Shown piece after piece: positions 1 through 64,000 of a DNA stretch of 64,000 nucleotides (the first letter of the stretch is position 1; every line of letters starts with the position of its first letter). A program made the translations under genes and the position numbers. The DNA is from an uncultured Roseobacter sp. GTDB taxonomy: Bacteria > Pseudomonadota > Alphaproteobacteria > Rhodobacterales > Rhodobacteraceae. Below the pieces are notes generated by a model that was not told where the DNA came from, ran no database searches, and was given only the letters and a program-made list of their open reading frames with translations. Where the stretch lies: the NCBI RefSeq assembly GCF_947495275.1, contig NZ_CANLYL010000005.1:1-64000 (forward strand). The letters run 5' to 3'.

Positions 1-76
1 TGGGTCTCTTAATGGCCATCTCTGGTCCTCCACTTTCCTAACTATAGGGGCGGACCACTTCAAAGGGGGAGGCTCA
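1..76. mobile_element. Possible terminal fragment of an IS3-type insertion sequence
   Basis: The stretch ending at 76, read on the minus strand, begins TGAGCCTCCCCC and continues with TTGAAGTGGTCC. This resembles from memory the TG-starting terminal repeats of IS3-family elements in roseobacters. No transposase reading frame is visible because the window starts here, so this is only an edge fragment, and it could equally be ordinary intergenic DNA. Confidence 0.25.
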
Positions 77-537
77 GAATTGCTGCGTAAGCAATAGCTG
101 CAACTGCGTAAGACCGCTTTGTCCCGCTGACCCGTCATAGGACGCCAAAATCCAAGGTCTGCTTAGGGCTGAGCTGTGGTCATCTGACCAAAACCTTCAG
201 ATGTCGGCTGCGAGCCCACTTTGACTAATGCTGCGCGATCAATAGGCGGCAGCTATGTGCAGAGTGCGGTCATTGCCTAGCTATGCGAAAGGGTATTCAG
301 GACCTTTGCCAAAGTGTTCCCATGCTGTCAGGAAAAGCAGCCGTTGAGTCTCGACACAAGGGCGCTCACTTTTACATCAGAACAGCTTCGGAGGCCTCGT
401 TCTGCTCGGTTGGTTGGTTCCAATCGAATGATCGCATAGGTCGTTACATTCTAGGCATTCTATCGGGTCAATACGCCTACATGAAAACCTTGCCCGCCCT
501 TGTCTGCGCAGTTTCAGGAATAGTTGCAGTTATTGGA
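77..537. other. Non-coding stretch, nothing recognised
   Basis: About 460 bases lie between the possible IS end and the stop codon of the sugar ABC ATPase gene. An open frame on the plus strand (283-660) runs into the ATPase gene antisense and has no ribosome binding site or family resemblance. No RNA gene, repeat or terminator could be identified. Confidence 0.5.
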
Positions 538-1590
538 CTACAACCTTTCCCCATTTGCGTGAAAGATGTGGAAATCGTCATGATTGCACACCAATCCAAT
601 GGATTCGCCGAGCTGGGGCGATTGGCTCGCTGGGATTTGCAATGCAACTGCAGTGTTTAACCCGATATCAACAATCACAGTTCGTGAACCACCGTGAAAT
701 TCGTTTAGCGTTACACGCCCGGACAGCTGGCCCATTTCCGGCTCAACCAGCGACATACATTCGGGTCGGATGCCCAATTGGATTGCCTGCGGGTTTGCCA
801 TTTGCGGCATTGGAATCTCTTTGTGTCCGGGCAGCTTTATGCCTGTCCCAGTCAGGTCTGCCTGCATGATATTCATCTTTGGAGAGCCCAGGAATTGAGC
901 CACAAAGACATTTGCCGGATGATTATACAGCTCGGTCGGCAATCCGGTCTGCATGATCCGGCCGTCCTTCAGCACAACGATACGGTCTGCCAGTGTCATG
1001 GCCTCGATCTGGTCATGGGTGACGTAGATGGTCGTGGCATTCAGCGAACGGTGCAGGGCGGCGATTTCGACCCGGGTTTCGCCGCGTAGGGCCGCATCGA
1101 GATTTGAGAGTGGTTCATCAAACAAAAACGCAAGCGGTTCGCGGACAATGGCACGCCCGATGGCGACCCGCTGACGCTGTCCGCCGGACAATGCGGAAGG
1201 CTTGCGGTCAAGATAATCGCCCAGCTGAAGAATGCGCGCAGCATCGGCTATTTTTTCGGCGATCCGTTCTTCGGGCATCTTCGCTGTGCGCAATGCAAAG
1301 GCGATGTTGTCGCGCACGTTCATATGCGGGTAAAGCGCGTAGCTTTGAAACACCATCGCCAGTTGACGATCATAGGGTTCCAGGTTTGTGACGTCCCGTC
1401 CACCGATCATGATCCGCCCGGATGTCGCATCTTCAAGCCCGGCGATCAGGCGCAGAAGCGTTGATTTTCCGCACCCGGACGGCCCGACGAAAATACAGAA
1501 TTCCTGTTCCGCAATCGTCAGCGAGACGTCATGAATGACCTGAACGTCGCCAAAGGATTTGCTTAGATTCCTGATCTGGATTTCAGACAT
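538..1590 (-). CDS. Sugar ABC transporter ATP-binding protein (MalK/UgpC type)
   Basis: This is the ATPase that powers the carbohydrate importer encoded just upstream, on the cytoplasmic face of the membrane. The 350 residues show Walker A GPSGCGKST (about 36-44), the Q-loop glutamine (82), the signature LSGGQ (134-138), Walker B ending LFDEP (about 156-160) and a switch histidine in VTHDQ. A C-terminal region of about 110 residues fits the TOBE/regulatory domain of MalK-like ATPases. It starts three bases after the stop of the second permease and is the last gene of a leftward operon. The link to an N-acetylmannosamine-like substrate rests on the neighbouring nanK and nanE genes. Confidence 0.93.
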   Translation of the reverse strand: MSEIQIRNLSKSFGDVQVIHDVSLTIAEQEFCIFVGPSGCGKSTLLRLIAGLEDATSGRIMIGGRDVTNLEPYDRQLAMVFQSYALYPHMNVRDNIAFALRTAKMPEERIAEKIADAARILQLGDYLDRKPSALSGGQRQRVAIGRAIVREPLAFLFDEPLSNLDAALRGETRVEIAALHRSLNATTIYVTHDQIEAMTLADRIVVLKDGRIMQTGLPTELYNHPANVFVAQFLGSPKMNIMQADLTGTGIKLPGHKEIPMPQMANPQAIQLGIRPECMSLVEPEMGQLSGRVTLNEFHGGSRTVIVDIGLNTAVALQIPASQSPQLGESIGLVCNHDDFHIFHANGERL

Positions 1591-1593
1591 GAT

Positions 1594-2421
1594 TCACCCT
1601 TTTACAGCTCCTGCCACCATCGAGCCGGTAATCCGTCGATACATGATCAAACCCAGAAGAAGCGGCGGCAGCGCGGCGATGACCATTACAGCCGCCGCGA
1701 CCCCCCATTGAACACCGCCGCCGGAGGTTGCGAAAAAGAAGGATGCGCCGACGGTCATTGGCACCGCATCGCTGGTGGTCAGCATCAATCCAAACAGAAA
1801 TTCATTCCAGGCAGTGATGAAGCCAAATACGAATGTGGTGATCAGTGCAGGCCGGCACAGGGGCAGAACGACACGGAGCAGCAGCCGTCCGGTGCGTGCG
1901 CCATCCATGCGCGCGGCCTCCTCCAGTTCAAGCGGCAAATCGGCGATCGCATTGACCAGCAACATCAGGGTCAATGGCAGATTCACGATGGCAAGAATCA
2001 GCCCCAGGCCCAATCGCGTATCAAGCAGGCCGACGGTTGCATACATCAGATAAATCGGGATCGCGAATATGATTAGGGGCAGCGCACGCAGGTTGACGAT
2101 GGCCGGGAACAGTATGCTGCGGCCATAACCGCGCCGGACCATCGGCCAGGCCAGCGGAAATGCAACGATCATCGGCAGAATCGCCCCGATCAACGCTGCC
2201 ACCAGCGAATTCCACAGATAGTCGTAAACGTTCAAGCGATCACTGATGGTCAACACCGTCGCAAAGTTTTCCAGCGTCGGCGCCTCGATCCAAAGCGATG
2301 GGTTGAGATTAACCTCTCTGGGGCCTTTGAAGGCCGTTGCGAAGGTGGCAATCACCGGAAAGTTCATGACGAAAGCGGCAATTATGAAAACGATCCATCG
2401 CGGACCGATGCGGCGTTTCAT
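1594..2421 (-). CDS. Sugar ABC transporter permease (MalG type)
   Basis: Inner-membrane permease of a carbohydrate ABC importer, about 275 residues with some six hydrophobic segments. The cytoplasmic coupling loop is readable as EAARMDGA followed by P-rich sequence, the EAA motif that docks on the ATPase. I chose the start at MKRRIG, whose ATG overlaps the stop of the preceding permease gene in an ATGA arrangement. An in-frame start 24 bases further upstream is possible but would lie inside that gene. It pairs with the MalF-type permease upstream. Confidence 0.9.
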   Translation of the reverse strand: MKRRIGPRWIVFIIAAFVMNFPVIATFATAFKGPREVNLNPSLWIEAPTLENFATVLTISDRLNVYDYLWNSLVAALIGAILPMIVAFPLAWPMVRRGYGRSILFPAIVNLRALPLIIFAIPIYLMYATVGLLDTRLGLGLILAIVNLPLTLMLLVNAIADLPLELEEAARMDGARTGRLLLRVVLPLCRPALITTFVFGFITAWNEFLFGLMLTTSDAVPMTVGASFFFATSGGGVQWGVAAAVMVIAALPPLLLGLIMYRRITGSMVAGAVKG

Positions 2422-3284
2422 CGTGACGCTCTCCGCAGCAGCCACTGGGCGACTGACAGAACGACAAAGGCAGAAACAAACAACAGGATTGCCGCGGCCA
2501 TTGATTTGCCAATCTCTCCGCGGCGCAAAAACGTCTCGAATATATAAATCGACATCGATGTCGTGGACCCGCCCGGCCCGGAACCAACCAAGGTGTAGAT
2601 ATTGTCAAATACCCGGAACCCGTCGATAAAGCGGATGAATACTGCCACGAATAACGTCGGCAACATCAGCGGGAATTCGATCTTCCAGAACAACCGCCAC
2701 GGCCGTGTGCCATCAACGGTCGCGGCCTCACGAATTTCCTGGGGAATGGATTGATAGGCGGTCAGAAACAGCAAGAAGGCGAAGGGTGTCCATTGCAGGG
2801 TTTCTGCAAGGATCACGGTGGTGAACACATTCTTCGGGCTCAGAAAAGCGGGGGAGGACCCAATCCAGCTGTAAAGGTAATAGGGTATAGGCCCTGCAAA
2901 CTCGTTCAGGATCAGCCGATACATCAGCCCCATCATCGCAGGGGCGACAATCATCGGAATGATAAGGATCGCAACAACCCACGAATGTTTCTGGATCAGC
3001 GGCGCAAGATAGACGGCCAGCGCCAGCCCAAGCGCGCATTCCAGAACTGCCGTTATCGTGCCGAAGCGTAACGAAAACCAGGCCGCCTGCCAAAAGGTCT
3101 TGTCGGCGGTCACGTCGCGAAAATTCTGCAATCCCGAAAACTCGGGCGATCTGAGCGTTTCGAAGCTGGTTTCGGAAAAGCCGTAAGTCAGGCTCAGGAT
3201 GACCGGAAAACCAAGGATCGCCAAAAGAAACAGGCTCGTCGGGCTGGCCAGCACGGCGTTTTCTAGCTTGTATTTTTTTACCAT
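2418..3284 (-). CDS. Sugar ABC transporter permease (MalF type)
   Basis: First of the two permease subunits, 288 residues. A short basic start (MVKKYK) is followed by a hydrophobic segment at about 14-34 and five further segments. The EAA loop reads EAATVDGTRPWR near residue 195. It lies 64 bases downstream of the binding-protein gene, with a strong hairpin in the gap, and its end overlaps the next permease by four bases. It lacks the extra periplasmic P2 domain of enterobacterial MalF, as is usual for CUT1 permeases of this length. Confidence 0.9.
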   Translation of the reverse strand: MVKKYKLENAVLASPTSLFLLAILGFPVILSLTYGFSETSFETLRSPEFSGLQNFRDVTADKTFWQAAWFSLRFGTITAVLECALGLALAVYLAPLIQKHSWVVAILIIPMIVAPAMMGLMYRLILNEFAGPIPYYLYSWIGSSPAFLSPKNVFTTVILAETLQWTPFAFLLFLTAYQSIPQEIREAATVDGTRPWRLFWKIEFPLMLPTLFVAVFIRFIDGFRVFDNIYTLVGSGPGGSTTSMSIYIFETFLRRGEIGKSMAAAILLFVSAFVVLSVAQWLLRRASR

Positions 3285-3306
3285 GCCCGCGTGCCCTAAT
3301 CAGAAT

Positions 3307-3339
3307 GGAACGCGGCAACGCTATCAGCCGCCGCGTTCC
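3307..3339 (-). promoter_or_regulatory. Intercistronic hairpin between binding-protein and permease genes
   Basis: Perfect 10-bp inverted repeat GGAACGCGGC / GCCGCGTTCC with a 13-base loop, starting ten bases after the stop of the solute-binding-protein gene. There is no U-tract, so it does not look like a terminator. Such hairpins are known (for example after malE) to protect the upstream message from 3' exonucleases and raise binding protein relative to permease. That role is inferred here. Confidence 0.6.
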
Positions 3340-3348
3340 GGATAGTGT

Positions 3349-4650
3349 TTACTTCAGAAGCTCGGTCATCGCGGCGGTTGTGTTACCCAGCGCCGTGTCG
3401 AGGTCTTGCGTTCCGGCCCAGAAGCCCGTGAACTCTTTGGCCTGTGCTTCATAGACGGACAGCGCATTGGCCGAGGTTCCGCCGTTCATCACAAACCCAT
3501 AGGTCGAGGCGTAATCGCCCGATTGCACCAGATCGGGCCGATCATCGGCAAGTTTTGCCGCAGTGGCGCTTGCCAATCCCGGCGCACCACCAGCCTTGGC
3601 ATAGGCGATGGCGGCCTCTTCGGTTGACAACCACTGCAGGAACGCGATTGCGCCGTCTTTGTTGGTCGCGGCCGCGTTCAGACCCAGGCCCAGCCCGTGA
3701 ATATGAGTGAACCGACCTTCGGGGCCGGATGGCGGCGCAAAAGTTCCCGTGTCCGGCTGCGCGCCGGTCAGATCATTTGCGGCGGCGTTCCATTGCACCA
3801 TCGCAGCGACCTGGCCCGAAGAATAGGCCGCGTTGGCTTCTGCGTATTCATACGAAGTGGAATCAGGGGGTGTTGCGCCCAGTTCGAACAGTTTGTTGGC
3901 CATCGACAGTGCGGTTCTGTAAGCCTCGCTATCCACGGTGATGTTGCCGTCGGCATCCATCCAGTCGGCACCATAGCTGCGCGGCCATGAATGAAAGACC
4001 ATCATGTTGAACAACAGGTTCTTGGCCTGAATCACCGTCCCGTAACGCGTCGGGCTGTCGGGGTTCACCGATTGCGAGAAATACAGCGCGTTGGCGACAA
4101 AGTCCAGCCAGCTCCAGTCTTCCGGTGACTTTGGCGCCAGCGCCTCGCCCAGATGCTCTTGCGCGATCTCGGTATATTTTGCCTTGGCCGCATCGTCGGC
4201 CATCAGGGCGTCGATCAGGTCGGTGCGATAATAGAGGAAGTGGAGCGACAGATCTGTTGGCACGCCGTATTGAGCCCCCTCAAACTGCATGGTTTTCAGC
4301 ACGGTATCGCCAAAGACCGCGCCCGCCTCATCCGAAAGGGGAATTGGCTCCAGAAACGGCGCGTATTTCCCAATCGAATAGGTCGCCAGCAAATTGGCGT
4401 CAAAAGCGGTGCTGCCTGCGGCCAGATCCACCTGCAATTTGTCAAAGAACCCATCGCGAGAGGTGAACAGCAACTCAACCTTGTCATCGTCGGCAACCTC
4501 TGCCCTGGCGTTGTACATTTCCGCTGCTGCCCGCAGTGCGGTTTCTTCCGGGCCGCCGGGCCAGCCCAGAACGGTGACTTCGGCATGTACCGCCCCGGTA
4601 AGAAGCGATGACAGCGCGGTGACGCCCAGTAGTTTTGCAGTCAATTTCAT
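3349..4650 (-). CDS. Sugar ABC transporter solute-binding protein
   Basis: Periplasmic binding protein of 433 residues that presents the sugar to the two permeases downstream. It has a Sec signal peptide (MKLTAKLLG..., cleavage after VHA near residue 23). The mature part follows the family 1 extracellular binding-protein pattern (VTVLGWPGGPEE at the N-terminus, later GLGLGLNAAATNKDGAIAFL). A GGGAG ribosome binding site lies eight bases before the ATG. The gene follows nanK by 12 bases, so transporter and catabolic genes are one operon. The ligand is not readable from sequence; ManNAc or a related amino sugar is the contextual guess. Confidence 0.9.
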   Translation of the reverse strand: MKLTAKLLGVTALSSLLTGAVHAEVTVLGWPGGPEETALRAAAEMYNARAEVADDDKVELLFTSRDGFFDKLQVDLAAGSTAFDANLLATYSIGKYAPFLEPIPLSDEAGAVFGDTVLKTMQFEGAQYGVPTDLSLHFLYYRTDLIDALMADDAAKAKYTEIAQEHLGEALAPKSPEDWSWLDFVANALYFSQSVNPDSPTRYGTVIQAKNLLFNMMVFHSWPRSYGADWMDADGNITVDSEAYRTALSMANKLFELGATPPDSTSYEYAEANAAYSSGQVAAMVQWNAAANDLTGAQPDTGTFAPPSGPEGRFTHIHGLGLGLNAAATNKDGAIAFLQWLSTEEAAIAYAKAGGAPGLASATAAKLADDRPDLVQSGDYASTYGFVMNGGTSANALSVYEAQAKEFTGFWAGTQDLDTALGNTTAAMTELLK

Positions 4651-4662
4651 GGTGATAGCTCC

Positions 4663-5508
4663 CTAAGTAGTTTTTGCATTGTGCAGTGCCGCAATGCCCA
4701 AAACACCCGCGTTGGCACCAAGCGCGGCAGGACGAAGTTCAGGTTGCAAGTCCAACCTCAACCTTCTGAGATGTGATTTCACGCGATTCAGATAGTTCGG
4801 CACCAAACCGATGCCCCCACCGATCACGATGTGCGCAGGATCAAGGGTAAGCTTGATATCAGCGCAAAGCGCGGCGACCCCCTGGGCCGAAGAATCAAAG
4901 ATACCCTCGGCCCAGGGCACACCGGTTTCGGCCTGTTCGAAGATCTCCGGTACGACCAGATTGTGACCAAGCGCGCGCGCCTGCCGTTCCATCGCTTTGC
5001 CCGATACCCTGTCTTCCAGACGTTCGCCGGTGATGCGACGTGTTTGCCCGAAATGTCCCGCCAGCCCGTTTGCGCCTGTTAACAGTCGACCATCCGCGAC
5101 GATACCTCCGCCGACACCAGTTGAGATTGTGAGGAACACCATGTCCGACCCCATATCGGCCGCGAACACGAATTCGCCATATGCTGCGGCCTGGGCATCG
5201 TTTGCCAAAACAGGCACATGCCCGAACATACCCGCCACCCGATCCGACAACGGATACTTGCCCTCAATGTTCAGGATCTTGTCGTTCAGTGCCGACCAAA
5301 ACCCATCTGCTATGCGACCGGTCACCGCCAAGGCGACGCCATTATATAGCCCGTCCCAATCGCTAACATGGTCGCGAATGTTTTCGAGCAATTGATCGGG
5401 CGTCGCAGCCCTGCTGGTGGAAAAGGCGCGTGTGTCGCGCAAATGCCCACCATCTGCCAGCGCTACCAGAGTTTTAGTGCCTCCAAGGTCGACTGCAAGA
5501 ACCGTCAT
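4663..5508 (-). CDS. nanK: ROK-family kinase, probable N-acetylmannosamine kinase
   Basis: Predicted to phosphorylate N-acetylmannosamine to ManNAc-6-phosphate in the cytoplasm, feeding the NanE epimerase encoded immediately before it (ATGA overlap). Visible are the phosphate-binding DLGGTKT (7-13), the catalytic aspartate in LANDAQAAAYGE (about 103) and STGVGGGIV. Unusually, the zinc-binding CxCGxxGCxE block of ROK proteins is absent: the region after GLAGHFGQ reads RRITGERLEDRVSGKAM, with no cysteine. Some bacterial NanK enzymes are known to lack this site. The assignment rests on the NanE partner, and another amino sugar kinase is possible. Confidence 0.78.
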   Translation of the reverse strand: MTVLAVDLGGTKTLVALADGGHLRDTRAFSTSRAATPDQLLENIRDHVSDWDGLYNGVALAVTGRIADGFWSALNDKILNIEGKYPLSDRVAGMFGHVPVLANDAQAAAYGEFVFAADMGSDMVFLTISTGVGGGIVADGRLLTGANGLAGHFGQTRRITGERLEDRVSGKAMERQARALGHNLVVPEIFEQAETGVPWAEGIFDSSAQGVAALCADIKLTLDPAHIVIGGGIGLVPNYLNRVKSHLRRLRLDLQPELRPAALGANAGVLGIAALHNAKTT

Positions 5509-6197
5509 TGCTTGCCATCCCTGCGCGCGATTGCAGCATGGATATCGCGCGCAAACCAGGACGTTATGTGTTCCGGACGCGTAATGGCCGAGCCGACGAC
5601 CACAGCATCGGCACCCGCAGCCACGGCCTGCGCGGCCAGATCGGGCCGGTTGTAACGCCCTTCGGCCACGACAAACTTGCCAAGCTTTGCGGCGGATCGA
5701 ACCAACGCAATATCTGGTTCTGACGGAACCGAGGCGTCAACATAGCCTGCCATCGTCGTCCCAAGAAGCGCGCATCCTAGCCGTGCTGCTTCGTGCATTT
5801 CATCACAGTTCGAACAATCCGCCATGGCCAGTTTCCCGTGCCCGTGGATGGCATTTGCCAGAGCCTCGCATGATACGGGTCGCACCCTATCCGTTGCGTC
5901 AAAGGCAATAATGTCAGCGCCCGCACGGGCCATCGCATTGACGTCCTCGATCGTCGAGGTGATGCGAACCGCCGTATCGGGACGGTCGCTTTTAATCAGC
6001 CCGATAATCGGCACATCAGCGACGTCGCGAACGGCACGCAGATTGTCAGCCCCTTCAATGCGAAGCCCGCAAGCACCACCCGCCAAAGCGGCAAGTGCAA
6101 AACGCGCAGCGATGTCCGGCTGATCAAGCGGGCCGTTTGAGACCGGCTGGCATGAAACGACGAGGCCTTGGCTGAGCTGTTTCAAAATCTGATGCAC
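5505..6197 (-). CDS. nanE: N-acetylmannosamine-6-phosphate 2-epimerase
   Basis: Converts ManNAc-6-phosphate to GlcNAc-6-phosphate, a TIM-barrel enzyme. The sequence shows LVVSCQPVSNGPLD near the start, GLIKSD with the expected catalytic lysine, ADIIAFDAT, and VAEGRYNRP with the expected acidic residue. I prefer the GTG start (VHQILKQ), preceded by GGGGGAC at good spacing. The in-frame ATG 33 bases upstream sits only a few bases from an operator-like repeat and lacks a good ribosome site. It is first in the leftward operon. No nanA lyase lies in the window, so free ManNAc rather than sialic acid may be the substrate. Confidence 0.88.
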   Translation of the reverse strand: MHQILKQLSQGLVVSCQPVSNGPLDQPDIAARFALAALAGGACGLRIEGADNLRAVRDVADVPIIGLIKSDRPDTAVRITSTIEDVNAMARAGADIIAFDATDRVRPVSCEALANAIHGHGKLAMADCSNCDEMHEAARLGCALLGTTMAGYVDASVPSEPDIALVRSAAKLGKFVVAEGRYNRPDLAAQAVAAGADAVVVGSAITRPEHITSWFARDIHAAIARRDGKQ

Positions 6198-6233
6198 GTG
6201 GCGTCCCCCATGCCTATCAGACAACACCACTTA

Positions 6234-6267
6234 CATACCAGCAGTCAATGATCGCAAAGCTGGTATG
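6234..6267. promoter_or_regulatory. Probable GntR operator upstream of nanE (inverted repeat)
   Basis: Two 9-bp arms, CATACCAGC (6234-6242) and GCTGGTATG (6259-6267), form a perfect inverted repeat with a 16-base spacer. It sits just before the first gene of the sugar operon and downstream of the gntR gene. A third copy of GCTGGTATG lies upstream of gntR. GGTAT-type half sites are known for regulators of sialic acid and amino sugar genes, so binding by the adjacent GntR protein is the natural inference. Confidence 0.55.
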
Positions 6268-6341
6268 GACCAAAGTGATCGCGTGGCCCTAGCGGTATTG
6301 AGCTAACAGCCAATTCCGGCGACGGTCAGACATGGCAAAGC

Positions 6342-7106
6342 CTACATCAGCTGACCACTACTGAGGTCCGAGACGAAGTCATATCGTTCGCCGTGATACC
6401 GCGTTTCAGTGAATTCGACAGTGCGCCCATCTGCCAGAAAGCAGCGTCTTTCGATGATAAGCAATGGCTGTCCAACATCGCTGTCTAGGGCGTCAGCTTC
6501 GGCGCGGGTCATCACCCCGGCCCGGATCCGCTGAACCCCTCGCGAGGGCGCATAGCCCGCATTTCTAAGTGCTTCATAAAGCGAGTCCCGGACCAGTTCG
6601 TGGCTGTGAAGAAAAGCCTGCGGGACCGTTGCACGTTCGAAGGCAATGGGTAGATTGTCGGCAAAGCGAATGCGGACCAGTCGAACAATCTGATCGGTCG
6701 TTGAAACCCCCAGCGCCATAGACTCGCTGGGGGTCGGTAATGCCACCTGACGCAGAAGCCATTTTTGCCCCGGTTTGGCCCCTCGGGCGCGAAGTTCCTC
6801 AGAAAACCCTGTTATTGTCGACAGGGTTTTTTCGACCCGGGGCGTTATGGAGCTGCGTGCGCCCTGACGTCGCTTCAACAACCCGCTTGCCGCCAGATCA
6901 TCAAGTGCGCGCCGCACTGTGACACGGCTGACGTTCAAATGGCTGGCCAGTCTCCGTTCACTCGGGAGGACACCTTTGGCACCCAGAACGCCGACGTTCA
7001 CAGCCTCGGCCAAAGCGCCAGACACCCTTTGGTACAAAGGCGATGTGCTGTCTTTGCGATCAAGATACTCGATCAGAAAATCGATTGTTGGATCGGTCCT
7101 CGCCAT
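6342..7106 (-). CDS. GntR-family transcriptional regulator with UTRA domain
   Basis: Likely local repressor of the sugar operon, about 254 residues. The N-terminal winged helix is readable as LPSERRLASHLNVSRVTVRRALDDLAASGLLKRRQGA (residues about 47-84). The rest matches the UTRA effector domain of the HutC/DasR subfamily, including EELRARG near residue 103 and the closing FTETRYHGERYDF. I start at ATG 7106, which follows CGGGGG by five bases; a GTG two codons upstream is the alternative. UTRA regulators usually sense a phosphorylated sugar, here plausibly ManNAc-6-P or GlcNAc-6-P. Confidence 0.85.
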   Translation of the reverse strand: MARTDPTIDFLIEYLDRKDSTSPLYQRVSGALAEAVNVGVLGAKGVLPSERRLASHLNVSRVTVRRALDDLAASGLLKRRQGARSSITPRVEKTLSTITGFSEELRARGAKPGQKWLLRQVALPTPSESMALGVSTTDQIVRLVRIRFADNLPIAFERATVPQAFLHSHELVRDSLYEALRNAGYAPSRGVQRIRAGVMTRAEADALDSDVGQPLLIIERRCFLADGRTVEFTETRYHGERYDFVSDLSSGQLM

Positions 7107-7143
7107 ACGCACCCCCGTTTTCTCGGGTATGCTTCAAGAGCCA

Positions 7144-7152
7144 GCTGGTATG
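7144..7152. promoter_or_regulatory. Third copy of the GCTGGTATG motif upstream of gntR
   Basis: GCTGGTATG lies about 38 bases upstream of the gntR start and is identical to one arm of the repeat before nanE. A weaker inverse relative (GCTACCAGC) follows near 7190. The placement fits autoregulation by the GntR protein. Confidence 0.45.
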
Positions 7153-8049
7153 CAAGAAGTTTGGTTTGCAAAGAGATCAAACGCTACCAGCGTCGTATTG
7201 GGCGCAATTTGGCGATGCCGTGCATCGCTCTAAGAGCTCTCAATAAACGTCCGCTTTCTTGAATGGACGGCCTCTTTTTGTCGGCTCAGAAATGGGCTAA
7301 CTATCCGCCCATGGTGTCCGAAGTTTACGACCGATTTGGGCAGGGAGCGGTCAACCGCAAATTAGATTGCAACGGCAGTTTAGTCCGCACACCCGTTAGA
7401 GCAGTCCGTGGATTGAATGTCTCCTCCGGGCTGGTGGCGGTCGTTCTCTGAGCGAGGCATGAATGTCGGTTGAGGGCCGAAGTGAGAACTTGATGCATCT
7501 CCATACCAAACCAACTTCAAGACAGTACAGACTTCGCGATTGCCGTTAAAACTAGTCAAAAAATCCCGACGGATTTTTCCAAGGCCCTATCTAATGACCT
7601 AAGCGTGCCAGCTTCCCCCATAGGCCCTCTCTTCGCTGCGCCTCCGCTGCACTTAGGTCGGTTTTCTTAAGCATTGCAAACATATCAATGTCGTTGAAGT
7701 CACGATGAAGAGTTGCAAGAGTGCCGGTTATGTGCGACCTACAAAGTACTGACAACACTAGACATCTGATGCTTTGGGTGGATGTGACGTCGGTGGATGT
7801 CTGTGCATTGATACGCACGCAGTCTATGGCAAGGCGCTTCGTTTACGCCGAAGATGTCGGGAGTTCGAGCCTCTCACGACCCACCATCTCCCTCTGCTTT
7901 GTATCTATTTTATGCAACCGGCATAATTTCGCCGATGCAGCAATTTGATACAAAAGAGTATTTCACTCTTTGATTAGCACATGCGACCTGTGCCTCTTCT
8001 TGAAAGGGCGGGATATAAGTCCTTACGATGAGTAATGAGGGGACGCCAG
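7153..8049. other. Long non-coding stretch, no gene recognised
   Basis: About 900 bases without a convincing gene. Short open frames exist on both strands (for example a 75-codon frame at 7591-7818 on the minus strand), but they lack ribosome sites and recognisable motifs. The DNA may be a decayed region between the sugar cluster and the next genes. Confidence 0.5.
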
Positions 8050-8349
8050 ATGGACAACTTCAAGGGATCTGTGGCGGAGCTGCAAGAGATCGACGCGAGC
8101 GCGCCGGAAACTGGCGACGTGCCATTTGCGGATCATTTGGAGAAGTTTCCTGAGCCGGAGCGCGCTGGTCAGGCCCTTCGCCTTGCTGCGCAGCTGGTTG
8201 AATTCTCTGCCTATGAGATCGCCGGGAAACACACCGCATCCTACGTTGCCGAGCTGATCAATTGCGCGGCCAAAATCGAGCGGTCGTCGTCAGAGGTTCT
8301 GGAGATATTCAGCGGACCTGAAAATCTTCCCTTGCGCCGGGTGCAATAG
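8050..8349 (+). CDS. Hypothetical protein, first of two related small proteins
   Basis: A 99-residue acidic protein of unknown function. The start at MDNFKGSV follows GAGGGG at good spacing; an ATG five codons upstream is less well placed. The central part (LRLAAQLVEFSAYEIA...VAELINCAAKIE) is predicted helical and matches the same region of the protein at 8635-8910 (shared pattern LAAQ-x2-E-x2-AYE, then V-x-E-x-I and AA). No signal peptide, membrane segment or known domain is visible. The two genes probably arose by duplication. Confidence 0.65.
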   Translation: MDNFKGSVAELQEIDASAPETGDVPFADHLEKFPEPERAGQALRLAAQLVEFSAYEIAGKHTASYVAELINCAAKIERSSSEVLEIFSGPENLPLRRVQ

Positions 8350-8411
8350 TCTAAACTGGATCATTTTTACCGCTATGCGTGTTAAAATGTCTCAGGTGAA
8401 CTACCATAAGT

Positions 8412-8423
8412 TGACAATTGTCA
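8412..8423. promoter_or_regulatory. 12-bp palindrome TGACAATTGTCA
   Basis: A perfect 12-bp palindrome in the AT-rich gap between the two small related genes. The same 12-mer occurs at 55368-55379 between moxR and dksA. It could be an operator, but no regulator is identified. Confidence 0.35.
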
Positions 8424-8589
8424 CATTATTGAGAAAAAGTTAATTTGCATAAATATCTATGCAAAAGACGTCTTCTGCTCGAAGTCGAATAAGTAAACAA
8501 TGGGTTTATAGCAGCGTGGCATGTGCATGCTTTCCGGTCGAAAGATCAGAAAGCGATTGTAGAACCGTCCAGGGCTTGAAGGCTGGTAA

Positions 8590-8601
8590 TTGACCGGTCA
8601 A
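8590..8601. promoter_or_regulatory. 12-bp palindrome TTGACCGGTCAA
   Basis: A perfect palindrome 33 bases before the start of the second small gene. The TTGAC/GTCAA half sites recall CRP/FNR-type boxes, but the gap of two bases is too short for that family. An operator function is only a possibility. Confidence 0.3.
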
Positions 8602-8634
8602 AGACGGACGCATTTGGGTTAAGGCGGACACGGT

Positions 8635-8910
8635 ATGACCGCTCCGACGGACGATGACTTCATCGAGGTTGTGGACCTTTCATCGGCCTTGGCCGCGCTT
8701 GACGTGTTGCCTAATGGGGAGCGTGTGCGCAAAGCCATGCAGCTTGCAGCGCAATTCCTTGAATATGCCGCCTACGAGATGGCGCTTGAGCAATCCGCAG
8801 GCGATGTGTCGGAGATCATCCATATGGCGGCACGATTGGATCAGGCGGCCCGACGCATAGACGATACCACGGTGCCCAACCGACCGGGTCGCGGGCAGCG
8901 CAAAATCTAG
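8635..8910 (+). CDS. Hypothetical protein, second of two related small proteins
   Basis: A 91-residue protein of unknown function. Its helical core MQLAAQFLEYAAYEMALEQ and VSEIIHMAARLDQAARRI corresponds position by position to that of the protein encoded at 8050-8349, while the acidic N-termini and the basic tail RPGRGQRK differ. It ends 69 bases before the pirin gene on the same strand. No export signal or membrane segment is seen, so it is probably cytoplasmic. Confidence 0.68.
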   Translation: MTAPTDDDFIEVVDLSSALAALDVLPNGERVRKAMQLAAQFLEYAAYEMALEQSAGDVSEIIHMAARLDQAARRIDDTTVPNRPGRGQRKI

Positions 8911-8979
8911 TCTTTGCCGATTTGACCGGTGTCCGGGTTGCGCTACGCTCTCTGTGGACAACAGTGGAGGTGCCGCAAG

Positions 8980-9918
8980 ATGAGTTGGAACCCGTCCCTT
9001 GATCCCGATTGCCCGGTGGGCGACGCGGTGGACGCAATTGAAACCGTGATTGTGCCCCGCGCTCGCGATCTGGGTGGTTTTGAAGTGCGCCGTGCTTTGC
9101 CTGCGCCCAAGCGGCAGATGGTGGGCCCGTTTATATTCTTTGACCAGATGGGTCCTGCGGAATTTCTTACCGGCAAGGGCATCGATGTCCGCCCGCATCC
9201 GCATATTGGTCTGGCGACGGTAACCTATCTGTACAAGGGCAAGATCCATCATCGCGACAGCCTCGGAACGGACCAATGGATTGAACCGGGGGCGGTAAAC
9301 TGGATGGTTGCCGGGCATGGCATCACCCATTCAGAGCGAACGGATGGAGAGATCCGTAAAAAACCACATAATCTGTTTGGATTGCAGACATGGGTTGCCC
9401 TGCCGGAAGAGGCAGAGGACGATACGGCGGCCTTTGAGCACGCGCCCAAGGACACGCTGCCGATGTTGGAGGGAGAGGGTAAGCAGCTGCGCCTGATCCT
9501 CGGTACGGCCTACGGTGAGACGGCGCCCGTAAAGACGTACTCCGAAACCTTCTATGCCGACGCTCTTTTGGAGGCACATGCACGGTTGCCCTTGCCCGAT
9601 GACCATGAGGATCGCGGCGTCTATCTGATCTCGGGGTCGATTACTGTCGCGGGCGATGTTTTCGATGCGGGGCAAATGCTGGTCTTCCGACCCGGTGATC
9701 AGATATCGGTGCAGGCGGGCGAGGAAGGTGCGCGTCTGATGCTGCTGGGCGGCGCGACGCTGAATAGCCCCAGACATATCTGGTGGAACTTTGTTGCGTC
9801 GTCCAAGGATCGCATTGACGCCGCCAAGGAGGCGTGGCGGGCCGGTGATTGGGCGCATGGACGGTTCCAGCTACCTCCCGGTGATGATGCGGAATACATT
9901 CCCCTGCCAGACCGTTGA
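8980..9918 (+). CDS. Pirin family protein
   Basis: A bicupin of 312 residues. The N-terminal cupin carries the pirin pattern: RRALPAPKRQMVGPFIFFDQMGP, then HPHIGLATVTYLYKG with metal-binding histidines, and HSERTDG. The C-terminal cupin includes GVYLISGSITVAGD and LVFRPGDQISVQAG. Bacterial pirins bind iron, and some have quercetinase activity; the physiological role here is open. I start at ATG 8980 because TGGAGG precedes it by ten bases and family members begin near this point. The SGNH hydrolase gene overlaps its stop codon. Confidence 0.88.
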   Translation: MSWNPSLDPDCPVGDAVDAIETVIVPRARDLGGFEVRRALPAPKRQMVGPFIFFDQMGPAEFLTGKGIDVRPHPHIGLATVTYLYKGKIHHRDSLGTDQWIEPGAVNWMVAGHGITHSERTDGEIRKKPHNLFGLQTWVALPEEAEDDTAAFEHAPKDTLPMLEGEGKQLRLILGTAYGETAPVKTYSETFYADALLEAHARLPLPDDHEDRGVYLISGSITVAGDVFDAGQMLVFRPGDQISVQAGEEGARLMLLGGATLNSPRHIWWNFVASSKDRIDAAKEAWRAGDWAHGRFQLPPGDDAEYIPLPDR

Positions 9919-10652
9919 ACGCGTTTTGGGGAACCTCCAGCAGGGCGCTGGTTCCGGTGCTGATCGGGCAAGCCATTTATGTTATTTTGCGGACGCCCAG
10001 GCTTCCGGAACCACCGGGCGAACGTCAGGGGGTTGCGGGAAGGGGTCCGGCGCTGCGCGTGCTGATTGTCGGGGATTCCTCGGCCGCAGGTGTCGGCGTG
10101 GACCGGCAGGAAGACGCCCTGTCAGGGCACCTCGTCGGAAGCTTGGCTCGGAACTACACTGTGACATGGCGACTGATTGCGCAAACCGGTCTGACGACGC
10201 GTAAATTGACGAAAATTCTGGAAACTGCACCCGCAGATGCATTTGATATTGCGGTGACGGCATTGGGCGTCAACGATGTGACCCGATTGCGCCCTGCCGA
10301 GAAATGGGTCGATGAAACCACGGCGTTGCATGCGATTCTTACCAAGCGATTTTCCGTGCGCCGGATCTATGCCACGTCGGTGCCGCCTCTGGGATCCTTC
10401 CCGGCGTTACCCGGCTCTCTGGCCCGCTTTCTGGGACACAAAGCTGAGGTTTTGGCGCGCGCGCTGGAGCAGACAACGCGCACTGGAAGTACGGTTCAGA
10501 TCGTTCAACCGGATTGGGGGCTCGACCCCGAAACGATGGCGTCTGATGGATTCCATCCCGGTGCGGCGCTATATGCGCGCTGGGGTGCAGAATTGGCGGG
10601 TCATATTCGCGCAGATTTGACCGATCAGACAGATAAGGACGGCACCCTCTAG
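9915..10652 (+). CDS. SGNH/GDSL-type esterase or lipase
   Basis: About 245 residues. Block I reads VLIVGDSSAAGVG (near residue 50, nucleophile serine), block III VTALGVNDVTRL (near 115), and block V DGFHPG (near 213, Asp and His of the triad). A short hydrophobic stretch near the N-terminus (VPVLIGQAIYVIL) could be a signal anchor or peptide. The frame begins at a TTG overlapping the pirin stop; a later start is possible. The ester substrate cannot be told from sequence. Confidence 0.8.
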   Translation: MNAFWGTSSRALVPVLIGQAIYVILRTPRLPEPPGERQGVAGRGPALRVLIVGDSSAAGVGVDRQEDALSGHLVGSLARNYTVTWRLIAQTGLTTRKLTKILETAPADAFDIAVTALGVNDVTRLRPAEKWVDETTALHAILTKRFSVRRIYATSVPPLGSFPALPGSLARFLGHKAEVLARALEQTTRTGSTVQIVQPDWGLDPETMASDGFHPGAALYARWGAELAGHIRADLTDQTDKDGTL

Positions 10653-10714
10653 CGAGAATTTGCGCGTGAAGGTGATGTGACGTCAAAAAAATCCCTGACA
10701 AATGCGCAACCCGC

Positions 10715-10743
10715 TTGACGTGCTCCGAGCCGCGCCATAAGAC
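10715..10743 (+). promoter_or_regulatory. Candidate promoter of the first tRNA-Asp gene
   Basis: TTGACG (10715-10720) and TAAGAC (10738-10743) are separated by 17 bases and lie 36 bases before the mature tRNA. The -35 is strong and the -10 moderate for a housekeeping promoter. Confidence 0.5.
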
Positions 10744-10778
10744 GTCCCAACGCGCAACATGGTTTGCACGTGCAGTGG

Positions 10779-10855
10779 GCGGTTGTAGCTCAGATGGTTA
10801 GAGTACCGGCCTGTCACGCCGGGGGTCGCGGGTTCGAGCCCCGTCAACCGCGCCA
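10779..10855 (+). tRNA. tRNA-Asp (GTC), copy 1
   Basis: A 77-base tRNA with acceptor GCGGTTG/CAACCGC, D-loop GCTCAGATGGTTAGAG, anticodon loop CTGTCAC giving anticodon GTC, T-arm GGGTTCGAGCCCC, discriminator G and encoded CCA. It is identical to the copy at 11368-11444. Confidence 0.97.
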
Positions 10856-10865
10856 CCGCTGCTTG

Positions 10866-10890
10866 AAAAGGGACCTTCCGGTCCCTTTTT
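10866..10890 (+). terminator. Rho-independent terminator after tRNA-Asp copy 1
   Basis: Stem AAAGGGACC / GGTCCCTTT with a TTCC loop, ending in a run of T, ten bases after the tRNA CCA end. Confidence 0.85.
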
Positions 10891-10907
10891 GCTTTTTCGG
10901 GGTTCTC

Positions 10908-11198
10908 TCAGTTGCGCCAGTTGGCCAGCAGGTCATACCCTTTTGCCGTTGGTGGAGCCACAAGGTGGTCTTGGAAGTTGGCCCAGAGTGCCGCAACAGC
11001 GCTGGCGTTGCTGTCTTAAATCTCCTGATTTTCAACGATGGCGATCACACATCCGCTGCCATCTTCATTGATTGTGTTGATGAACTGCTGCAATCTTGGT
11101 AGCGCCATAACCTGCTCTTTGAGATCGTTCAGTATTCCGGTCATTGCGGAAACTGATTCAGGTTTCATCTGGTAATGCGTCACACGTACAAATATCTT
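10908..11198 (-). pseudogene. Degraded antibiotic-biosynthesis-monooxygenase-like (dimeric alpha/beta barrel) gene
   Basis: Read on the minus strand, one frame gives a compact protein of about 95 residues interrupted by a single in-frame TAA at 11016-11018. It starts IFVRVTHYQMKPES, continues LPRLQQFINTINEDGSG and CVIAIVEN, and after the stop ends ALWANFQDHL and YDLLANWRN. The beta-alpha-beta-beta-alpha-beta layout fits the ABM-type dimeric barrel. The expected start position reads AAG after AAGGGGAAAG, so the start codon also appears lost. Two independent lesions point to a dead gene, though sequencing error is possible for one. It lies between the two tRNA-Asp genes. The family name comes from memory of similar roseobacter proteins. 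Confidence 0.6.
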
Positions 11199-11367
11199 CT
11201 TTCCCCTTCAGGACGTGGCGTCGTAATTGCGCCTTTGAAAGGTTAACACGATTTAACGGGTGAAGTGGTGAACTATGATCCGCCGGGTTTCGGAGAGAAT
11301 ATGAACGCAATCTGGCCGCCAGCCTATTGACGCCTGAAACCTCTTGGCCTATTCCGCCGGTCATCGC

Positions 11368-11444
11368 GCGGTTGTAGCTCAGATGGTTAGAGTACCGGCC
11401 TGTCACGCCGGGGGTCGCGGGTTCGAGCCCCGTCAACCGCGCCA
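11368..11444 (+). tRNA. tRNA-Asp (GTC), copy 2
   Basis: A second 77-base tRNA-Asp with encoded CCA, identical in sequence to the copy 589 bases upstream. Its flanks differ from those of copy 1, so only the tRNA itself is repeated. No clear U-rich terminator follows. Confidence 0.97.
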
Positions 11445-11481
11445 CTTCCTTCAGCTTGAACGGCTGGACAGTTTTGATCCA

Positions 11482-12363
11482 TCAGTGGTTTGAAGCAGAT
11501 ACGCGTCTGAGGAAACCGGAGAGAACCTGAAAACTCGGTTCCGGTGATTGGTCGATGAAGAAATGCCCGCCCGGAACAGCCGCCTGCGCCATATTGTCGA
11601 GGCGATCCCGCCAGGTTTGTGGCACATCGAAAGCCCGTGCCATCGCGCCTTCAGCACCATAGAGGACCAACGAAGGGCAGGTGACCCTGCGGTGGAGATC
11701 AGCCGCATCGAGGTCGAAATCTATGTGCAGGGCAGCGCGGTAATCGGCACACATCCCGCGGATCGCATCGGGATCGCGCCAGGCATTTCTGTAAGCTTCC
11801 AAGGCGTCGGGCGCAAAATCGGATAGTTTGGCCGCCCCCCAGCCCAACAGACAGCTCTCAAAATAGGTGTCCGGGTCTTTTGCGATCATGTTTTCAGGAA
11901 ACGGCGCGGGTTGGGCCAGAAAAAACCAATGGTAATAGGCGGTTGCGACCTGTCTTGTGAGTTGATCAAGAAGCAGGTGGGTCGGGACGATATCCATGAC
12001 AGTCAGGCTGAGGGTCCGCTCCGGCGCGTCAAGCGCCAGCCGATGGGCCACACGGCCCCCCCGGTCATGCCCGGCAATATGGAAGGCAGAATGCCCCAGA
12101 TGATCCATCAGGGCCAGCTGATCCTGCGCCATGTGCCGAAAGGAATAGTTGTCTGTGCCTTCCGGTTTCGAGCTGGCTCCGTATCCACGCAGGTCAGGGG
12201 CAATCACCGTGAAATTCTCGCTCAGGCGCGGTGCGATCTGCTGCCACATCGCATGGGTCTGGGGGAAACCATGCAACAACAAGAGCGCAGGCCCCGATCC
12301 ACATCTGGCGAAATGGATATGTTGCCCATTGACCTCAGCGGTGTTCTTTTCAAAGCCTTGCAT
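11482..12363 (-). CDS. Alpha/beta hydrolase, probable haloacetate (fluoroacetate) dehalogenase
   Basis: A 293-residue alpha/beta hydrolase whose active-site layout matches fluoroacetate dehalogenases. Nucleophile Asp100 sits in GHDRGGR with Arg101 and Arg104 (carboxylate binding), Asp124 in VMDIVP, His145-Trp146 in YYHWFF (halide pocket), Tyr208 in CADYRAA and His267 in GGHFFID. In the well-studied Rhodopseudomonas enzyme the corresponding residues are offset by about ten. The oxyanion segment HGFPQ is at 31-35. The product would be glycolate from haloacetate, or the enzyme may be an epoxide hydrolase-like relative. It follows the M20 dipeptidase gene by 58 bases on the same strand. Confidence 0.78.
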   Translation of the reverse strand: MQGFEKNTAEVNGQHIHFARCGSGPALLLLHGFPQTHAMWQQIAPRLSENFTVIAPDLRGYGASSKPEGTDNYSFRHMAQDQLALMDHLGHSAFHIAGHDRGGRVAHRLALDAPERTLSLTVMDIVPTHLLLDQLTRQVATAYYHWFFLAQPAPFPENMIAKDPDTYFESCLLGWGAAKLSDFAPDALEAYRNAWRDPDAIRGMCADYRAALHIDFDLDAADLHRRVTCPSLVLYGAEGAMARAFDVPQTWRDRLDNMAQAAVPGGHFFIDQSPEPSFQVLSGFLRRVSASNH

Positions 12364-12421
12364 ATCAGGGACCCTCCGCTGCCGGTCTCACTCAGGGTTT
12401 CGAGCCGACATAAGCCAGCCC

Positions 12422-13792
12422 TCAGGTGAGTGCTTCCAGAATGCGGGCCCAGCTGCGGATGCCTTTGTGAAAGCTTTCCACATCGTATTTTTCGTTCGGA
12501 GAGTGAATGGCGTCATCATCTTTGCCAAACCCGACGAGCATAGGCGTCGTTCCCAGAATATTCTGGAAAAATCCGGCGATGGGGATCGACCCGCCACAGC
12601 CCACATAGGCGGCAGGCACCTGCCATTCATCGCTGAGCGCTTTGCGGGCTGCGTCAAATGCAGGGTTTTCCGTCTCGGTCATGGAAGCCTTGCTGGCACC
12701 GTGACCGCCAAAACTGACCTCGCAGTCTTCCGGCAACATATCCCGTATCATTTTGCGGAAGTTTTCGCGGATGACGAGCGGATCCTGATCACCGACAAGC
12801 CTGAAACTGACCTTGGCCTGCGCTTTTGAAGGCAAAACGGTCTTGAAGCCATCGCCGGTATACCCGCCCCAGATACCATTGATCTCGCAGGTTGGGCGCG
12901 ACCAGATCATTTCAAGCGGTGTGCGGTCCTGCTCTCCAGCGGGCCGCGACAGGCCGACATCCCCCAGAAACGTGTTGTGGTCGAAGGCCAGCCCCTGCCA
13001 TTGCGCCTCCAGTTCATCGGAAAGCTCCGGCACGCCGTCATAAAACGCCGGGATGGTGATCCGTCCCTCATCGTCATGCAGCGATGCCAGGATGCGCGAC
13101 ATGACCCGAATGGGATTGATGGCGACACCCCCATACATGCCGGAATGCAAATCCATGTCCGGGCCGGTGATGGTGATTTCCTCGCCCAGCAATCCCCGCA
13201 ACATGGTGACAATGGCCGGGGTTTTGCTTTCAAAGAGCCCGGTGTCACAGATCAGGGCGATGTCAGATTTCAACTCCTCGGCGTTTTCTTCCATAAATGG
13301 CACAAGCGAAGGCGAGCCACTTTCCTCTTCGCCTTCGAGGAAAAACGTCAATTTGCAGGGCAGGCTGCCATGCACGGCTTTCCAGGCGCGGCAGGCTTCG
13401 ATGAACGTCATCAATTGGCCTTTGTCGTCCGATGATCCGCGCCCACGGATGACCTGACCTTTGGCCGTTTGTTCGATCTGCGGATCAAAAGGATCACGGT
13501 CCCACAATTCCAGCGGGTCCACTGGCTGCACATCGTAATGCCCGTAGAAAAGAAGATGCGGCCCGTCGCCGTCCAGATGACCGACGACCATCGGGTGCCC
13601 CGGGGTGGTGCGCTTCTGCGTTTTGACGCCAAGACCGTTGAGATCGGCGACCAGCCAATCCGCCGCCCTGTCGCAATCCTGCTTGAAGGCCGGATCGGTT
13701 GAGATCGATGGAATGCGCAGCAAATCCAAAAGGCGATCCATGGCTTCGGGCAGATCGGAATCAATGCGGGACAGAACGGCATCTAGCGACAT
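12422..13792 (-). CDS. M20 family dipeptidase / metallopeptidase
   Basis: A cytoplasmic zinc di- or aminopeptidase-like hydrolase of 456 residues. Metal and catalytic motifs in order are GHYDVQP (His, Asp), GRGSSDDKGQ, EGEEESGSP (Glu pair), CDTGLF, and near the end GCGGSIPI. The lid domain with DLHSGMYGG lies between. I choose the start MSLDAVLSRIDS because AAGGAG precedes it by seven bases; a longer frame upstream would run through the FNR-like box before hemA. The substrate is unknown; beta-Ala or Xaa dipeptides are typical for this subfamily. Confidence 0.88.
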   Translation of the reverse strand: MSLDAVLSRIDSDLPEAMDRLLDLLRIPSISTDPAFKQDCDRAADWLVADLNGLGVKTQKRTTPGHPMVVGHLDGDGPHLLFYGHYDVQPVDPLELWDRDPFDPQIEQTAKGQVIRGRGSSDDKGQLMTFIEACRAWKAVHGSLPCKLTFFLEGEEESGSPSLVPFMEENAEELKSDIALICDTGLFESKTPAIVTMLRGLLGEEITITGPDMDLHSGMYGGVAINPIRVMSRILASLHDDEGRITIPAFYDGVPELSDELEAQWQGLAFDHNTFLGDVGLSRPAGEQDRTPLEMIWSRPTCEINGIWGGYTGDGFKTVLPSKAQAKVSFRLVGDQDPLVIRENFRKMIRDMLPEDCEVSFGGHGASKASMTETENPAFDAARKALSDEWQVPAAYVGCGGSIPIAGFFQNILGTTPMLVGFGKDDDAIHSPNEKYDVESFHKGIRSWARILEALT

Positions 13793-13903
13793 CAGGGGGC
13801 TCCTTCTTGTTGCGCCAGACCGTAGCAGCGGTTGCGACGGTGTCCAGAGGTGGAACGGGCGCGCAGGGAGTGTTGCTGCCGAGAAAAGTTGCGGATGCCT
13901 GAC

Positions 13904-13917
13904 TTGATTCATGTCAA
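13904..13917. promoter_or_regulatory. FNR/FnrL-like box upstream of hemA
   Basis: TTGATTCATGTCAA matches the FNR/FnrL consensus TTGAT-N4-ATCAA at nine of ten positions. It lies 117 bases before the hemA start and 112 bases before the divergent dipeptidase start. In Rhodobacter sphaeroides FnrL is known to activate hemA under low oxygen. A CATATT -10-like hexamer at 13944-13949 would place the box about 45 bases upstream of transcription, close to a class II position. Confidence 0.65.
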
Positions 13918-14033
13918 GGCTGCGACATGGTGCGCAGGCTAAGCATATTGAACATAAACGATTGGGCATATATTCAATTTGTTAGAAAGATTCCAAAGGT
14001 GCTCTGTACCGGGAACGAATGAGGAGACACCGG

Positions 14034-15257
14034 GTGACTTACAACGACCAGCTTGATCAGGCGATTGCGCGCCTGCACGAAGAAGGCCGCTATCGAACCT
14101 TCATCGACATTGAGCGCCACAACGGTCAGTTTCCTCACGCCACACGGACGCGCGCGGATGGCACGACACAGGATATTACAGTGTGGTGTGGCAATGATTA
14201 CTTGGGTATGGGCCAGCATCCAGTGGTTTTGGAGGCCATGCATGAAGCCATAGACGCCACAGGCGCGGGCTCTGGTGGTACGCGAAATATTTCCGGAACA
14301 ACGGTCTATCACAAGCGACTGGAAGCGGAGCTGGCGGATTTACATGGCAAGGAATCGGCACTGCTCTTTACCTCCGCTTATATCGCCAATGATGCGACGC
14401 TTTCGACACTGCCAAAGCTTTTCCCGGGGCTGATCATTTATTCTGACGCGCTGAATCATGCGTCAATGATCGAGGGTGTGCGTCGAAATGGCGGTGCGAA
14501 ACGCATTTTTCGCCATAACGATCTCGCACATTTGCGTGAGCTTTTGGAGGCAGATGACCCGGCTGCGCCCAAGCTGATTGCCTTTGAATCGATCTATTCG
14601 ATGGATGGTGATTTTGGTCCGATCGAAGCGATTTGTGATCTGGCGGATGAGTTCGGCGCGCTGACCTATATCGACGAGGTGCACGCCGTTGGCATGTATG
14701 GTCCACGCGGTGCCGGTGTGGCCGAGCAGCAGCGCCTGATGCACCGTCTGGATATTATCAATGGCACCCTCGCCAAAGCCTTTGGCGTCATGGGCGGATA
14801 TATCGCCGCATCAGACAAAATGTGCGACGCCATAAGGTCTTATGCGCCGGGTTTCATCTTCACCACTTCCCTGCCACCTGCAGTCGCCGCCGGGGCCGCC
14901 GCATCTGTGGCTTTTCTAAAGCGTGCTCCTGAACTGCGCGAAGCCCACCAGACCCAGGCCAGGATTTTGAAACTGCGACTCAAAGGTCTTGGATTGCCGA
15001 TCATCGACCATGGCAGCCACATTGTTCCTGTAATGGTCGGCAACCCGGTACATACCAAGCTCCTTAGCGATATGCTGCTGGATGAGCATGGAATTTATGT
15101 ACAGCCCATCAATTTTCCGACCGTGCCACGCGGCACCGAGCGCTTGCGCTTCACGCCTTCGCCTGTACACGGCCCGGATGAAATGAATGCCCTTGTGCAC
15201 GCAATGGACGGATTATGGTCACATTGTGCGCTAAATCGTGCCGAAGATGTAGGTTAG
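14034..15257 (+). CDS. hemA: 5-aminolevulinate synthase
   Basis: Condenses glycine and succinyl-CoA to 5-aminolevulinate, the first step of haem synthesis by the C4 route. The 407 residues follow the Rhodobacter enzymes closely: [44 protein letters not shown], the PLP aspartate in [12 protein letters not shown], and the Schiff-base lysine in [14 protein letters not shown] (about residue 248). The GTG at 14034 is the likely start: it follows GAGGAG by seven bases and matches the family N-terminus. An upstream ATG overlaps the ribosome site. The FNR-like box upstream suggests oxygen control. Confidence 0.96.
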
Positions 15258-15310
15258 TATACACCTAGATGAAATTAGAGTTGTCTTGTGTTAACCTAAC
15301 ATAAACAAGA

Positions 15311-15350
15311 GGTCAGCTACGAATCGTGGGGACGATTCTAAGGCCTGACC
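15311..15350 (+). other. Two-step hairpin between hemA and rodZ
   Basis: GGTCAG (15311-15316) pairs with CTGACC (15345-15350), and inside it GAATCGT pairs with ACGATTC around a GGGG loop. There is no U-run, so it may be a processing structure, a weak terminator for hemA, or a 5' UTR element of rodZ. Confidence 0.45.
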
Positions 15351-15390
15351 ACGACGCTAGGCAGGCACGGGAAGACGGGGCAGAGGCATT

Positions 15391-16623
15391 ATGATCGGTC
15401 GTAAACACTCACAGAGTGTTGAGGAGAAAGTCGAACGCAAGGCGTTCGATGATTTCGAATTGCGACTTGGTGATGTGATGCGCGGCGAACGCGCAACGAT
15501 GGGTAAATCTCTTCTCGATGTTCAGCGCGAATTGCGCATCAAAGCTGCCTATATTGCTGCCATTGAAAATTGTGATCCCGACGCATTTGACACGCCCGGT
15601 TTTATCGCCGGCTACGTGCGATCTTATGCGCGCTACCTCGGTATGGATCCTGACGAAGCTTTCGAGGCTTTTTGCGAAGAGAGCGGCTTTGCTGTTGCCC
15701 ATGGAATGTCTGCAAAGGCGTCCGTCGTTAAAAAATCAGGTCGGCCAGAGCGTGTTGGACTGCCGGGTGACGGCGACTTGTTCAAACGTCCCAATACGCC
15801 ATTCATCCCGGCGCGAGATGGCTTTTTCTCAGGTATCGAACCCTCGGCGATCGGATCCTCTTTGGTGCTGATCGCGCTGATCTCCGCGATCGGTTTTGGT
15901 GGCTATTCGGTGTTGCAGGAAGTCCAGCGCGTGCAGGTGGCACCGGTTGAACAGACGCCGATTGTGCTCTCTGACCTTGATCCGCTGGATGGGGTGCTGG
16001 CAGCAGCGCCGGATACAACATCATCCGAACCGGGCGTTGCAGATGCACCTCGCGCGGCCGCCCTTGAGCGCCTCTACCGGCCCCAAGCGCTGGATGTACC
16101 CGTGCTTGTCGCACGCGATGCACCTATCTCCACAATTGACCCCAGCACCATCGGCAATTTTGCAAGTGCTGTTGACGCACCGTTGACGGCGCCGGTTTCT
16201 TTTGCCGGTGCAATTGACTCGACGGTTACCGCCGGTCTGGCGGCAACGCCGCAGGTTCCTCAGGTCGTGGTTGCGCCGGGCCCTGCGTTGAGGATGGTCG
16301 CGGTGCGCCCCTCCTGGGTGCGCGTCAGCGCAGCCGATGGCACCGTTATCTACGAGACGATCATGGAGCCGGGTGAAACTTGGGATGCCCCGGCCAGTGA
16401 AGAACCCCCTGTCTTGCGGACGGGCGAAAGCGGCGCAATATATTTTGCGCTGAATGGGGAATATTACGGGCCCGTCGGAAAGACCGGCGTCGTGACGTCA
16501 AATCTGCCGCTTGAGGTTGAAGCTCTGAAGTCGCGTTATACCGTAGCCGATCTGTCAGCGGATGAAGCCCTGGCGACCACGGTTGTGGAATTGCAGCTCC
16601 CGCTTGTTCCGGCGACCGAATAG
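15391..16623 (+). CDS. rodZ: RodZ-like cytoskeleton-associated protein (HTH_25, DUF4115)
   Basis: A membrane protein of 410 residues that would link MreB to the cell-shape machinery. The N-terminal helix-turn-helix (about 28-95) reads LGDVMRGERATMGKSLLDVQ and FIAGYVRSYARYLGMDPDEA. A single membrane helix follows near 152-172 (LVLIALISAIGFGGYSVL), then a long low-complexity Pro/Ala-rich periplasmic stretch, and a C-terminal DUF4115 domain (RPSWVRVSAADGTVIYETIM). It lies directly upstream of ispG, a common arrangement in proteobacteria. Confidence 0.85.
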   Translation: MIGRKHSQSVEEKVERKAFDDFELRLGDVMRGERATMGKSLLDVQRELRIKAAYIAAIENCDPDAFDTPGFIAGYVRSYARYLGMDPDEAFEAFCEESGFAVAHGMSAKASVVKKSGRPERVGLPGDGDLFKRPNTPFIPARDGFFSGIEPSAIGSSLVLIALISAIGFGGYSVLQEVQRVQVAPVEQTPIVLSDLDPLDGVLAAAPDTTSSEPGVADAPRAAALERLYRPQALDVPVLVARDAPISTIDPSTIGNFASAVDAPLTAPVSFAGAIDSTVTAGLAATPQVPQVVVAPGPALRMVAVRPSWVRVSAADGTVIYETIMEPGETWDAPASEEPPVLRTGESGAIYFALNGEYYGPVGKTGVVTSNLPLEVEALKSRYTVADLSADEALATTVVELQLPLVPATE

Positions 16624-16710
16624 TTCTTTTTCGAATTTCAATGCGGCCATTGCAGGCTGGGGCATGACGCTCTATTTTGACAGGTAACTTTCCTGTGCAA
16701 AGGACAGCAG

Positions 16711-17841
16711 ATGTCGCTGAACCACGTACGTCCCTGGCGGAATATTTATCGGCGAACGTCACGTCAGATCATGGTTGGCAACGTACCGGTTGGCGGCGAT
16801 GCCCCGATCACGGTCCAGACAATGACAAACACGCTCACGACGGACATCAAGGCAACCATTGCCCAGGTTCAGGCTGCGACCGATGCCGGTGCCGATATCG
16901 TCAGGATTTCGGTGCCTGATGAGGCGTCCTCAAAAGCGCTGCGTCACATCGTGCCCGAAGTTTCAGTGCCCATCGTTGCGGACATTCATTTTCACTACAA
17001 ACGCGGCATTGAAGCGGCCGAGGCGGGGGCTGCCTGCCTGCGGATCAACCCCGGCAACATTGGCAATGAATCCAGGGTCAAAGATGTCATCAAGGCGGCG
17101 CGGGATCATAATTGTTCGATCAGGATCGGCGTCAATGCCGGGAGCCTAGAGAAACATCTGCTCGACAAATACGGAGAGCCTTGCCCCGATGCGATGGTGG
17201 AATCCGGCCTCGATCATATCAAAATTCTGCAAGACAATGACTTTCATGAATTCAAGATCAGCTGCAAAGCCTCCGATGTCTTCATGGCGGCGGCGGCGTA
17301 TCAGCAGTTGGCCGAAGCCACTGATGCGCCGATCCATCTCGGCATCACGGAAGCAGGTGGCCTGACTTCCGGGACCATTAAATCGGCGATTGGCCTTGGC
17401 AACCTGCTTTGGATGGGCATCGGTGATACGATCCGGGTCAGTTTATCCGCTGATCCGGTTGAAGAGGTTAAAGTTGGCTACGAAATTCTCAAATCACTGG
17501 GGTTGCGCCACCGCGGGGTGAATATCATCAGCTGCCCCAGTTGTGCACGCCAGGGCTTTGACGTGATCAAGACAGTGGAGAAGCTGGAAAAACGGCTTGA
17601 ACATATCAAAACGCCGATGAGCCTCAGCATCATTGGTTGTGTGGTGAACGGCCCCGGCGAGGCGCTGATGACGGATGTGGGCTTCACCGGCGGTGGCGCG
17701 GGTTCGGGAATGGTCTATCTGGCGGGCAAACAAAGCCACAAGATGGACAATGAAAAGATGATCGACCACATCGTTGAGCAGGTTGAGGCGCGCGCGGCGA
17801 TACTGGATGCGGAAAACAGCGTGCCTAATGCCGCTGAATAG
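16711..17841 (+). CDS. ispG: 4-hydroxy-3-methylbut-2-en-1-yl diphosphate synthase (GcpE)
   Basis: Iron-sulfur enzyme of the MEP isoprenoid pathway, making HMBPP from MEcPP. The 376 residues begin with the TIM-barrel part ([38 protein letters not shown]). They end with the cluster-binding domain: [10 protein letters not shown] (Cys about 274 and 277) and [10 protein letters not shown] (Cys about 309), giving the expected three cysteines, with the usual Glu following. Length is typical. It lies about 90 bases downstream of rodZ on the same strand. Confidence 0.96.
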
Positions 17842-17862
17842 GAAGCCACCCCATAGCCAACG

Positions 17863-18615
17863 TCAGAGGTCGCGTTTTTCCTCAAGGATTGCCCGCATCT
17901 GATCAAAGGGCAGGTAGCCGCGTAACATCTCATCGTGCATGACGAACGTGGGCGTTCCGGTGATCTGGAGTTTCTGGGCGAGGGCGCGCGTCGCGGCGAT
18001 TTCCTCCGTGATGGCGTCGTCATTCATGCGGTCTTCAATTGCTGCTGAATCGAGCCCATAGGTTGCGGCAAGCCGATGCAATGCGGGAAGTGTAATATCG
18101 CCGTTGAACGCCATCAGAGCGTCATGAAGTGATTTGTAAGCCTCGTCCCCGGCGAGCTGCTTGGCGGCGATGACATAGCGCGATGCCAGGACGGATTGCT
18201 CTCCGAGGATCGGGAATTCTTTGACCACAAACCTGATATTTCCGTCTGCTTCCAGCAGCTTTTCAACCTCACCATAAGCGCGTTTGCAGTAGCCGCAGCG
18301 ATAATCCATGAATTCCACCAAGGTAATATCGCCATCGGGGTTGCCGCCCACGAAAGAGAACCCGTCGTCAAAAAGCGCATCGGCATTGTCAGAAACCAAA
18401 GCCAGATCTGCTTCTTCCTGCGCTTCGGCCTGACGCTGTTCCAATGACCTTACCGCCTCCATGATCACTTCGGGATTTTCCAGAAGATAGGATCGGACCT
18501 CTGCTCGAAAAAGGGCGCGTTCCTCGGCTGACATGGTTTCCAGATCAAGCGCTGCAGAAGGGCCGGCAAATGCAGTGGCCATCACGATTGCGGCCGGGGC
18601 CAGACGTTTGAGCAT
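17863..18615 (-). CDS. DsbA-family periplasmic thiol oxidoreductase (Com1-like)
   Basis: Thioredoxin-fold protein of 250 residues with a signal peptide (MLKRLAPAAIVMATAFAGPSAA). An N-terminal helical extension (SYLLENPEVIMEAVRSLEQRQ) is typical of Com1/DSBA-like proteins. The active site reads YRCGYCKR near residue 110, and the cis-proline loop ITGTPTFVM near 215. I start at ATG 18615, preceded by AAGGAG at eight bases. It follows the M48-TPR protease gene by four bases, so both act in envelope protein quality control. The dsbB gene is elsewhere in the window. Confidence 0.87.
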   Translation of the reverse strand: MLKRLAPAAIVMATAFAGPSAALDLETMSAEERALFRAEVRSYLLENPEVIMEAVRSLEQRQAEAQEEADLALVSDNADALFDDGFSFVGGNPDGDITLVEFMDYRCGYCKRAYGEVEKLLEADGNIRFVVKEFPILGEQSVLASRYVIAAKQLAGDEAYKSLHDALMAFNGDITLPALHRLAATYGLDSAAIEDRMNDDAITEEIAATRALAQKLQITGTPTFVMHDEMLRGYLPFDQMRAILEEKRDL

Positions 18616-18619
18616 TGGA

Positions 18620-19951
18620 TTATCTCCTTTTTTCAGCGCGTTCAGATGCAATCAACACATCCTGCGCTCTTTGCCAAGGGCCGGAGCCAGTGGGCAATAA
18701 ATCTACGGCCCGTTTGGCGTGAATGCCCGCATCTTTCAGACGGCCCGAAAGCGCATAGCGCTCTGCGGTCACCAATGCCGCCATGCCGGTTTGTCCGGAC
18801 TTTGCGTAGGCCACGGACAAATCCCGCAACATGGACCCATCCCTGAAATCAATTGAACGCGCTTTTTCAAGCGTTTGCTTGGCTTTCTTGATGTTTCCAC
18901 TGGCCAGCAGGGCACGGCCATAGCCCGATAGCAACAAGGCGTCATTGGGTGCCAGTTGAACGCCGCGGCCATAGGCGGCTGCGGCTGCGCTAAAATTCCG
19001 GGTTTCGATCAGAATTTGCCCGCGCTGGTCGTGGTAAAACGGGTCACTTGGCCGCGCGGCGATGGCGGCGTCAATCGCGCGCAGGGCCTGTTTTGTGCGG
19101 GACTGTCGATGCTCCGCAACGGCTTCGCGTAGCAGACGGACATCCTTGTAGGGGCTCTCTTTCAATCGTCGCAAGGTCCATTTGGGATTGCGGGTATAGG
19201 CGCTGAGCTTTCCTTTGACCCGTTCAAACCAATAGCTGGCTGTGGGATCTTCCGCGCCGGTATTGCCATATGCGGCCACAAACCCTTCTACGGCACGCAG
19301 ACGATCCCGTGAAAGCGGATGGCTGCGCAAATAGGGGTCCTGACGTGATTCAGCCAGAATTTCCTGACCCCGGAACAGGTTCAAAATGTCGGACATGCCC
19401 TTGGGGTCAATGCCGGCAGATTTGAGAAACCGAATACCCGCCTGATCGGCAGAGGCTTCTTCAGCGCGGGTATGCTTGAAAAACCGCGCTTGAGCGGAAC
19501 TTTGAGTGCCGATGGCCAAACCGCCCGCAGCGTGTCCGTTGCCAGTGGCCGCTGCGACCGCCGATAAAGCCAGACCGAGGCCCGCAGCCGTGCGCGCTGC
19601 TTTCAAGTTGGTTAATCGGCGGGTGAGGTGACCGTTCACGATATGTGCGGCCTCATGCGCCAACACAGCCTGAAGCATGTCGGCCGACTCCATGCGATTG
19701 ATCAGCCCGTAATGTACGAAAATCGCATCGTTGCTAACGACAAAGGCATTCAAAGAGCTATCATTCACAACCAGTATCTTTACCCGGGAGGGGCTGAGGC
19801 CAGCCGCGCTGAGGACGGGGGCCGCAATTTGTTTGAGCCCATATTCGATATCGGCGTCGCGCAACAGGCTCTGGGCCTGCAGCGGTGTGACCACCAACCA
19901 CAGCATCATCACCGGGATTGACGTCAACCGAAAGAAGAGGTGAAAGAGCAT
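18620..19951 (-). CDS. M48 family metalloprotease with TPR repeats (BepA-like)
   Basis: Periplasmic zinc protease-chaperone of 443 residues. It has a signal peptide (cleavage after LQAQ near 27), the motif HEAAH (99-103), and the third ligand region RAEEASADQAGIRFL. The C-terminal half has helical TPR-type repeats (for example FYHDQRGQILIETRNFSAAAAAYGRG and ALLLSGYGRALLASGNIKKAKQ). Homologues such as BepA/YfgC assist outer-membrane protein assembly. It is divergent from the aminotransferase gene and precedes the DsbA-like gene. Confidence 0.88.
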   Translation of the reverse strand: MLFHLFFRLTSIPVMMLWLVVTPLQAQSLLRDADIEYGLKQIAAPVLSAAGLSPSRVKILVVNDSSLNAFVVSNDAIFVHYGLINRMESADMLQAVLAHEAAHIVNGHLTRRLTNLKAARTAAGLGLALSAVAAATGNGHAAGGLAIGTQSSAQARFFKHTRAEEASADQAGIRFLKSAGIDPKGMSDILNLFRGQEILAESRQDPYLRSHPLSRDRLRAVEGFVAAYGNTGAEDPTASYWFERVKGKLSAYTRNPKWTLRRLKESPYKDVRLLREAVAEHRQSRTKQALRAIDAAIAARPSDPFYHDQRGQILIETRNFSAAAAAYGRGVQLAPNDALLLSGYGRALLASGNIKKAKQTLEKARSIDFRDGSMLRDLSVAYAKSGQTGMAALVTAERYALSGRLKDAGIHAKRAVDLLPTGSGPWQRAQDVLIASERAEKRR

Positions 19952-19974
19952 GACCCTGAGAGTGGAATGAATTC

Positions 19975-21117
19975 ATGCGCAGTTCAAGAAGATCGTCTGT
20001 TGATCCCTTCATTGTGATGGATGTGATGGAGGCGGCGCGACGTCTGGAAGACACCGGGCGCAGGGTTATTCACATGGAAGTTGGTCAACCCGGGACGGGC
20101 GCGCCGCAGGGGGCGTCAAGAGCGCTCAGTCAGGCCATGAAGGCCGCCCCACTTGGCTATACCGTGGCATTGGGCTTGCCCGCGCTGCGTGCCAGGATCG
20201 CCAGAATGTACGGTGAATGGTACGACGTTGATCTTAATCCTGAGAGGGTGGTGATTACGCCGGGATCGTCGGGCGGATTTTTGCTGGCCTTTACCGCGCT
20301 TTTCGATACCGGCGATCGGGTTGGCATAGGCGCACCCGGTTATCCCAGCTATCGGCAGATTCTCAGCGCCCTCGACCTCGTTCCCGTTGATTTGCCCACC
20401 GCGCTTGAAAACCGTTATCAGCCGGTATCCGATGACTTTGCCCATCTGGATCTGGCGGGCCTTATGGTGGCTTCGCCTGCAAACCCGACCGGAACGATGC
20501 TGGATGAACCCGCAATGCAGGCATTGATCGACGCGGCACAGGGGCAGGGTGCTTCGTTCATCTCGGATGAGATTTACCACGGCATTGAGTATGAAGCGAA
20601 AGCGGTGACTGCGTTACAGATCACCGATGAAACCTATGTCATCAATTCGTTTTCGAAGTTTTTTTCGATGACAGGATGGCGTGTCGGTTGGATGGTCGTG
20701 CCCGAGGATCACGTCCGCGTGGTTGAGCGCATTGCGCAAAACATGTTCATTTGTGCGCCGCATGCCAGTCAGATTGCGGCACTCGCGGCGATGGACGAAG
20801 AGGGCGAGTTGCAAGCCAATCTCGACGTTTACCGCGCCAACCGCGCCTTGATGCTGGAGGGGCTTGCCGACGCCGGGTTTACCCGCATTGCGCCGCCTGA
20901 CGGTGCGTTCTACGTCTATGCCGACGTGTCGGATCTGACACAGGACAGCCGGGCATTTGCCGCAGAAATTTTGCAGGAGGCTGGCGTTGCCGTGACCCCG
21001 GGACTGGATTTCGATCCCCTGCGAGGGCACAGCACGTTGCGGTTCTCATACGCCCGCAGCACGGCGGACATCATCGAAGGTCTGGCTCGCCTCAAGGAAT
21101 TCATGCATCGGCGTTGA
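19975..21117 (+). CDS. Class I/II pyridoxal-phosphate aminotransferase
   Basis: A fold-type I aminotransferase of 380 residues. Readable landmarks are GYTVALGLPALRARIA, the PNPTGT-like ASPANPTGTML, ISDEIYHGIEY (PLP ring aspartate and tyrosine), NSFSKFFSMTGWRVGW with the Schiff-base lysine near 224, and the C-terminal arginine in LRFSYARS. The amino acid substrate cannot be fixed; the general pattern is of the aspartate/alanine aminotransferase group. The stop overlaps an open frame leading into the amidase gene, whose own start is further on. Confidence 0.88.
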   Translation: MRSSRRSSVDPFIVMDVMEAARRLEDTGRRVIHMEVGQPGTGAPQGASRALSQAMKAAPLGYTVALGLPALRARIARMYGEWYDVDLNPERVVITPGSSGGFLLAFTALFDTGDRVGIGAPGYPSYRQILSALDLVPVDLPTALENRYQPVSDDFAHLDLAGLMVASPANPTGTMLDEPAMQALIDAAQGQGASFISDEIYHGIEYEAKAVTALQITDETYVINSFSKFFSMTGWRVGWMVVPEDHVRVVERIAQNMFICAPHASQIAALAAMDEEGELQANLDVYRANRALMLEGLADAGFTRIAPPDGAFYVYADVSDLTQDSRAFAAEILQEAGVAVTPGLDFDPLRGHSTLRFSYARSTADIIEGLARLKEFMHRR

Positions 21118-21179
21118 TCGGGGATTCCCTCCGGGCCGCGGCTGAGGTACGGTGCGCAAAACAACCGGCAGAGCAGTTG

Positions 21180-22397
21180 ATGACCCGGACAAGAACCTTT
21201 CTCGCATGTCTTGCGCTGATTTTGACGCCCCCTGTGGCGTCTCAGGATTTAACCGCGATCGCGCGCGTCGACGTGGATGCAAGCGGCATCGAAGAGGGAT
21301 GGTTCGGCGGTGCAAAGTTCACATTGCAGCTCAGTCAGGGCGTTCCCTACCGTGTTTTTACGCTGAGTGATCCGCCGCGCCTGGTCATTGATTTCAGAGA
21401 GGTCGACTGGACGGGCGTCCGGTCAGGCGATTTCCTGCAGGACGACGGCATGATCAGTGATCTGCGTTTCGGCAGTTTCCAGCCCGGGTGGTCGCGACTG
21501 GTGGCGGATATGACTGATCCGCTGCTGCCTGAAAGTATTGGCATGATGATTGATCCTGCCACCGGGCGCGCGACGTTGGAGATTGCGCTGGGTCAGACCT
21601 CGCCAGAGGAGTTTTCCGCAAAGTCAGGCGCTCCTCAGGATGCGCTTTGGCCTGCTCCCCCACGTGCGGACATTGTGGCACCGGTCGCGGATGAGCGCTT
21701 TGTGGTGGCCATTGATCCGGGGCACGGCGGCGTTGATCCGGGTGCGGAGCGCGAAGAGGTCGCCGAGAAAGACCTGATGCTGAAGATCGCATTTGAATTG
21801 CGCGAAGAATTGCTGCGGTCCGGTCAGGCAGACGTCGTTCTGACCCGGGAAGCAGACACATTTGTCTCGCTGGAGGGGCGCGTGGCGATCGCACATCGGG
21901 CGGGTGCAGATGTGTTTTTGTCGCTCCACGCCGATGCGCTCAGTCAGGGCGGTGCGCAGGGGGCTACGGTCTACACATTGTCCGATGAGGCGAGTGACAC
22001 CGCTACAGCACATCTGGCGGCGCGACATAACCGAGCGGATATCATCGCAGGGACCGATCTGACCGGGTCAGATGATCAGATTGCCAGTGTTCTGCTTGAT
22101 CTGGCGCGTCAGGAAACCGAACCCCGCTCAGCCGCTTTGGCGCACCAACTGGCACAGGGCATGGCGGATGCCGGGGGGCCGATGAATCGCAGACCCCTGC
22201 GTAAGGCAGGGTTTTCGGTTCTGAAATCTGCGGATATTCCATCCGTTCTGGTGGAGGTCGGATTTCTGTCCAGCGAGCGGGATCTGACCAATTTGCTTGA
22301 TCCGGTTTGGCGCGCGGGGATTGTTGATGGCATGGTTCAGGCGATTTTGACGTGGCGTGACGCAGATGCGGCAAAACGACCGCTGGTTCGACAATAG
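21180..22397 (+). CDS. N-acetylmuramoyl-L-alanine amidase (AmiC type)
   Basis: A periplasmic zinc amidase that cleaves the peptide stem from murein during cell separation. The 405 residues comprise a signal peptide (MTRTRTFLACLALILTPPVASQ), an AMIN domain of about 100 residues that targets the division site, and the Amidase_3 catalytic domain. That domain has FVVAIDPGHGGVDPGA (His ligand), FLSLHADAL (His ligand) and the closing PSVLVEVGFLSS (catalytic Glu). I take ATG 21180 because it gives a clean signal peptide. PBP1A follows on the same strand with its own promoter. Confidence 0.92.
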   Translation: MTRTRTFLACLALILTPPVASQDLTAIARVDVDASGIEEGWFGGAKFTLQLSQGVPYRVFTLSDPPRLVIDFREVDWTGVRSGDFLQDDGMISDLRFGSFQPGWSRLVADMTDPLLPESIGMMIDPATGRATLEIALGQTSPEEFSAKSGAPQDALWPAPPRADIVAPVADERFVVAIDPGHGGVDPGAEREEVAEKDLMLKIAFELREELLRSGQADVVLTREADTFVSLEGRVAIAHRAGADVFLSLHADALSQGGAQGATVYTLSDEASDTATAHLAARHNRADIIAGTDLTGSDDQIASVLLDLARQETEPRSAALAHQLAQGMADAGGPMNRRPLRKAGFSVLKSADIPSVLVEVGFLSSERDLTNLLDPVWRAGIVDGMVQAILTWRDADAAKRPLVRQ

Positions 22398-22451
22398 CAT
22401 CAAAGCGCCTGAAACAGGCAGTTTCCAGCCATTTGTGTCAGCTATCGTGTT

Positions 22452-22480
22452 TTGACCATTGGACCGGCAATCCCTATATG
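22452..22480 (+). promoter_or_regulatory. Housekeeping promoter of the PBP1A gene
   Basis: TTGACC (22452-22457) and TATATG (22475-22480) have a 17-base spacer. Transcription would start near 22487, about 28 bases before the chosen TTG start, which rules out the ATG at 22479 as start codon. Confidence 0.6.
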
Positions 22481-22514
22481 AAGAGGGTATCACAAGCACA
22501 AAGCGAGTATCCTC

Positions 22515-25070
22515 TTGTTGCGATTCATCCTGTCCTTTTTTGGCGGCATCTTTACGACGATCACCATGGCCATCGGGATGGTCGCGCTCACCGTGGGCGC
22601 GATCTTCTGGATGTATGGCCGGGATTTGCCCAGTCACGAATCGTTGGCGCAATATTCGCCCCCCACGATCAGCAGAATCTATTCCGGTCAGGGGCAGATC
22701 ATTGATGAATTTGCCAAGGAGCGTCGTCTTTTTGCGCCAGCGGACACGATCCCCGATCTGGTCAAACAGGCGTTCATCTCCGCTGAGGACAAGAACTTCT
22801 ATACTCATGATGGCTATGATCTGCGCGGCATTGGCGCCGCAGCCGTGGATGCGGTGCGGTCGCGGGGCAAAGACGTGCGCGGGGCCTCCACGATCACTCA
22901 GCAGGTCATGAAAAACTTCCTGCTGTCGGGGGACAGGCAGGCAGAACGCAAGATCAAAGAGATCATTCTGGCCGCCCGACTGGAGGAAACGCTGAGCAAA
23001 GAGCAAATTCTTGAACTTTACCTCAACGAAATTTTCCTCGGACAGAACTCCTACGGTGTTGCCGCAGCGTCGCAGACCTATTTTAATAAGCCCTTGAGCG
23101 ATCTTGAGCCGCATGAAGCGGCATTTCTGGCCTCTCTGCCCAAGGCGCCCAGTGATTACCACCCGGTACGCCAGAAGGATCGGCTGGAGGCGCGGCGCAA
23201 TTTCGTGCTCAAGGAAATGATGGAGAACGGCTATATCGACACCGCGACCTATGAGGTCGAAGTGGCGAGCCCGGTCAGATCCGTCCAGAACGGCGATTTC
23301 GACAGTTTCAAAGCCGAGCTACCGCCGCGTGATTACTTTACCGATGAAATCCGTCGCCAGTTGACCGAAGATTTTGGCGAAGGCGAGTTTTTCACTGGCG
23401 GTCTGACGGTGCGCGCCACGATTGACCAGGAACTGCAGCCGGTCGCGGCCATGTCCTTGCGGCGGGCGCTGGAAGATTACGACCGGTCGCAGGGCATTTG
23501 GCGGGAAGCCCGGATCAAGATTGATCCTGAGCGTTTGCAGGATGAGGAAAGCTGGCGCACAGCGCTGTCCGAGACCAAGATCGCCCGAGATATCGAGCTT
23601 GACGGCCCCTGGTATCCGGCAGTGGTTTTATCGCTAGGTGACAACGATGCCCGTATCGGCATCGAAGGCGTGACCGAGGACGAAGACGGCCATTTCATCA
23701 CGGCCAAAGATGTGGGTTGGGCGCGCAAGAAGCCCATTGAGGGCAAGCTGCGATCCAAAGCGAAGGTTGCAGGGGACTTGCTGGAGGTCGGTGATGTGGT
23801 GCATGTGCGCGCCATCACCAAGGACGAGGACGGCACCTTCGTGCGCTGGTCGCTGCGGCAGGTGCCGCGCGTTCAGGGCGGCTTTGTCGCTATGGACGTC
23901 AATACCGGCCGTGTTCTGGCGATGCAGGGCGGGTTTTCCTACCAGTCCAGCGTGTTCAATCGCGCAACGCAAGCCAAGCGCCAGCCGGGTTCCAGCTTCA
24001 AACCCTTTGTCTATGCCTCGGCGCTGGACAGCGGTTATTCACCGGCCACGATCGTGGTGGACGCGCCGATCGAGATCAACACGCCGCAAGGGCTCTGGCG
24101 GCCACGCAATGCGTCCAATGAATTTTACGGCCCCACGCCCCTGCGCACCGGGATCGAACGCTCACGGAACCTGATGACCATTCGTCTGGCGCAAGAGGTC
24201 GGCATGGATGTGGTTGCCGATTATGCGGAGCGTTTTGGCGTTTATGACAACATGGGCACGTTTCTCGCCAACGCGCTTGGCTCGGAAGAAACCACGCTTT
24301 ACCGGATGGTGGCGGCCTATGCGATGTTTGCCAATGGCGGGGAGCGTGTGCAGCCCACACTTGTTGACCGGGTTCAGGACCGCTACGGCAAGACGATCTA
24401 CCGACATGACGACCGGCTATGCTATGACTGCGAATTGGCAAGTCTCGATGCGGGCATTCCGCCCAATATCATCTCCAATCGCGAACAGGTGATGGACCCG
24501 GTGACGGCCTATCAGTTGACCTCGATGATGCGCGGTGTGGTGGAACGCGGCACCGCAAGCCGGACCGTCAACCTGCCGGTACCGACAGCGGGCAAGACAG
24601 GCACCACCAATGAGGCCAAGGATGTCTGGTTCGTGGGCTTCACCAGCAATATCGTTGCAGGCTGTTACATTGGTTATGACCAGCCCCGCGGTCTCGGGCG
24701 CGGCGCGTCAGGGGGCGGCATGTGCGGCCCGGTGTTCCAGCGCTTCATGGAGGAGGCCACACAGAAATATGGTGGTGGCCCGTTCGAAGTGCCGCCCGGG
24801 GGGCATTTCATCAAGATCGACCGCTATACTGGTGCGCGTCTGCCCGATGACGCCAGCGGTGAGACCGTTGTGGCAGAATATTTCCGGGATGGCGAACAGC
24901 CGATCTTCGGACTGCTCTATGATGGCGGATTTGCCATGGGGGCAGATCTGCCGCTGTTCAAAGAGGTGGGCAGTGGCCAGACAACCCAAGTGACCACGTC
25001 TACCGGTGAAAAGACAACCGTGGGTCCAAAGGCGAATTTCGGCACCTTGAGCTCGGGGGGGCTTTATTAG
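22515..25070 (+). CDS. mrcA: Penicillin-binding protein 1A (bifunctional class A PBP)
   Basis: Polymerises and cross-links peptidoglycan in the periplasm, anchored by an N-terminal membrane helix (about 5-35). The 851 residues carry the glycosyltransferase domain ([14 protein letters not shown] with catalytic Glu near 91, then [11 protein letters not shown] and [13 protein letters not shown]). An OB-like insert follows, then the transpeptidase with SSFKPF (nucleophile Ser near 492), an SxN-type motif, and [10 protein letters not shown] (about 692). The start is a TTG, which fits the promoter just upstream. A length of about 850 is normal for alphaproteobacterial PBP1A. Confidence 0.94.
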
Positions 25071-25153
25071 CGCAGCGGACCCATTGCCTCCCTTGCCGCT
25101 GGCTGGGCGCTGGTCTATCACGGCCTTCAGACGTAACGCCCGAGGCACATTCC

Positions 25154-26278
25154 ATGCGTGCAGACGCTCAAAACACCGCTGATCAGATCGAAAAATCCCT
25201 GGAACTTCTGGGGCAGCGGCTGGACGTCGAAACCGCGCCGTTTCGACTTGAGGAATTCAATGCGCGGGTGGAGGATCCGAACCTCTGGGACAACCCGGAC
25301 GCCGCGCAAAAGCTGATGCGCGACCGTCAGAACCTCGTTGATGCGATGGCGACCTACGACAGTATCAAGCAGGACCTCACCGACAATATCGAGCTTATCG
25401 AGCTGGGTGAGATGGAAGAAGATGCGGAGGTCATCGCCGACGCTGAGGCGGCATTGAAAGCTCTGGCCGAAAAAGCGGCGCAAAAAGAGCTTGAAGCGCT
25501 GCTTGATGGCGAAGCGGATGGCAATGACACCTTTCTGGAGGTCAATGCAGGGGCCGGGGGCACGGAAAGCTGCGACTGGGCCTCGATGCTGGCGCGCATG
25601 TACGTCCGTTGGGCGGAAAAGAAGGGCTACAAGGTTGAGTTGCAATCCGAGAGCGCCGGAGAAGAGGCGGGGATCAAATCGGCAACCTACAAGATCAGCG
25701 GGCAAAACGCCTACGGCTGGTTGAAATCAGAATCCGGTGTGCACCGTCTGGTGCGGATCTCCCCCTTTGATTCCGCCGCCAAACGCCACACGTCTTTCAC
25801 GTCCGTTTGGGTCTACCCGGTGGTGGATGACAATATCGACATAGACGTGAATCCGTCAGATATTCGAATTGATACCTATCGGTCCTCCGGGGCGGGTGGG
25901 CAGCACGTCAACACCACGGATTCTGCTGTGCGCATCACGCACCATCCGACCGGTATTGTCGTGACCAGCTCGGAAAAATCGCAGCACCAGAACCGTGACA
26001 TCGCCATGAAAGCGCTGAAGTCACGCCTTTACCAGCTGGAACTCGACCGCCGCAACGCGGCAATCAACGAAGCGCATGAAAACAAGGGCGATGCGGGATG
26101 GGGCAATCAGATTCGCTCGTATGTTCTGCAGCCCTATCAGATGGTCAAAGATCTGCGAACGAACTATGAAACCTCCGATACCAAGGGCGTCCTGGATGGC
26201 GATCTTGATGGGTTGATGGCCGCGACTCTCGCGCTTGACGTCTCTGGCAAAAGCCGCGCCGAAGCGCAGGGCGGGTAG
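25154..26278 (+). CDS. prfB: Peptide chain release factor 2
   Basis: Recognises UGA and UAA stop codons and triggers peptide release. The 374 residues contain the SPF tripeptide (RISPFDS, about 202) that reads the stop codon and GAGGQHVN (GGQ about 248) that enters the peptidyl transferase centre. The frame is continuous from ATG: where many bacteria have the programmed +1 frameshift (CUU UGA C), this gene reads CTG GAC GTC, so self-regulation by frameshifting is absent. It follows PBP1A by 83 bases. Confidence 0.96.
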
Positions 26279-26337
26279 GCGCTGATCCGGAGTTGACTTC
26301 CGTTTTATGGCGTTCATTCTCCGCATAAGGGGTTGCC

Positions 26338-27747
26338 ATGAAACTGTCGAATTCCACTGCCTTGGACATATCCACTGCCTTGTCTGAACGACAACTCAGC
26401 GCCGTTGAGCTAATGCAGGCGACGTTGCAACGCATTGATGCGGTCAATGGTGCCGTGAATGCGATTGTCTCCTTGAGGGAGCGGGACACGCTGCTCGCAG
26501 AGGCCGCCCAAGCCGACAATCAACCGCGCAAGGGCTGGCTGCATGGCATCCCGATTGCCATTAAGGATCTGGCAAATGCCGCCGGGTTGCCCACCTCGCA
26601 TGGTTCACCCATTTTTGCCGGCCAAATCGCTGCCGAAGATGATCTGCTAGTTGCGCGCATCCGGGCCGCCGGGGCCATTATCATCGGCAAGACCAATACA
26701 CCGGAATTTGGTTTGGGCAGCCATACATTCAACCCCGTTCATGGGCCAACACGAAACCCCTATGATACGACCCGGTCAGCGGGAGGATCATCCGGTGGTG
26801 CAGCGGTCGCTCTGGCCACGGGCATGCTGAGCATCGCCGACGGGTCTGACATGATGGGCTCCCTGCGCAATCCTGCCGGCTGGAACAACGTGTACGGCAT
26901 GCGCCCGACCTGGGGCGTTGTGCCCGGTCATCCCGCAGGCGAAGGGTTCTTTGAACAATTTGCAACCGAAGGGCCGATGGCGCGCACCCCGCGTGATCTG
27001 GCCGCACTATTGGATACCATGGCGGGGCCCGAGACGTCGGTCCCTCTGGCACGGCCTGTCGATCCTGCGTTGCCGGGTATCGCGACGCTGCCCTTCGTTC
27101 CGCGAATCGGTTGGCTGCGAGATTGGGACGGTGCGCTGCCAATGGCGTCCGGGGTTCTGGAACTGTGCGAGAAGGGGCTGGCTGAAATGCAGGCCCTGGG
27201 ATGGGCGGTTGAGATTGCTTCAGCACCGTTTTCCGCCGATGCGATGTGGCGCAGTTGGGTCGATCTGCGATCCTATTCCATCGCCATGAGGCGCCGTTCA
27301 GAATACGAAGACCCTGACAAATGCCCGTTGCTCAAACCGGCGATGATCTGGGAAATCGAACGTGGCAGGAAGCTGTCGGGGCGTGGTCTCTATGACGCGT
27401 TGGAGATCAGAAGCGATTGGTACCGCGCCGCGGCAGCTCTTTTCAGCAATATCGATGTTCTGGCTTTGCCCTCCGCCCAGCTCTGGCCCTTTGACGGGAA
27501 GCTCGAACATCCCAAGGAGATTTCCGCTGTGGCGATGGATACATATCATCGGTGGATGCAAGTGGTCGTGCCTGCAAGCCTGATTGGTCTGCCCGTGGTG
27601 AACGTGCCGCTGGGTTTCAGCGACGCCGGGCTGCCGATGGGTCTGCAATTGATCGGGAAACCCGGCAGCGATGCTTACTTGTTGCAAGTTGCACAAAAGT
27701 GGCATGAAGCGACGCAATGGCCGCAAGAAGCACCGGCTTTGGTGTAG
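26338..27747 (+). CDS. Amidase (amidase signature family)
   Basis: A 469-residue Ser-cisSer-Lys amidase. Lys76 lies in IAIKDLANA, the cis-serine in the glycine-serine block AGGSSGGAAVALA (about 148-160), and the nucleophile serine in DMMGSLRNPAG (Ser175). The rest follows the amidase pattern to the C-terminal GLPMGLQLIG. Subunit A of GatCAB is a relative, but no gatB or gatC is adjacent and several positions are more like catabolic amidases. The amide substrate is unknown. It follows prfB by 59 bases. Confidence 0.85.
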   Translation: MKLSNSTALDISTALSERQLSAVELMQATLQRIDAVNGAVNAIVSLRERDTLLAEAAQADNQPRKGWLHGIPIAIKDLANAAGLPTSHGSPIFAGQIAAEDDLLVARIRAAGAIIIGKTNTPEFGLGSHTFNPVHGPTRNPYDTTRSAGGSSGGAAVALATGMLSIADGSDMMGSLRNPAGWNNVYGMRPTWGVVPGHPAGEGFFEQFATEGPMARTPRDLAALLDTMAGPETSVPLARPVDPALPGIATLPFVPRIGWLRDWDGALPMASGVLELCEKGLAEMQALGWAVEIASAPFSADAMWRSWVDLRSYSIAMRRRSEYEDPDKCPLLKPAMIWEIERGRKLSGRGLYDALEIRSDWYRAAAALFSNIDVLALPSAQLWPFDGKLEHPKEISAVAMDTYHRWMQVVVPASLIGLPVVNVPLGFSDAGLPMGLQLIGKPGSDAYLLQVAQKWHEATQWPQEAPALV

Positions 27748-27777
27748 TTTGATCGTGTAAACGGAAGGGGGAGCACC

Positions 27778-28563
27778 ATGACGACGTCTGCAACTGGGGA
27801 AATTGTAATGGGCGCACCAGAACTGCGCGCTGCGGAATTCGCTGATTTGCGTCAGGCCCTTGTGCGCGGGGCCGCTGATTTCAAGGCAAGGCCGTTCTAC
27901 GGGCTGACTTTTGCGCTGTTCTACGTGCTGGCGGGTTGGTTCATGGCCGGCGTTACCTTTGTCACCGGGCATAGTTTCTGGCTGATCCTTGCCGCCATTG
28001 GCTTCCCCCTTCTCGGACCTTTTGCTGCGGTTGGTCTCTACGAGGTTTCCCGCAGGCTTGACGCCAATCTGGATATATCGGCTGGTGACGTGTTCGGGGT
28101 GATCTGGCACCAGAGGCTGCGGCAACTGCCATCGCTTTGCACGATGATGGTGGTCATCTTCCTTTTCTGGTTTTTCCTGGGCCACATGATATTTGCCTTG
28201 TTCCTTGGTCTGTCGACAATGACCAATATATCAAGCTCCTATGAGGTGTTCCTCACCTTGAATGGCGTGACGATGCTGGCCTTTGGCACGCTTGTGGGCG
28301 GCGCATTTGCCATGTTGATCTACGGCATGTCCGTCATTGGGCTGCCGATGCTGCTGGACCGAGAGGTTGATTTCATCACGGCGATGATCACCAGCATTGG
28401 CGCAGTTCGTAAATCACCCGTCGTCTTGTTGACCTGGGCCCTGATCATCGCGGCACTGAGTTTTGCTGCATTATTGCCCGTTTTTTTGGGTTTATTGATT
28501 GTTCTGCCGTGGTTGGGTCATGCGTCCTGGCATCTTTACAAGCTTCTGTTGAGTGATACCTAA
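27778..28563 (+). CDS. DUF2189 family integral membrane protein
   Basis: A 261-residue inner-membrane protein with about six hydrophobic segments (for example [56 protein letters not shown]). The pattern [15 protein letters not shown] after the second segment is characteristic of DUF2189, sometimes annotated as cytochrome c oxidase subunit I-like without evidence. Function is unknown. It follows the amidase gene by 30 bases and its stop overlaps the small convergent gene on the other strand by four bases. Confidence 0.8.
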
Positions 28564-28778
28564 TCCGGCGTTTCCCGATTTAATTCAACAAGCTGCTCGC
28601 GCAACGTAAGTGCCGAAGATGCCCCCGCTTCTAACGCAAAGACATAAGCTTGTGTCAGGTAAAAACCCTTGGCGTCGATGTCTGCGGCAAGGGCGGCAGC
28701 TTCGGAGTAAAGAGCGATCAATGCCTGCCGGTCATCTGCGGCATGTGCCGCGAGCAGGCGGTCGTCGAGTGTGTTCAT
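28560..28778 (-). CDS. Small helical protein coupled to a Rieske oxygenase gene
   Basis: A 72-residue, alanine-rich, probably all-helical protein ([46 protein letters not shown]). Its ATG overlaps the stop of the Rieske oxygenase gene in an ATGA arrangement, so the two are very likely translated together. No known domain was recognised; the alternating helices resemble TPR-like small proteins. A helper or stability factor for the oxygenase is conceivable but unproven. Confidence 0.7.
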
Positions 28779-29935
28779 TCAGCCGCTTGCGCGGTCGCGC
28801 GCCGGGCGTTCAGCCGTTCAGCGACCCAATCATGGAACAGATGGGTCGGCCCGTCCATCGCCGGAGAAAAGCGCCCGCCATCAAATGAGACCGCGTGGCG
28901 ACCACGTTGCATGCCTTCGACCACAAAGATGTCCTCGACGAAGACCTCTTTCCACTGGGTCGCATTTAGTTGGCGCAGGGTGTCATCGGTATCCGCCACC
29001 GGATAGAACAGATGTACGTGTTCGCGGGTCTTTTCGGGTCCGAGCGGCTCCAGAATGATGGCGAACGCATGATCGCGGTGCACGCCCAAGAGCACGTTGG
29101 GGAAGGCGGTGATATACTCTGCGGCAGTATCCCACTTGTCGCAAAGCCCGTCGAAATCCGGGAAGACCTGACCTTTGGGGCCGGTGATCTGGCGATAGAC
29201 AAGCGTACCCTGGCCTGAAAACAACCCTTTTTCTTCAATGTGATAATGATCTTCAAGACGGGAGTAGCTGTTAAGGCCGGGATGCACCCAGGGCAAATGG
29301 TAGCTCTCGCAATAGTTTTCGACCGCGAGTTTCCAGTTGCACGCTACGTCCAGCGTGAACGTACTGTCGCCGCCGCCATGGAACAGCGGTTTGTCAAATT
29401 CCGCCCAACGTTCCAGCAGTTTGGCATTGGCATCTTCGAACCTGGGCGCATCGCCTGACACATTGATCCAGACAACGCCCATCCAGATATGACTGCGGAC
29501 CTCGACTAACCCCAGCAATGCGCGGTCAATACCATCATGTTTGTTCTGGCCTGGCCCCCCCACATGCGGCGTGCTGACAAGCTTGCCATCCGTCGCGTAA
29601 CACCAGCTGTGGTAGGGGCAGCGTATGGCGCCTTCGATCTTGCGTGGCTGATCCACAAGGATCATCCCACGATGTCGGCAAATATTCTGGAAGACGCGCA
29701 CGGTGTTTTGACGGTCCCGGATCAGCAACAGGGGCATGCCGAGAAAACTCAGGGGGATGGCGTCACCGATCTCCGCAACATCCGCAGTCACTGCAAGCCC
29801 GGCCCAGCCATCAAAGAGCAATGCGTGTTTTTCTTCTTCAAAGACGGCAGGATCGGTGTAATGCGCGTTCGGCAGGCCGCGTGCCTCTGTGATCGGGCGA
29901 CGGACATTTGACAGATCTGTAGGTGCGCTGACCAT
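28775..29935 (-). CDS. Aromatic ring-hydroxylating dioxygenase, alpha subunit (Rieske)
   Basis: A Rieske non-haem iron oxygenase of 386 residues. The [2Fe-2S] ligands are Cys86, His88 (CRHRG), Cys106 and His109 (CPYHSWC). The mononuclear iron site begins at ENYCESYHLPWVHP (two histidines, about 211-224). The SRPBCC-type catalytic domain fills the C-terminal part. Relatives include carnitine and choline/betaine demethylating oxygenases as well as true ring hydroxylases, so the substrate is open. No beta subunit is seen and no reductase gene lies next to it. An XRE-type regulator gene lies upstream. Confidence 0.88.
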   Translation of the reverse strand: MVSAPTDLSNVRRPITEARGLPNAHYTDPAVFEEEKHALLFDGWAGLAVTADVAEIGDAIPLSFLGMPLLLIRDRQNTVRVFQNICRHRGMILVDQPRKIEGAIRCPYHSWCYATDGKLVSTPHVGGPGQNKHDGIDRALLGLVEVRSHIWMGVVWINVSGDAPRFEDANAKLLERWAEFDKPLFHGGGDSTFTLDVACNWKLAVENYCESYHLPWVHPGLNSYSRLEDHYHIEEKGLFSGQGTLVYRQITGPKGQVFPDFDGLCDKWDTAAEYITAFPNVLLGVHRDHAFAIILEPLGPEKTREHVHLFYPVADTDDTLRQLNATQWKEVFVEDIFVVEGMQRGRHAVSFDGGRFSPAMDGPTHLFHDWVAERLNARRATAQAAE

Positions 29936-30045
29936 GGCAACTCTCCTGCGGTGCTATGCACAAATCATAAGAGGAGCGGGCAAAGCTGCATTTCTCAAAG
30001 CGACCCGAGTTTGCTTGGGGCGACACGGCATCAATTGTTGTGCGT

Positions 30046-30843
30046 TCAGCGAAAAGGATCGTTTGGTTGCAACAATCTTTGATGGAATGGCATCAGATCG
30101 GCGAATTCACAGAACCCCGCCTGACGTGCAAAGGGTAGAACCTTTGAAATTGCTGGCCCGAGAAATTCGTAAACCATTCTGGTCATGCGTGTACTGGATG
30201 AGGTTTCCCTGACCGTCCGGGCAACGTACCCGACCCAGAAATTGTTCTGAAACGATGTCACGCGGCTGAGATAGTTAAAAGACGCGGTCATGCCGTTGCG
30301 CCGGGCGACAGTTGCTGCCACGCCATCTTCGATCCGCATGACGAAACCGCGGTATTCGCGCGCGGGACCGCCGGTTGGAATTCCTTGCATGGCCATAGCG
30401 GTTTTCGGCTCGAAGCCCCGCAAATAGGTATTTTCGCCCTCGCGTTTGATCATTACGACACCGCGGACAAACTGGTCATCCCGCACGAAGCTGCGACGTG
30501 CGAACTGGTAGAAACCGCTGGGTAGATTTTCTTCCGGGACTGTTTGTATTGCGGTGCCCATGAAATCACGAAGATAGGCACTCGATATGGGTCCTGATTC
30601 GCGACTGACCTGTCCCACGGGTTCCAGCAGTATCCGGGCGTCGACGCCGAAAAAGTCACATATGCGGGCAAGCACGTCGGGGCGCGGGAAGCTTTCGCCG
30701 CTCAAATAACGATTGAACTGAGTGCGATTGATCCGCAGGTCCCGTGACAGCGCGGAAATTGAGGGGTGATCGGCAGCTAGCGTACGCAGGTTCGATCCAA
30801 ACATATTGCGCAGCTGCGCAGGTGTTCTTGCGGAGAAAGGCAT
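30046..30843 (-). CDS. XRE-family transcriptional regulator with C-terminal sensory region
   Basis: A 265-residue protein with an N-terminal helix-turn-helix (about 12-68: ISALSRDLRINRTQFNRYLSGESFPRPDVLARICDFFGVDARIL). The C-terminal part of about 170 residues contains no domain I can name. It lies 110 bases upstream of the Rieske oxygenase gene in the same direction and probably regulates it. An N-terminal alternative start is not obvious. Confidence 0.82.
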   Translation of the reverse strand: MPFSARTPAQLRNMFGSNLRTLAADHPSISALSRDLRINRTQFNRYLSGESFPRPDVLARICDFFGVDARILLEPVGQVSRESGPISSAYLRDFMGTAIQTVPEENLPSGFYQFARRSFVRDDQFVRGVVMIKREGENTYLRGFEPKTAMAMQGIPTGGPAREYRGFVMRIEDGVAATVARRNGMTASFNYLSRVTSFQNNFWVGYVARTVRETSSSTRMTRMVYEFLGPAISKVLPFARQAGFCEFADLMPFHQRLLQPNDPFR

Positions 30844-31079
30844 GTTGATCCTCGTGCCTAGTCGCTGCCATACAGCATTACGTGCTATGCTGCTTTTGCG
30901 CCAATGGTTTAACCTTCAATCACCTATTTGATGCTAAATAGCGTCAACTGTAGATCGTATTTGTGTCAACATTAGAGGAGGGCGACACAAATTCCAAGCG
31001 TACGGTGCTGATTTTATCATGTGCCGTTCTGTTAACTTCTTGGTACCTTCAGGTTGCAGGCTAAAGATTGGATTGAACT

Positions 31080-31424
31080 ATGATTGGCGTTGTTCTTTGG
31101 AGCGACGCATCGGATCGCAAAGCGGTCATTTGGTGCGAAGATCAAGGTGATTTGGCGTTTTTGAACTCGGCGGGGGAGACACTGCACTCGGGGGCGTTTT
31201 TTGACGCTGGAGATGTGGTTCAGTTTGACATGGAAGTGCGCGCTTCGATGCGCCGGGCCCATAACCCGAGGCTGGTTCTGGAGCGTGCAGGCGCGGAATT
31301 GCCAGACGCACTGCTTCGGGGGGCGAGCGAGGAAAGCGCGCATCCACAGACCGCACAGATCATCCAGTTTTGCCCTCGGGAAAGAAGCGGCGGCCCCGAA
31401 TTCCCGAGAGTTCACGAAGCGTAA
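31080..31424 (+). CDS. Small hypothetical protein, possibly OB-fold (cold-shock-like)
   Basis: A 114-residue protein. The N-terminal 65 residues (GVVLWSDASDRKAVIWCEDQGDLAFL ... FDAGDVVQFDM) recall the beta-strand pattern of cold-shock OB folds, with an aromatic-poor RNA-binding face and a disordered basic tail. The resemblance is weak and no cold-shock box is present. It is convergent with ilvN and divergent from the XRE regulator across a 236-base AT-rich gap. No ribosome site is obvious, so the start is less certain. Confidence 0.6.
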   Translation: MIGVVLWSDASDRKAVIWCEDQGDLAFLNSAGETLHSGAFFDAGDVVQFDMEVRASMRRAHNPRLVLERAGAELPDALLRGASEESAHPQTAQIIQFCPRERSGGPEFPRVHEA

Positions 31425-31427
31425 CGG

Positions 31428-31988
31428 TTATTCGCCGCGTGACAACGCCGCGACTCCCGTACGCGCGACATCTGTCAGACCAAGCGGTCGCATCAGTTCG
31501 GCAAAGGCGTCGATCTTGTCAGGCGCACCGGTAATTTCAAAAATGAAACTTTCCAGCGTACTGTCGACCACACTGGCGCGAAAGATATCTGCAAGCCTCA
31601 AGGCTTCGACCCGCTTTTCGCCTGTGCCAGAGACCTTGAACATGGCCAATTCCCGCTCGACGCTTGCACCTTCAACAGTCAGGTCGTGCACATCGTGAAC
31701 GGAGACGATCCGGCCAAGCTGCGCCTTGATCTGCTCAATGACCTGAGGTGTGCCGGATGTCACGATGGTGATGCGGCTGAGATGTCCGGTGTGATCCACT
31801 TCCGCGACGGTCAGGCTGTCGATGTTGTACCCGCGCCCGGAAAAGAGCCCGATGACACGGGCCAGAACGCCCGGCTCATTCTCGACCAGTACCGCCAAGG
31901 TATGGCGTTCCACCACATCCGAAAAAGTGGGCCGCAGATTATATGCGGAATGGCTGGTGGCGCCTTTTTTGATTTTTAGGGGGGACAT
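31428..31988 (-). CDS. ilvN: Acetolactate synthase small (regulatory) subunit
   Basis: Regulatory subunit of acetohydroxyacid synthase that mediates feedback inhibition by valine. The 186 residues have the ACT domain at about 27-100 (HTLAVLVENEPGVLARVIGLFSGRGYNIDSLTVAEVD) and the ALS_ss C-terminal domain (VEALRLADIFRASVVDSTLESFIFEITG). It is the last gene of the ilvB - lipoprotein - ilvN operon. An extra lipoprotein gene separates it from its catalytic partner. Confidence 0.95.
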   Translation of the reverse strand: MSPLKIKKGATSHSAYNLRPTFSDVVERHTLAVLVENEPGVLARVIGLFSGRGYNIDSLTVAEVDHTGHLSRITIVTSGTPQVIEQIKAQLGRIVSVHDVHDLTVEGASVERELAMFKVSGTGEKRVEALRLADIFRASVVDSTLESFIFEITGAPDKIDAFAELMRPLGLTDVARTGVAALSRGE

Positions 31989-32018
31989 CTCACCGCTCCT
32001 GAAGTGAAGGTTGGTTTT

Positions 32019-32678
32019 CTACTGATAAACACCGAAAAGTTCGCATTCGAAATAGCCTTTTCTTTCAAGGAAATACGCAACAGATATGTTTTCTGCTTGA
32101 TATTCCCTTACGTTGTTTTCGCATTGGACAATCGCATCCTTTACGGCATCTTGAATATTGTCGTAATTGAAAGAAGTCCCAACCCGGCCTGAGACGTTGG
32201 TGGAAATAGCTATAAAGTTGCCTGACTGAGTTTTCTCGACTGCATCTTTCACGATGCCCGTGACGGCTTGAGGCAGAGAATGGCGATTGGCAACCTCTTC
32301 AGGGACCAGCGTTGCGTATAGAACACATCTCTTGCCATGCATTCCGTCGCAAAACGCACTGGTTGTTTTTTTTGCATCGTCTTCGGAGATCATTCCAAAA
32401 TTGGAGGTCCAGCCGCTGCCTCCCGGCGTCACATAAAATGCGGCAAAACCATCATCCAGTCTAGAACGAAACTCTTCAAATCCCTTTCTTTGAGGCGCGG
32501 CCAGTTTTTTGTTGGAGTGAACGACGAGCTTTGATCGACCGACAATGTTAAGTTGCGACTTATCAAAAATCTCGTTTGGCACCTCTGTAGAAAATGTAGC
32601 GATGTCATTCACAGAGCTTTCATTACACCCAACGGCGGCGGACATTAGAAGCAAGAGCCCTATTCTAGCACACATCAC
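32019..32678 (-). CDS. Hypothetical lipoprotein inserted between ilvB and ilvN
   Basis: A 219-residue protein with a lipoprotein signal (MMCARIGLLLLMSAAVGC; lipidated Cys near 18). No domain was recognised in the mature part. Its ATG overlaps the ilvB stop by four bases, so it is translationally coupled within the branched-chain operon, yet its base composition is low: 22 and 24 G+C in the 60-base blocks 32041-32100 and 32101-32160, against 38 in a block of ilvB. This suggests acquisition from elsewhere or relaxed selection. A link to amino acid synthesis is not apparent. Confidence 0.75.
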   Translation of the reverse strand: MMCARIGLLLLMSAAVGCNESSVNDIATFSTEVPNEIFDKSQLNIVGRSKLVVHSNKKLAAPQRKGFEEFRSRLDDGFAAFYVTPGGSGWTSNFGMISEDDAKKTTSAFCDGMHGKRCVLYATLVPEEVANRHSLPQAVTGIVKDAVEKTQSGNFIAISTNVSGRVGTSFNYDNIQDAVKDAIVQCENNVREYQAENISVAYFLERKGYFECELFGVYQ

Positions 32679-34426
32679 ACCAACACACTCCCCTTGCTGT
32701 CGATCACACCCTGAGTGCTGGCTTCGCCCAGCAGCATTTCGTTGTGTGCTTTACCCGACGGGATCATCGGGAAGCAGTTTTCGTGTTTCTCGACTAGACA
32801 GTCGAAGATGACCGGGCCGTCGTGGGTGATCATCTCCATGATTGCGTCATCGAGATCGTCCGGGTCGGAACACAAAATCCCCTTGGCCCCAAAGGCATCC
32901 GCCAGTTTCACGAAATCGGGCAGGGCTTCGGACCAGCTTTGTGAATAGCGCTCGCCATGCAGCAGTTCCTGCCACTGACGCACCATGCCGAGACGTTCGT
33001 TGTTGAGGATGAACTGTTTCACGGGAAGCCGATATTGAACGGCCGTGCCCATCTCCTGCATGTTCATCAGCCAGCTGGCCTCACCCGCCACATTGATGAC
33101 CAAGGCGTCGGGATGCGCCATCTGCACGCCGATCGAGGCCGGAAAACCATAACCCATTGTGCCCAGGCCCCCGGAGGTCATCCAGCGATTGGGGTCTTCA
33201 AACCCGAGATATTGCGCGGCCCACATCTGGTGCTGACCCACTTCGGTACAGATGTAGCGGTCGTATTTCTTGGTCAATTCTTCAAGGCGCACCAATGCGT
33301 GCTGCGGCTTGATGATCTTGCCCTTCTGCGTGAACTTCAGGCAATCGACCTTTTTCCATTCCTCGATCTGCGCCCACCATTTGGTCAGCGCTTCGGAATT
33401 GGTCTGGCGCCCGCGTGATTTCCAGACTTTGAGAATGTCTTCAAGCACATGGCCAACGTCGCCCACAATCGGGATGTCCGTCTTGATGACCTTGTTGATC
33501 GAGGAGGGGTCAATGTCGATATGCGCCTTGGTCGATTTCGGGCTGAAGGCGTCGATGCGCCCGGTGATCCGGTCATCAAACCGCGCGCCGATGTTGATCA
33601 GCAGGTCGCAATCATGCATCGCCATATTTGCCTGATAAAGCCCGTGCATGCCCAGCATGCCCAGCCAGTTTTCACCCGACGCAGGATAACAGCCCAGCCC
33701 CATCAGCGTGGAGGTGATCGGAAATCCGGTGGATTTAACAAGCTCGCGCAGCAACTGGCTGGCCGCCGGGCCGGAATTGATGACACCGCCGCCCGTATAG
33801 AAAACCGGTTTCTTGGCCTTTTCGATCGCGGCAACAAGTTCGGTGATCTCCTCCATGTCGCCTTTGACCTTCGGCTGGTAATGCGACACGGAAGGTTTCG
33901 GCGGCGTATAGGTGCCGGTGGCAAACTGAACGTCCTTGGGAATGTCGACCAGCACCGGACCGGGACGGCCATGCGTGGCGACATGGAACGCCTCGTGCAG
34001 AACGCCGGAAAGCGCGTCGGTTTCTTTCACCAACCAATTGTGTTTCGTGCAAGGCCGGGTAATGCCGACCGTATCTGCCTCCTGAAAGGCATCCGAGCCG
34101 ATCATGAAGGTCGGCACCTGACCGGTCAGAACGATAATCGGGATCGAATCCATCAACGCGTCCGTCAGGCCGGTAACCGCATTTGTCGCGCCTGGGCCGG
34201 ATGTAACGAGAACGACGCCGGGTTTGCCGGTTGCACGGGCGTAACCTTCGGCGGCATGCACAGCACCCTGTTCATGACGCACCAGAATATGCCGGATGGC
34301 ATTCTGTTGAAAAACCTCGTCGTAAATCGGTAGTACGGCGCCACCGGGGTAGCCAAAGACGGTGTCCACACCCTGATCAATCAAGGCTTGGACAATCATT
34401 TTTGCACCGGACATTTGCCGTGTCAT
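32675..34426 (-). CDS. ilvB: Acetolactate synthase large (catalytic) subunit
   Basis: Thiamine-diphosphate and FAD enzyme making 2-acetolactate and 2-aceto-2-hydroxybutyrate for valine, leucine and isoleucine. The 583 residues show the N-terminal Pyr domain (VFGYPGGAVLPIYDE with the catalytic Glu near 50, RHEQGAVHAAEGYARATG, VTSGPGATNAVTGL), the central FAD-linked domain, and the TPP domain (GLGTMGYGFPASIGVQMA, ending GMVRQWQ). A GGAG site precedes the ATG. Expression is likely controlled by the attenuator described upstream. Confidence 0.96.
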   Translation of the reverse strand: MTRQMSGAKMIVQALIDQGVDTVFGYPGGAVLPIYDEVFQQNAIRHILVRHEQGAVHAAEGYARATGKPGVVLVTSGPGATNAVTGLTDALMDSIPIIVLTGQVPTFMIGSDAFQEADTVGITRPCTKHNWLVKETDALSGVLHEAFHVATHGRPGPVLVDIPKDVQFATGTYTPPKPSVSHYQPKVKGDMEEITELVAAIEKAKKPVFYTGGGVINSGPAASQLLRELVKSTGFPITSTLMGLGCYPASGENWLGMLGMHGLYQANMAMHDCDLLINIGARFDDRITGRIDAFSPKSTKAHIDIDPSSINKVIKTDIPIVGDVGHVLEDILKVWKSRGRQTNSEALTKWWAQIEEWKKVDCLKFTQKGKIIKPQHALVRLEELTKKYDRYICTEVGQHQMWAAQYLGFEDPNRWMTSGGLGTMGYGFPASIGVQMAHPDALVINVAGEASWLMNMQEMGTAVQYRLPVKQFILNNERLGMVRQWQELLHGERYSQSWSEALPDFVKLADAFGAKGILCSDPDDLDDAIMEMITHDGPVIFDCLVEKHENCFPMIPSGKAHNEMLLGEASTQGVIDSKGSVLV

Positions 34427-34478
34427 ATCGTTTTACTCCGTATCGGCCGTGTGTTGGCCTGTTCCAACGTTAGCGCAT

Positions 34479-34505
34479 AAAAAAGCCCCCGTTCTTGGCG
34501 GGGGC
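34479..34505 (-). terminator. Attenuator terminator of the ilv operon
   Basis: On the minus strand, GCCCCCG - CCAAGAA loop - CGGGGGC is followed by TTTTTT. It lies between the leader peptide and ilvB. Its 5' arm shares two bases with the antiterminator stem, so the two structures compete. Confidence 0.85.
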
Positions 34506-34546
34506 GCATGGGTCAGACTATGGTCTACCGTTACCGGCCCATGCGC
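34504..34546 (-). promoter_or_regulatory. Antiterminator stem of the ilv attenuator
   Basis: On the minus strand GCGCATGGG (34538-34546) pairs perfectly with CCCATGCGC (34504-34512). The 5' arm covers the end of the leader peptide codons (Arg-Met-Gly), so a ribosome reading to the stop codon blocks it, while one stalled at the Val/Ile codons leaves it free. The 3' arm overlaps the terminator arm. Confidence 0.75.
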
Positions 34547-34578
34547 GTATTTCCTACGATGACGACTAGAGATGTCAT
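34531..34578 (-). CDS. Leader peptide of the ilv operon attenuator
   Basis: A 15-residue peptide, MTSLVVIVGNTRMGR, with five branched-chain residues in a row (Leu-Val-Val-Ile-Val). AAGGAG precedes the ATG by ten bases. It sits between a good promoter and the attenuator terminator, exactly the arrangement of ilvB/ivbL-type leaders, in which ribosome stalling on Val/Ile/Leu codons favours readthrough. It is too short for standard gene finders. Confidence 0.85.
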   Translation of the reverse strand: MTSLVVIVGNTRMGR

Positions 34579-34606
34579 TGCCGTGAGGCTCCTTGATGCT
34601 GGCGGG

Positions 34607-34635
34607 ACATTATGACTGTGACTCTGGGGCGTCAA
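34607..34635 (-). promoter_or_regulatory. Promoter of the ilv operon
   Basis: On the minus strand TTGACG (34630-34635) and TAATGT (34607-34612) have a 17-base spacer. Transcription would begin near 34600, about 22 bases before the leader ATG. Confidence 0.7.
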
Positions 34636-34754
34636 GCACCAAAGACGCAAAATTTATGTCGCTGAATGAAGTTTTTTGGTTCTTTCATTGCGCGACGTGG
34701 GTGATTTGCGACATTTTGCGAAACCGCGTGATGATTTCTATGCCGATTCCGGGT

Positions 34755-35477
34755 TTAATGGGCGTCGAGTTTCTCAATATCTTCGCGGGCAGACAGCGTG
34801 AGTTGCTGAACTTCTTCGGCAAGGACCTTGAATTCCTGCGCGATGATGGCCAATCCCTTGCCGGCCTCTCCGGCTCTGGAGGCCTCTACAGAGGCATTGA
34901 TGGACATGGCGCGAACGTATCTGCCAATGCGCTCCAGTCTGTTGAGACTTTGGTCCAGCCGTGCGGCCGACTGCATTGCGCGTTCCAACTGTTCAGCGCG
35001 GCCGCTTTCAATGCCCGTCCAGAAACCCTCGACCAGCGCGCTCACGGCTTCAAAAAATTCCTTTTGGCCAAAGGCAATATAATCAAGAAGTTGTTTTTCC
35101 GGGATGCCGGTTTCCGTCGCGCTATCCTCAACCAGTTTTTCGGTGAGGTCAGCCATGCGGGTGATCACCTTCATTTCTGTTTTGTGATTCACGGAGATGG
35201 CAGCAAGCCAGACGCTCAACACATCCGGTAGGGTTTCAAATACGGCGACCCCTTCGACAACGCGCAGCGTATGACGGATGGTGCGTGCATGGGCCGCGAG
35301 TTCTTTCCCAAGAGCGTCACGTTCCTCCGCCGTCTTTTCGCCCGACAGCAGACTGACCGTCAAAGCCACACGCACAACCCGCGCCCGCAGTGTCGCCACG
35401 CGGTCAATCGCGTCACGATAGGGCAGGGTGTCGAGCAGTGCTGCGTCTGGCACCGCGATTTGGCTTTGAACATTCAT
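34755..35477 (-). CDS. Soluble chemoreceptor-like protein with a truncated MCP signalling domain
   Basis: A 240-residue protein without a membrane segment. The C-terminal part reads INASVEASRAGEAGKGLAIIAQEFKVLAEEVQQLT, which closely follows the tip-proximal region of the methyl-accepting chemotaxis signalling domain. The long hairpin expected on either side is short, and HAMP is missing. The N-terminal 150 residues are helical and unassigned. It could be a cytoplasmic sensor of the chemosensory system or a member that has lost signalling. It lies between the ilv operon and a two-component system. Confidence 0.75.
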   Translation of the reverse strand: MNVQSQIAVPDAALLDTLPYRDAIDRVATLRARVVRVALTVSLLSGEKTAEERDALGKELAAHARTIRHTLRVVEGVAVFETLPDVLSVWLAAISVNHKTEMKVITRMADLTEKLVEDSATETGIPEKQLLDYIAFGQKEFFEAVSALVEGFWTGIESGRAEQLERAMQSAARLDQSLNRLERIGRYVRAMSINASVEASRAGEAGKGLAIIAQEFKVLAEEVQQLTLSAREDIEKLDAH

Positions 35478-35601
35478 GCAAATGTCTTAGGGCGCGGTAT
35501 TTAAGAAACCTTCAACAGCGCAGGCCCCGATGCTGAAACTGCGCCCCACAGCTCAATTCTTTTGATGCCTGGAAACACGCGCCGCCACAGCTGTTCACGT
35601 T

Positions 35602-36249
35602 TCAGAAGCTGACGCCGGTACCTTGTAAAACCCCATGCTCTAAGGCGTATCGCGTCAGGCCCGCCGTGCTTGAAATTCCGAGTTTGCGTTTGATGTTCTT
35701 GCGGTGGGTTTCGACCGTCCTGACGGATATATCCAGGGCCATTGCCACCTCCTTGTTGGATTTTCCCTGGGCCAGTTGCAGCAGGATGGTTTGTTCGCGC
35801 CCGGTCAGCGCCTCGCGTGCGTCCCCGTCCTTGGGCTCCAGCGATCCCTTCGCCCCGGTGCAAAGATACCGTTGACCGGCCATCACGGCGTCAATTGCGT
35901 GTTTGATTTCATCTGTCGGGACGTCCTTGAGCACGTATCCCATCGCGCCATGGCTGAGGGCGGACGAAATGTATTCAGGGCTATCGTGCATCGACAGCAC
36001 CAGAATGCGGGTGCTTGGGCGTTTTTCCAGCAGGATCTCGGTGGCGGTAAGCCCGCCCATCTCCGGCATGTTGAGATCCATCAGGATGACATCGGGGTTG
36101 AACGCCTCGACCCGGTCGATGGCCTCGCGGGCAGTGTTACAGGTCCCGACGACAGAGATATCGTCATAGCTTTCAAGGATGGATTGAATACCCTCCGCAA
36201 CCATCGGGTGGTCATCCACGATCAGTACTCTGATGGGTTTTGGGGTCAT
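35602..36249 (-). CDS. NarL/LuxR-family response regulator
   Basis: A two-component response regulator of 215 residues. The receiver domain has the acidic pair in VDDHP (about 11-12), the phosphorylation aspartate Asp58 in VILMDLN, and a conserved lysine in VLKDVPTDE. The C-terminal LuxR-type helix-turn-helix reads LTGREQTILLQLAQGKSNKEV and VRTVETHRKNIKRKL. Its start overlaps the stop of the kinase gene by four bases. It probably controls the divergent TRAP operon through the palindrome between them. Confidence 0.9.
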   Translation of the reverse strand: MTPKPIRVLIVDDHPMVAEGIQSILESYDDISVVGTCNTAREAIDRVEAFNPDVILMDLNMPEMGGLTATEILLEKRPSTRILVLSMHDSPEYISSALSHGAMGYVLKDVPTDEIKHAIDAVMAGQRYLCTGAKGSLEPKDGDAREALTGREQTILLQLAQGKSNKEVAMALDISVRTVETHRKNIKRKLGISSTAGLTRYALEHGVLQGTGVSF

Positions 36250-37673
36250 GCTGGCACCTTCTGCGTAGAGGCCTTTTCGGATTCAGGGGACAGGAGATGG
36301 GACAAGGGGACGCTGACTTCAATGATCGTGCCAGTCCCTGCTCTGGGAGAATCGACGCGAAACTCACCCTCGAGCTGCTCAACGCGTTCCTGCATGTTGC
36401 GCAGGCCCAATCCCATCATCGGCCCGGAATGGCTATCCGGCAACCCCCGGCCATTGTCTTCTATGCGCAAGGTGGCCCCTTTTTTATGCCCGCGCAGATC
36501 GATTTTGACATGGCTCGCATTGGCGTGCCTCTCGATATTGGTCAGCGCTTCCTGCGCAATTCTGTAAAGCGCGATCTTGGCCTCGCCATCCAGGCGGTTG
36601 CGAAACACGACGGTCTGGAAATCGGTGGTCATGCCGGTACGCAGGCGAAAATCCTCTGTCAGCGCTTTCAGGGCAGGGCCGAGGCCAAGGTCGTCCAGAA
36701 CCCCGGGGCGCAGGTCGCGGCTGATCCTGCGGACTTCCGAGATTGCCTCGCCCAGCGTTTCGATGCCCTTGCCAAGCGGATCGGCGGCGGTGGGGTCTTG
36801 CCGATCAAGTTTGCGGCGGGCCGTATCAAGTGCGTAACGCACACCGACCAGCAATTGACTGATCCCGTCGTGAAGTTCGCGGGCCACGCGGCCGCGTTCC
36901 TCTTCCTGGGCGTCGAGGACCCGCTGCGTCAGTTTCTTGAGTTTGGCATCCGCAAGACGTCTTTCACGGATGTTCAGCGCCATTCCGGTTGTGAAAACGA
37001 TCAGGAGGGCGGCAAAAGTGATGAGCCCGATATAGAGGAACGTTTGCTGTACGCGGGCTTCGACATCGGCACGGGCAGATGCGACCGTGGCCAACACGTC
37101 GTCAATAAAAACCCCGGTCCCGACCGCCCATCGCCAACTGGGAAAGCTGGTCACATAGGTGATCATCCGCGCCTCTTCCCCGGTCGAGGGCTTGGGCCAG
37201 AGATAGCTGTGATATCCGGCCCCTGATCGGGCAATGCGGATAATCTCGTCGACAATTGGCGTTCCTTCGCTATCCTTGAGGCCCGTCCAATTCTGGTTGA
37301 TCCGATCTGTCTGACGCGGGCTGACAAGGTTGGTGCCGTCATAATCATAGACAAAGAAGAACCCTTCGGAGCCGTAGATCATCGCCGACAGAATCTGGGC
37401 AACCTGATCGCGCGCTTCCTGATCATCCGGTGCCGCATTGCCATAGATAAAGTAGAACCCGTTGCGCGCCTGGGTCACGTAGTTGCGCAACTCGGCCTTC
37501 TTGGCTTCGATCAATTGCGTCTCAAGCGCCTTGATCTCCCGCTCAGCCAGAGCGCGCGATTGAATGGCCACCAGAACCGCAATGGCGGCAACCGCCGCGA
37601 CAAGCGGCACGGTCGCCACCAGCGACAGTTTCTGGGCATAGCTGGGCCGGAACAAAGCGCCAAGTCGTCTCAT
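36246..37673 (-). CDS. Membrane sensor histidine kinase with Cache domain (NarX-type kinase core)
   Basis: A 475-residue sensor. A first membrane helix lies near 18-36 and a second near 210-230, enclosing a periplasmic single-Cache domain (GFYFIYGNAAPDDQEA ... YDYDGTNLVSP ... RWAVGTGVFIDDV). The cytoplasmic part has a HisKA_3 dimerisation helix with His268 in ARELHDGISQLLVGVRYAL and the HATPase domain (EALTNIERHANASHV, RIEDNGRGLP, GLGLRNMQERVEQLEG). I prefer the start at MRRLGALF. Cache domains of this type often bind small carboxylates, which fits the adjacent 2-oxoacid-type TRAP transporter. Confidence 0.88.
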   Translation of the reverse strand: MRRLGALFRPSYAQKLSLVATVPLVAAVAAIAVLVAIQSRALAEREIKALETQLIEAKKAELRNYVTQARNGFYFIYGNAAPDDQEARDQVAQILSAMIYGSEGFFFVYDYDGTNLVSPRQTDRINQNWTGLKDSEGTPIVDEIIRIARSGAGYHSYLWPKPSTGEEARMITYVTSFPSWRWAVGTGVFIDDVLATVASARADVEARVQQTFLYIGLITFAALLIVFTTGMALNIRERRLADAKLKKLTQRVLDAQEEERGRVARELHDGISQLLVGVRYALDTARRKLDRQDPTAADPLGKGIETLGEAISEVRRISRDLRPGVLDDLGLGPALKALTEDFRLRTGMTTDFQTVVFRNRLDGEAKIALYRIAQEALTNIERHANASHVKIDLRGHKKGATLRIEDNGRGLPDSHSGPMMGLGLRNMQERVEQLEGEFRVDSPRAGTGTIIEVSVPLSHLLSPESEKASTQKVPA

Positions 37674-37781
37674 GGCACACTGGTTACGTCGAAATTGAGT
37701 CGAATCAAAGCGATCGGATTGCCGATTTCGCATCAAAATCACCGGTCAAGCTTGGGAACCAGCTCAAAACTGGCCAAAAAA

Positions 37782-37800
37782 AATGACCAAAGTGGTCATT
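37782..37800. promoter_or_regulatory. Perfect palindrome between sensor kinase and TRAP operon
   Basis: AATGACCA - AAG - TGGTCATT: two 8-bp arms with a three-base centre, about 110 bases before the kinase start and 125 bases before dctP. It is a strong operator candidate for the adjacent response regulator. A smaller dyad, AGTGT-GGCG-ACACT, lies near 37851. Confidence 0.55.
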
Positions 37801-37924
37801 TCACCGCCGATCTACGCAGTAGTAGGTATTTTAATTGGCGACGGCCTCGCTAGTGTGGCGACACTCGAAACGACCTGCGCGCGAGATCGGCTGCGTGGGC
37901 GTCATAATTGGGAGGAGTATCTAA

Positions 37925-39013
37925 ATGGATCGTCGTTCATTTCTGAAGACATCTGCACTTGGCGGCACCGCTGCCGCAGCCGGCACTCTGGCCGCACCCG
38001 CTTACGCTCAAGGTAACCGCTCGCTGACCATGGTTACATCCTGGCCCCGTGGTTTCGCGGTGCTGGACGACGCCGCCACCTATTTCGAAAACATGGTTGG
38101 TGCCATGTCAGACGGAACGCTGACCATCGACAAGAAAGCCCCCGGTGAACTGGTTGGCGCATTCGAGGTGTTCGATGCGGTCTCTTCCGGTCAGGCGGAT
38201 ATGTACCACTCGGCGGATTACTATTTCATCGGCCAACACCCGGGGTATGCCTACTTCACCGCCGTGCCCTTCGGCGGCACAGCGCAGGAACTGACAAATT
38301 GGTATCACCACGGTGGCGGACATGATCTGCACAGCGAACTGGGCGAAATCTTCAACCTGAAATCCTTCCTGGCAGGCAACTCCGGATCACAATCCGGTGG
38401 CTGGTTCCGCAACGAGATCAACTCGGCGGGCGATTTCAACGGTCTGAAGTTCCGTATGCCCGGTCTGGGCGGCAAGGTGCTGGGCAAGCTGGGCGCCTCC
38501 GTGCAGAACATCCCCGGGGGCGAGCTTTATCAGGCGCTGTCTTCCGGTGCTCTGGACGGCCTGGAATGGGTTGGTCCCTTCGCGGACGAACGCGCTGGCT
38601 TCCAGGAAGTTGCGAAGGTTTACTACACTGCCGGTTTCCACGAGCCGGGTTCCGGTCTTGCCTGTGGCGTCAACCTCGATGTCTACAATGACCTCAGCCC
38701 CGCGCATCAGGCGATCATCGCCAATGCGGCGATGGCAACGACGCACATCCAGCTGGCCGAAACACTGGCCAACAATGGCGCGGCCCTTGCGCGTCTTCAG
38801 GCGCAGGGCGTGAAAACGCTGCAATTCCCCGATGATGTCTGGGATGCCTTTGGTGCTGCGTCCAAGGAAGTCATGGACGAGAACATGAACGACGAGCTCT
38901 TTGCGAAAATCCGCACAAGCTTCGAGGAATCAGTGGCCACAAGCTCTGACTGGCTATTGAAGTCCGATGGCTTCTATGTCGAGCAGCGTAACCGCGTTCT
39001 GGCAAACGGCTGA
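37925..39013 (+). CDS. TRAP transporter substrate-binding protein (TakP/DctP type)
   Basis: Periplasmic binding protein of a TRAP uptake system, 362 residues. The N-terminus is a twin-arginine signal (MDRRSFLKTSALGGTAAAAG, cleavage after AYAQ). The mature protein follows the TakP branch: VTSWPRGFAVLDDAATYF, GLKFRMPGLGGKVL, and LDGLEWVGPFADERAGF. TakP of Rhodobacter binds 2-oxoacids such as pyruvate, so a 2-oxoacid or lactate-like carboxylate is the probable ligand. It begins the dctPQM operon and is followed by a G+C-rich hairpin. Confidence 0.9.
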   Translation: MDRRSFLKTSALGGTAAAAGTLAAPAYAQGNRSLTMVTSWPRGFAVLDDAATYFENMVGAMSDGTLTIDKKAPGELVGAFEVFDAVSSGQADMYHSADYYFIGQHPGYAYFTAVPFGGTAQELTNWYHHGGGHDLHSELGEIFNLKSFLAGNSGSQSGGWFRNEINSAGDFNGLKFRMPGLGGKVLGKLGASVQNIPGGELYQALSSGALDGLEWVGPFADERAGFQEVAKVYYTAGFHEPGSGLACGVNLDVYNDLSPAHQAIIANAAMATTHIQLAETLANNGAALARLQAQGVKTLQFPDDVWDAFGAASKEVMDENMNDELFAKIRTSFEESVATSSDWLLKSDGFYVEQRNRVLANG

Positions 39014-39030
39014 TACCGGCCAATCACCGG

Positions 39031-39057
39031 CGAGGGGCCATTGGTTGTGGCCCCTCG
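39031..39057 (+). promoter_or_regulatory. Intercistronic hairpin after the TRAP binding-protein gene
   Basis: CGAGGGGCC - ATTGGTTGT - GGCCCCTCG, a perfect 9-bp stem 17 bases after the dctP stop. There is no U-tract, so readthrough into dctQ is expected. The same arrangement follows the sugar ABC binding-protein gene, suggesting 3' stabilisation of the binding-protein message. Confidence 0.6.
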
Positions 39058-39135
39058 TTGACCTAAGATCCGATCAAACCAGGATCACGCGACACCTTGA
39101 GCCGCATATGCGCGGGCATCAAGGGAGGGGGAACT

Positions 39136-40068
39136 ATGGAAAATGAAGTAGACGCAGCAGGCGGGTCGCTCTCTGTCATCTTTGACGGTGTGTTGTGGTT
39201 TTTCACCAACATCGGCCTCGCCGTTTACAACTTTTTCTATGCGATCTCTCATCCGTCGCTCTGGCTGGACTGGACCGACAAACAGGCGATCATGCGGTTT
39301 GTCTACTACGGCGGATCGGTCGAGTTTTTCTTTGTTGTCCTGACCGCTTTCCTGATCATGTTCGCCATCGGTTTGTGGCGCAATGACATCATGTGGGGCT
39401 ATGTCCGGGTGCTGGAAGGGTTCGCCAATACAGTCGGACGCTTCTTTGCCTGGGCGGGGCTGTTGATGGTCCTGCAACAGATTATCATCGTTTTCATGCA
39501 GCGGATTTTCACACGGCCGGATATCTCCGTCGGCTTCGGTATCCCATTGCAGTTTGACATCAGCTGGTTCGCTGAAGAGCTGAAACTTTACAACGCCTTG
39601 GTCGTTTGTCTTTGCATGGCCTACACCTTTGTGCAGGGCGGGCACGTGCGGGTCGATCTGGTTTATTCGGCGGTCAAATTCCGCACCAAGAAGGTCATCG
39701 ACATGTTTGGTGCCATCTTCTTTATGATGCCGGTCGCCGTCCTGATCTGGATGTATGGCTGGTACTTCATGTGGCGTCATCTGATCGTGCCGAAACCGTC
39801 CGCCTCCGACACGCTTGACCGGCTGATCAACAAATCGCGCGCGCTGCGCTGGAACGTTGAAACCATCGGCTTCAGCCCCAATGGGTTCAACGGCTATTTC
39901 CTCTTCAAGGTGCTGCTCTGTGCTTTCACCGCCATGCTTTTCCTCCAGGCGATGGCGATGTTCTACCGCTCCTATCTGGAGTGGAAAGAAGGCCCGGAGA
40001 GCGAAGGCAAGTACCTCGACCGTGACACCCTGGGTGACGGTGAAGAAGCCTACGAAGGCACACACTAA
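39136..40068 (+). CDS. TRAP transporter small permease (DctQ type, long form)
   Basis: Small membrane subunit that bridges binding protein and large permease. It is 310 residues, longer than the usual 160-200, as seen in the mannitol/chloroaromatic-type and TakQ-like subfamily. Membrane segments are seen near 20-38, 55-80, 100-125, 155-175, 205-225 and 265-285. The start at MENEVDAAGG follows GGGAGGGGG by four bases. It lies 35 bases before the large permease gene. Confidence 0.85.
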   Translation: MENEVDAAGGSLSVIFDGVLWFFTNIGLAVYNFFYAISHPSLWLDWTDKQAIMRFVYYGGSVEFFFVVLTAFLIMFAIGLWRNDIMWGYVRVLEGFANTVGRFFAWAGLLMVLQQIIIVFMQRIFTRPDISVGFGIPLQFDISWFAEELKLYNALVVCLCMAYTFVQGGHVRVDLVYSAVKFRTKKVIDMFGAIFFMMPVAVLIWMYGWYFMWRHLIVPKPSASDTLDRLINKSRALRWNVETIGFSPNGFNGYFLFKVLLCAFTAMLFLQAMAMFYRSYLEWKEGPESEGKYLDRDTLGDGEEAYEGTH

Positions 40069-40103
40069 AAAAGATGCTGCGGCACATTAAGGGACACTGA
40101 CAC

Positions 40104-42458
40104 ATGTTTTTCGGTCTAGACGGCGTCGAAGTTGGCCTCATCATCGTTTTCATCTGCCTGTTCGGAGGTATCCTGTCCGGGTTCCCGGTGGCTTTCGCCA
40201 TTGCCGGGGCAGGGATCATCTCCTTCGGGATCATCGCCGCGCTGGACAGCGCGGGACTGCTGATCCATCAGGCGATTGACACCAGTTCCCAGGTCTACCG
40301 CGATCTGGTCAATTCCGGCGTCAAGGCGGATACGATATCGGTTTTCCGATACCCCGAATTGCCGCGGATTGAAGAGGCCGTTTTCCCGAAAGGCTGGGAG
40401 GTTGCGCTGGACCGTAACGTCTCCTTCGTCGTCAACCGGATGAACGAGCGGGTGCTTGCCGGGCAATCCATCGAAACCCTGCTGGCCGTTTTGATGTTCG
40501 TCCTGATGGGCATCACGCTGGAGCGTTCCAAGATCGCGAATGACCTGCTGACCACCATGGCGCGCGTCTTTGGCCCGCTGCCCGGCGGTCTGGCCGTTTC
40601 CATCGTGGTTGTGGGCGCGTTTCTGGCGGCTTCCACCGGTATCGTTGGCGCGACGGTGGTGACCATGGGGCTCTTGGCGCTGCCCACGATGTTGCGCAAT
40701 GGGTATTCGCCGGAGCTTTCCACCGGCGTCATCGCTGCTTCCGGCACCCTGGGGCAGATCATCCCGCCCTCCATCGTGATTGTTCTGCTGGGCACCCTTG
40801 CGGGAGATCTCTATTCCGCAGCGCAGGAAAAGCGCGCTGTTGTTGCGGGATGTACGGACGCTTTGACCTATCTGGGTCAACCTGCTGTGCTGTCGGTGGG
40901 AACCTTGTTCCAGGCGGCCTTGCTGCCGGGCATCATGCTGGCGCTTCTTTATGCGCTCTATGCCTTTGGCTATGCGCTCTTGAACCCTGACAAGGCACCT
41001 GCCGTGCCGATGGGTAGCACCAATGCGGAACCGGTGACACGCTCGGAAGCCTTCACGTGGTTCCTGGGCGCGCCTGTTGCGCTGATCGTTGGTGTGGTGC
41101 TTCTGGGCAACCTCGGCATTGTCGGTGATCAATCCACCGATGTATCGCGGTATTCGGACATTGGCGAAGGCGCGTCCTTGCGCACCAATGTCGGCCCCGA
41201 CTGTCAGGCGTCGATGATCGAACTGCATGGGCAGGAGGCCTGGGATGCCGCCGTTGCGCAACAGACGGCAATCAACGATGCGGGCGGTGTTCAGCAATCC
41301 GAAAGACTGTCCGAAGAAGCGCTTGCGGAGGCTCGTGCGAATAAAATCGCCAATGCAGCCCCCATTGGCACCGGTGTGGCGATCATCGTTCTGATGCTGT
41401 CGCTGTTTCTGACCACGGCGCGCGGCGTATCGCCGTCCAGCCCGGTGCAACCGCTGTTGATCGGGGCCGTCGGCGCTGTAGTGATGATCCTTGCGGATAT
41501 TCTGCTGATCTCGCCATCGACCTCGCCCGGCGGGCTGGTTGTGATGTTGGCTATACCCTTCGCGGCGCTGATGTATGGGGTCGTTCATGCGACAAAGATA
41601 TGTGCTCAAAACGAGCTGATCCGCGTGGTTTTCCCGCCGCTGGTTCTTATCGTGGCGGTTCTGGGGTCGATCCTTGGTGGCATTACCAATCCGACGCCGG
41701 CTGCGGCCTTGGGTGCCGGTGGTGCGATCATGCTGGCGGCTTACCGGAAACTGAAGGATCAGGACCGGTCGCCCAAACTGATTATCTGGTCAACGCTGGC
41801 CATCATCGCCTGTATCCTTGTCGGCATCAATTTCGATCTGCGGATCAACCAGGATGAGGTTGGTTTCCAGAGCTGGTTTGCGTTCTTCGTGGCCTATGTC
41901 GCCTATCTCTATGCGCTGTTCGGGCTGCTGTTCTCCTGCTGGATCCTCTACACCTCCGGCGTTCTGAGCCCGGTGGTGCGCGAGACCGCCAAGGTCACCA
42001 GCATGGTTTTCACCATTCTGATCGGGTCGCAGCTTCTGAATCTCGTGGTAATCTCCTTTGGCGGAGAGCACTATATTCAGCAGTTCCTGAAATCCTTCGA
42101 CAATGAGTTCACGGTCTTTCTGATCGTCATGCTGGTCCTGTTCGTTCTGGGCTTTGTGCTGGATTTCCTCGAAATCATCTACATCGTGATCCCGATCGTC
42201 GGGCCTGTTATCTATGGCGGTACGTTTGACCCCAAATGGGTAACGATCATGATCGCGGTGAACCTGCAAACCTCCTTCCTGACGCCGCCTTTCGGGTTTG
42301 CGCTGTTCTATCTGCGCGGCGTGGCGCCGAAGGAAGTCACCACGGGCCACATTTATCGTGGGATCATCCCGTTTGTGCTCATTCAGGTGGCTGGACTTGC
42401 CCTGCTCTGGACCTTCCCAAGCATCGTCACGATCGTGCCTGATCTGATCCCGAATTGA
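40104..42458 (+). CDS. TRAP transporter large permease (DctM type, extended)
   Basis: Main transport subunit, 784 residues, nearly double the common 430. Hydrophobic segments cover most of the chain. TRAP landmarks include GVEVGLIIVFICLFGGILSGFPVAFAI (N-terminus), TGIVGATVVTMGLLALPTM, GTLGQIIPPSIVIVLLG, and LDFLEIIYIVIPIVGPV near the end. Two soluble insertions (about 55-125 and 325-410) and extra membrane helices separate the conserved parts. It ends the operon and is followed by a terminator. Long antisense frames over it have no coding character. Confidence 0.88.
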   Translation: MFFGLDGVEVGLIIVFICLFGGILSGFPVAFAIAGAGIISFGIIAALDSAGLLIHQAIDTSSQVYRDLVNSGVKADTISVFRYPELPRIEEAVFPKGWEVALDRNVSFVVNRMNERVLAGQSIETLLAVLMFVLMGITLERSKIANDLLTTMARVFGPLPGGLAVSIVVVGAFLAASTGIVGATVVTMGLLALPTMLRNGYSPELSTGVIAASGTLGQIIPPSIVIVLLGTLAGDLYSAAQEKRAVVAGCTDALTYLGQPAVLSVGTLFQAALLPGIMLALLYALYAFGYALLNPDKAPAVPMGSTNAEPVTRSEAFTWFLGAPVALIVGVVLLGNLGIVGDQSTDVSRYSDIGEGASLRTNVGPDCQASMIELHGQEAWDAAVAQQTAINDAGGVQQSERLSEEALAEARANKIANAAPIGTGVAIIVLMLSLFLTTARGVSPSSPVQPLLIGAVGAVVMILADILLISPSTSPGGLVVMLAIPFAALMYGVVHATKICAQNELIRVVFPPLVLIVAVLGSILGGITNPTPAAALGAGGAIMLAAYRKLKDQDRSPKLIIWSTLAIIACILVGINFDLRINQDEVGFQSWFAFFVAYVAYLYALFGLLFSCWILYTSGVLSPVVRETAKVTSMVFTILIGSQLLNLVVISFGGEHYIQQFLKSFDNEFTVFLIVMLVLFVLGFVLDFLEIIYIVIPIVGPVIYGGTFDPKWVTIMIAVNLQTSFLTPPFGFALFYLRGVAPKEVTTGHIYRGIIPFVLIQVAGLALLWTFPSIVTIVPDLIPN

Positions 42459-42484
42459 TCGTCACGTCAGCGAGATCCAAAGGA

Positions 42485-42517
42485 GAGGGGGCCACCGGCC
42501 CCCTCATGACATTTTTT
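42485..42517 (+). terminator. Terminator of the TRAP operon
   Basis: Stem GAGGGGGCC - ACC - GGCCCCCTC (42485-42505) followed after a few bases by TTTTTT. It begins 27 bases after the dctM stop and separates the operon from the convergent bpt gene. Confidence 0.65.
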
Positions 42518-42577
42518 GATTGGGATGCGGAACTGCACGGGCAGGGATATGCCCGGGCCATTGCACTGTTGGTAGCG

Positions 42578-43396
42578 TCAGGTCGTGGGGCGGGTGTCCG
42601 GAAGATGGATATTGGCTACCTGTTCCGCAATCGGATCCGTTGAAAGCGGATGTGTATCGGCGCTGAAGGTGGACGGATCTTTCATCTTCTGCCACTTGCC
42701 GCCGATATAGACCTCAAGCCCTGAAAACTTGGATTTATACCCCATCTTTTGGCTGCCCGGCACCCAATATCCGAGGTAGACATAAGGCAAATCCGCTTCT
42801 TGCGCGATCTTGATATGGTCAAGGATCATGTAGGTTCCCATGGACCGCTTGGGGCAATCGGGCGCGTAAAATGAATAGACCATGCTCAAACCATCGGCGA
42901 GTACATCCGTCAGGCTCACGCCGACCAGCGCATTGCTGTCACGATTGGTGTATTCGACGACGCGACTGCGGATCGGGGTTTCCTCGATCATCGCCGCAAA
43001 TTCGAAGACATCCATATCCGCCATACCTCCTTCGGCGTGGCGGCTGTCCAGATAGGTGCGGAACAACTCATATTGTTCCTCTGATGCCCAAGGCGAGGTG
43101 GCACGGCGTTCAAGGTCTTCATTGCGGTTCATGGTCCGGCGTTGGCTGCGAGAGGCTGTAAACGCACTGACGTCGATCCGAGCGCTCAGGCAGGCTGAGC
43201 ATTCTGCACAGGAGGGGCGGTAGAGCACGTTCTGGGACCGGCGAAACCCCTGTTGCGACAGGCTATCATTGAGCTTGTCAGCATTGTCGCCCTGCAACGC
43301 CGTGAACAGCTTACGTTCCATCCGGCCCTCAAGGTAGGGGCACGGCTGCGGCGCAGTCACATAGAACTGAGGAGCAATGGGCAGTGTGTGGCGCAT
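42578..43396 (-). CDS. bpt: Aspartate/glutamate leucyltransferase (Bpt, N-end rule)
   Basis: Transfers leucine from Leu-tRNA to N-terminal Asp or Glu of proteins, marking them for ClpS/ClpAP degradation. The 272 residues have the N-terminal cysteine region ([37 protein letters not shown]) and the GNAT-like core ([47 protein letters not shown]). I start at [14 protein letters not shown], the usual family N-terminus. It belongs to the ATE-C/Bpt class. Confidence 0.92.
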
Positions 43397-43467
43397 AAGT
43401 TCCCGACGGTTAACTCGCCTTAAGATAGCAAGCCAAGTGCCCGTCGCCAAGGCGAAGTTTCAGGCCA

Positions 43468-43908
43468 TCAGCGGCGTGTTGCGCGTCGGTTGATCATCAC
43501 CGTGCCCAGGGCGTGGTCGGAAAGGCCCTGTCCGCGTGCCGTGGTCGCCATCAGAACCATCGAAATCAGCTGAAGCGGGGCAATGGCCCAGCTGATCGTA
43601 TAGCCCAATGTATGTGCAAAGGCGGCTCCCAGATCAAACCTTGATCCATCCGCGCGGCGCAATTCGATTGCGAAGAGACGCATGCCCCAGGTGGCCGATC
43701 CATTGGCAAGCGTGATTGTTCTGTAGATGAAACCTACCAGCAGGAACAGAAGCGGGAAAAAGAACAGGCCGGTGAATGCGGTAAATGGCAGGATCACGAG
43801 GCAGCCAACAAAGGTCAGAACCGCATCCACCGCCCATGCAAGAAGGCGTTTGAGGGGCACGTCCTTGTAAAAATCTGATTGGGCATATGGATCAGGTGTG
43901 GCGGTCAT
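43468..43908 (-). CDS. RDD-family membrane protein
   Basis: A 146-residue inner-membrane protein with three hydrophobic segments (about 22-45, 48-68 and 108-130). The RDD pattern is partly changed: RLLAWAVDAVL near 24-34 contains the conserved Arg and Asp positions of the first helix. RDD proteins are poorly understood; some are linked to ion transport. It lies between the DUF2852 and bpt genes in the same direction. Confidence 0.8.
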   Translation of the reverse strand: MTATPDPYAQSDFYKDVPLKRLLAWAVDAVLTFVGCLVILPFTAFTGLFFFPLLFLLVGFIYRTITLANGSATWGMRLFAIELRRADGSRFDLGAAFAHTLGYTISWAIAPLQLISMVLMATTARGQGLSDHALGTVMINRRATRR

Positions 43909-43964
43909 GGGGTTTCTCTAGATGAAGGTGGGGTGCCGGCGCAATGCCCCGGCACATTTTGATA

Positions 43965-44381
43965 TCAGGCCTGGTCAGTGCCGTCGCCGGCCTTGTCCGC
44001 GCGTTCGTCCATAAACTGGTCGAATTCAGCCTTGTCCTTTGCATCACGCAGGCGGTCGAGGAAGGCTTCGAACTGCTGCTGCTCGTCTTCGAGCCGGCGC
44101 AGGGTGTCAGCTTTGTAGGCATCAAAGGCGCTGTTGCCGCTGGGGCGCATGGCGTGCATGCCACGGCGCATGGAAGAGGATTTTCGGCTGCAGGATGTGA
44201 ACATGCGTTTGCTCCAGATCATGTAAAAGAGAAGGGCGAGGCCGATTGGCCAGAAGAAGACAAACCCAAGGACCATCGCGGCGATCCACGCGCCCTTGCC
44301 CTTGGAATCAAGCCAGCTTTCAGCGCGGGAGAACCATCCGGGTTGGCTGGTTAACGGGGGAGTTTGGGTCACGGATGTCAT
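43965..44381 (-). CDS. DUF2852 family membrane protein
   Basis: A 138-residue protein with one membrane segment (about 33-55: WIAAMVLGFVFFWPIGLALLFYMIWSKR) and a charged, helical C-terminal half (FDAYKADTLRRLEDEQQQFEAFLDRLRDAKDKAEFDQFMDER). This arrangement matches DUF2852, of unknown function. Two near-identical operator-like repeats lie 48 to 130 bases upstream, so its transcription is probably tightly controlled. It is divergent from glnE. Confidence 0.78.
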   Translation of the reverse strand: MTSVTQTPPLTSQPGWFSRAESWLDSKGKGAWIAAMVLGFVFFWPIGLALLFYMIWSKRMFTSCSRKSSSMRRGMHAMRPSGNSAFDAYKADTLRRLEDEQQQFEAFLDRLRDAKDKAEFDQFMDERADKAGDGTDQA

Positions 44382-44428
44382 CGGGGTGCCTTTCGTTGCG
44401 GGTTATGGGTGTTTCGGAGAATTCCGGG

Positions 44429-44510
44429 ATGTGAATGTCTTTCACATTACCAAGATGGGGTTTCGCACTCGGGTTGCAAGGTTTTATGTGAATGTTTTTT
44501 ACATTAATGT
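44429..44510. repeat. Tandem inverted-repeat elements upstream of the DUF2852 gene
   Basis: ATGTGAATGTCTTTCACAT (44429-44447) and ATGTGAATGTTTTTTACAT (44486-44504) differ at only two positions and each is an inverted repeat (ATGTGAA/TTCACAT in the first). The second runs directly into a 10-bp palindrome, ACATTAATGT (44501-44510). The ATGT...ACAT form recalls PadR-type operators, but no such regulator is in the window. Confidence 0.6.
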
Positions 44511-44657
44511 GATTAATGACGTAAAATCAGATAGTAACGATGCGAAAATACTCGAAGCATCTGATTCTCGGGTACTATAATCCCCTCTGTAAACGCCGAA
44601 TTGCCGCCATAAATTCGGCCATTGACGCGCTCGTGCTCTCGCGCGAATGCTGGCATC

Positions 44658-47441
44658 ATGAGTTTTACCAGCCAGATGACCCGGTGCCCGCGCGCCCATG
44701 ATGCCCAACGCGGTCAGGATGCGGTGCAGCATGTACCGGAACTGGATGCGGCGTTGGCCAGCCTCGTCGAAGGGGCCGCCGGATCAAGCCCTTATCTGGC
44801 TGGGCTGGTCGCGAAAGAAGCCGCATGGTTGCCGGCGGCGCTGGACGATCCCCTGAAAGCGGTTCAAATGGAAATCCAGGGTGCATCCGAGGCACCGTCA
44901 GAAGGGCTGAACACCGCCCTTCGACAAGGAAAGCGGCGCATTGCGCTTCTGACTGCGCTGGCGGATTTGTCCGGTGCCTGGCCCCTGGCGCAGGTGACCG
45001 CCGCTTTGACCGGATTTGCCGATGCGTCGTGCCAGGCGGCTTTGAGGGCGGGTGTTGCACAACAAATCAAGCGCGGGAAGCTGCCGGGAAAGACCGAAGA
45101 GGACATCCCGGATGCCGCGGGCATGTGCGTTTTGGCCATGGGCAAGATGGGGGCGGGCGAACTCAACTATTCATCCGACATCGACCTGATCTGTCTGTTT
45201 GATGAAACCCGGTTTGATTCGAGCGATTTTCACGATGCGCGGGCTGGCTTTGTTCGGGCCACGCGAAGCATGACGGGAACTCTCAGCGAGATGACCGGGC
45301 AGGGATATGTTTTCCGTACCGACCTGCGCTTGCGCCCCGATCCTGCGGTGACGCCGGTTTGTATCGCTATGGAAGCGGCGGAGCGCTACTACGAGAGCCT
45401 TGGCCGAACCTGGGAACGTGCGGCCTACATCAAAGCGCGTGTCGCTGCGGGCGATTTCGCAGCCGGTCAGCGATTTCTGAAAGACCTCAGCCCCTTTGTC
45501 TGGCGCAGGCATCTGGATTTTGCCGCCATTCAGGATGCCCACGACATGCGTTTGGCCATTCGTGAACACAAGGGGTTGGGAGGCGCCATCACATTGCCCG
45601 GGCACAACATGAAACTGGGCCGCGGCGGGATTCGGGAGATCGAGTTCTTCACGCAAACCCAGCAGTTGATTGCGGGCGGGCGTGATCCCGACCTGCGCAC
45701 GCGCGGTACCGTCGAAAGCCTGCGGGGGTTGGCGGAAAAAGGCTGGGTGCCCGATCACATGGCAACCGCGCTCATCGAGCATTATACGGCGCATCGAACC
45801 GTTGAGCACCGCTTGCAGATGGTGCAGGACGCTCAGACCCACAGTTTGCCGCAAAGTGACGAAGGTTTTGACCGGCTGGCCTGTCTGATGGATGTCGACC
45901 GGGCGGAGCTGGAGCAGGAACTACACCACCGCCTGAGCATTGTGCATGAAATGACGGAGGGCTTTTTTGCGCCCTCGCAGCGCGCGGAAGAAAAACAGAC
46001 CCTGCTGGATAGTGAGATGCTGACGCGGTGGCTGACCTACCCGGCTTTGCGCAGTGAACGCAGTCGGGAGCTTTTTCGCCGGGTCCGGCCCGATTTGCTG
46101 TCACGGCTGGCACAATCATCGAAACCGCAGGAAGCGCTGCTGGCGTTTGACGGATTTCTGGCGCGGCTGCCTGCGGGCGTGCAGCTTTTTTCGCTGCTGG
46201 ACGCCAATCCCCAGCTGACGGATCTGCTGATCGACATCACCGGCACGTCAACCGAACTGGCGCAATATCTGTCACGCAACGCGGGTGTCTTTGATGCGGT
46301 GATCGGCGGTGACTTTTTCACCGATTGGCCGGGGCAGGAAGGGCTTGCGGCGCTATTGATGCAACGTCTGAAGGTGGAGACCGACTACGAGACCCAGCTC
46401 GACGCGACCCGACGGTGGACAAAGGAATGGCATTTCCGCATCGGCGTCCACCATTTGCGCGGGTTGATCACTGCACAGGACGCCGCTGTGCAATATGCCG
46501 ATCTGGCGCGCGCCGTGCTCAACGTGATCTGGCCCCTGGTGATCGCGCAATTCTCCAAGCGCCATGGACCGCCTCCCGGCCGGGGGGCGGTTGTATTGGG
46601 TATGGGGTCCTTGGGTGCGGGGCGGCTGAATGCTGGCTCGGACCTCGACCTGATCGTTGTCTACGATCCGCTGGATGCAGAGGCGTCTGAAGGGGAAAAG
46701 CCCCTGTCGACCCGTCCTTACTACGCCCGTTTGACACAGGCTTTGATCACGGCATTGACCGCGCCTATGGCTCAGGGACGGCTCTACGAAGTGGATATGC
46801 GTCTCAGACCGTCGGGCAACCAGGGTCCGGTGGCGACCAGTTGGGCGTCATTTCAAAGCTATCAGAAACAGGAAGCCTGGGTCTGGGAGCATTTGGCATT
46901 GACGCGGGCGCAAGTGATCACCGGTCCAAAAGCTCTGAAAGCGGATGTCTCGGCCTTTGTCGCGGAACTATTGGGGCAAGAGCGTGCCTTAGCCGAAATT
47001 GCCGCGGAAGTTGGACAGATGCGAGAACGTATCCGCGCGGCAAAAGCACCGACGAGCCTGTGGGAGGCTAAAATCGGGCCGGGACGTTTACAAGAGATCG
47101 AATTGATGGCGCAGGCAGGTAGCCTGTTGGGCGGAAAACAGGAACCGCATGCCGATGATGGCCTGCGGGCCGCCGTCGCAATTGGACTTCTGGACGCCGC
47201 ATCGGGAAATGAACTGGCTGGATTCCATGCGTTTTACTCAAAACTGCATCTCGCGGCGCGGCTCTTGTCCGATAAACCGCTTGATGCATCCAGTCTGGGG
47301 CCTGCCGGGCGGTCGTTTCTGCTGCGCGCAATGGAGGAGAGCTCTATGGAGGCTCTACAAGAACGGTTAACATCCAGCTACACCCGGTCGGACGCCCTCA
47401 TCAGTGATGCCCTGGCGGGATACGAGAAGGCGGCCTCATGA
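44658..47441 (+). CDS. glnE: Bifunctional glutamine synthetase adenylyltransferase/deadenylase
   Basis: Controls glutamine synthetase activity by adenylylation in response to PII. The 927 residues contain two nucleotidyltransferase domains. The N-terminal one has MGKMGAGELNYSSDIDLICLFDE (metal-binding DxD near 170) and the C-terminal one has GMGSLGAGRLNAGSDLDLIVVYDP (near 665). GlnD-like PII-uridylyltransferase helical domains follow each. I take the start MSFTSQMTRCP; an ATG 36 bases upstream is possible. It overlaps the next gene by four bases. Confidence 0.95.
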   Translation: MSFTSQMTRCPRAHDAQRGQDAVQHVPELDAALASLVEGAAGSSPYLAGLVAKEAAWLPAALDDPLKAVQMEIQGASEAPSEGLNTALRQGKRRIALLTALADLSGAWPLAQVTAALTGFADASCQAALRAGVAQQIKRGKLPGKTEEDIPDAAGMCVLAMGKMGAGELNYSSDIDLICLFDETRFDSSDFHDARAGFVRATRSMTGTLSEMTGQGYVFRTDLRLRPDPAVTPVCIAMEAAERYYESLGRTWERAAYIKARVAAGDFAAGQRFLKDLSPFVWRRHLDFAAIQDAHDMRLAIREHKGLGGAITLPGHNMKLGRGGIREIEFFTQTQQLIAGGRDPDLRTRGTVESLRGLAEKGWVPDHMATALIEHYTAHRTVEHRLQMVQDAQTHSLPQSDEGFDRLACLMDVDRAELEQELHHRLSIVHEMTEGFFAPSQRAEEKQTLLDSEMLTRWLTYPALRSERSRELFRRVRPDLLSRLAQSSKPQEALLAFDGFLARLPAGVQLFSLLDANPQLTDLLIDITGTSTELAQYLSRNAGVFDAVIGGDFFTDWPGQEGLAALLMQRLKVETDYETQLDATRRWTKEWHFRIGVHHLRGLITAQDAAVQYADLARAVLNVIWPLVIAQFSKRHGPPPGRGAVVLGMGSLGAGRLNAGSDLDLIVVYDPLDAEASEGEKPLSTRPYYARLTQALITALTAPMAQGRLYEVDMRLRPSGNQGPVATSWASFQSYQKQEAWVWEHLALTRAQVITGPKALKADVSAFVAELLGQERALAEIAAEVGQMRERIRAAKAPTSLWEAKIGPGRLQEIELMAQAGSLLGGKQEPHADDGLRAAVAIGLLDAASGNELAGFHAFYSKLHLAARLLSDKPLDASSLGPAGRSFLLRAMEESSMEALQERLTSSYTRSDALISDALAGYEKAAS

Positions 47442-47710
47442 TCAAAGGTGACGAAAACGACCCCAAGGGACTTATCTTTGAGGCTTACCGCATTGATGGC
47501 ATTACCAAAAGTGAATGCCGGACGATCTTTCTGGATTGGGCGTTGAGCATACCTGTCGAACGCGAAACCGGGCAGGCGCTGACTGCATTATTGAAAACTT
47601 ATGGCAAGGATCATCCCGATCACCCGATGACCGAGGTCATCACCGAAGGGCTGGCCGGCATGTCTGCGCCGCGCAGGCGCGGCGGATGGCGCTCGCGACC
47701 AAGAAACTGA
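47438..47710 (+). CDS. Small conserved hypothetical protein coupled to glnE
   Basis: A 90-residue soluble protein (MIKGDENDPKGLIFEAYRIDGITKSECRTIFLDWALSIP, in part) whose ATG overlaps the glnE stop. The acidic N-terminus and basic tail (RRRGGWRSRPRN) flank a helical centre. No known domain was recognised. Coupling to glnE suggests a role related to nitrogen control, but this is context only. Confidence 0.7.
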   Translation: MIKGDENDPKGLIFEAYRIDGITKSECRTIFLDWALSIPVERETGQALTALLKTYGKDHPDHPMTEVITEGLAGMSAPRRRGGWRSRPRN

Positions 47711-47834
47711 GATTTTTTGCAGCATTGATAAAAGTTTTATCTAAAATTCGTCACAATTCAGCCCCAGTTGCTCAGTAGGTATCCTCGCAAATGATTTGAG
47801 GCGTGCAGAAGTCGCCCCCTATGCGGAGAGCAAC

Positions 47835-48509
47835 ATGAGACCTTACAAACTAATCGCCGTCCTGACCCTTTCGATATTTGCTGCCGGGTGCAGCACAACC
47901 GATATCGCCAGCCGAAACGCACCGTTTTCAAACCCCGCCCTTGAGGGTGCCGTGGGTCAGAAAAACCTTCTGGAAACAACGTTCGAGGCAGCGGTACCAA
48001 TCTACGACGTTACCGACGTTGTGGTGAATGTGCCCGAAAACCTGATCGTATCGGAGGCAAACAGCTATTATCCCTCAGGCGATATTGTCTGGCGCGGAGA
48101 CCCCGCGGGCAATCGTCATGAGCAGGTCAGGGCCATCTTTGAGACAGCGATGGCGCGTGGCACGGCAGGTATGACTGAAGGGACACCGGTTATCCTCGAT
48201 ATCGAGGTAAAACGGTTCCATGCGTTGACCGAAAAGACCCGCTATACAATCGGCGGCATTCACGCCATCACTTTCAAGATGTCGGTACGCAGCGCCGAGA
48301 CCGGGCTTATGCTGAGCGAACCACGTGTCATCAAAGCCAACCTGAAGGGATTTGGTGGCGAACGGGCTATTGCCGCTGAACGTCAGGGACAAACTCAAAA
48401 AGTGCGCATTACCGACCATCTGGCTGGTGTGATTTTCACCGAACTGGGCCAACCGGACGGATATAGCGGTCAACGTGTCAGCGTGCTGGCACCGCAAGAC
48501 AACATCTAG
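47835..48509 (+). CDS. Lipoprotein, DUF6778-like
   Basis: A 224-residue lipoprotein with signal MRPYKLIAVLTLSIFAAGC (lipidated Cys19) and a mature part of about 205 residues. The pattern VPIYDVTDVVVNVPENLIVSEANSYYP and DIVWRGDPAGNRHEQVRAIFE fits a family of roseobacter envelope lipoproteins that I recall as DUF6778. Function is unknown. An AT-rich promoter-like stretch (about 47712-47760) precedes it, and it lies upstream of the rlmI-like gene. Confidence 0.72.
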   Translation: MRPYKLIAVLTLSIFAAGCSTTDIASRNAPFSNPALEGAVGQKNLLETTFEAAVPIYDVTDVVVNVPENLIVSEANSYYPSGDIVWRGDPAGNRHEQVRAIFETAMARGTAGMTEGTPVILDIEVKRFHALTEKTRYTIGGIHAITFKMSVRSAETGLMLSEPRVIKANLKGFGGERAIAAERQGQTQKVRITDHLAGVIFTELGQPDGYSGQRVSVLAPQDNI

Positions 48510-48548
48510 TCTTTCACCCACCATCAGAACAGACTAGAGGAGGGCGCT

Positions 48549-49772
48549 ATGACAGCGCCCTTTTCCAATTCCGCCCCTGCGACCGGTGATATGCCGGTTG
48601 TGCGCCTGAAACCCAAAGCAAACGCCCGTGCTGTCCGGCACGGATTTCCCTGGGTTTATGCCAATGAGCTGGTTACCGACCGTCGCACCAAGGCCATCGT
48701 GCCGGGCACCTTGGCGCAATTGCTGGATGACGCGCGCAATCCTATGGGGCTGGTGGCGGTGAACCCCAAATCAAAGATCATTGCGCGGATGATTGATCCC
48801 AACCCTGACGCCGTGATTGATGAGGCGTGGTTTGAGGGGCGGCTGACCAAGGCCCTGGCGCTTCGGTCGCGTCTCTTTCCCGATCCTTTCTACCGCCTTG
48901 TGCATGCGGAAGCAGATGGCTTGCCCGGCGTGGTGATTGATCGTTTTGACGACATCTTTGTCATTCAGCCCAATGCCGCCTGGGCCGAACACCTGCTGGA
49001 GCCCCTGAGTGCAGCACTTCGATCGGTCACCGGGGCCAGGACAATTCTCAAGAACGCCACCGGACGGACCCGCGCGCTTGAAGGGCTCGACGATACCTCC
49101 GATGTGTTGCACGGCGCTCTGCCTGATGCGCCGGTTGTCGTTCCGATGAATGGGGCCAGATATCTGGCGGATCTGACCGGGGGGCAGAAAACCGGCCTTT
49201 TTTACGATCAACGCCCCAACCACGCTTTTGCCGCCAACCTGGCGCGTGATGCGCGGGTGCTGGATGTTTTCTGTCATGTTGGCGGGTTTTCTTTGGCCTG
49301 TCTTGCCCATGGCGCGACATCAGCCGTCGGCGTTGACGGATCAGCGCCAGCCTTGGCGCTGGCAGAACAGGGCGCTGCCGCGATGGGGGTTGAAGACCGG
49401 TTTGCCACGCGAAAGGGCGACGCCTTCGAGGTTCTGGCGGATTTGCGCGCCGAAGGGGCAGAGTTTGACCTTGTGATCTGTGATCCGCCCGCCTTCGCAC
49501 CGGGTAAACCTGCTTTGGAGGCGGGTCTTCGGGCCTATGAACGCGTTGCCCGGATGGCAGCACCGCTGGTTGCTGAAAACGGGATTCTGGGCCTGTGTTC
49601 GTGCTCTCACGCGGCGGATCTTTCCGCCTTCCGCACCGCGTCGGTCCGGGGGATCGGCAGGGCCGGTCGGCGGGCATCGCTCATTTACATGGGCTTTGCC
49701 GGGCCCGATCATCCGCAGCTGCCGCAACTGGCCGAAAGCGGGTACCTGAAATCCATCTTTTTTCAGCTGTGA
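48549..49772 (+). CDS. Class I SAM-dependent rRNA methyltransferase (RlmI-like)
   Basis: A 407-residue methyltransferase. The N-terminal PUA-like part (about 15-90: VRLKPKANARAVRHGFPWVYANELV) is followed by the EEHEE linker region and a Rossmann methyltransferase domain (RVLDVFCHVGGFSLACLAHGATSAVGVDGS). The catalytic motif is DLVICDPPAF (DPP near 315), and a cysteine lies in GLCSCSHAAD. The arrangement matches RlmI/RlmK-type 5-methylcytosine enzymes of 23S rRNA. Target base not proven. The PIN gene follows three bases later. Confidence 0.85.
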   Translation: MTAPFSNSAPATGDMPVVRLKPKANARAVRHGFPWVYANELVTDRRTKAIVPGTLAQLLDDARNPMGLVAVNPKSKIIARMIDPNPDAVIDEAWFEGRLTKALALRSRLFPDPFYRLVHAEADGLPGVVIDRFDDIFVIQPNAAWAEHLLEPLSAALRSVTGARTILKNATGRTRALEGLDDTSDVLHGALPDAPVVVPMNGARYLADLTGGQKTGLFYDQRPNHAFAANLARDARVLDVFCHVGGFSLACLAHGATSAVGVDGSAPALALAEQGAAAMGVEDRFATRKGDAFEVLADLRAEGAEFDLVICDPPAFAPGKPALEAGLRAYERVARMAAPLVAENGILGLCSCSHAADLSAFRTASVRGIGRAGRRASLIYMGFAGPDHPQLPQLAESGYLKSIFFQL

Positions 49773-49775
49773 TCC

Positions 49776-50315
49776 ATGCGGATTGTCGTTGATACCTGCG
49801 TTCTTTACCCAACAGTCATGCGGGAAATGGTGCTGGGGGTTGCAGCCCAAGGAGCGTTTGAGCCTGTATGGTCGGCGCGCATTCTGGAAGAATGGGCGCG
49901 GGCTGCAATCAAACTGGGCGCTGCCGGCGAAGCGCAAGCACGTGCGGAGATTGCCTTGCTGCGCGCCAAATGGCCCAAAGCCGAAGCTAAACCCACGCCG
50001 CATCTCGACATGTCGCTGTGGCTGCCGGATGCCGATGACATTCATGTTCTGGCGACAGCGGTTTCAACGTCAAGTGATGCCATCATGACCTTGAATAATA
50101 AAGACTTTCCAAAAGGGGTGTTGGCCGAGGAAGGGCTGCAAAGGGTGAACCCCGACGGGTTTCTATATCTGGACTGGCAGACCAACCCCGCGCGGGTTGA
50201 GACGGTTGCACAGGCGGTGCTGCGCGAAGCGCGGCGACTTTCCGGACATCCATGGGACATGCGGCCTCTGTTGAAAAAGGCAAGGTTACCCCGGCTCGCC
50301 AAAGCGCTGCAATAG
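49776..50315 (+). CDS. PIN-domain protein (RSP_2648 type)
   Basis: A 179-residue PIN-fold putative RNase. Acidic residues expected at the active site are Asp6 (VVDTCVLYP), a Glu in ILEEWARA, and DADDIHVLATA (about 86-96). Family members of this kind in Rhodobacter are known as the RSP_2648 group. No antitoxin gene lies next to it, unlike VapC toxins, so it may be a housekeeping nuclease. It starts four bases after the methyltransferase stop. Confidence 0.78.
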   Translation: MRIVVDTCVLYPTVMREMVLGVAAQGAFEPVWSARILEEWARAAIKLGAAGEAQARAEIALLRAKWPKAEAKPTPHLDMSLWLPDADDIHVLATAVSTSSDAIMTLNNKDFPKGVLAEEGLQRVNPDGFLYLDWQTNPARVETVAQAVLREARRLSGHPWDMRPLLKKARLPRLAKALQ

Positions 50316-50330
50316 AACGAAAATTCGACC

Positions 50331-51026
50331 CTACCGTGGCGCGATCCATTTCGCTTCGAGCGCTTTGAGGGCGGCGATACGATCTTGCGTTTTGGGGTGG
50401 CTCAGCAGCCAGGCGGGTGCTGTTCCGGCATTTTGCTGGGTCAGTCGTTCAAGCTTCTCAAAGAGGCTGATTTGCGGCTCAACACCGATGCCAGCCTTGG
50501 TCAGCAATGCGGCCGCATAGGCATCGGCCTCATATTCATCTGAACGGGACAGGCGGGCGGCCAGCAGCGTCGTCAGCATCCCGGCAAGCCATACGCCGAC
50601 CCCCGGAATGAACCGGCCAAGCACCATCGCCAGCGCAGTGCGCAGCGCATTCTGACCCGAGAAATCAATCATCCTGCGGCGCGAATGGCCCAGGGCGACA
50701 TGCCCCATCTCATGCGCGATGACACTGGCCATCTCCGTGTCCGTTACCTCGCCTGCGCGGAACTTATTGTAGAACCCGCGGGTAATGAAAATGCGCCCGT
50801 CCGGGGCGGCCAACCCGTTCACCGGGTCGACCTCGTAGATATAGACGCGAATGCGCGGCAGCTCCAAGGCCGCAGCCATCTGGTCCATCAAGATCTTCAG
50901 CTTGCCATCTGCGAGTTCCGTCGATTTGGCATCCAGCTCCTTTGCTGTACGCCAGGCGGAAAATCGGTACATCGCCAGCCCGTAGAGAATGGCGAGAAGA
51001 ATGGGCATGAACTTGATCATGCCCAT
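50331..51026 (-). CDS. M48 family membrane-linked metalloprotease
   Basis: A zinc protease of about 232 residues. An N-terminal hydrophobic helix (about 3-20) is followed by the catalytic domain with HEMGH (105-109) in MASVIAHEMGHVALGHS. The third zinc ligand region SRSDEYEADAYAAALL (Glu) follows. It resembles short HtpX/Oma1-like peptidases. The start is uncertain between two close ATGs (51026 and 51020), each without a strong ribosome site. It is the last gene of the MoxR-CoxE run. Confidence 0.82.
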   Translation of the reverse strand: MGMIKFMPILLAILYGLAMYRFSAWRTAKELDAKSTELADGKLKILMDQMAAALELPRIRVYIYEVDPVNGLAAPDGRIFITRGFYNKFRAGEVTDTEMASVIAHEMGHVALGHSRRRMIDFSGQNALRTALAMVLGRFIPGVGVWLAGMLTTLLAARLSRSDEYEADAYAAALLTKAGIGVEPQISLFEKLERLTQQNAGTAPAWLLSHPKTQDRIAALKALEAKWIAPR

Positions 51027-51108
51027 GATATGGGCGGGCAGGGCGCTTCGGACAAGCGCCAAAGGGCCAGTTTGCAAGGATTTGAGGGTGTCTTAATGCT
51101 CGCTCCTG

Positions 51109-52296
51109 CTAGCGAGTGAGGGTTTTCATACCCTTGGAAAGACCTTCAAGGGTCATGGGCACCATCGCGTCAGGGCCGATGATCTCCTGAATCATTGAAA
51201 TGGATTGTGTGTAGCCCCAGTATTTTTCGGGCACCGGATTGATCCAGAGCGTCGCTGCCCATTGATCGCGCGCGCGCGTCAACCATGTCGCGCCACTTTC
51301 CTCGTTCCAATGCTCGGAGGCGCCACCGGGGTAGGCGACCTCATAGGGAGACATCGACGCGTCTCCTACGAAGATGCATTTGTAGTCAGGCCCATAGGTG
51401 CGCAGAACTTCATGGGTGGGAATTTGTGCGTTCCACCGACGCCGGTTGTCGCGCCAGACCCCTTCGTAAAGGCAATTGTGGAAGTAATAGTATTCCATGT
51501 GTTTGAATTCCGCCCGGGCGGCAGAGAAGAGCTCTTCGACCACTTTTACATGCGGGTCCATGGAGCCGCCAACATCGAGAAACAGCAGAACCTTGACCGC
51601 ATTGCGGCGCTCGGGGCGGGTCTTGACGTCGAGATACCCATGTTCAGCCGTGGCGCGGATGGTCCCATTGAGGTCCAGCTCGTCATCCGCACCATCACGC
51701 GCCCATCGCCGCAGACGTTTCAACGCAACCTTGATGTTGCGGGTGCCAAGCTCGACCGTATCGTCGAGATTCCTGAACTCGCGTTTGTCCCAGACCTTGA
51801 TGGCGCGCTGATGGCGCGAGCTATCCTGACCGATGCGGATGCCTTCGGGGTTGTATCCATAGGCTCCAAAAGGCGAGGTGCCCGCGGTGCCGATCCATTT
51901 GTTGCCGCCCTGATGCCGGCCCTTTTGCTCTTCAAGACGTTTTTTGAGCGTTTCCATCAGCTTGTCGAAGCCTCCCAGGGCCTCGATCTCTGCTTTCTCC
52001 TCGGGCGTCAGGTGCTTTTCAGCCATCTTTTCCAGCCAATCACCGGGGATTTCAACGGCTTCCATCACATCCTGCACAGAGATGTTTTCCAAACCTGAAA
52101 AGGCGGTTGCAAAAGCCCGGTCAAACTTGTCGATGTTGCGCTCGTCTTTGACCAGCGTCACCCGGGCCAGATAGTAAAACGCCTCGACATCGTAGGTGAC
52201 CAACCCGGCTTGCAGGCCTTCCAGAAAAGCAAGGAATTCGCGCAGGGAGACCGGGACGGCATTTTTGCGCAGGGCGTCAAAGAATGGCAGAAACAT
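51109..52296 (-). CDS. VWA-domain protein, CoxE type
   Basis: A 395-residue cytoplasmic protein of the CoxE family. The N-terminal half is helical, and the C-terminal half has a von Willebrand factor A domain whose metal site reads LLFLDVGGSMDPHV (near 240). The MIDAS serine and aspartate pattern D-x-G-x-S is kept. CoxE-type VWA proteins work with MoxR AAA+ ATPases to activate metalloenzymes or to remodel membranes. The MoxR gene lies three genes upstream in the same direction. Confidence 0.88.
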   Translation of the reverse strand: MFLPFFDALRKNAVPVSLREFLAFLEGLQAGLVTYDVEAFYYLARVTLVKDERNIDKFDRAFATAFSGLENISVQDVMEAVEIPGDWLEKMAEKHLTPEEKAEIEALGGFDKLMETLKKRLEEQKGRHQGGNKWIGTAGTSPFGAYGYNPEGIRIGQDSSRHQRAIKVWDKREFRNLDDTVELGTRNIKVALKRLRRWARDGADDELDLNGTIRATAEHGYLDVKTRPERRNAVKVLLFLDVGGSMDPHVKVVEELFSAARAEFKHMEYYYFHNCLYEGVWRDNRRRWNAQIPTHEVLRTYGPDYKCIFVGDASMSPYEVAYPGGASEHWNEESGATWLTRARDQWAATLWINPVPEKYWGYTQSISMIQEIIGPDAMVPMTLEGLSKGMKTLTR

Positions 52297-52305
52297 CGCT
52301 CAGCC

Positions 52306-52473
52306 CTAGACGATCATCCGGTGCACGATCACCGTCACAATCATGCCAACCACAACAAAAGCCATCGCATAGCCTGCCGCATATTGGGCGATATCCTTGC
52401 GGTTTCCGTTACGGCGCGCTGCGGTCACGCCGCCGAAGATTGCGCCAAGAATGGCAGCGATAATGACGATCAT
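52306..52473 (-). CDS. Small membrane protein of 55 residues
   Basis: Read on the minus strand from an ATG preceded by GAGGG, it gives MIVIIAAILGAIFGGVTAARR, a charged centre, and a second hydrophobic segment (YAMAFVVVGMIVTVIVHR). Two membrane helices with a basic cytoplasmic loop are likely. It lies nine bases before the CoxE gene and is below the length cut-off of most gene finders. No family was recognised. Confidence 0.7.
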   Translation of the reverse strand: MIVIIAAILGAIFGGVTAARRNGNRKDIAQYAAGYAMAFVVVGMIVTVIVHRMIV

Positions 52474-52525
52474 CTGATCCCTCTTAAGTCGTCGGGCCGG
52501 TCTTTGCCCTCGTGGGAAAGTGACG

Positions 52526-53890
52526 CTAGACCGGTGAGTTTCCAGGGGTCAGAGCGGAGATTTCACGTATCTTTGCCCGTACTGCCCAGTCAGCGCCAAA
52601 GCCGTAACGTGCCCATCCCAGACTGTCCAGCCTGACAGCGCTTGCCTCGGTGGTGCGCCCGGTCAAATCCAGCGCTTCGGCCCGCAAGAGCTGAAGGGTT
52701 GCCAAAAGGGCCGCGTTTTGCGCAGTTCGGGCGGTTTCGATGTTGGGCTCGATGATCCGCAAGGCGCGCACGGCATTGCCATTGGCAATCTCATAGGCGG
52801 CCAGTTGCGTGGCGACATAGGCACGGTGTAGCTGGGTTTGCGTCGATTTGGCATAGAACCGGTCGGCAATGACGTATTGCTGACGGGCCGCCACTGGGTC
52901 GGACCCTTGCAGCAAGCGCGCCTTCGCGTAATGGGCAAAAGCCCGGCGGTTGTCGGTCCAGTTGCGTTCAGTGGCGATGCGTACGGCTGTCTCGGTTGCA
53001 GCACGCCGGGCGGTGCGTCCCGCGCCGGGGCCAAGTGCCGTCTGGATGGCTTCTTTCCATGTCTGTGGGGTTGGGTCCGCAGGTGTTCTTGCGCCGGACT
53101 GGCCGCGCGGATTGATCCTTGCGAAGATCGCCGGCAAGCGTCGGGCAACCGCTTCGCGGCTCATGCCGGATTGCAGTTCAGGTGCATAGGTCGCCCGCAG
53201 GATCAGCATGTCGAAACTGGTCAGAACGGTGTGCACATTGTCGTCGTTGAAAACCGAATTCGGCAGGCGGTAAAGATCGTTGAGCGGCCCCAGAGCTTGT
53301 GCGAGCTCCTCATGCAGGCAATCGCGAACCTCCTGAGGGCTGACATCATTGGGAACAAAGATCGCCAGTCTTTCGCGTGTCTTGAGCAGGGTCCAGTTGG
53401 TCTGGGCTTTGCGCCGCGCCGCGCGGTATTCGCGGATTGACGAGACATTTGGTGCGACAAAACAGGCGGCCTGTGGCAGAACCTTGCGGATTTCTGACCT
53501 GGAAACGGACTGCACCGTGATGTTCGCAGTAGCGGAGGTGGTAGTTGTGATCCGGATACCGGCTTCGTTGCGCAACCGGCCCAGCAAGTTGCGCAGATCG
53601 CCTGTCAGGGTGGGCGGCGGAGCGCCGGTTAGCCGCAGCGTGATCGGCCCCTCGAAACGTGTCAGCACCGGTAACTTGCGCCCGCTTTCCATCTGGAAAG
53701 ACAAATCCACAAAATCCTGCACCAGATTGGCGTTGGAAACGGCAGGGCGGCTGATCGCGGCCCGTCCGAAGGTCTTCATCGGTGGCAACGTGCTTTCGGC
53801 AATCACCGCGCGCGAGGGGGTTCCACCCTGCGTGACCGGGACGCAGGCGTTCAGCACCATGATGACAGGTAGGATCAGCCGCCGTCTCAT
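52526..53890 (-). CDS. DUF2927-type lipoprotein
   Basis: A 454-residue exported lipoprotein (signal MRRRLILPVIMVLNAC, lipidated Cys16). The N-terminal part of the mature protein fits DUF2927, with VDLSFQMESGRKLPVLTRFEGPITLRLTG near 65-95. A long C-terminal helical region has TPR-like repeats (HYAKARLLQGSDPVAARQQYVIADRFYAK). Function unknown; the family is found in roseobacters. It overlaps the GNAT gene by four bases, so both are coupled in the MoxR run. Confidence 0.75.
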   Translation of the reverse strand: MRRRLILPVIMVLNACVPVTQGGTPSRAVIAESTLPPMKTFGRAAISRPAVSNANLVQDFVDLSFQMESGRKLPVLTRFEGPITLRLTGAPPPTLTGDLRNLLGRLRNEAGIRITTTTSATANITVQSVSRSEIRKVLPQAACFVAPNVSSIREYRAARRKAQTNWTLLKTRERLAIFVPNDVSPQEVRDCLHEELAQALGPLNDLYRLPNSVFNDDNVHTVLTSFDMLILRATYAPELQSGMSREAVARRLPAIFARINPRGQSGARTPADPTPQTWKEAIQTALGPGAGRTARRAATETAVRIATERNWTDNRRAFAHYAKARLLQGSDPVAARQQYVIADRFYAKSTQTQLHRAYVATQLAAYEIANGNAVRALRIIEPNIETARTAQNAALLATLQLLRAEALDLTGRTTEASAVRLDSLGWARYGFGADWAVRAKIREISALTPGNSPV

Positions 53891-54342
53891 GCGCGTGCAT
53901 ACTTGATGAAGGGAGTTTTGACGCCAATCCGATCATAGAGCCTGCGCGCCTCGGCATTGAAATCCTGCGTCAGCCAATAGACAGTGGCGATCCCGGCGGC
54001 GTCGGACGCCTCATAGACCGCTTCAATCAGCGCGCGCCCGATGCCTTTCCCCCGAACATCCGGGTTTGCATAGAGATCCTGTAAATAGCAGGTGTTCGCC
54101 TCTGACCAGCCATGCCGGTGGAACAGATAATGGGTGAGCCCGACAAGCTCCCCATTAACTTCAGCGACCAACCCATTGAAATCCTGTGGATCATCGCCCA
54201 GCAACCTTTCGAAATAGAGGTCGAAGATTTCCCTCGGGCGCGACGTTTCGTAGAATGCGAGATATGCTGTCCAGAGGGCAACCCATTGCTCTTTGTCTGT
54301 CCTGCGCAGGGGGCGCACGACGACAGATGCCGTATTTGTCAT
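53887..54342 (-). CDS. GNAT-family N-acetyltransferase
   Basis: A 151-residue acetyltransferase. The acetyl-CoA binding motif reads YANPDVRGKGIGRALIEAVYEAS (about 92-113). The N-terminal part has LRRTDKEQWVALWTAYLAFYE. The substrate is not evident. Its stop overlaps the start of the DUF2927 gene, and it lies 116 bases downstream of the MoxR gene in the same direction. Confidence 0.85.
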   Translation of the reverse strand: MTNTASVVVRPLRRTDKEQWVALWTAYLAFYETSRPREIFDLYFERLLGDDPQDFNGLVAEVNGELVGLTHYLFHRHGWSEANTCYLQDLYANPDVRGKGIGRALIEAVYEASDAAGIATVYWLTQDFNAEARRLYDRIGVKTPFIKYARA

Positions 54343-54458
54343 TTATTAGCCTGCCTTCAGCCTCTGTCCGCAGTCTTGTCGCCGCAGATCGCTTTCAGTT
54401 TAGTCGCGAAAAACGCATCAAGGCAAGCTTTTGATATCTGTCGTGTTTTTCCTGTGAC

Positions 54459-55298
54459 TCAACGACCACTACGGGCCAGAAAAGCCAACCGTTCAAACAG
54501 ATGCACATCCTGCTCGTTCTTCAGCAGCGCCCCGTGCAGTTTCGGCAGGGAATTGGCGCCGGAAGACTTGAGGTCTTCGGCACTCATGTCCTCTGCCAGC
54601 AGCAGTTTCAGCCAATCAAGAACTTCTGACGTAGACGGCTTCTTCTTCAGACCAGCCTGATCCCTGATCTCATAAAACTGGGTAAGCGCGGTGGTGAGCA
54701 GGGCGTCCTTGATGCCCGGAAAATGAACCTCGACGATCTCACGCAGCGTCTCGATTTCGGGAAACCGGATGTAGTGGAAAAAACAGCGGCGCAGAAAGGC
54801 ATCGGGCAGTTCTTTTTCGTTGTTGGAAGTGATGATGACCACCGGGCGGTGGCGGGCACGTATGGTTTCGCCGGTCTCATAGACGAAGAACTCCATCTTA
54901 TCGAGTTCCTGCAGCAGGTCGTTGGGAAATTCGATGTCGGCCTTGTCGATCTCGTCGATCAGCAACACGACCTTTTGATCGGCCTCGAAGGCTTCCCAAA
55001 GCTTGCCTTTGCGGATGTAGTGCTTCACGTCGTGAACGCGCGCCTCCCCCAATTGGCTATCGCGCAACCGGCTCACGGCATCGTATTCATAAAGACCCTG
55101 CTGAGCGCGGGTTGTCGATTTGATGTTCCATTCAATCAGCGAAAGACCCAAGGAAGCAGAGACCTGCCGGGCCAGTTCGGTCTTGCCTGTGCCGGGTTCG
55201 CCTTTAACGAGCAGGGGCCTTTCCAGTGTGACGGCCGCGTTCACGGCAATGGTCAGGTCGTCTGTGGCGATGTATTCGGCCGTTCCCTGGAATTTCAT
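54459..55298 (-). CDS. MoxR-type AAA+ ATPase
   Basis: A 279-residue AAA+ chaperone-like ATPase. The Walker A motif is GEPGTGKTEL near 33-42, Walker B is VLLIDEIDKAD near 112, and the sensor 1 region is VVIITSNNEKELPDAFLRRC with the arginine finger. I start at MKFQGTAEYIA, which begins the conserved part, though a longer frame exists upstream. It is paired with the CoxE gene. A palindrome identical to one at 8412 lies 70 bases upstream. Confidence 0.9.
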   Translation of the reverse strand: MKFQGTAEYIATDDLTIAVNAAVTLERPLLVKGEPGTGKTELARQVSASLGLSLIEWNIKSTTRAQQGLYEYDAVSRLRDSQLGEARVHDVKHYIRKGKLWEAFEADQKVVLLIDEIDKADIEFPNDLLQELDKMEFFVYETGETIRARHRPVVIITSNNEKELPDAFLRRCFFHYIRFPEIETLREIVEVHFPGIKDALLTTALTQFYEIRDQAGLKKKPSTSEVLDWLKLLLAEDMSAEDLKSSGANSLPKLHGALLKNEQDVHLFERLAFLARSGR

Positions 55299-55367
55299 TC
55301 TTCTGTCAACCCTTTGCACGATGAATTCTTGTTTCGCTTTTAGCCAGAATTCTTCTGCATTGTGTAG

Positions 55368-55379
55368 TGACAATTGTCA
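55368..55379. promoter_or_regulatory. 12-bp palindrome TGACAATTGTCA between moxR and dksA
   Basis: Identical to the palindrome at 8412-8423. It lies in the divergent gap, 70 bases before the MoxR start and 88 bases before the dksA start, and could serve either gene. No binding protein is identified. Confidence 0.4.
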
Positions 55380-55466
55380 GGGCGTGGGATAGATCGTGCC
55401 GCATGGGGGCACTTGCCTGAGGACAAGTCGTGTATGAATGACGTAAGCCACGTTAAGGGGAAGCAA

Positions 55467-55889
55467 ATGAAACAGGAAGTGTTTCTGCCGGATGATTATC
55501 GCCCGGCTGAAGACGAACCGTTCATGAACGAACGACAGGTGGAATATTTTCGGCGCAAATTGCTGAACTGGCGATCAGAGCTGCTTGCAGGCAGCCGGGA
55601 CACAATCGAGGGATTGCAGGACGGGACACGCAACATACCGGACGTTGCGGACCGCGCCTCGGAGGAGACGGATCGCGCGCTTGAGCTGCGGACCCGGGAT
55701 CGTCAGCGCAAGCTGGTCAGCAAGATTGACGGGGCGCTGCGCCGTATCGACGAAGGTGAATTTGGCTATTGCTCGGTGACAGGCGAGCCGATCTCTCTGA
55801 AGCGGTTGGATGCTCGCCCGATCGCAACCATGAGCCTCGAAGCTCAGGAGCGCCATGAGCGCCGCGAGAAAGTGCACCGCGACGATTGA
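55467..55889 (+). CDS. dksA: RNA polymerase-binding factor DksA (single-cysteine type)
   Basis: Coiled-coil factor that works with ppGpp on RNA polymerase. The 140 residues show the coiled coil with the tip motif DVADRAS and TDRALELRTRDRQRKLVSKIDGALRRIDEG. The globular part FGYCSVTGEPISLKRLDARPIATMS keeps only one of the four zinc cysteines, so the classical zinc finger is lost. Single-cysteine DksA proteins are known in alphaproteobacteria and can act without zinc. The start MKQEVFLPDDY follows AAGGGGAAG. A terminator follows. Confidence 0.9.
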   Translation: MKQEVFLPDDYRPAEDEPFMNERQVEYFRRKLLNWRSELLAGSRDTIEGLQDGTRNIPDVADRASEETDRALELRTRDRQRKLVSKIDGALRRIDEGEFGYCSVTGEPISLKRLDARPIATMSLEAQERHERREKVHRDD

Positions 55890-55923
55890 TCAGGCTCCCA
55901 CCGAGCCGGAAAAAGTTTAGAAG

Positions 55924-55952
55924 CGTCGGAGCATTTTGCTTCGGCGTTTTTT
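55924..55952 (+). terminator. Terminator after dksA
   Basis: Stem CGTCGGAGC / GCTTCGGCG (two G-U pairs) with an ATTTT loop, followed by six T. It ends 14 bases before the monooxygenase gene, so that gene needs its own promoter or readthrough. Confidence 0.7.
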
Positions 55953-55965
55953 GTTTGAGGGTCCC

Positions 55966-57114
55966 ATGATCAAAAATGCGATTGTTGTCGGAGGTGGTAT
56001 CGGAGGGTTGGCCTGCGCGACGGCTATGGCCCGCAATGGCGTTGCGGTGACGCTCCTTGAGCAAGCCCCTGAGATCGCGGAAGTTGGCGCGGGCTTGCAG
56101 ATTAGCCCCAACGGGCTTGCGGTGTTGCGCGCCCTGGGGTTGGAGGATGCGCTGCTGCGCGCAGGGGCGGTAGAGGCGCAAGCCGTGGTGCTGGCTGATT
56201 ACAAACGTGGCTCGGAAGTGGCGCGGCTGGACCTTCGCCGCCTGAAAGACCAGCGATATCTCTTTGTGCACCGTGCTGATCTGATCAGCCTGCTGATACG
56301 TGCGGCGCGACAGGCGAATGTGACCCTCCAGCTTGGCACGCAGATTGAAGATGTCATCCCCGGCGATTTGCCGGAGGTGCGATGTATCGACGGGTCTTCG
56401 GCAAGGGCGGAGGTCGTGGTCTGCGCCGATGGCATCCATTCGGTGGCGCGCGCGCGGGTATCGCCCGGTGAGAAAGCGCAGTTCACCGGTCAGGTTGCTT
56501 GGCGCGCTCTGGTTCCCGCCACCGGCGCTGCGCCCGAAGCTAGGGTGACCATGGGGCCGGGACGGCATCTGGTGAGTTACCCCATCCGCGGTGGCGCCTT
56601 TACCAATATCGTTGCTGTTCAGGAAAGGGACACCTGGGCCGATGAGGGCTGGCATCACGAGGATGATCCGAAAAATCTGCGGGCAGCTTTTGCGGATTTT
56701 GGAGGGATCGCGGCGCAGGCGCTGGCAGATGTCCGGGATGTTCGGCTCTGGGGATTGTTCCGACATCCCGTCGCCGAGACATGGATGCGCGGGAATGTTG
56801 CCCTTTTGGGCGATGCGGCGCATCCTACTTTGCCGTTTCTGGCCCAGGGTGCCAACCTTGCGTTGGAAGATGCATGGGTTCTGGCGCGATGTCTAAAGGA
56901 GGGTACGGCCCAAACAGCCTATCAGAGCTTGCGAAAAGCGCGGGTCAGCCGCGTCATCGAAGCGGCCAGCGGAAATGCGTGGAAATATCACCTGAGCGAA
57001 GGTATCACGCGCCGTTTTGCGCATCTTGGATTACGGCTGGGCAGTCAGCTGGCTCCGGGCGCGATGATCCGGCAGTTCGACTGGATCTACGGACATGATG
57101 TGACCAAGGGATAA
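55966..57114 (+). CDS. FAD-dependent monooxygenase (salicylate hydroxylase type)
   Basis: A class A flavoprotein hydroxylase of 382 residues. The dinucleotide-binding motif is IVVGGGIGGLACATAMARNGV (about 6-25, in part). The DG motif VVVCADGIHSVAR (near 155) and the second flavin motif LLGDAAHPTLPFLAQGANLALEDA (near 283) are readable. This pattern is that of salicylate or 3-hydroxybenzoate hydroxylases, but no aromatic catabolic genes are adjacent. The substrate is open. The chosen start is MIKNAIVVGGG. Confidence 0.87.
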   Translation: MIKNAIVVGGGIGGLACATAMARNGVAVTLLEQAPEIAEVGAGLQISPNGLAVLRALGLEDALLRAGAVEAQAVVLADYKRGSEVARLDLRRLKDQRYLFVHRADLISLLIRAARQANVTLQLGTQIEDVIPGDLPEVRCIDGSSARAEVVVCADGIHSVARARVSPGEKAQFTGQVAWRALVPATGAAPEARVTMGPGRHLVSYPIRGGAFTNIVAVQERDTWADEGWHHEDDPKNLRAAFADFGGIAAQALADVRDVRLWGLFRHPVAETWMRGNVALLGDAAHPTLPFLAQGANLALEDAWVLARCLKEGTAQTAYQSLRKARVSRVIEAASGNAWKYHLSEGITRRFAHLGLRLGSQLAPGAMIRQFDWIYGHDVTKG

Positions 57115-57199
57115 TTCCTGTTGCCAAGCGGAGCGCGGGCTGTGCCCGCGCGCGCCATTATCGAGTTTTGGGCGTGCCCAAAACCGCGCCTTTCATGCG

Positions 57200-58255
57200 T
57201 CAGCCCTGTGTCGACCTTTGCAACATGCCAAAGAGGTCCCGCGGGTCATCAGGATCGGCCAGCAAATCGAGCGGATGGAAAAGCCGGGTTGTTTCGATCT
57301 GGTCGCGCACATAGCGCAAGGCGCTGAAATCCTCGATGGCGAAACCCACCGAATCGAAAAGCGTTATCTGTTTATCCGAAACGCGACCGGCGGCTTGACC
57401 GGTCAACACCTGCCAGATTTCGGTCACAGAGTGATCGTCATCCAGTTGCTGAATCTCGCCTTCAATGCGGGTTTGTTCGGGGTATTCGACGAAAATATCT
57501 GAGCGATGCAGAATCGCTGGCGCCAATTCGGTCTTGCCCGGGCAATCCCCACCGATTGCGTTGATGTGAACGCCGGCCCCGACCATGTTATCTGTCAGAA
57601 TGGTTGCATATTGCTTGTCGGCGGTGCAGGTCGTGATGATCTGAGCGCCCATCATCGCGTCTTCGGCGGTGGTGCAGGGTGTCACAGTCAAACCAAGACC
57701 AGACAGGTTCGCCGCGCATTTTTCGGTGGCCTGCGCATCAATGTCATAGAGCCGTATCTCCTGAACGCCACAAATGGCCTTCATCGCGAGGCTCTGAAAT
57801 TCCGACTGCGCGCCATTGCCGATCATCGCCATTGTGGTGGCACCTTTAGGGGCGAGCAGGCGGGCGACGAGGGCAGACGTGGCGGCGGTGCGCATCGCCG
57901 TCAGCATTGTCATTTCCGACAAAAGCACCGGATAGCCGCTGGCCACATCGGCAAGCAGGCCGAATGCGGTGACCGTCTGCAACCCCTCCGCCGTGTTCTT
58001 GGGATGCCCGTTGACGTATTTGAATCCGTAGACTTCGCCGTCGGAGGTCGGCATCAATTCGATCACACCCTCAGCGGAATGGCTGGCGACGCGCGGTGTC
58101 TTGTCGAACAGCTGCCAGCGCTTGAAGTCGGTTTCGATGTAGTTCGCTAGGCCGCGCAGCATTTCCTCTATGCCAATGTGATGAATCAACTGCATCATGT
58201 GATCCACGGAAACGAAGGGGACAAGTGCTTTGTCGGATGGGGTCAGTGTTGTCAT
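57200..58255 (-). CDS. ocd: Ornithine cyclodeaminase
   Basis: Converts L-ornithine to L-proline and ammonia using NAD. The 351 residues belong to the OCD/mu-crystallin family: FKYVNGHPKNTAEGLQTVTAFG (substrate Lys region), GYPVLLSEMTMLTAMRTAATSALVARLLAP (Arg), MAMIGNGAQSEFQ (Rossmann), and INAIGGDCPGKTEL (catalytic Asp). It begins one base after the stop of the arginase gene, so the two form an arginine to ornithine to proline unit. The likely regulator is the divergent Lrp-type gene. Confidence 0.93.
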   Translation of the reverse strand: MTTLTPSDKALVPFVSVDHMMQLIHHIGIEEMLRGLANYIETDFKRWQLFDKTPRVASHSAEGVIELMPTSDGEVYGFKYVNGHPKNTAEGLQTVTAFGLLADVASGYPVLLSEMTMLTAMRTAATSALVARLLAPKGATTMAMIGNGAQSEFQSLAMKAICGVQEIRLYDIDAQATEKCAANLSGLGLTVTPCTTAEDAMMGAQIITTCTADKQYATILTDNMVGAGVHINAIGGDCPGKTELAPAILHRSDIFVEYPEQTRIEGEIQQLDDDHSVTEIWQVLTGQAAGRVSDKQITLFDSVGFAIEDFSALRYVRDQIETTRLFHPLDLLADPDDPRDLFGMLQRSTQG

Positions 58256-58256
58256 G

Positions 58257-59177
58257 TCAGTACGCTCGCGTTGGTCGGTCAAAGACACGGCGGCCAAGTG
58301 CAGATGCCGCAAGATCGACCATAACCTGCGCAGTTCGGCCGCGTTCGTCCAGAAAGGGATTGAGTTCTACAAGATCAAGTGAGGTCATCAATCCGCTATC
58401 GTGCAGCATTTCCATGACCAGATGCCCTTCGCGAATGGTCGCGCCGCCGGGGACAGTTGTGCCAACGGCGGGAGCGACCGCGGGGTCGAGAAAATCCACG
58501 TCCAAAGAGACATGCAACATGCCGTTCACCGCTGCGACACGCTCAAGGAAGGCCGAGAGCGGTTTGCCGATGCCACTTTCGTCGATTTCGCGCATGTCGA
58601 CGTGCTGTATCGACGTTTGCTGAAGGGCGGCGCGTTCGGCGGAATCGACTGATCGCAGGCCGATGATCGCAATGTTGTCCTGTGGCAGCGGGTTTGCAAT
58701 TTCGGGAAACCCGTCGAAATCGGACCGGCCTGTCACAAAGCCAAGCGGTGTGCCATGCAGATTGCCGCTGTCCGTGGTTGCGGGCGTATGAAAATCGCTA
58801 TGGGCATCGAGCCAGAGTACAAAGAGTGGGCGGTTGATGTCATCGGCATGACGCATGGCCCCCAAAACCGTTCCGAGAGACAGCGAGTGATCGCCCCCCA
58901 GAAAGATCGGCAGCCCATCCTTCAAGCTCGCCTGTGCGGCGTCGGCGAGCGCTTTGGTCCATCCGATGGTTTCTTCGAGCGCGTGAATTTTGGCATGTCG
59001 TTGAGGTGTGAACGGGGTAGGTGCGACGTTGCCGCGATCTTCAACCTGATGCCCAAGATCTGCCAAGGCCTCTGCCAGACCCGCCGTGCGGTAGGCGTCC
59101 GGACCCATTAAACAGCCACGCCGACGTTTGCCGCTGTCGACGGGGGCACCAACAAGTATACAGGTGTGATGGGTCAT
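58257..59177 (-). CDS. rocF: Arginase
   Basis: Manganese enzyme that splits arginine to ornithine and urea. The 306 residues carry all binuclear metal motifs: GGDHSLSLGT (His near 103), LWLDAHSDFHTP (Asp, His, Asp near 130-136) and SLDVDFLDPAVAP (two Asp near 233-238). The start at MTHHTCILVG follows GGAGAG by seven bases. It is the first gene of the arginase-OCD operon, transcribed away from the Lrp gene across the 14-bp inverted repeat. A urease gene is not in the window. Confidence 0.95.
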   Translation of the reverse strand: MTHHTCILVGAPVDSGKRRRGCLMGPDAYRTAGLAEALADLGHQVEDRGNVAPTPFTPQRHAKIHALEETIGWTKALADAAQASLKDGLPIFLGGDHSLSLGTVLGAMRHADDINRPLFVLWLDAHSDFHTPATTDSGNLHGTPLGFVTGRSDFDGFPEIANPLPQDNIAIIGLRSVDSAERAALQQTSIQHVDMREIDESGIGKPLSAFLERVAAVNGMLHVSLDVDFLDPAVAPAVGTTVPGGATIREGHLVMEMLHDSGLMTSLDLVELNPFLDERGRTAQVMVDLAASALGRRVFDRPTRAY

Positions 59178-59236
59178 CGGTCTCTCCAGAATATCAGATT
59201 TGGGTAAAAGATATCGACCGTTCCGGGATATCGACA

Positions 59237-59284
59237 AGCGTCCATATTGAGCGTAATGTTGATACATTTATCAATATGGACGCT
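59237..59284. promoter_or_regulatory. Probable Lrp-type operator between arginase and lrp
   Basis: Perfect 14-bp inverted repeat AGCGTCCATATTGA (59237-59250) and TCAATATGGACGCT (59271-59284), spacer 20 bases. Nested inside is TTGATA - CATT - TATCAA (59259-59274). A third partial copy, ATATGGACG, overlaps the start of the regulator gene at 59289. The site lies 60 bases upstream of arginase and ends five bases before the regulator ATG, so binding would control both. Confidence 0.75.
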
Positions 59285-59288
59285 AAAT

Positions 59289-59714
59289 ATGGACGAAATG
59301 GACAAAAAGCTGGTGGGCGCGCTCAGACATAATGCCCGGGCATCACTGTCAGAGCTCGCTGCAGTCCTTGGGCTGACCCGTGCGACCGTGCGAACCCGGA
59401 TGGCCAGGTTGCAGGAACGGGGTGATATCCTGGGCTTCTCCGTCGTGATGAAAGAAGATGGACAGACCGATGCCGTCCGCGGATTGATGATGATTGCGAT
59501 CGAGGGGCGCGGGACTGACCGGATCATTCGGCACCTTGGCGGTTTGCCGGAAATACGGAAGGTCTATTCCACAAATGGACGCTGGGACGTGATCGTTGAG
59601 ATCGGTGCGGAGACCCTTGAAAAATTCGACAACGTGTTGACTTACATCCGACGGCTCGAAGGGGTGACGGCGAGCGAGACGAGCCTGCTGCTCAGCACCC
59701 GAAAATCTTCTTAG
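59289..59714 (+). CDS. Lrp/AsnC-family transcriptional regulator
   Basis: A 141-residue regulator, probably sensing arginine or ornithine. The helix-turn-helix is readable in MDKKLVGALRHNARASLSELAAVLGLTRATVRTRMARLQERGDILG (about 4-50), and the RAM domain fills the C-terminal half. I take ATG 59289 because Lrp proteins begin MDE-x-D-x-K-L at this point; a later in-frame ATG at 59298 also exists. It is divergent from the arginase operon and tail-overlaps dsbB on the opposite strand. Confidence 0.9.
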   Translation: MDEMDKKLVGALRHNARASLSELAAVLGLTRATVRTRMARLQERGDILGFSVVMKEDGQTDAVRGLMMIAIEGRGTDRIIRHLGGLPEIRKVYSTNGRWDVIVEIGAETLEKFDNVLTYIRRLEGVTASETSLLLSTRKSS

Positions 59715-60174
59715 GCGCGGCGCGGCGCAGCGCCATCAGCCAGAGGATCACGAGCGCAAAGGAGATCAGCGCATTCCATCCGGCCATGCTGATCCCCAGT
59801 ATCTCCCAGGCGATCTCATCGCAGCGCACAAGCGGCGCGGTGAGAATCTGATCCAGCAGTTCGTCGGCTGTTTTGCCGCCAATTGGCCCGGAACTGCAGG
59901 TCGTCGGGCCCTGCCACCATCCTTGTTCCACGCCGACGTGAAAGACACCAACGGCACCGGTGGCAAAGACCGATAGAGCCCCGAGCAGGATCAGAAGGCG
60001 GCTCTGCAATTTCAGCGCCACCAGCCCGATCAGCAGCGCGATCACATGCGGATACCGCTGCCAGATGCACATCTTGCAGGGCGCCATGCCGCCGATGTGC
60101 TGAAACGCAAAAGCGCCCAGAAGAAGGGCTGCGGAACCGGCGGTCGCCAGCATGACGAGGTGCAGTCGGGTCAT
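59692..60174 (-). CDS. dsbB: Disulfide bond formation protein B
   Basis: Inner-membrane quinone oxidoreductase that reoxidises DsbA. The 160 residues have four membrane helices, the first cysteine pair CKMC (33-36), and a second pair in the periplasmic loop (PTTCSSG near 95, LVRCDE near 118). It overlaps the Lrp gene by 23 bases at the tails and the YqaA-like gene by four bases at its start. The DsbA-like protein encoded at 17863-18615 may be one of its clients. Confidence 0.93.
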   Translation of the reverse strand: MTRLHLVMLATAGSAALLLGAFAFQHIGGMAPCKMCIWQRYPHVIALLIGLVALKLQSRLLILLGALSVFATGAVGVFHVGVEQGWWQGPTTCSSGPIGGKTADELLDQILTAPLVRCDEIAWEILGISMAGWNALISFALVILWLMALRRAAPKKIFGC

Positions 60175-60749
60175 AGGAACTTCAGGAGCGAGACGCCCCC
60201 AACCAGCAAGACAACAAAGAGGGTGAACATCAGGCCAAGGCGCTTTTCGATGAATTCACGGATCGGTGCGCCGAATTTCCACAACAGGAAAGCGACAATG
60301 AAAAACCGCAAACCACGCGCCAGAATCGAGGTGGCGACGAAGGTGGTCAGGTTCATGCCTGTAGCCCCGGACATGATGGTGATGACCTTGTAGGGGAACG
60401 GGGTCATGCCCGCGATCAGAACAGCCCAGAAGCCTTTGTCATTGAACCGCTCGTCAAAAATTACCTTTGCTTCGGTCTTGCCAAGAGAGGCCAGAATCGG
60501 GTCGCCGATGGTGTCCATCGCAAAAGCACCAATGGCATATCCCAGCAAACCGCCCAGCACCGAGGCAACAAGTGCCACAGCGGCGATGCGCCACGCGCGG
60601 GAGGGGCGCGCAATGATCATCGGGATCATCAGAACGTCGGGCGGGATGGGGAAAACCGAGCTTTCGATGAAACTGACAAAAGCCAGCACCCACAGCGCCT
60701 GCGGGTGATCAGCCTTGCTGAGCGTCCAATCGTAGATCTTGCGAAGCAT
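60171..60749 (-). CDS. YqaA-like membrane protein (DedA/VTT superfamily)
   Basis: A 192-residue inner-membrane protein of the SNARE-associated/VTT group. The N-terminal FIESSVFPIPPDVLMIPMII and the central GYAIGAFAMDTIG plus FWAVLIAGMTPFPYKVITIMSG are characteristic. The family is linked to lipid scrambling in other organisms; here the role is unknown. The start MLRKIYDWTL is preferred over one 13 codons upstream. It is coupled to dsbB by an ATGA overlap. Confidence 0.87.
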   Translation of the reverse strand: MLRKIYDWTLSKADHPQALWVLAFVSFIESSVFPIPPDVLMIPMIIARPSRAWRIAAVALVASVLGGLLGYAIGAFAMDTIGDPILASLGKTEAKVIFDERFNDKGFWAVLIAGMTPFPYKVITIMSGATGMNLTTFVATSILARGLRFFIVAFLLWKFGAPIREFIEKRLGLMFTLFVVLLVGGVSLLKFL

Positions 60750-60878
60750 CTGCTGTCGCTCCTGCGCTATTTCGGCTGTGGAAAACATGGCAAAGACGCA
60801 GGGTCAAGGCGGCGGATGATGATTTGGTGCAAAATCCTCTTGCCGGACGGGCAGTGACGCGGTAGATCGCTCTCGTTG

Positions 60879-60962
60879 CCCAAGTGGCGGAATGGTAGAC
60901 GCAGGGGATTCAAAATCCCCCGCCGCGAGGCGTGCCGGTTCGAGTCCGGCCTTGGGTACCAC
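60879..60962 (+). tRNA. tRNA-Leu (CAA)
   Basis: An 84-base type II tRNA with acceptor GCCCAAG/CTTGGGT, anticodon loop TTCAAAA giving anticodon CAA for UUG codons, a long variable arm, T-arm GGTTCGAGTCC, and encoded CCA. Confidence 0.96.
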
Positions 60963-61001
60963 ACTGTTCTGAACAGTTCTCCGCATGTGGATCGTCCGGC
61001 G

Positions 61002-61622
61002 TCAAACAGGTGCTGCGGATCGCCATTTTGCCCATTCTTCGGGCGTATCTAGATCCATTCTGGCGCGGCTTCCCGGCAACGTGACGAGTTCAACCTGATC
61101 CTCAAATTCTGACACAACAGCGCGTGCGCCGTCATCTCCGGTCAAGGTGGCGATTTCGGGGAAGAGCTTTGCGGAAAAAACGATGGGGTGGCCGGGTTTT
61201 CCATCTTCGGTAGCGCCACGCCAGATCAGATTATCACTATTTAAATCAACGGCCTGAAGAACGGTATTCAAGTCATCTGGTGTCAGCTCGGGAAGGTCGG
61301 CCAGAACGAGCATCGCTGCATCGGTTTTTTCAGGAAGCGCGGCAAAGGCGGTTCTGAGACTGGCGTTCATACCTTCCGCTGCGTCCCGTACGGCGACGCG
61401 GTTGACGCCTAATCCATCCAAACATTGGTAGCGCGGATGCGGTGGTGGTGGCAAGGCAACCAGAATCGGGCCGCAAGTGACCATACAAGCCATATTCGCC
61501 TGCCGTCGCAGCAGCGGCATACCATCGACGTCTTCCAGAAGCTTGTCGGCACCACGCATACGGCGCGATTGCCCGGCTGCGAGCAGAATTATTGGTAAAT
61601 CGCTGAGGGCCTGCTCGGTCAT
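61002..61622 (-). CDS. MobA-like nucleotidyltransferase (molybdenum cofactor type)
   Basis: A 206-residue NTP transferase. The signature LLAAGQSRRMRGADKLLEDVDG (about 13-32, in part) and AAMLVLADLPELTPDDLNTVL with the DLP catalytic aspartate near 107 resemble MocA/MobA enzymes that attach CMP or GMP to the molybdopterin cofactor. No Mo-enzyme gene is adjacent. It lies between tRNA-Leu and the large dehydrogenase gene. Confidence 0.84.
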   Translation of the reverse strand: MTEQALSDLPIILLAAGQSRRMRGADKLLEDVDGMPLLRRQANMACMVTCGPILVALPPPPHPRYQCLDGLGVNRVAVRDAAEGMNASLRTAFAALPEKTDAAMLVLADLPELTPDDLNTVLQAVDLNSDNLIWRGATEDGKPGHPIVFSAKLFPEIATLTGDDGARAVVSEFEDQVELVTLPGSRARMDLDTPEEWAKWRSAAPV

Positions 61623-61674
61623 GATCTGACGTTACTCTAAACAGCCGTTCAGCAAAAGTGGGGCATTGTCGTGC

Positions 61675-64000
61675 TTAACTGTCTGCACCTGCCGAGCCTG
61701 GTTCGAAAAGGGGTCTCGTGATCACCTTTGCGGGGCGCATTTGGCCCAGAATCTCGATCATGACATCCGGCGCCTTCTCGACCTGATCTGCCGGAAGAAA
61801 TCCGAAGGCGATAGATTTTTCGGCGTGGTGCGAATAGCCGCCGGATGTGCAGAAACCGACGACTGAACCATCGAGCCAAATGGGTTCGTACCCCTGGACG
61901 TCCGCATCTTCGGCGTCAACTTCGAAACTGACCAATCGGCGCGCGGGGCCTTCAGATTTTTCTTTTTCAGCGGCGGCGCGACCAATGAAATTTTCATTTT
62001 TGCGGAAGCTGATGAACCGGTCCAATCCGGTCTCCGCCGCCGTGTAGTCCGGCGAGAATTCCGCCATCCAGCTGCCAAAGAACCGATCCAGGCGCAGGGA
62101 CATCATCGCGCGCATGCCAAAAGGCGTGATGCCATGTGGCTGCCCGACCTGCCAAAGCGTGTTCCAGAGGGCGCGCTGATCCATGGGATCGCAATAAATC
62201 TCGTATCCCAGATCGCCTGTGTAGCTGACCTGTTGCACGATACAGTTAGTCATGCCCACGACCAACTGCCTTACGTCGAGAAACCGCATGTCACCGATGT
62301 CCGCGCGGGTGGACGCCGCCAGAACGTCGCCTGCGCGTGGCCCAGCAATCTGGAACCCGGTGCGTTTGTCGGAGATATTGTCGATATGCACGCCGTCATC
62401 GAGATTTTGCAGGAACCATCGCCAGTGATAGGCTTGAGCCCCGTAAGAGGCCGTAAGTTGGAATTCCGTATCGTGGATGCAGGAAATGGTGAAATCGCCG
62501 ATGAGTTTGCCTTTGTGTGACAGCATAGGCGTCAGGCTGAGACGCCCGGGGGATGGCACGCGCCCGGCCATGATGCGGTTCAGCCAGTTGCGGGCCTTTG
62601 TGCCAGTAACGCGGTATTTGCCGAAATTCTGCACTTCATTGATGCCGATACCTGACCGAACGGCTTTGACTTCGCGCGCGGTGGCTGCAAAGGCGTCTGA
62701 GCGGCGGAAAGAGGGTGTTTCATAGCGGGGCTCATCTGCTTGTGCAAAATAATTGGCCACTTCCAGTCCGTATTGCTGCCCCCAGACGGCCCCAAGCCCG
62801 GTGAAGATATCATACATTGGTGTCGTCCGGTTGGGCCGCGCGGCAGGCAATTCTTCATTGGGATAAGAGACCGAAAACCGTTTTTGGTAATTCTCGATCA
62901 CTTTCGGCAATGTATAGCCCGGTGTTATCCAGTCGCCGAAACGCGCCACATCCATGGCCATGGTGTCGCGTTCGGTCTCACCTTCGATCATCCATTGCGC
63001 CAGCATCAGGCCAACCCCGCCGCCCTGGCTGAAGCCCGCCATGACGCCGCAGGCCGACCAGTAATTGCGCATGCCCGGCACCGGACCCACCAGCGGATTG
63101 CCATCCGGTGCAAAGGTGAAGGGGCCGTGGATCACGTTCTTGACGCCCGCGCGTTCCAGATCGGGGAAGCGTTTGTAGGCAAAATCAATACTGTCCTCGA
63201 TCTTGTCGAAATCATTGGGCAAAAGGTCCTGACCAAATTCCCAGCTTGTGCCGCCTACGGCCCAGGGGCGGCAGGGCTGCTCATAAAATCCGATGCAAAG
63301 GCCGCGGCCTTCCTGACGCAGATAGCTTTCACCAGCCGGGTCCATCACATGGGGGTGCTCGTGACCATCTGCCATCATCTCAACGATGAGCGGGACATCC
63401 TCGGTCACCAGATACTGATGCTCCATCGGATGCAGGGGAAAGTAAATCCCGGCCATGGCGCCCACTTCGCGCGCCCAGAGACCCGCCGCATTGACCACAT
63501 GTTCGGCATGGATGGTGCCCTTGTCGGTGACCACATCCCAACTGCCATCGCGGCGCTGGTTCGTTTCGCGCACCATGCAATGGGTTTCGATTGTAGCCCC
63601 GCCCATACGCGCGGCCTTGGCATAGGCATGTGTCGTCCCGGACGGATCAAGATGCCCGTCCAGCGGGTCGTAAAGCGCCCCGATGATGCCGTCGACATTT
63701 GTGACCGGCGCGATCTTTTTGATTTCCCCGGGCCCGACAATCTCCGTTTCCAGCCCCATGAAGCGATGTTTGGCGCGTTCGGCCAGCAACATATCAAACC
63801 GGTCGCGATTATCCGCGAGGGTCACGCCGCCCACGTGGTGCAGCCCGCAGGACATGCCCGTGATCTCCTCCAGCTCTTTGTAGAGCCGGATGGTATAGCC
63901 CTGAAGGGCGGCCATATTGGTGTCGCCATTGAGCGTGTGAAACCCGCCCGCTGCGTGCCAGGTGGAGCCAGAGGTCAGTTCCGAACGTTCCAACAGCATC
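61675..64000 (-). CDS. FAD-dependent sarcosine/dimethylglycine dehydrogenase-like protein, partial
   Basis: A two-part enzyme truncated at the right edge; 774 residues are visible and about 40 N-terminal residues (including the first part of the FAD motif) are missing. The N-terminal half is a DAO-type FAD domain with SGSTWHAAGGFHTLNGDTNMAALQ (histidine for covalent FAD in WHAAG). The C-terminal half is a GcvT aminomethyltransferase fold (GIGINEVQNFGKYRVTGTKA, YTGDLGYEIYCDP, FGMRAMMSLRLDRFFGSW). These enzymes demethylate methylated amines such as sarcosine or dimethylglycine and transfer the one-carbon unit to tetrahydrofolate. Confidence 0.9.
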   Translation of the reverse strand, partial: MLLERSELTSGSTWHAAGGFHTLNGDTNMAALQGYTIRLYKELEEITGMSCGLHHVGGVTLADNRDRFDMLLAERAKHRFMGLETEIVGPGEIKKIAPVTNVDGIIGALYDPLDGHLDPSGTTHAYAKAARMGGATIETHCMVRETNQRRDGSWDVVTDKGTIHAEHVVNAAGLWAREVGAMAGIYFPLHPMEHQYLVTEDVPLIVEMMADGHEHPHVMDPAGESYLRQEGRGLCIGFYEQPCRPWAVGGTSWEFGQDLLPNDFDKIEDSIDFAYKRFPDLERAGVKNVIHGPFTFAPDGNPLVGPVPGMRNYWSACGVMAGFSQGGGVGLMLAQWMIEGETERDTMAMDVARFGDWITPGYTLPKVIENYQKRFSVSYPNEELPAARPNRTTPMYDIFTGLGAVWGQQYGLEVANYFAQADEPRYETPSFRRSDAFAATAREVKAVRSGIGINEVQNFGKYRVTGTKARNWLNRIMAGRVPSPGRLSLTPMLSHKGKLIGDFTISCIHDTEFQLTASYGAQAYHWRWFLQNLDDGVHIDNISDKRTGFQIAGPRAGDVLAASTRADIGDMRFLDVRQLVVGMTNCIVQQVSYTGDLGYEIYCDPMDQRALWNTLWQVGQPHGITPFGMRAMMSLRLDRFFGSWMAEFSPDYTAAETGLDRFISFRKNENFIGRAAAEKEKSEGPARRLVSFEVDAEDADVQGYEPIWLDGSVVGFCTSGGYSHHAEKSIAFGFLPADQVEKAPDVMIEILGQMRPAKVITRPLFEPGSAGADS

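Follow-up and report, generated by a model that had tools for sequence, protein, structure and literature searches.

A probable ilvB attenuator of Rhodobacteraceae with the leader stop codon in an antiterminator hairpin, and related leaders ahead of Bcr/CflA-type transporter genes

The enterobacterial ilv, leu and thr attenuators carry codons for the amino acids of their pathway in a leader ORF, and an antiterminator and a terminator compete downstream of it. The leader discussed here lies ahead of ilvB in a 64,000-nucleotide stretch of DNA from an uncultured Roseobacter sp., the whole of which is called the window. It differs from the enterobacterial attenuators in that no 1:2 pause hairpin has been demonstrated and the antiterminator and terminator overlap by very few bases. 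Attenuation of ilv genes in alphaproteobacteria is already in print. PMC1273637 credits Vitreschak et al. (2004) with the description of a leader peptide for ilvB in alphaproteobacteria, and PMC2573895 tabulates the S. meliloti ilvIH cis element from the same study. As far as these citing papers portray them, the ilv and ilvIH attenuators of Vitreschak et al. likewise have a leader peptide before ilvB or ilvIH. The hairpin around the leader stop codon and the reuse of the design ahead of transporter genes, both described below, are fresh leads.

Two other alphaproteobacterial systems can be compared with this locus. The uORFC-8-2 motif, found before cysS in Rhodobacterales, has been predicted by comparative analysis to be a ribosome-mediated attenuator (PMC8632094). 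From the portion of that paper available, it is like the ilvB leader in its conserved short ORF and in order, but it uses cysteine codons, precedes another gene and has another structure. In Sinorhizobium meliloti, rnTrpL/peTrpL is a trp attenuator whose terminated RNA is an sRNA (PMC7298713, PMC10117765). In the accessible parts of these two papers it is, like the ilvB leader, a ribosome-mediated attenuator in an alphaproteobacterium; however, it uses tryptophan codons and its ORF is leaderless, whereas the ORF of the ilvB leader has a ribosome site.

The leader ahead of ilvB in the window

The features of the leader and of the genes behind it are collected in Table 1. A first-pass annotation of this DNA, made from the letters alone, had proposed a promoter, an AAGGAG ribosome site, a 15-codon leader with an LVVIV run, an antiterminator, a terminator and a T-run. 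Each of these was found at its place on the minus strand, and the 5' arm of the antiterminator does lie over the last sense codons as had been claimed. The observation ahead of ilvB is confirmed as real, and its first-pass reading is supported. What had been missed is that the antiterminator is branched and bears a hairpin around the leader stop codon. The claim that the 3' arm shares bases with the terminator stands in a refined form, in that only two bases are shared here and, the basal pairs apart, both hairpins can form together.

Table 1. Features of the ilvB leader and downstream genes (window coordinates)
Feature	Position	Strand	Basis
Promoter: -35 TTGACG 34635-34630, 17-base spacer, -10 TAATGT 34612-34607	34607..34635	-	read from sequence
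Leader ribosome binding site AAGGAG	34589..34594	-	read from sequence
Leader ORF MTSLVVIVGNTRMGR + TAA, 15 codons, ATG 34578 to TAA 34531	34531..34578	-	sequence, module scan
Control codons CTA GTC GTC ATC GTA (LVVIV) in leader ORF	34569-34555	-	
Antiterminator outer helix, 5' arm GCGCATGGG; last base of codon 11 into codon 14	34538..34546	-	sequence
Stop-codon hairpin CCG-GTAA-CGG, loop holds leader stop codon	34528..34537	-	relatives, covariation
Third junction stem TAGAC-CATA-GTCTG	34514..34527	-	in MFE fold
Antiterminator outer helix, 3' arm CCCATGCGC	34504..34512	-	sequence
Bases common to antiterminator 3' arm and terminator (last two of arm)	34505-34504	-	
Intrinsic terminator GCCCCCG 34505-34499 / CGGGGGC 34491-34485, then T6 34484-34479	34479..34505	-	sequence
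ilvB, acetolactate synthase large subunit, presumed regulated gene	32675..34426	-	NF006581 1129 bits, above cut-off
ilvN, acetolactate synthase small subunit, downstream of ilvB	31428..31988	-	NF008864 225 bits, above cut-off

The locus has the parts of an attenuator. Its leader ORF combines clustered pathway codons with a ribosome site and is predicted to be translated. An intrinsic terminator, which was also found by a second, separate sequence scan, lies between the leader and the pathway gene ilvB, and 52 bases separate the T-run from the ilvB ATG. The antiterminator overlaps the terminator and has its 5' arm within reach of a ribosome on the leader. The leader RNA folds with z = -2.87, a stability equalled by 2 of 200 shuffles. 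When both strands of the window were scanned for the module of leader, antiterminator and terminator, the ilvB leader was the one instance, and the same scan found none in 60 single strands of random DNA of 64 kb each, generated as first-order Markov sequence. A sigma-70 scan of the window does not include the promoter of the leader, whose TAATGT matches TATAAT at 3 of 6 positions.

The first-pass expectation that the element would be unannotated is borne out, as no Rfam match in the leader stretch attains its gathering score; at that threshold the window yields three tRNAs only. Two tRNA matches have equal scores of 67.9 bits and lie about 590 bases apart on the plus strand (10779-10852 and 11368-11441). 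Weak matches at relaxed score to NsiR1, Spot 42, sR9 and anti-hemB are taken as chance; Atu_C8, which came up at that setting too, is discussed further below. A 219-residue lipoprotein-like ORF (32019-32678, minus strand) lies between ilvB and ilvN, and its GTG start overlaps the ilvB stop codon.

Conservation and covariation in the family

Of the 198 family genomes searched, 130 supplied a region upstream of an ilvB match, and those of the other 68 were not fetched. A Leu/Ile/Val-rich leader ORF was found in 128 of the 130, a count that is not independent because the ORFs were selected for Leu/Ile/Val content, and 127 of these 128 leaders have at least four such residues within six codons. 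A scorable antiterminator and terminator are present in 126 of the 128. The promoter and the ending of the leader peptide provide evidence that is independent of the selection of the ORFs. TTGAC occurs ahead of the leader in 127/128 relatives, compared with 7/128 in an adjacent control stretch; it lies 50-64 nt before the nominal leader start in 118 of the 127, and the best promoter spacer is 17 in 109 of them. Among the 110 leaders of 15 residues, the R-M-G-R ending is kept at R12 in 107, M13 in 107, G14 in 103 and R15 in 102, and a purine-rich 4-mer (from a liberal list) is present at the ribosome site in 109. The leader, the stems, the promoter and their spacing are kept across the family, as had been anticipated for close relatives.

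The locus might at first be taken for an ordinary terminator that serves the upstream minus-strand gene (34755-35477) and is accompanied by a short ORF that arose by chance, for that gene has the same orientation and its end lies about 120 bases ahead of the promoter. This explanation is hardly credible. The conserved promoter intervenes between the two, the module was absent from all of the random strands, and the stop hairpin covaries; the conservation of promoter, leader and antiterminator together already contradicts it.

The standard module is absent from two of the 130 family regions. One of these (L027) has no leader, and the other (L081) has a 14-residue leader, MHQKTKRVLVTNKY, and a terminator, but its hairpins differ. 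Variation in the start codon was also observed. The leader of L006 starts with TTG, and in L114 there is no ATG, GTG or TTG in frame before the CTC-GTA-ATC-GTG (Leu-Val-Ile-Val) run, which may mean that ATT or ATC is the start codon or that the sequence contains an error.

A covariance model, R1, was built from 71 leaders and matches 167 of the 198 family genomes at E <= 0.001. In the window's own genome it finds a single site, the ilvB leader, at E up to 1. In at least three family genomes (G001, G004 and G008) the match precedes a transporter gene and not ilvB. One family genome, G024, has two ilvB-like genes (contigs C49 and C24) with an attenuator match just upstream of each. When a crude and strict rule was applied to 88 ilvB upstream regions from across the class, of which 15 were not judged as no ilvB start was located, candidates were found in four (L162, L145, L200 and a doubtful L244), and L162 belongs to the window's own family. 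The ilvB-linked form looks sparse in this class sample, yet a pattern scan discussed below found many in Rhizobiales-type genomes.

Pairing was assessed on two alignments, both of which omit most of the divergent members. A1 holds 71 leaders, and A2, which was fitted to the model, holds 100 sequences, 95 ilvB-linked and five transporter-linked. On A1, 95.2% of the cells of the outer helix and stop hairpin are paired, compared with 93.1% after shuffling and at most 59.4% when the partners are slid, and the terminator is paired in 99.6% of its cells. On A2 the outer helix is paired in 97.6% of cells. Two-sided changes occur in 16 cells of A2 against 1.4 in shuffles; thirteen of them fall in the stop-codon hairpin, all three pairs of which show such changes, and the remaining three comprise one outer-helix cell and two terminator cells. 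The stems had been expected at first pass to covary. For the stop-codon hairpin this is clearly the case, but in the alignable members the outer helix hardly varies and the terminator covaries little, its two pairs with two-sided changes being reached by 29 of 500 shuffles.

The stop-codon hairpin was examined by other means as well. A stem of at least three pairs surrounds the stop codon in 127/128 relatives. In a position scan the share of relatives with such a stem peaks at the stop (0.99-1.00, versus 0.73 at the terminator), whereas the mean hairpin score is 10.8-10.9 at the stop and is higher only at the terminator (15.5). When 3' flanks were swapped among all 128 sequences, none of 500 trials reached the observed score, nor did any of 2000 when the swap was confined to the 38 minority sequences with unusual 5' arms. 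On sequence comparison, the covariation support for the outer helix comes from divergent members in which the arms are replaced and complementary. In L105, for example, the outer arms are GCGCAGTCGC/GCGACTGCGC, and in a swap control on the 13 divergent members the observed score was reached in 0 of 1000 trials. The third junction stem is only partly conserved: the segment folds below -1 kcal/mol in 61 of 119 relatives, with a mean of -1.31 compared with -0.38 for shuffled letters. The overlap between antiterminator and terminator is 2 or 3 bases in 115 of the 126 scorable relatives and 1 to 4 in 120.

A branched and partly covarying junction might also belong to a metabolite riboswitch or to a leader that binds a protein. 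Here this is very improbable, as there is no riboswitch among the Rfam matches of the window, even at relaxed score, and the core that is conserved consists of the last part of an ORF, whose stop codon occupies a hairpin loop.

Control codons and a model of the switch

The anatomy and its conservation support the first-pass reading of this locus as an ilv attenuator, and a cis-acting, ribosome-mediated transcription attenuator of ilvB is the reading adopted here, with a probability of about 0.9. It is proposed that transcription begins some 20-25 nt ahead of the leader ATG, a distance deduced from the promoter, and that a ribosome follows the RNA polymerase. When charged Leu, Val and Ile tRNAs are ample, the ribosome would reach the stop codon and cover the 5' arm of the outer helix and the stop hairpin. 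The 3' arm would then be free, the terminator would form with its full basal pairs and transcription would stop in the T-run. When these tRNAs are short, the ribosome would wait at about codons 5-7, and the outer helix and stop hairpin could form. The antiterminator would take the two basal bases of the terminator, weakening it beside the T-run, and readthrough into ilvB would result. Because the overlap is small, the two hairpins do not exclude each other as wholes and the change falls on the base of the terminator.

Masked folding, in which the footprint of a ribosome was masked in 126 relatives and the probability of the terminator basal pair was read, gives the two outcomes of this model. 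The median is 0.98 with the ribosome at the stop codon and 0.28-0.33 with it at codons 5-7; the effect is weak at codon 4 (0.57) and there is none at codon 8 (1.00). In 107 of the 126 relatives the probability rises by more than 0.1 when the ribosome is moved from codon 6 to the stop; the reverse is seen in one and there is little difference in 18. For the window itself the values are 1.0 at the stop, 0.23-0.24 at codons 5-6 and 0.61 at codon 7. The size of the footprint affects the limits of the effective region, as with a shorter footprint codon 8 is also effective (0.42) and with the longest codon 7 fails (0.93). In folding without a ribosome the median is 0.38, and 0.5 in the window, which suggests that an untranslated leader would leak. 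The upper terminator stem remains paired when the antiterminator forms, the best pair having a probability of 0.84-0.90 with the ribosome at codons 5-7. Readthrough may be partial, given this pairing and an overlap of 2-3 bases in most relatives.

At each of codons 4-8, between 102 and 109 of the 110 leaders encode Leu, Val or Ile. The choice among synonymous codons was compared between leader codons 4-9 and 30 ilvB genes. GTA makes up 54.9% of the Val codons in the leaders and 4.6% in the genes, CTA 38.8% and 0.9% of the Leu codons, and GGA 77.4% and 5.8% of the Gly codons. This bias fits the use of slow codons, or it could reflect the avoidance of structure. Rarity alone is insufficient to account for the choice, for leader codons 4-9 never include ATA or TTA, which are the least used codons for Ile and Leu in ilvB.

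Related leaders in Rhizobiales-type genomes and ahead of transporter genes

The Rfam family RF02502 (Atu_C8), which is filed as a "Rhizobiales sRNA", has the architecture found in the window, namely an outer helix and two inner hairpins with the stop codon in the first. Its end-to-end alignment with the window scores 21.3 bits, short of the gathering score of 50, and on that score the window is not filed as a member despite the matching architecture. In the RF02502 consensus an ORF can be read as MIILVVGPRMGRAV, and its stop lies in the hairpin loop. A pattern derived from RF02502, which is narrow and gives proportions that are not valid for the family at large, yielded 30 loci (L263-L292). 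Twenty-nine of these are in what we take to be Rhizobiales-type organisms and the remaining one is in Nisaea nitritireducens; none is from Agrobacterium. All 18 of the 30 that were tested are RF02502 above the gathering score. As judged by its start sequence, an acetolactate synthase ORF starts within 350 bases downstream in 27 of the 30, and the four of these that were scanned are all above the NF006581 cut-off. The other three are the Nisaea locus, which has a transporter gene, and two without an ORF because the fetched stretch ends. The Rhizobiales leaders differ from that of the window in a longer stop hairpin and in two additional codons that separate R-M-G from the stop. RF02502 is very probably the ilv attenuator in these organisms.

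The listing of this homologous-looking element as an sRNA, and the precedent of rnTrpL/peTrpL as far as the available parts of PMC7298713 and PMC10117765 describe it, raise by analogy the question of whether the terminated leader RNA, and the peptide, could be a stable product that acts in trans alongside the control in cis. The cis function accounts for the conservation by itself, and such a product is considered unlikely. A literature search, which had most subscription journals outside its reach, turned up no paper on Atu_C8 by name.

The attenuator design is also found ahead of transporter genes. R1 matched 15 of 289 class genomes, four of them within the family. Outside the family, each of the six matches at E <= 2.1e-6 is followed closely by a Bcr/CflA-type MFS gene. 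Of five weaker class matches (L157-L161), the two that were inspected, L157 and L158, look like chance. RF02502, over the same 289 genomes, matched five genomes (six matches) at E <= 0.001. One match is above the cut-off, that in G304, and it is transporter-linked; those in G448 and G385 are ilvB-linked, and those in G289 and G471 look like chance. When seven of the transporters were scanned with TIGR00710, six (L138, L151, L254, L255, L259 and L260) were above the cut-off and L156 was just below. Among the 14 closest class homologues of one of these proteins (at least 53% identity, query included) the leader and stop hairpin are present in nine and absent in five. Seven of the nine were already known from the RNA searches and two, L296 and L298, are new. 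The leader is absent from all 16 of the more distant transporter homologues fetched, and the best homologue in the window's own genome (L308) is without it. The transporter-linked leaders (L138/L281, L151-L156, L254, L255, L259, L260, L296 and L298) come from several alphaproteobacterial families, and L254, L255, L259 and L260 are from four genomes of the window's family. Second R1 matches in G126 and G168 (L261 and L262) are next to neither ilvB nor a transporter gene. Nothing relevant to the transporter-linked form was recognised in the literature search, within the same reach.

The transporter-linked leaders are mostly valine-rich, and two, L300 and L255, have few Leu, Ile or Val codons. 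The latter, and the position of related elements before Bcr/CflA efflux-type genes, would suit a general sensor of slowed translation, responding for example to ribosome inhibitors and not to branched-chain amino acids, and any pause at codons 5-7 is predicted to act alike. For such a sensor, however, the near-constant Leu, Val or Ile at codons 4-8 of the ilvB leaders and their rare Val and Leu codons would not be expected, and this explanation is quite improbable. The balance of the comparisons tips slightly towards a single alphaproteobacterial design, with the stop codon in the loop of an antiterminator hairpin, that is common to two unrelated genes, the ilvB-type synthase and a Bcr/CflA clade. 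Atu_C8 would then be its terminated product, and in the transporter version expression of the transporter would be tied to slowed translation of the leader, which is mostly valine-rich.

For a large bacterial family, these results model ilvB control base by base, at an element that goes unreported in the window when Rfam's curated threshold is applied. They also indicate that what Rfam lists as an sRNA is an amino-acid attenuator. With the same RNA design before a transporter gene, the signal to which the transporter responds becomes directly testable.
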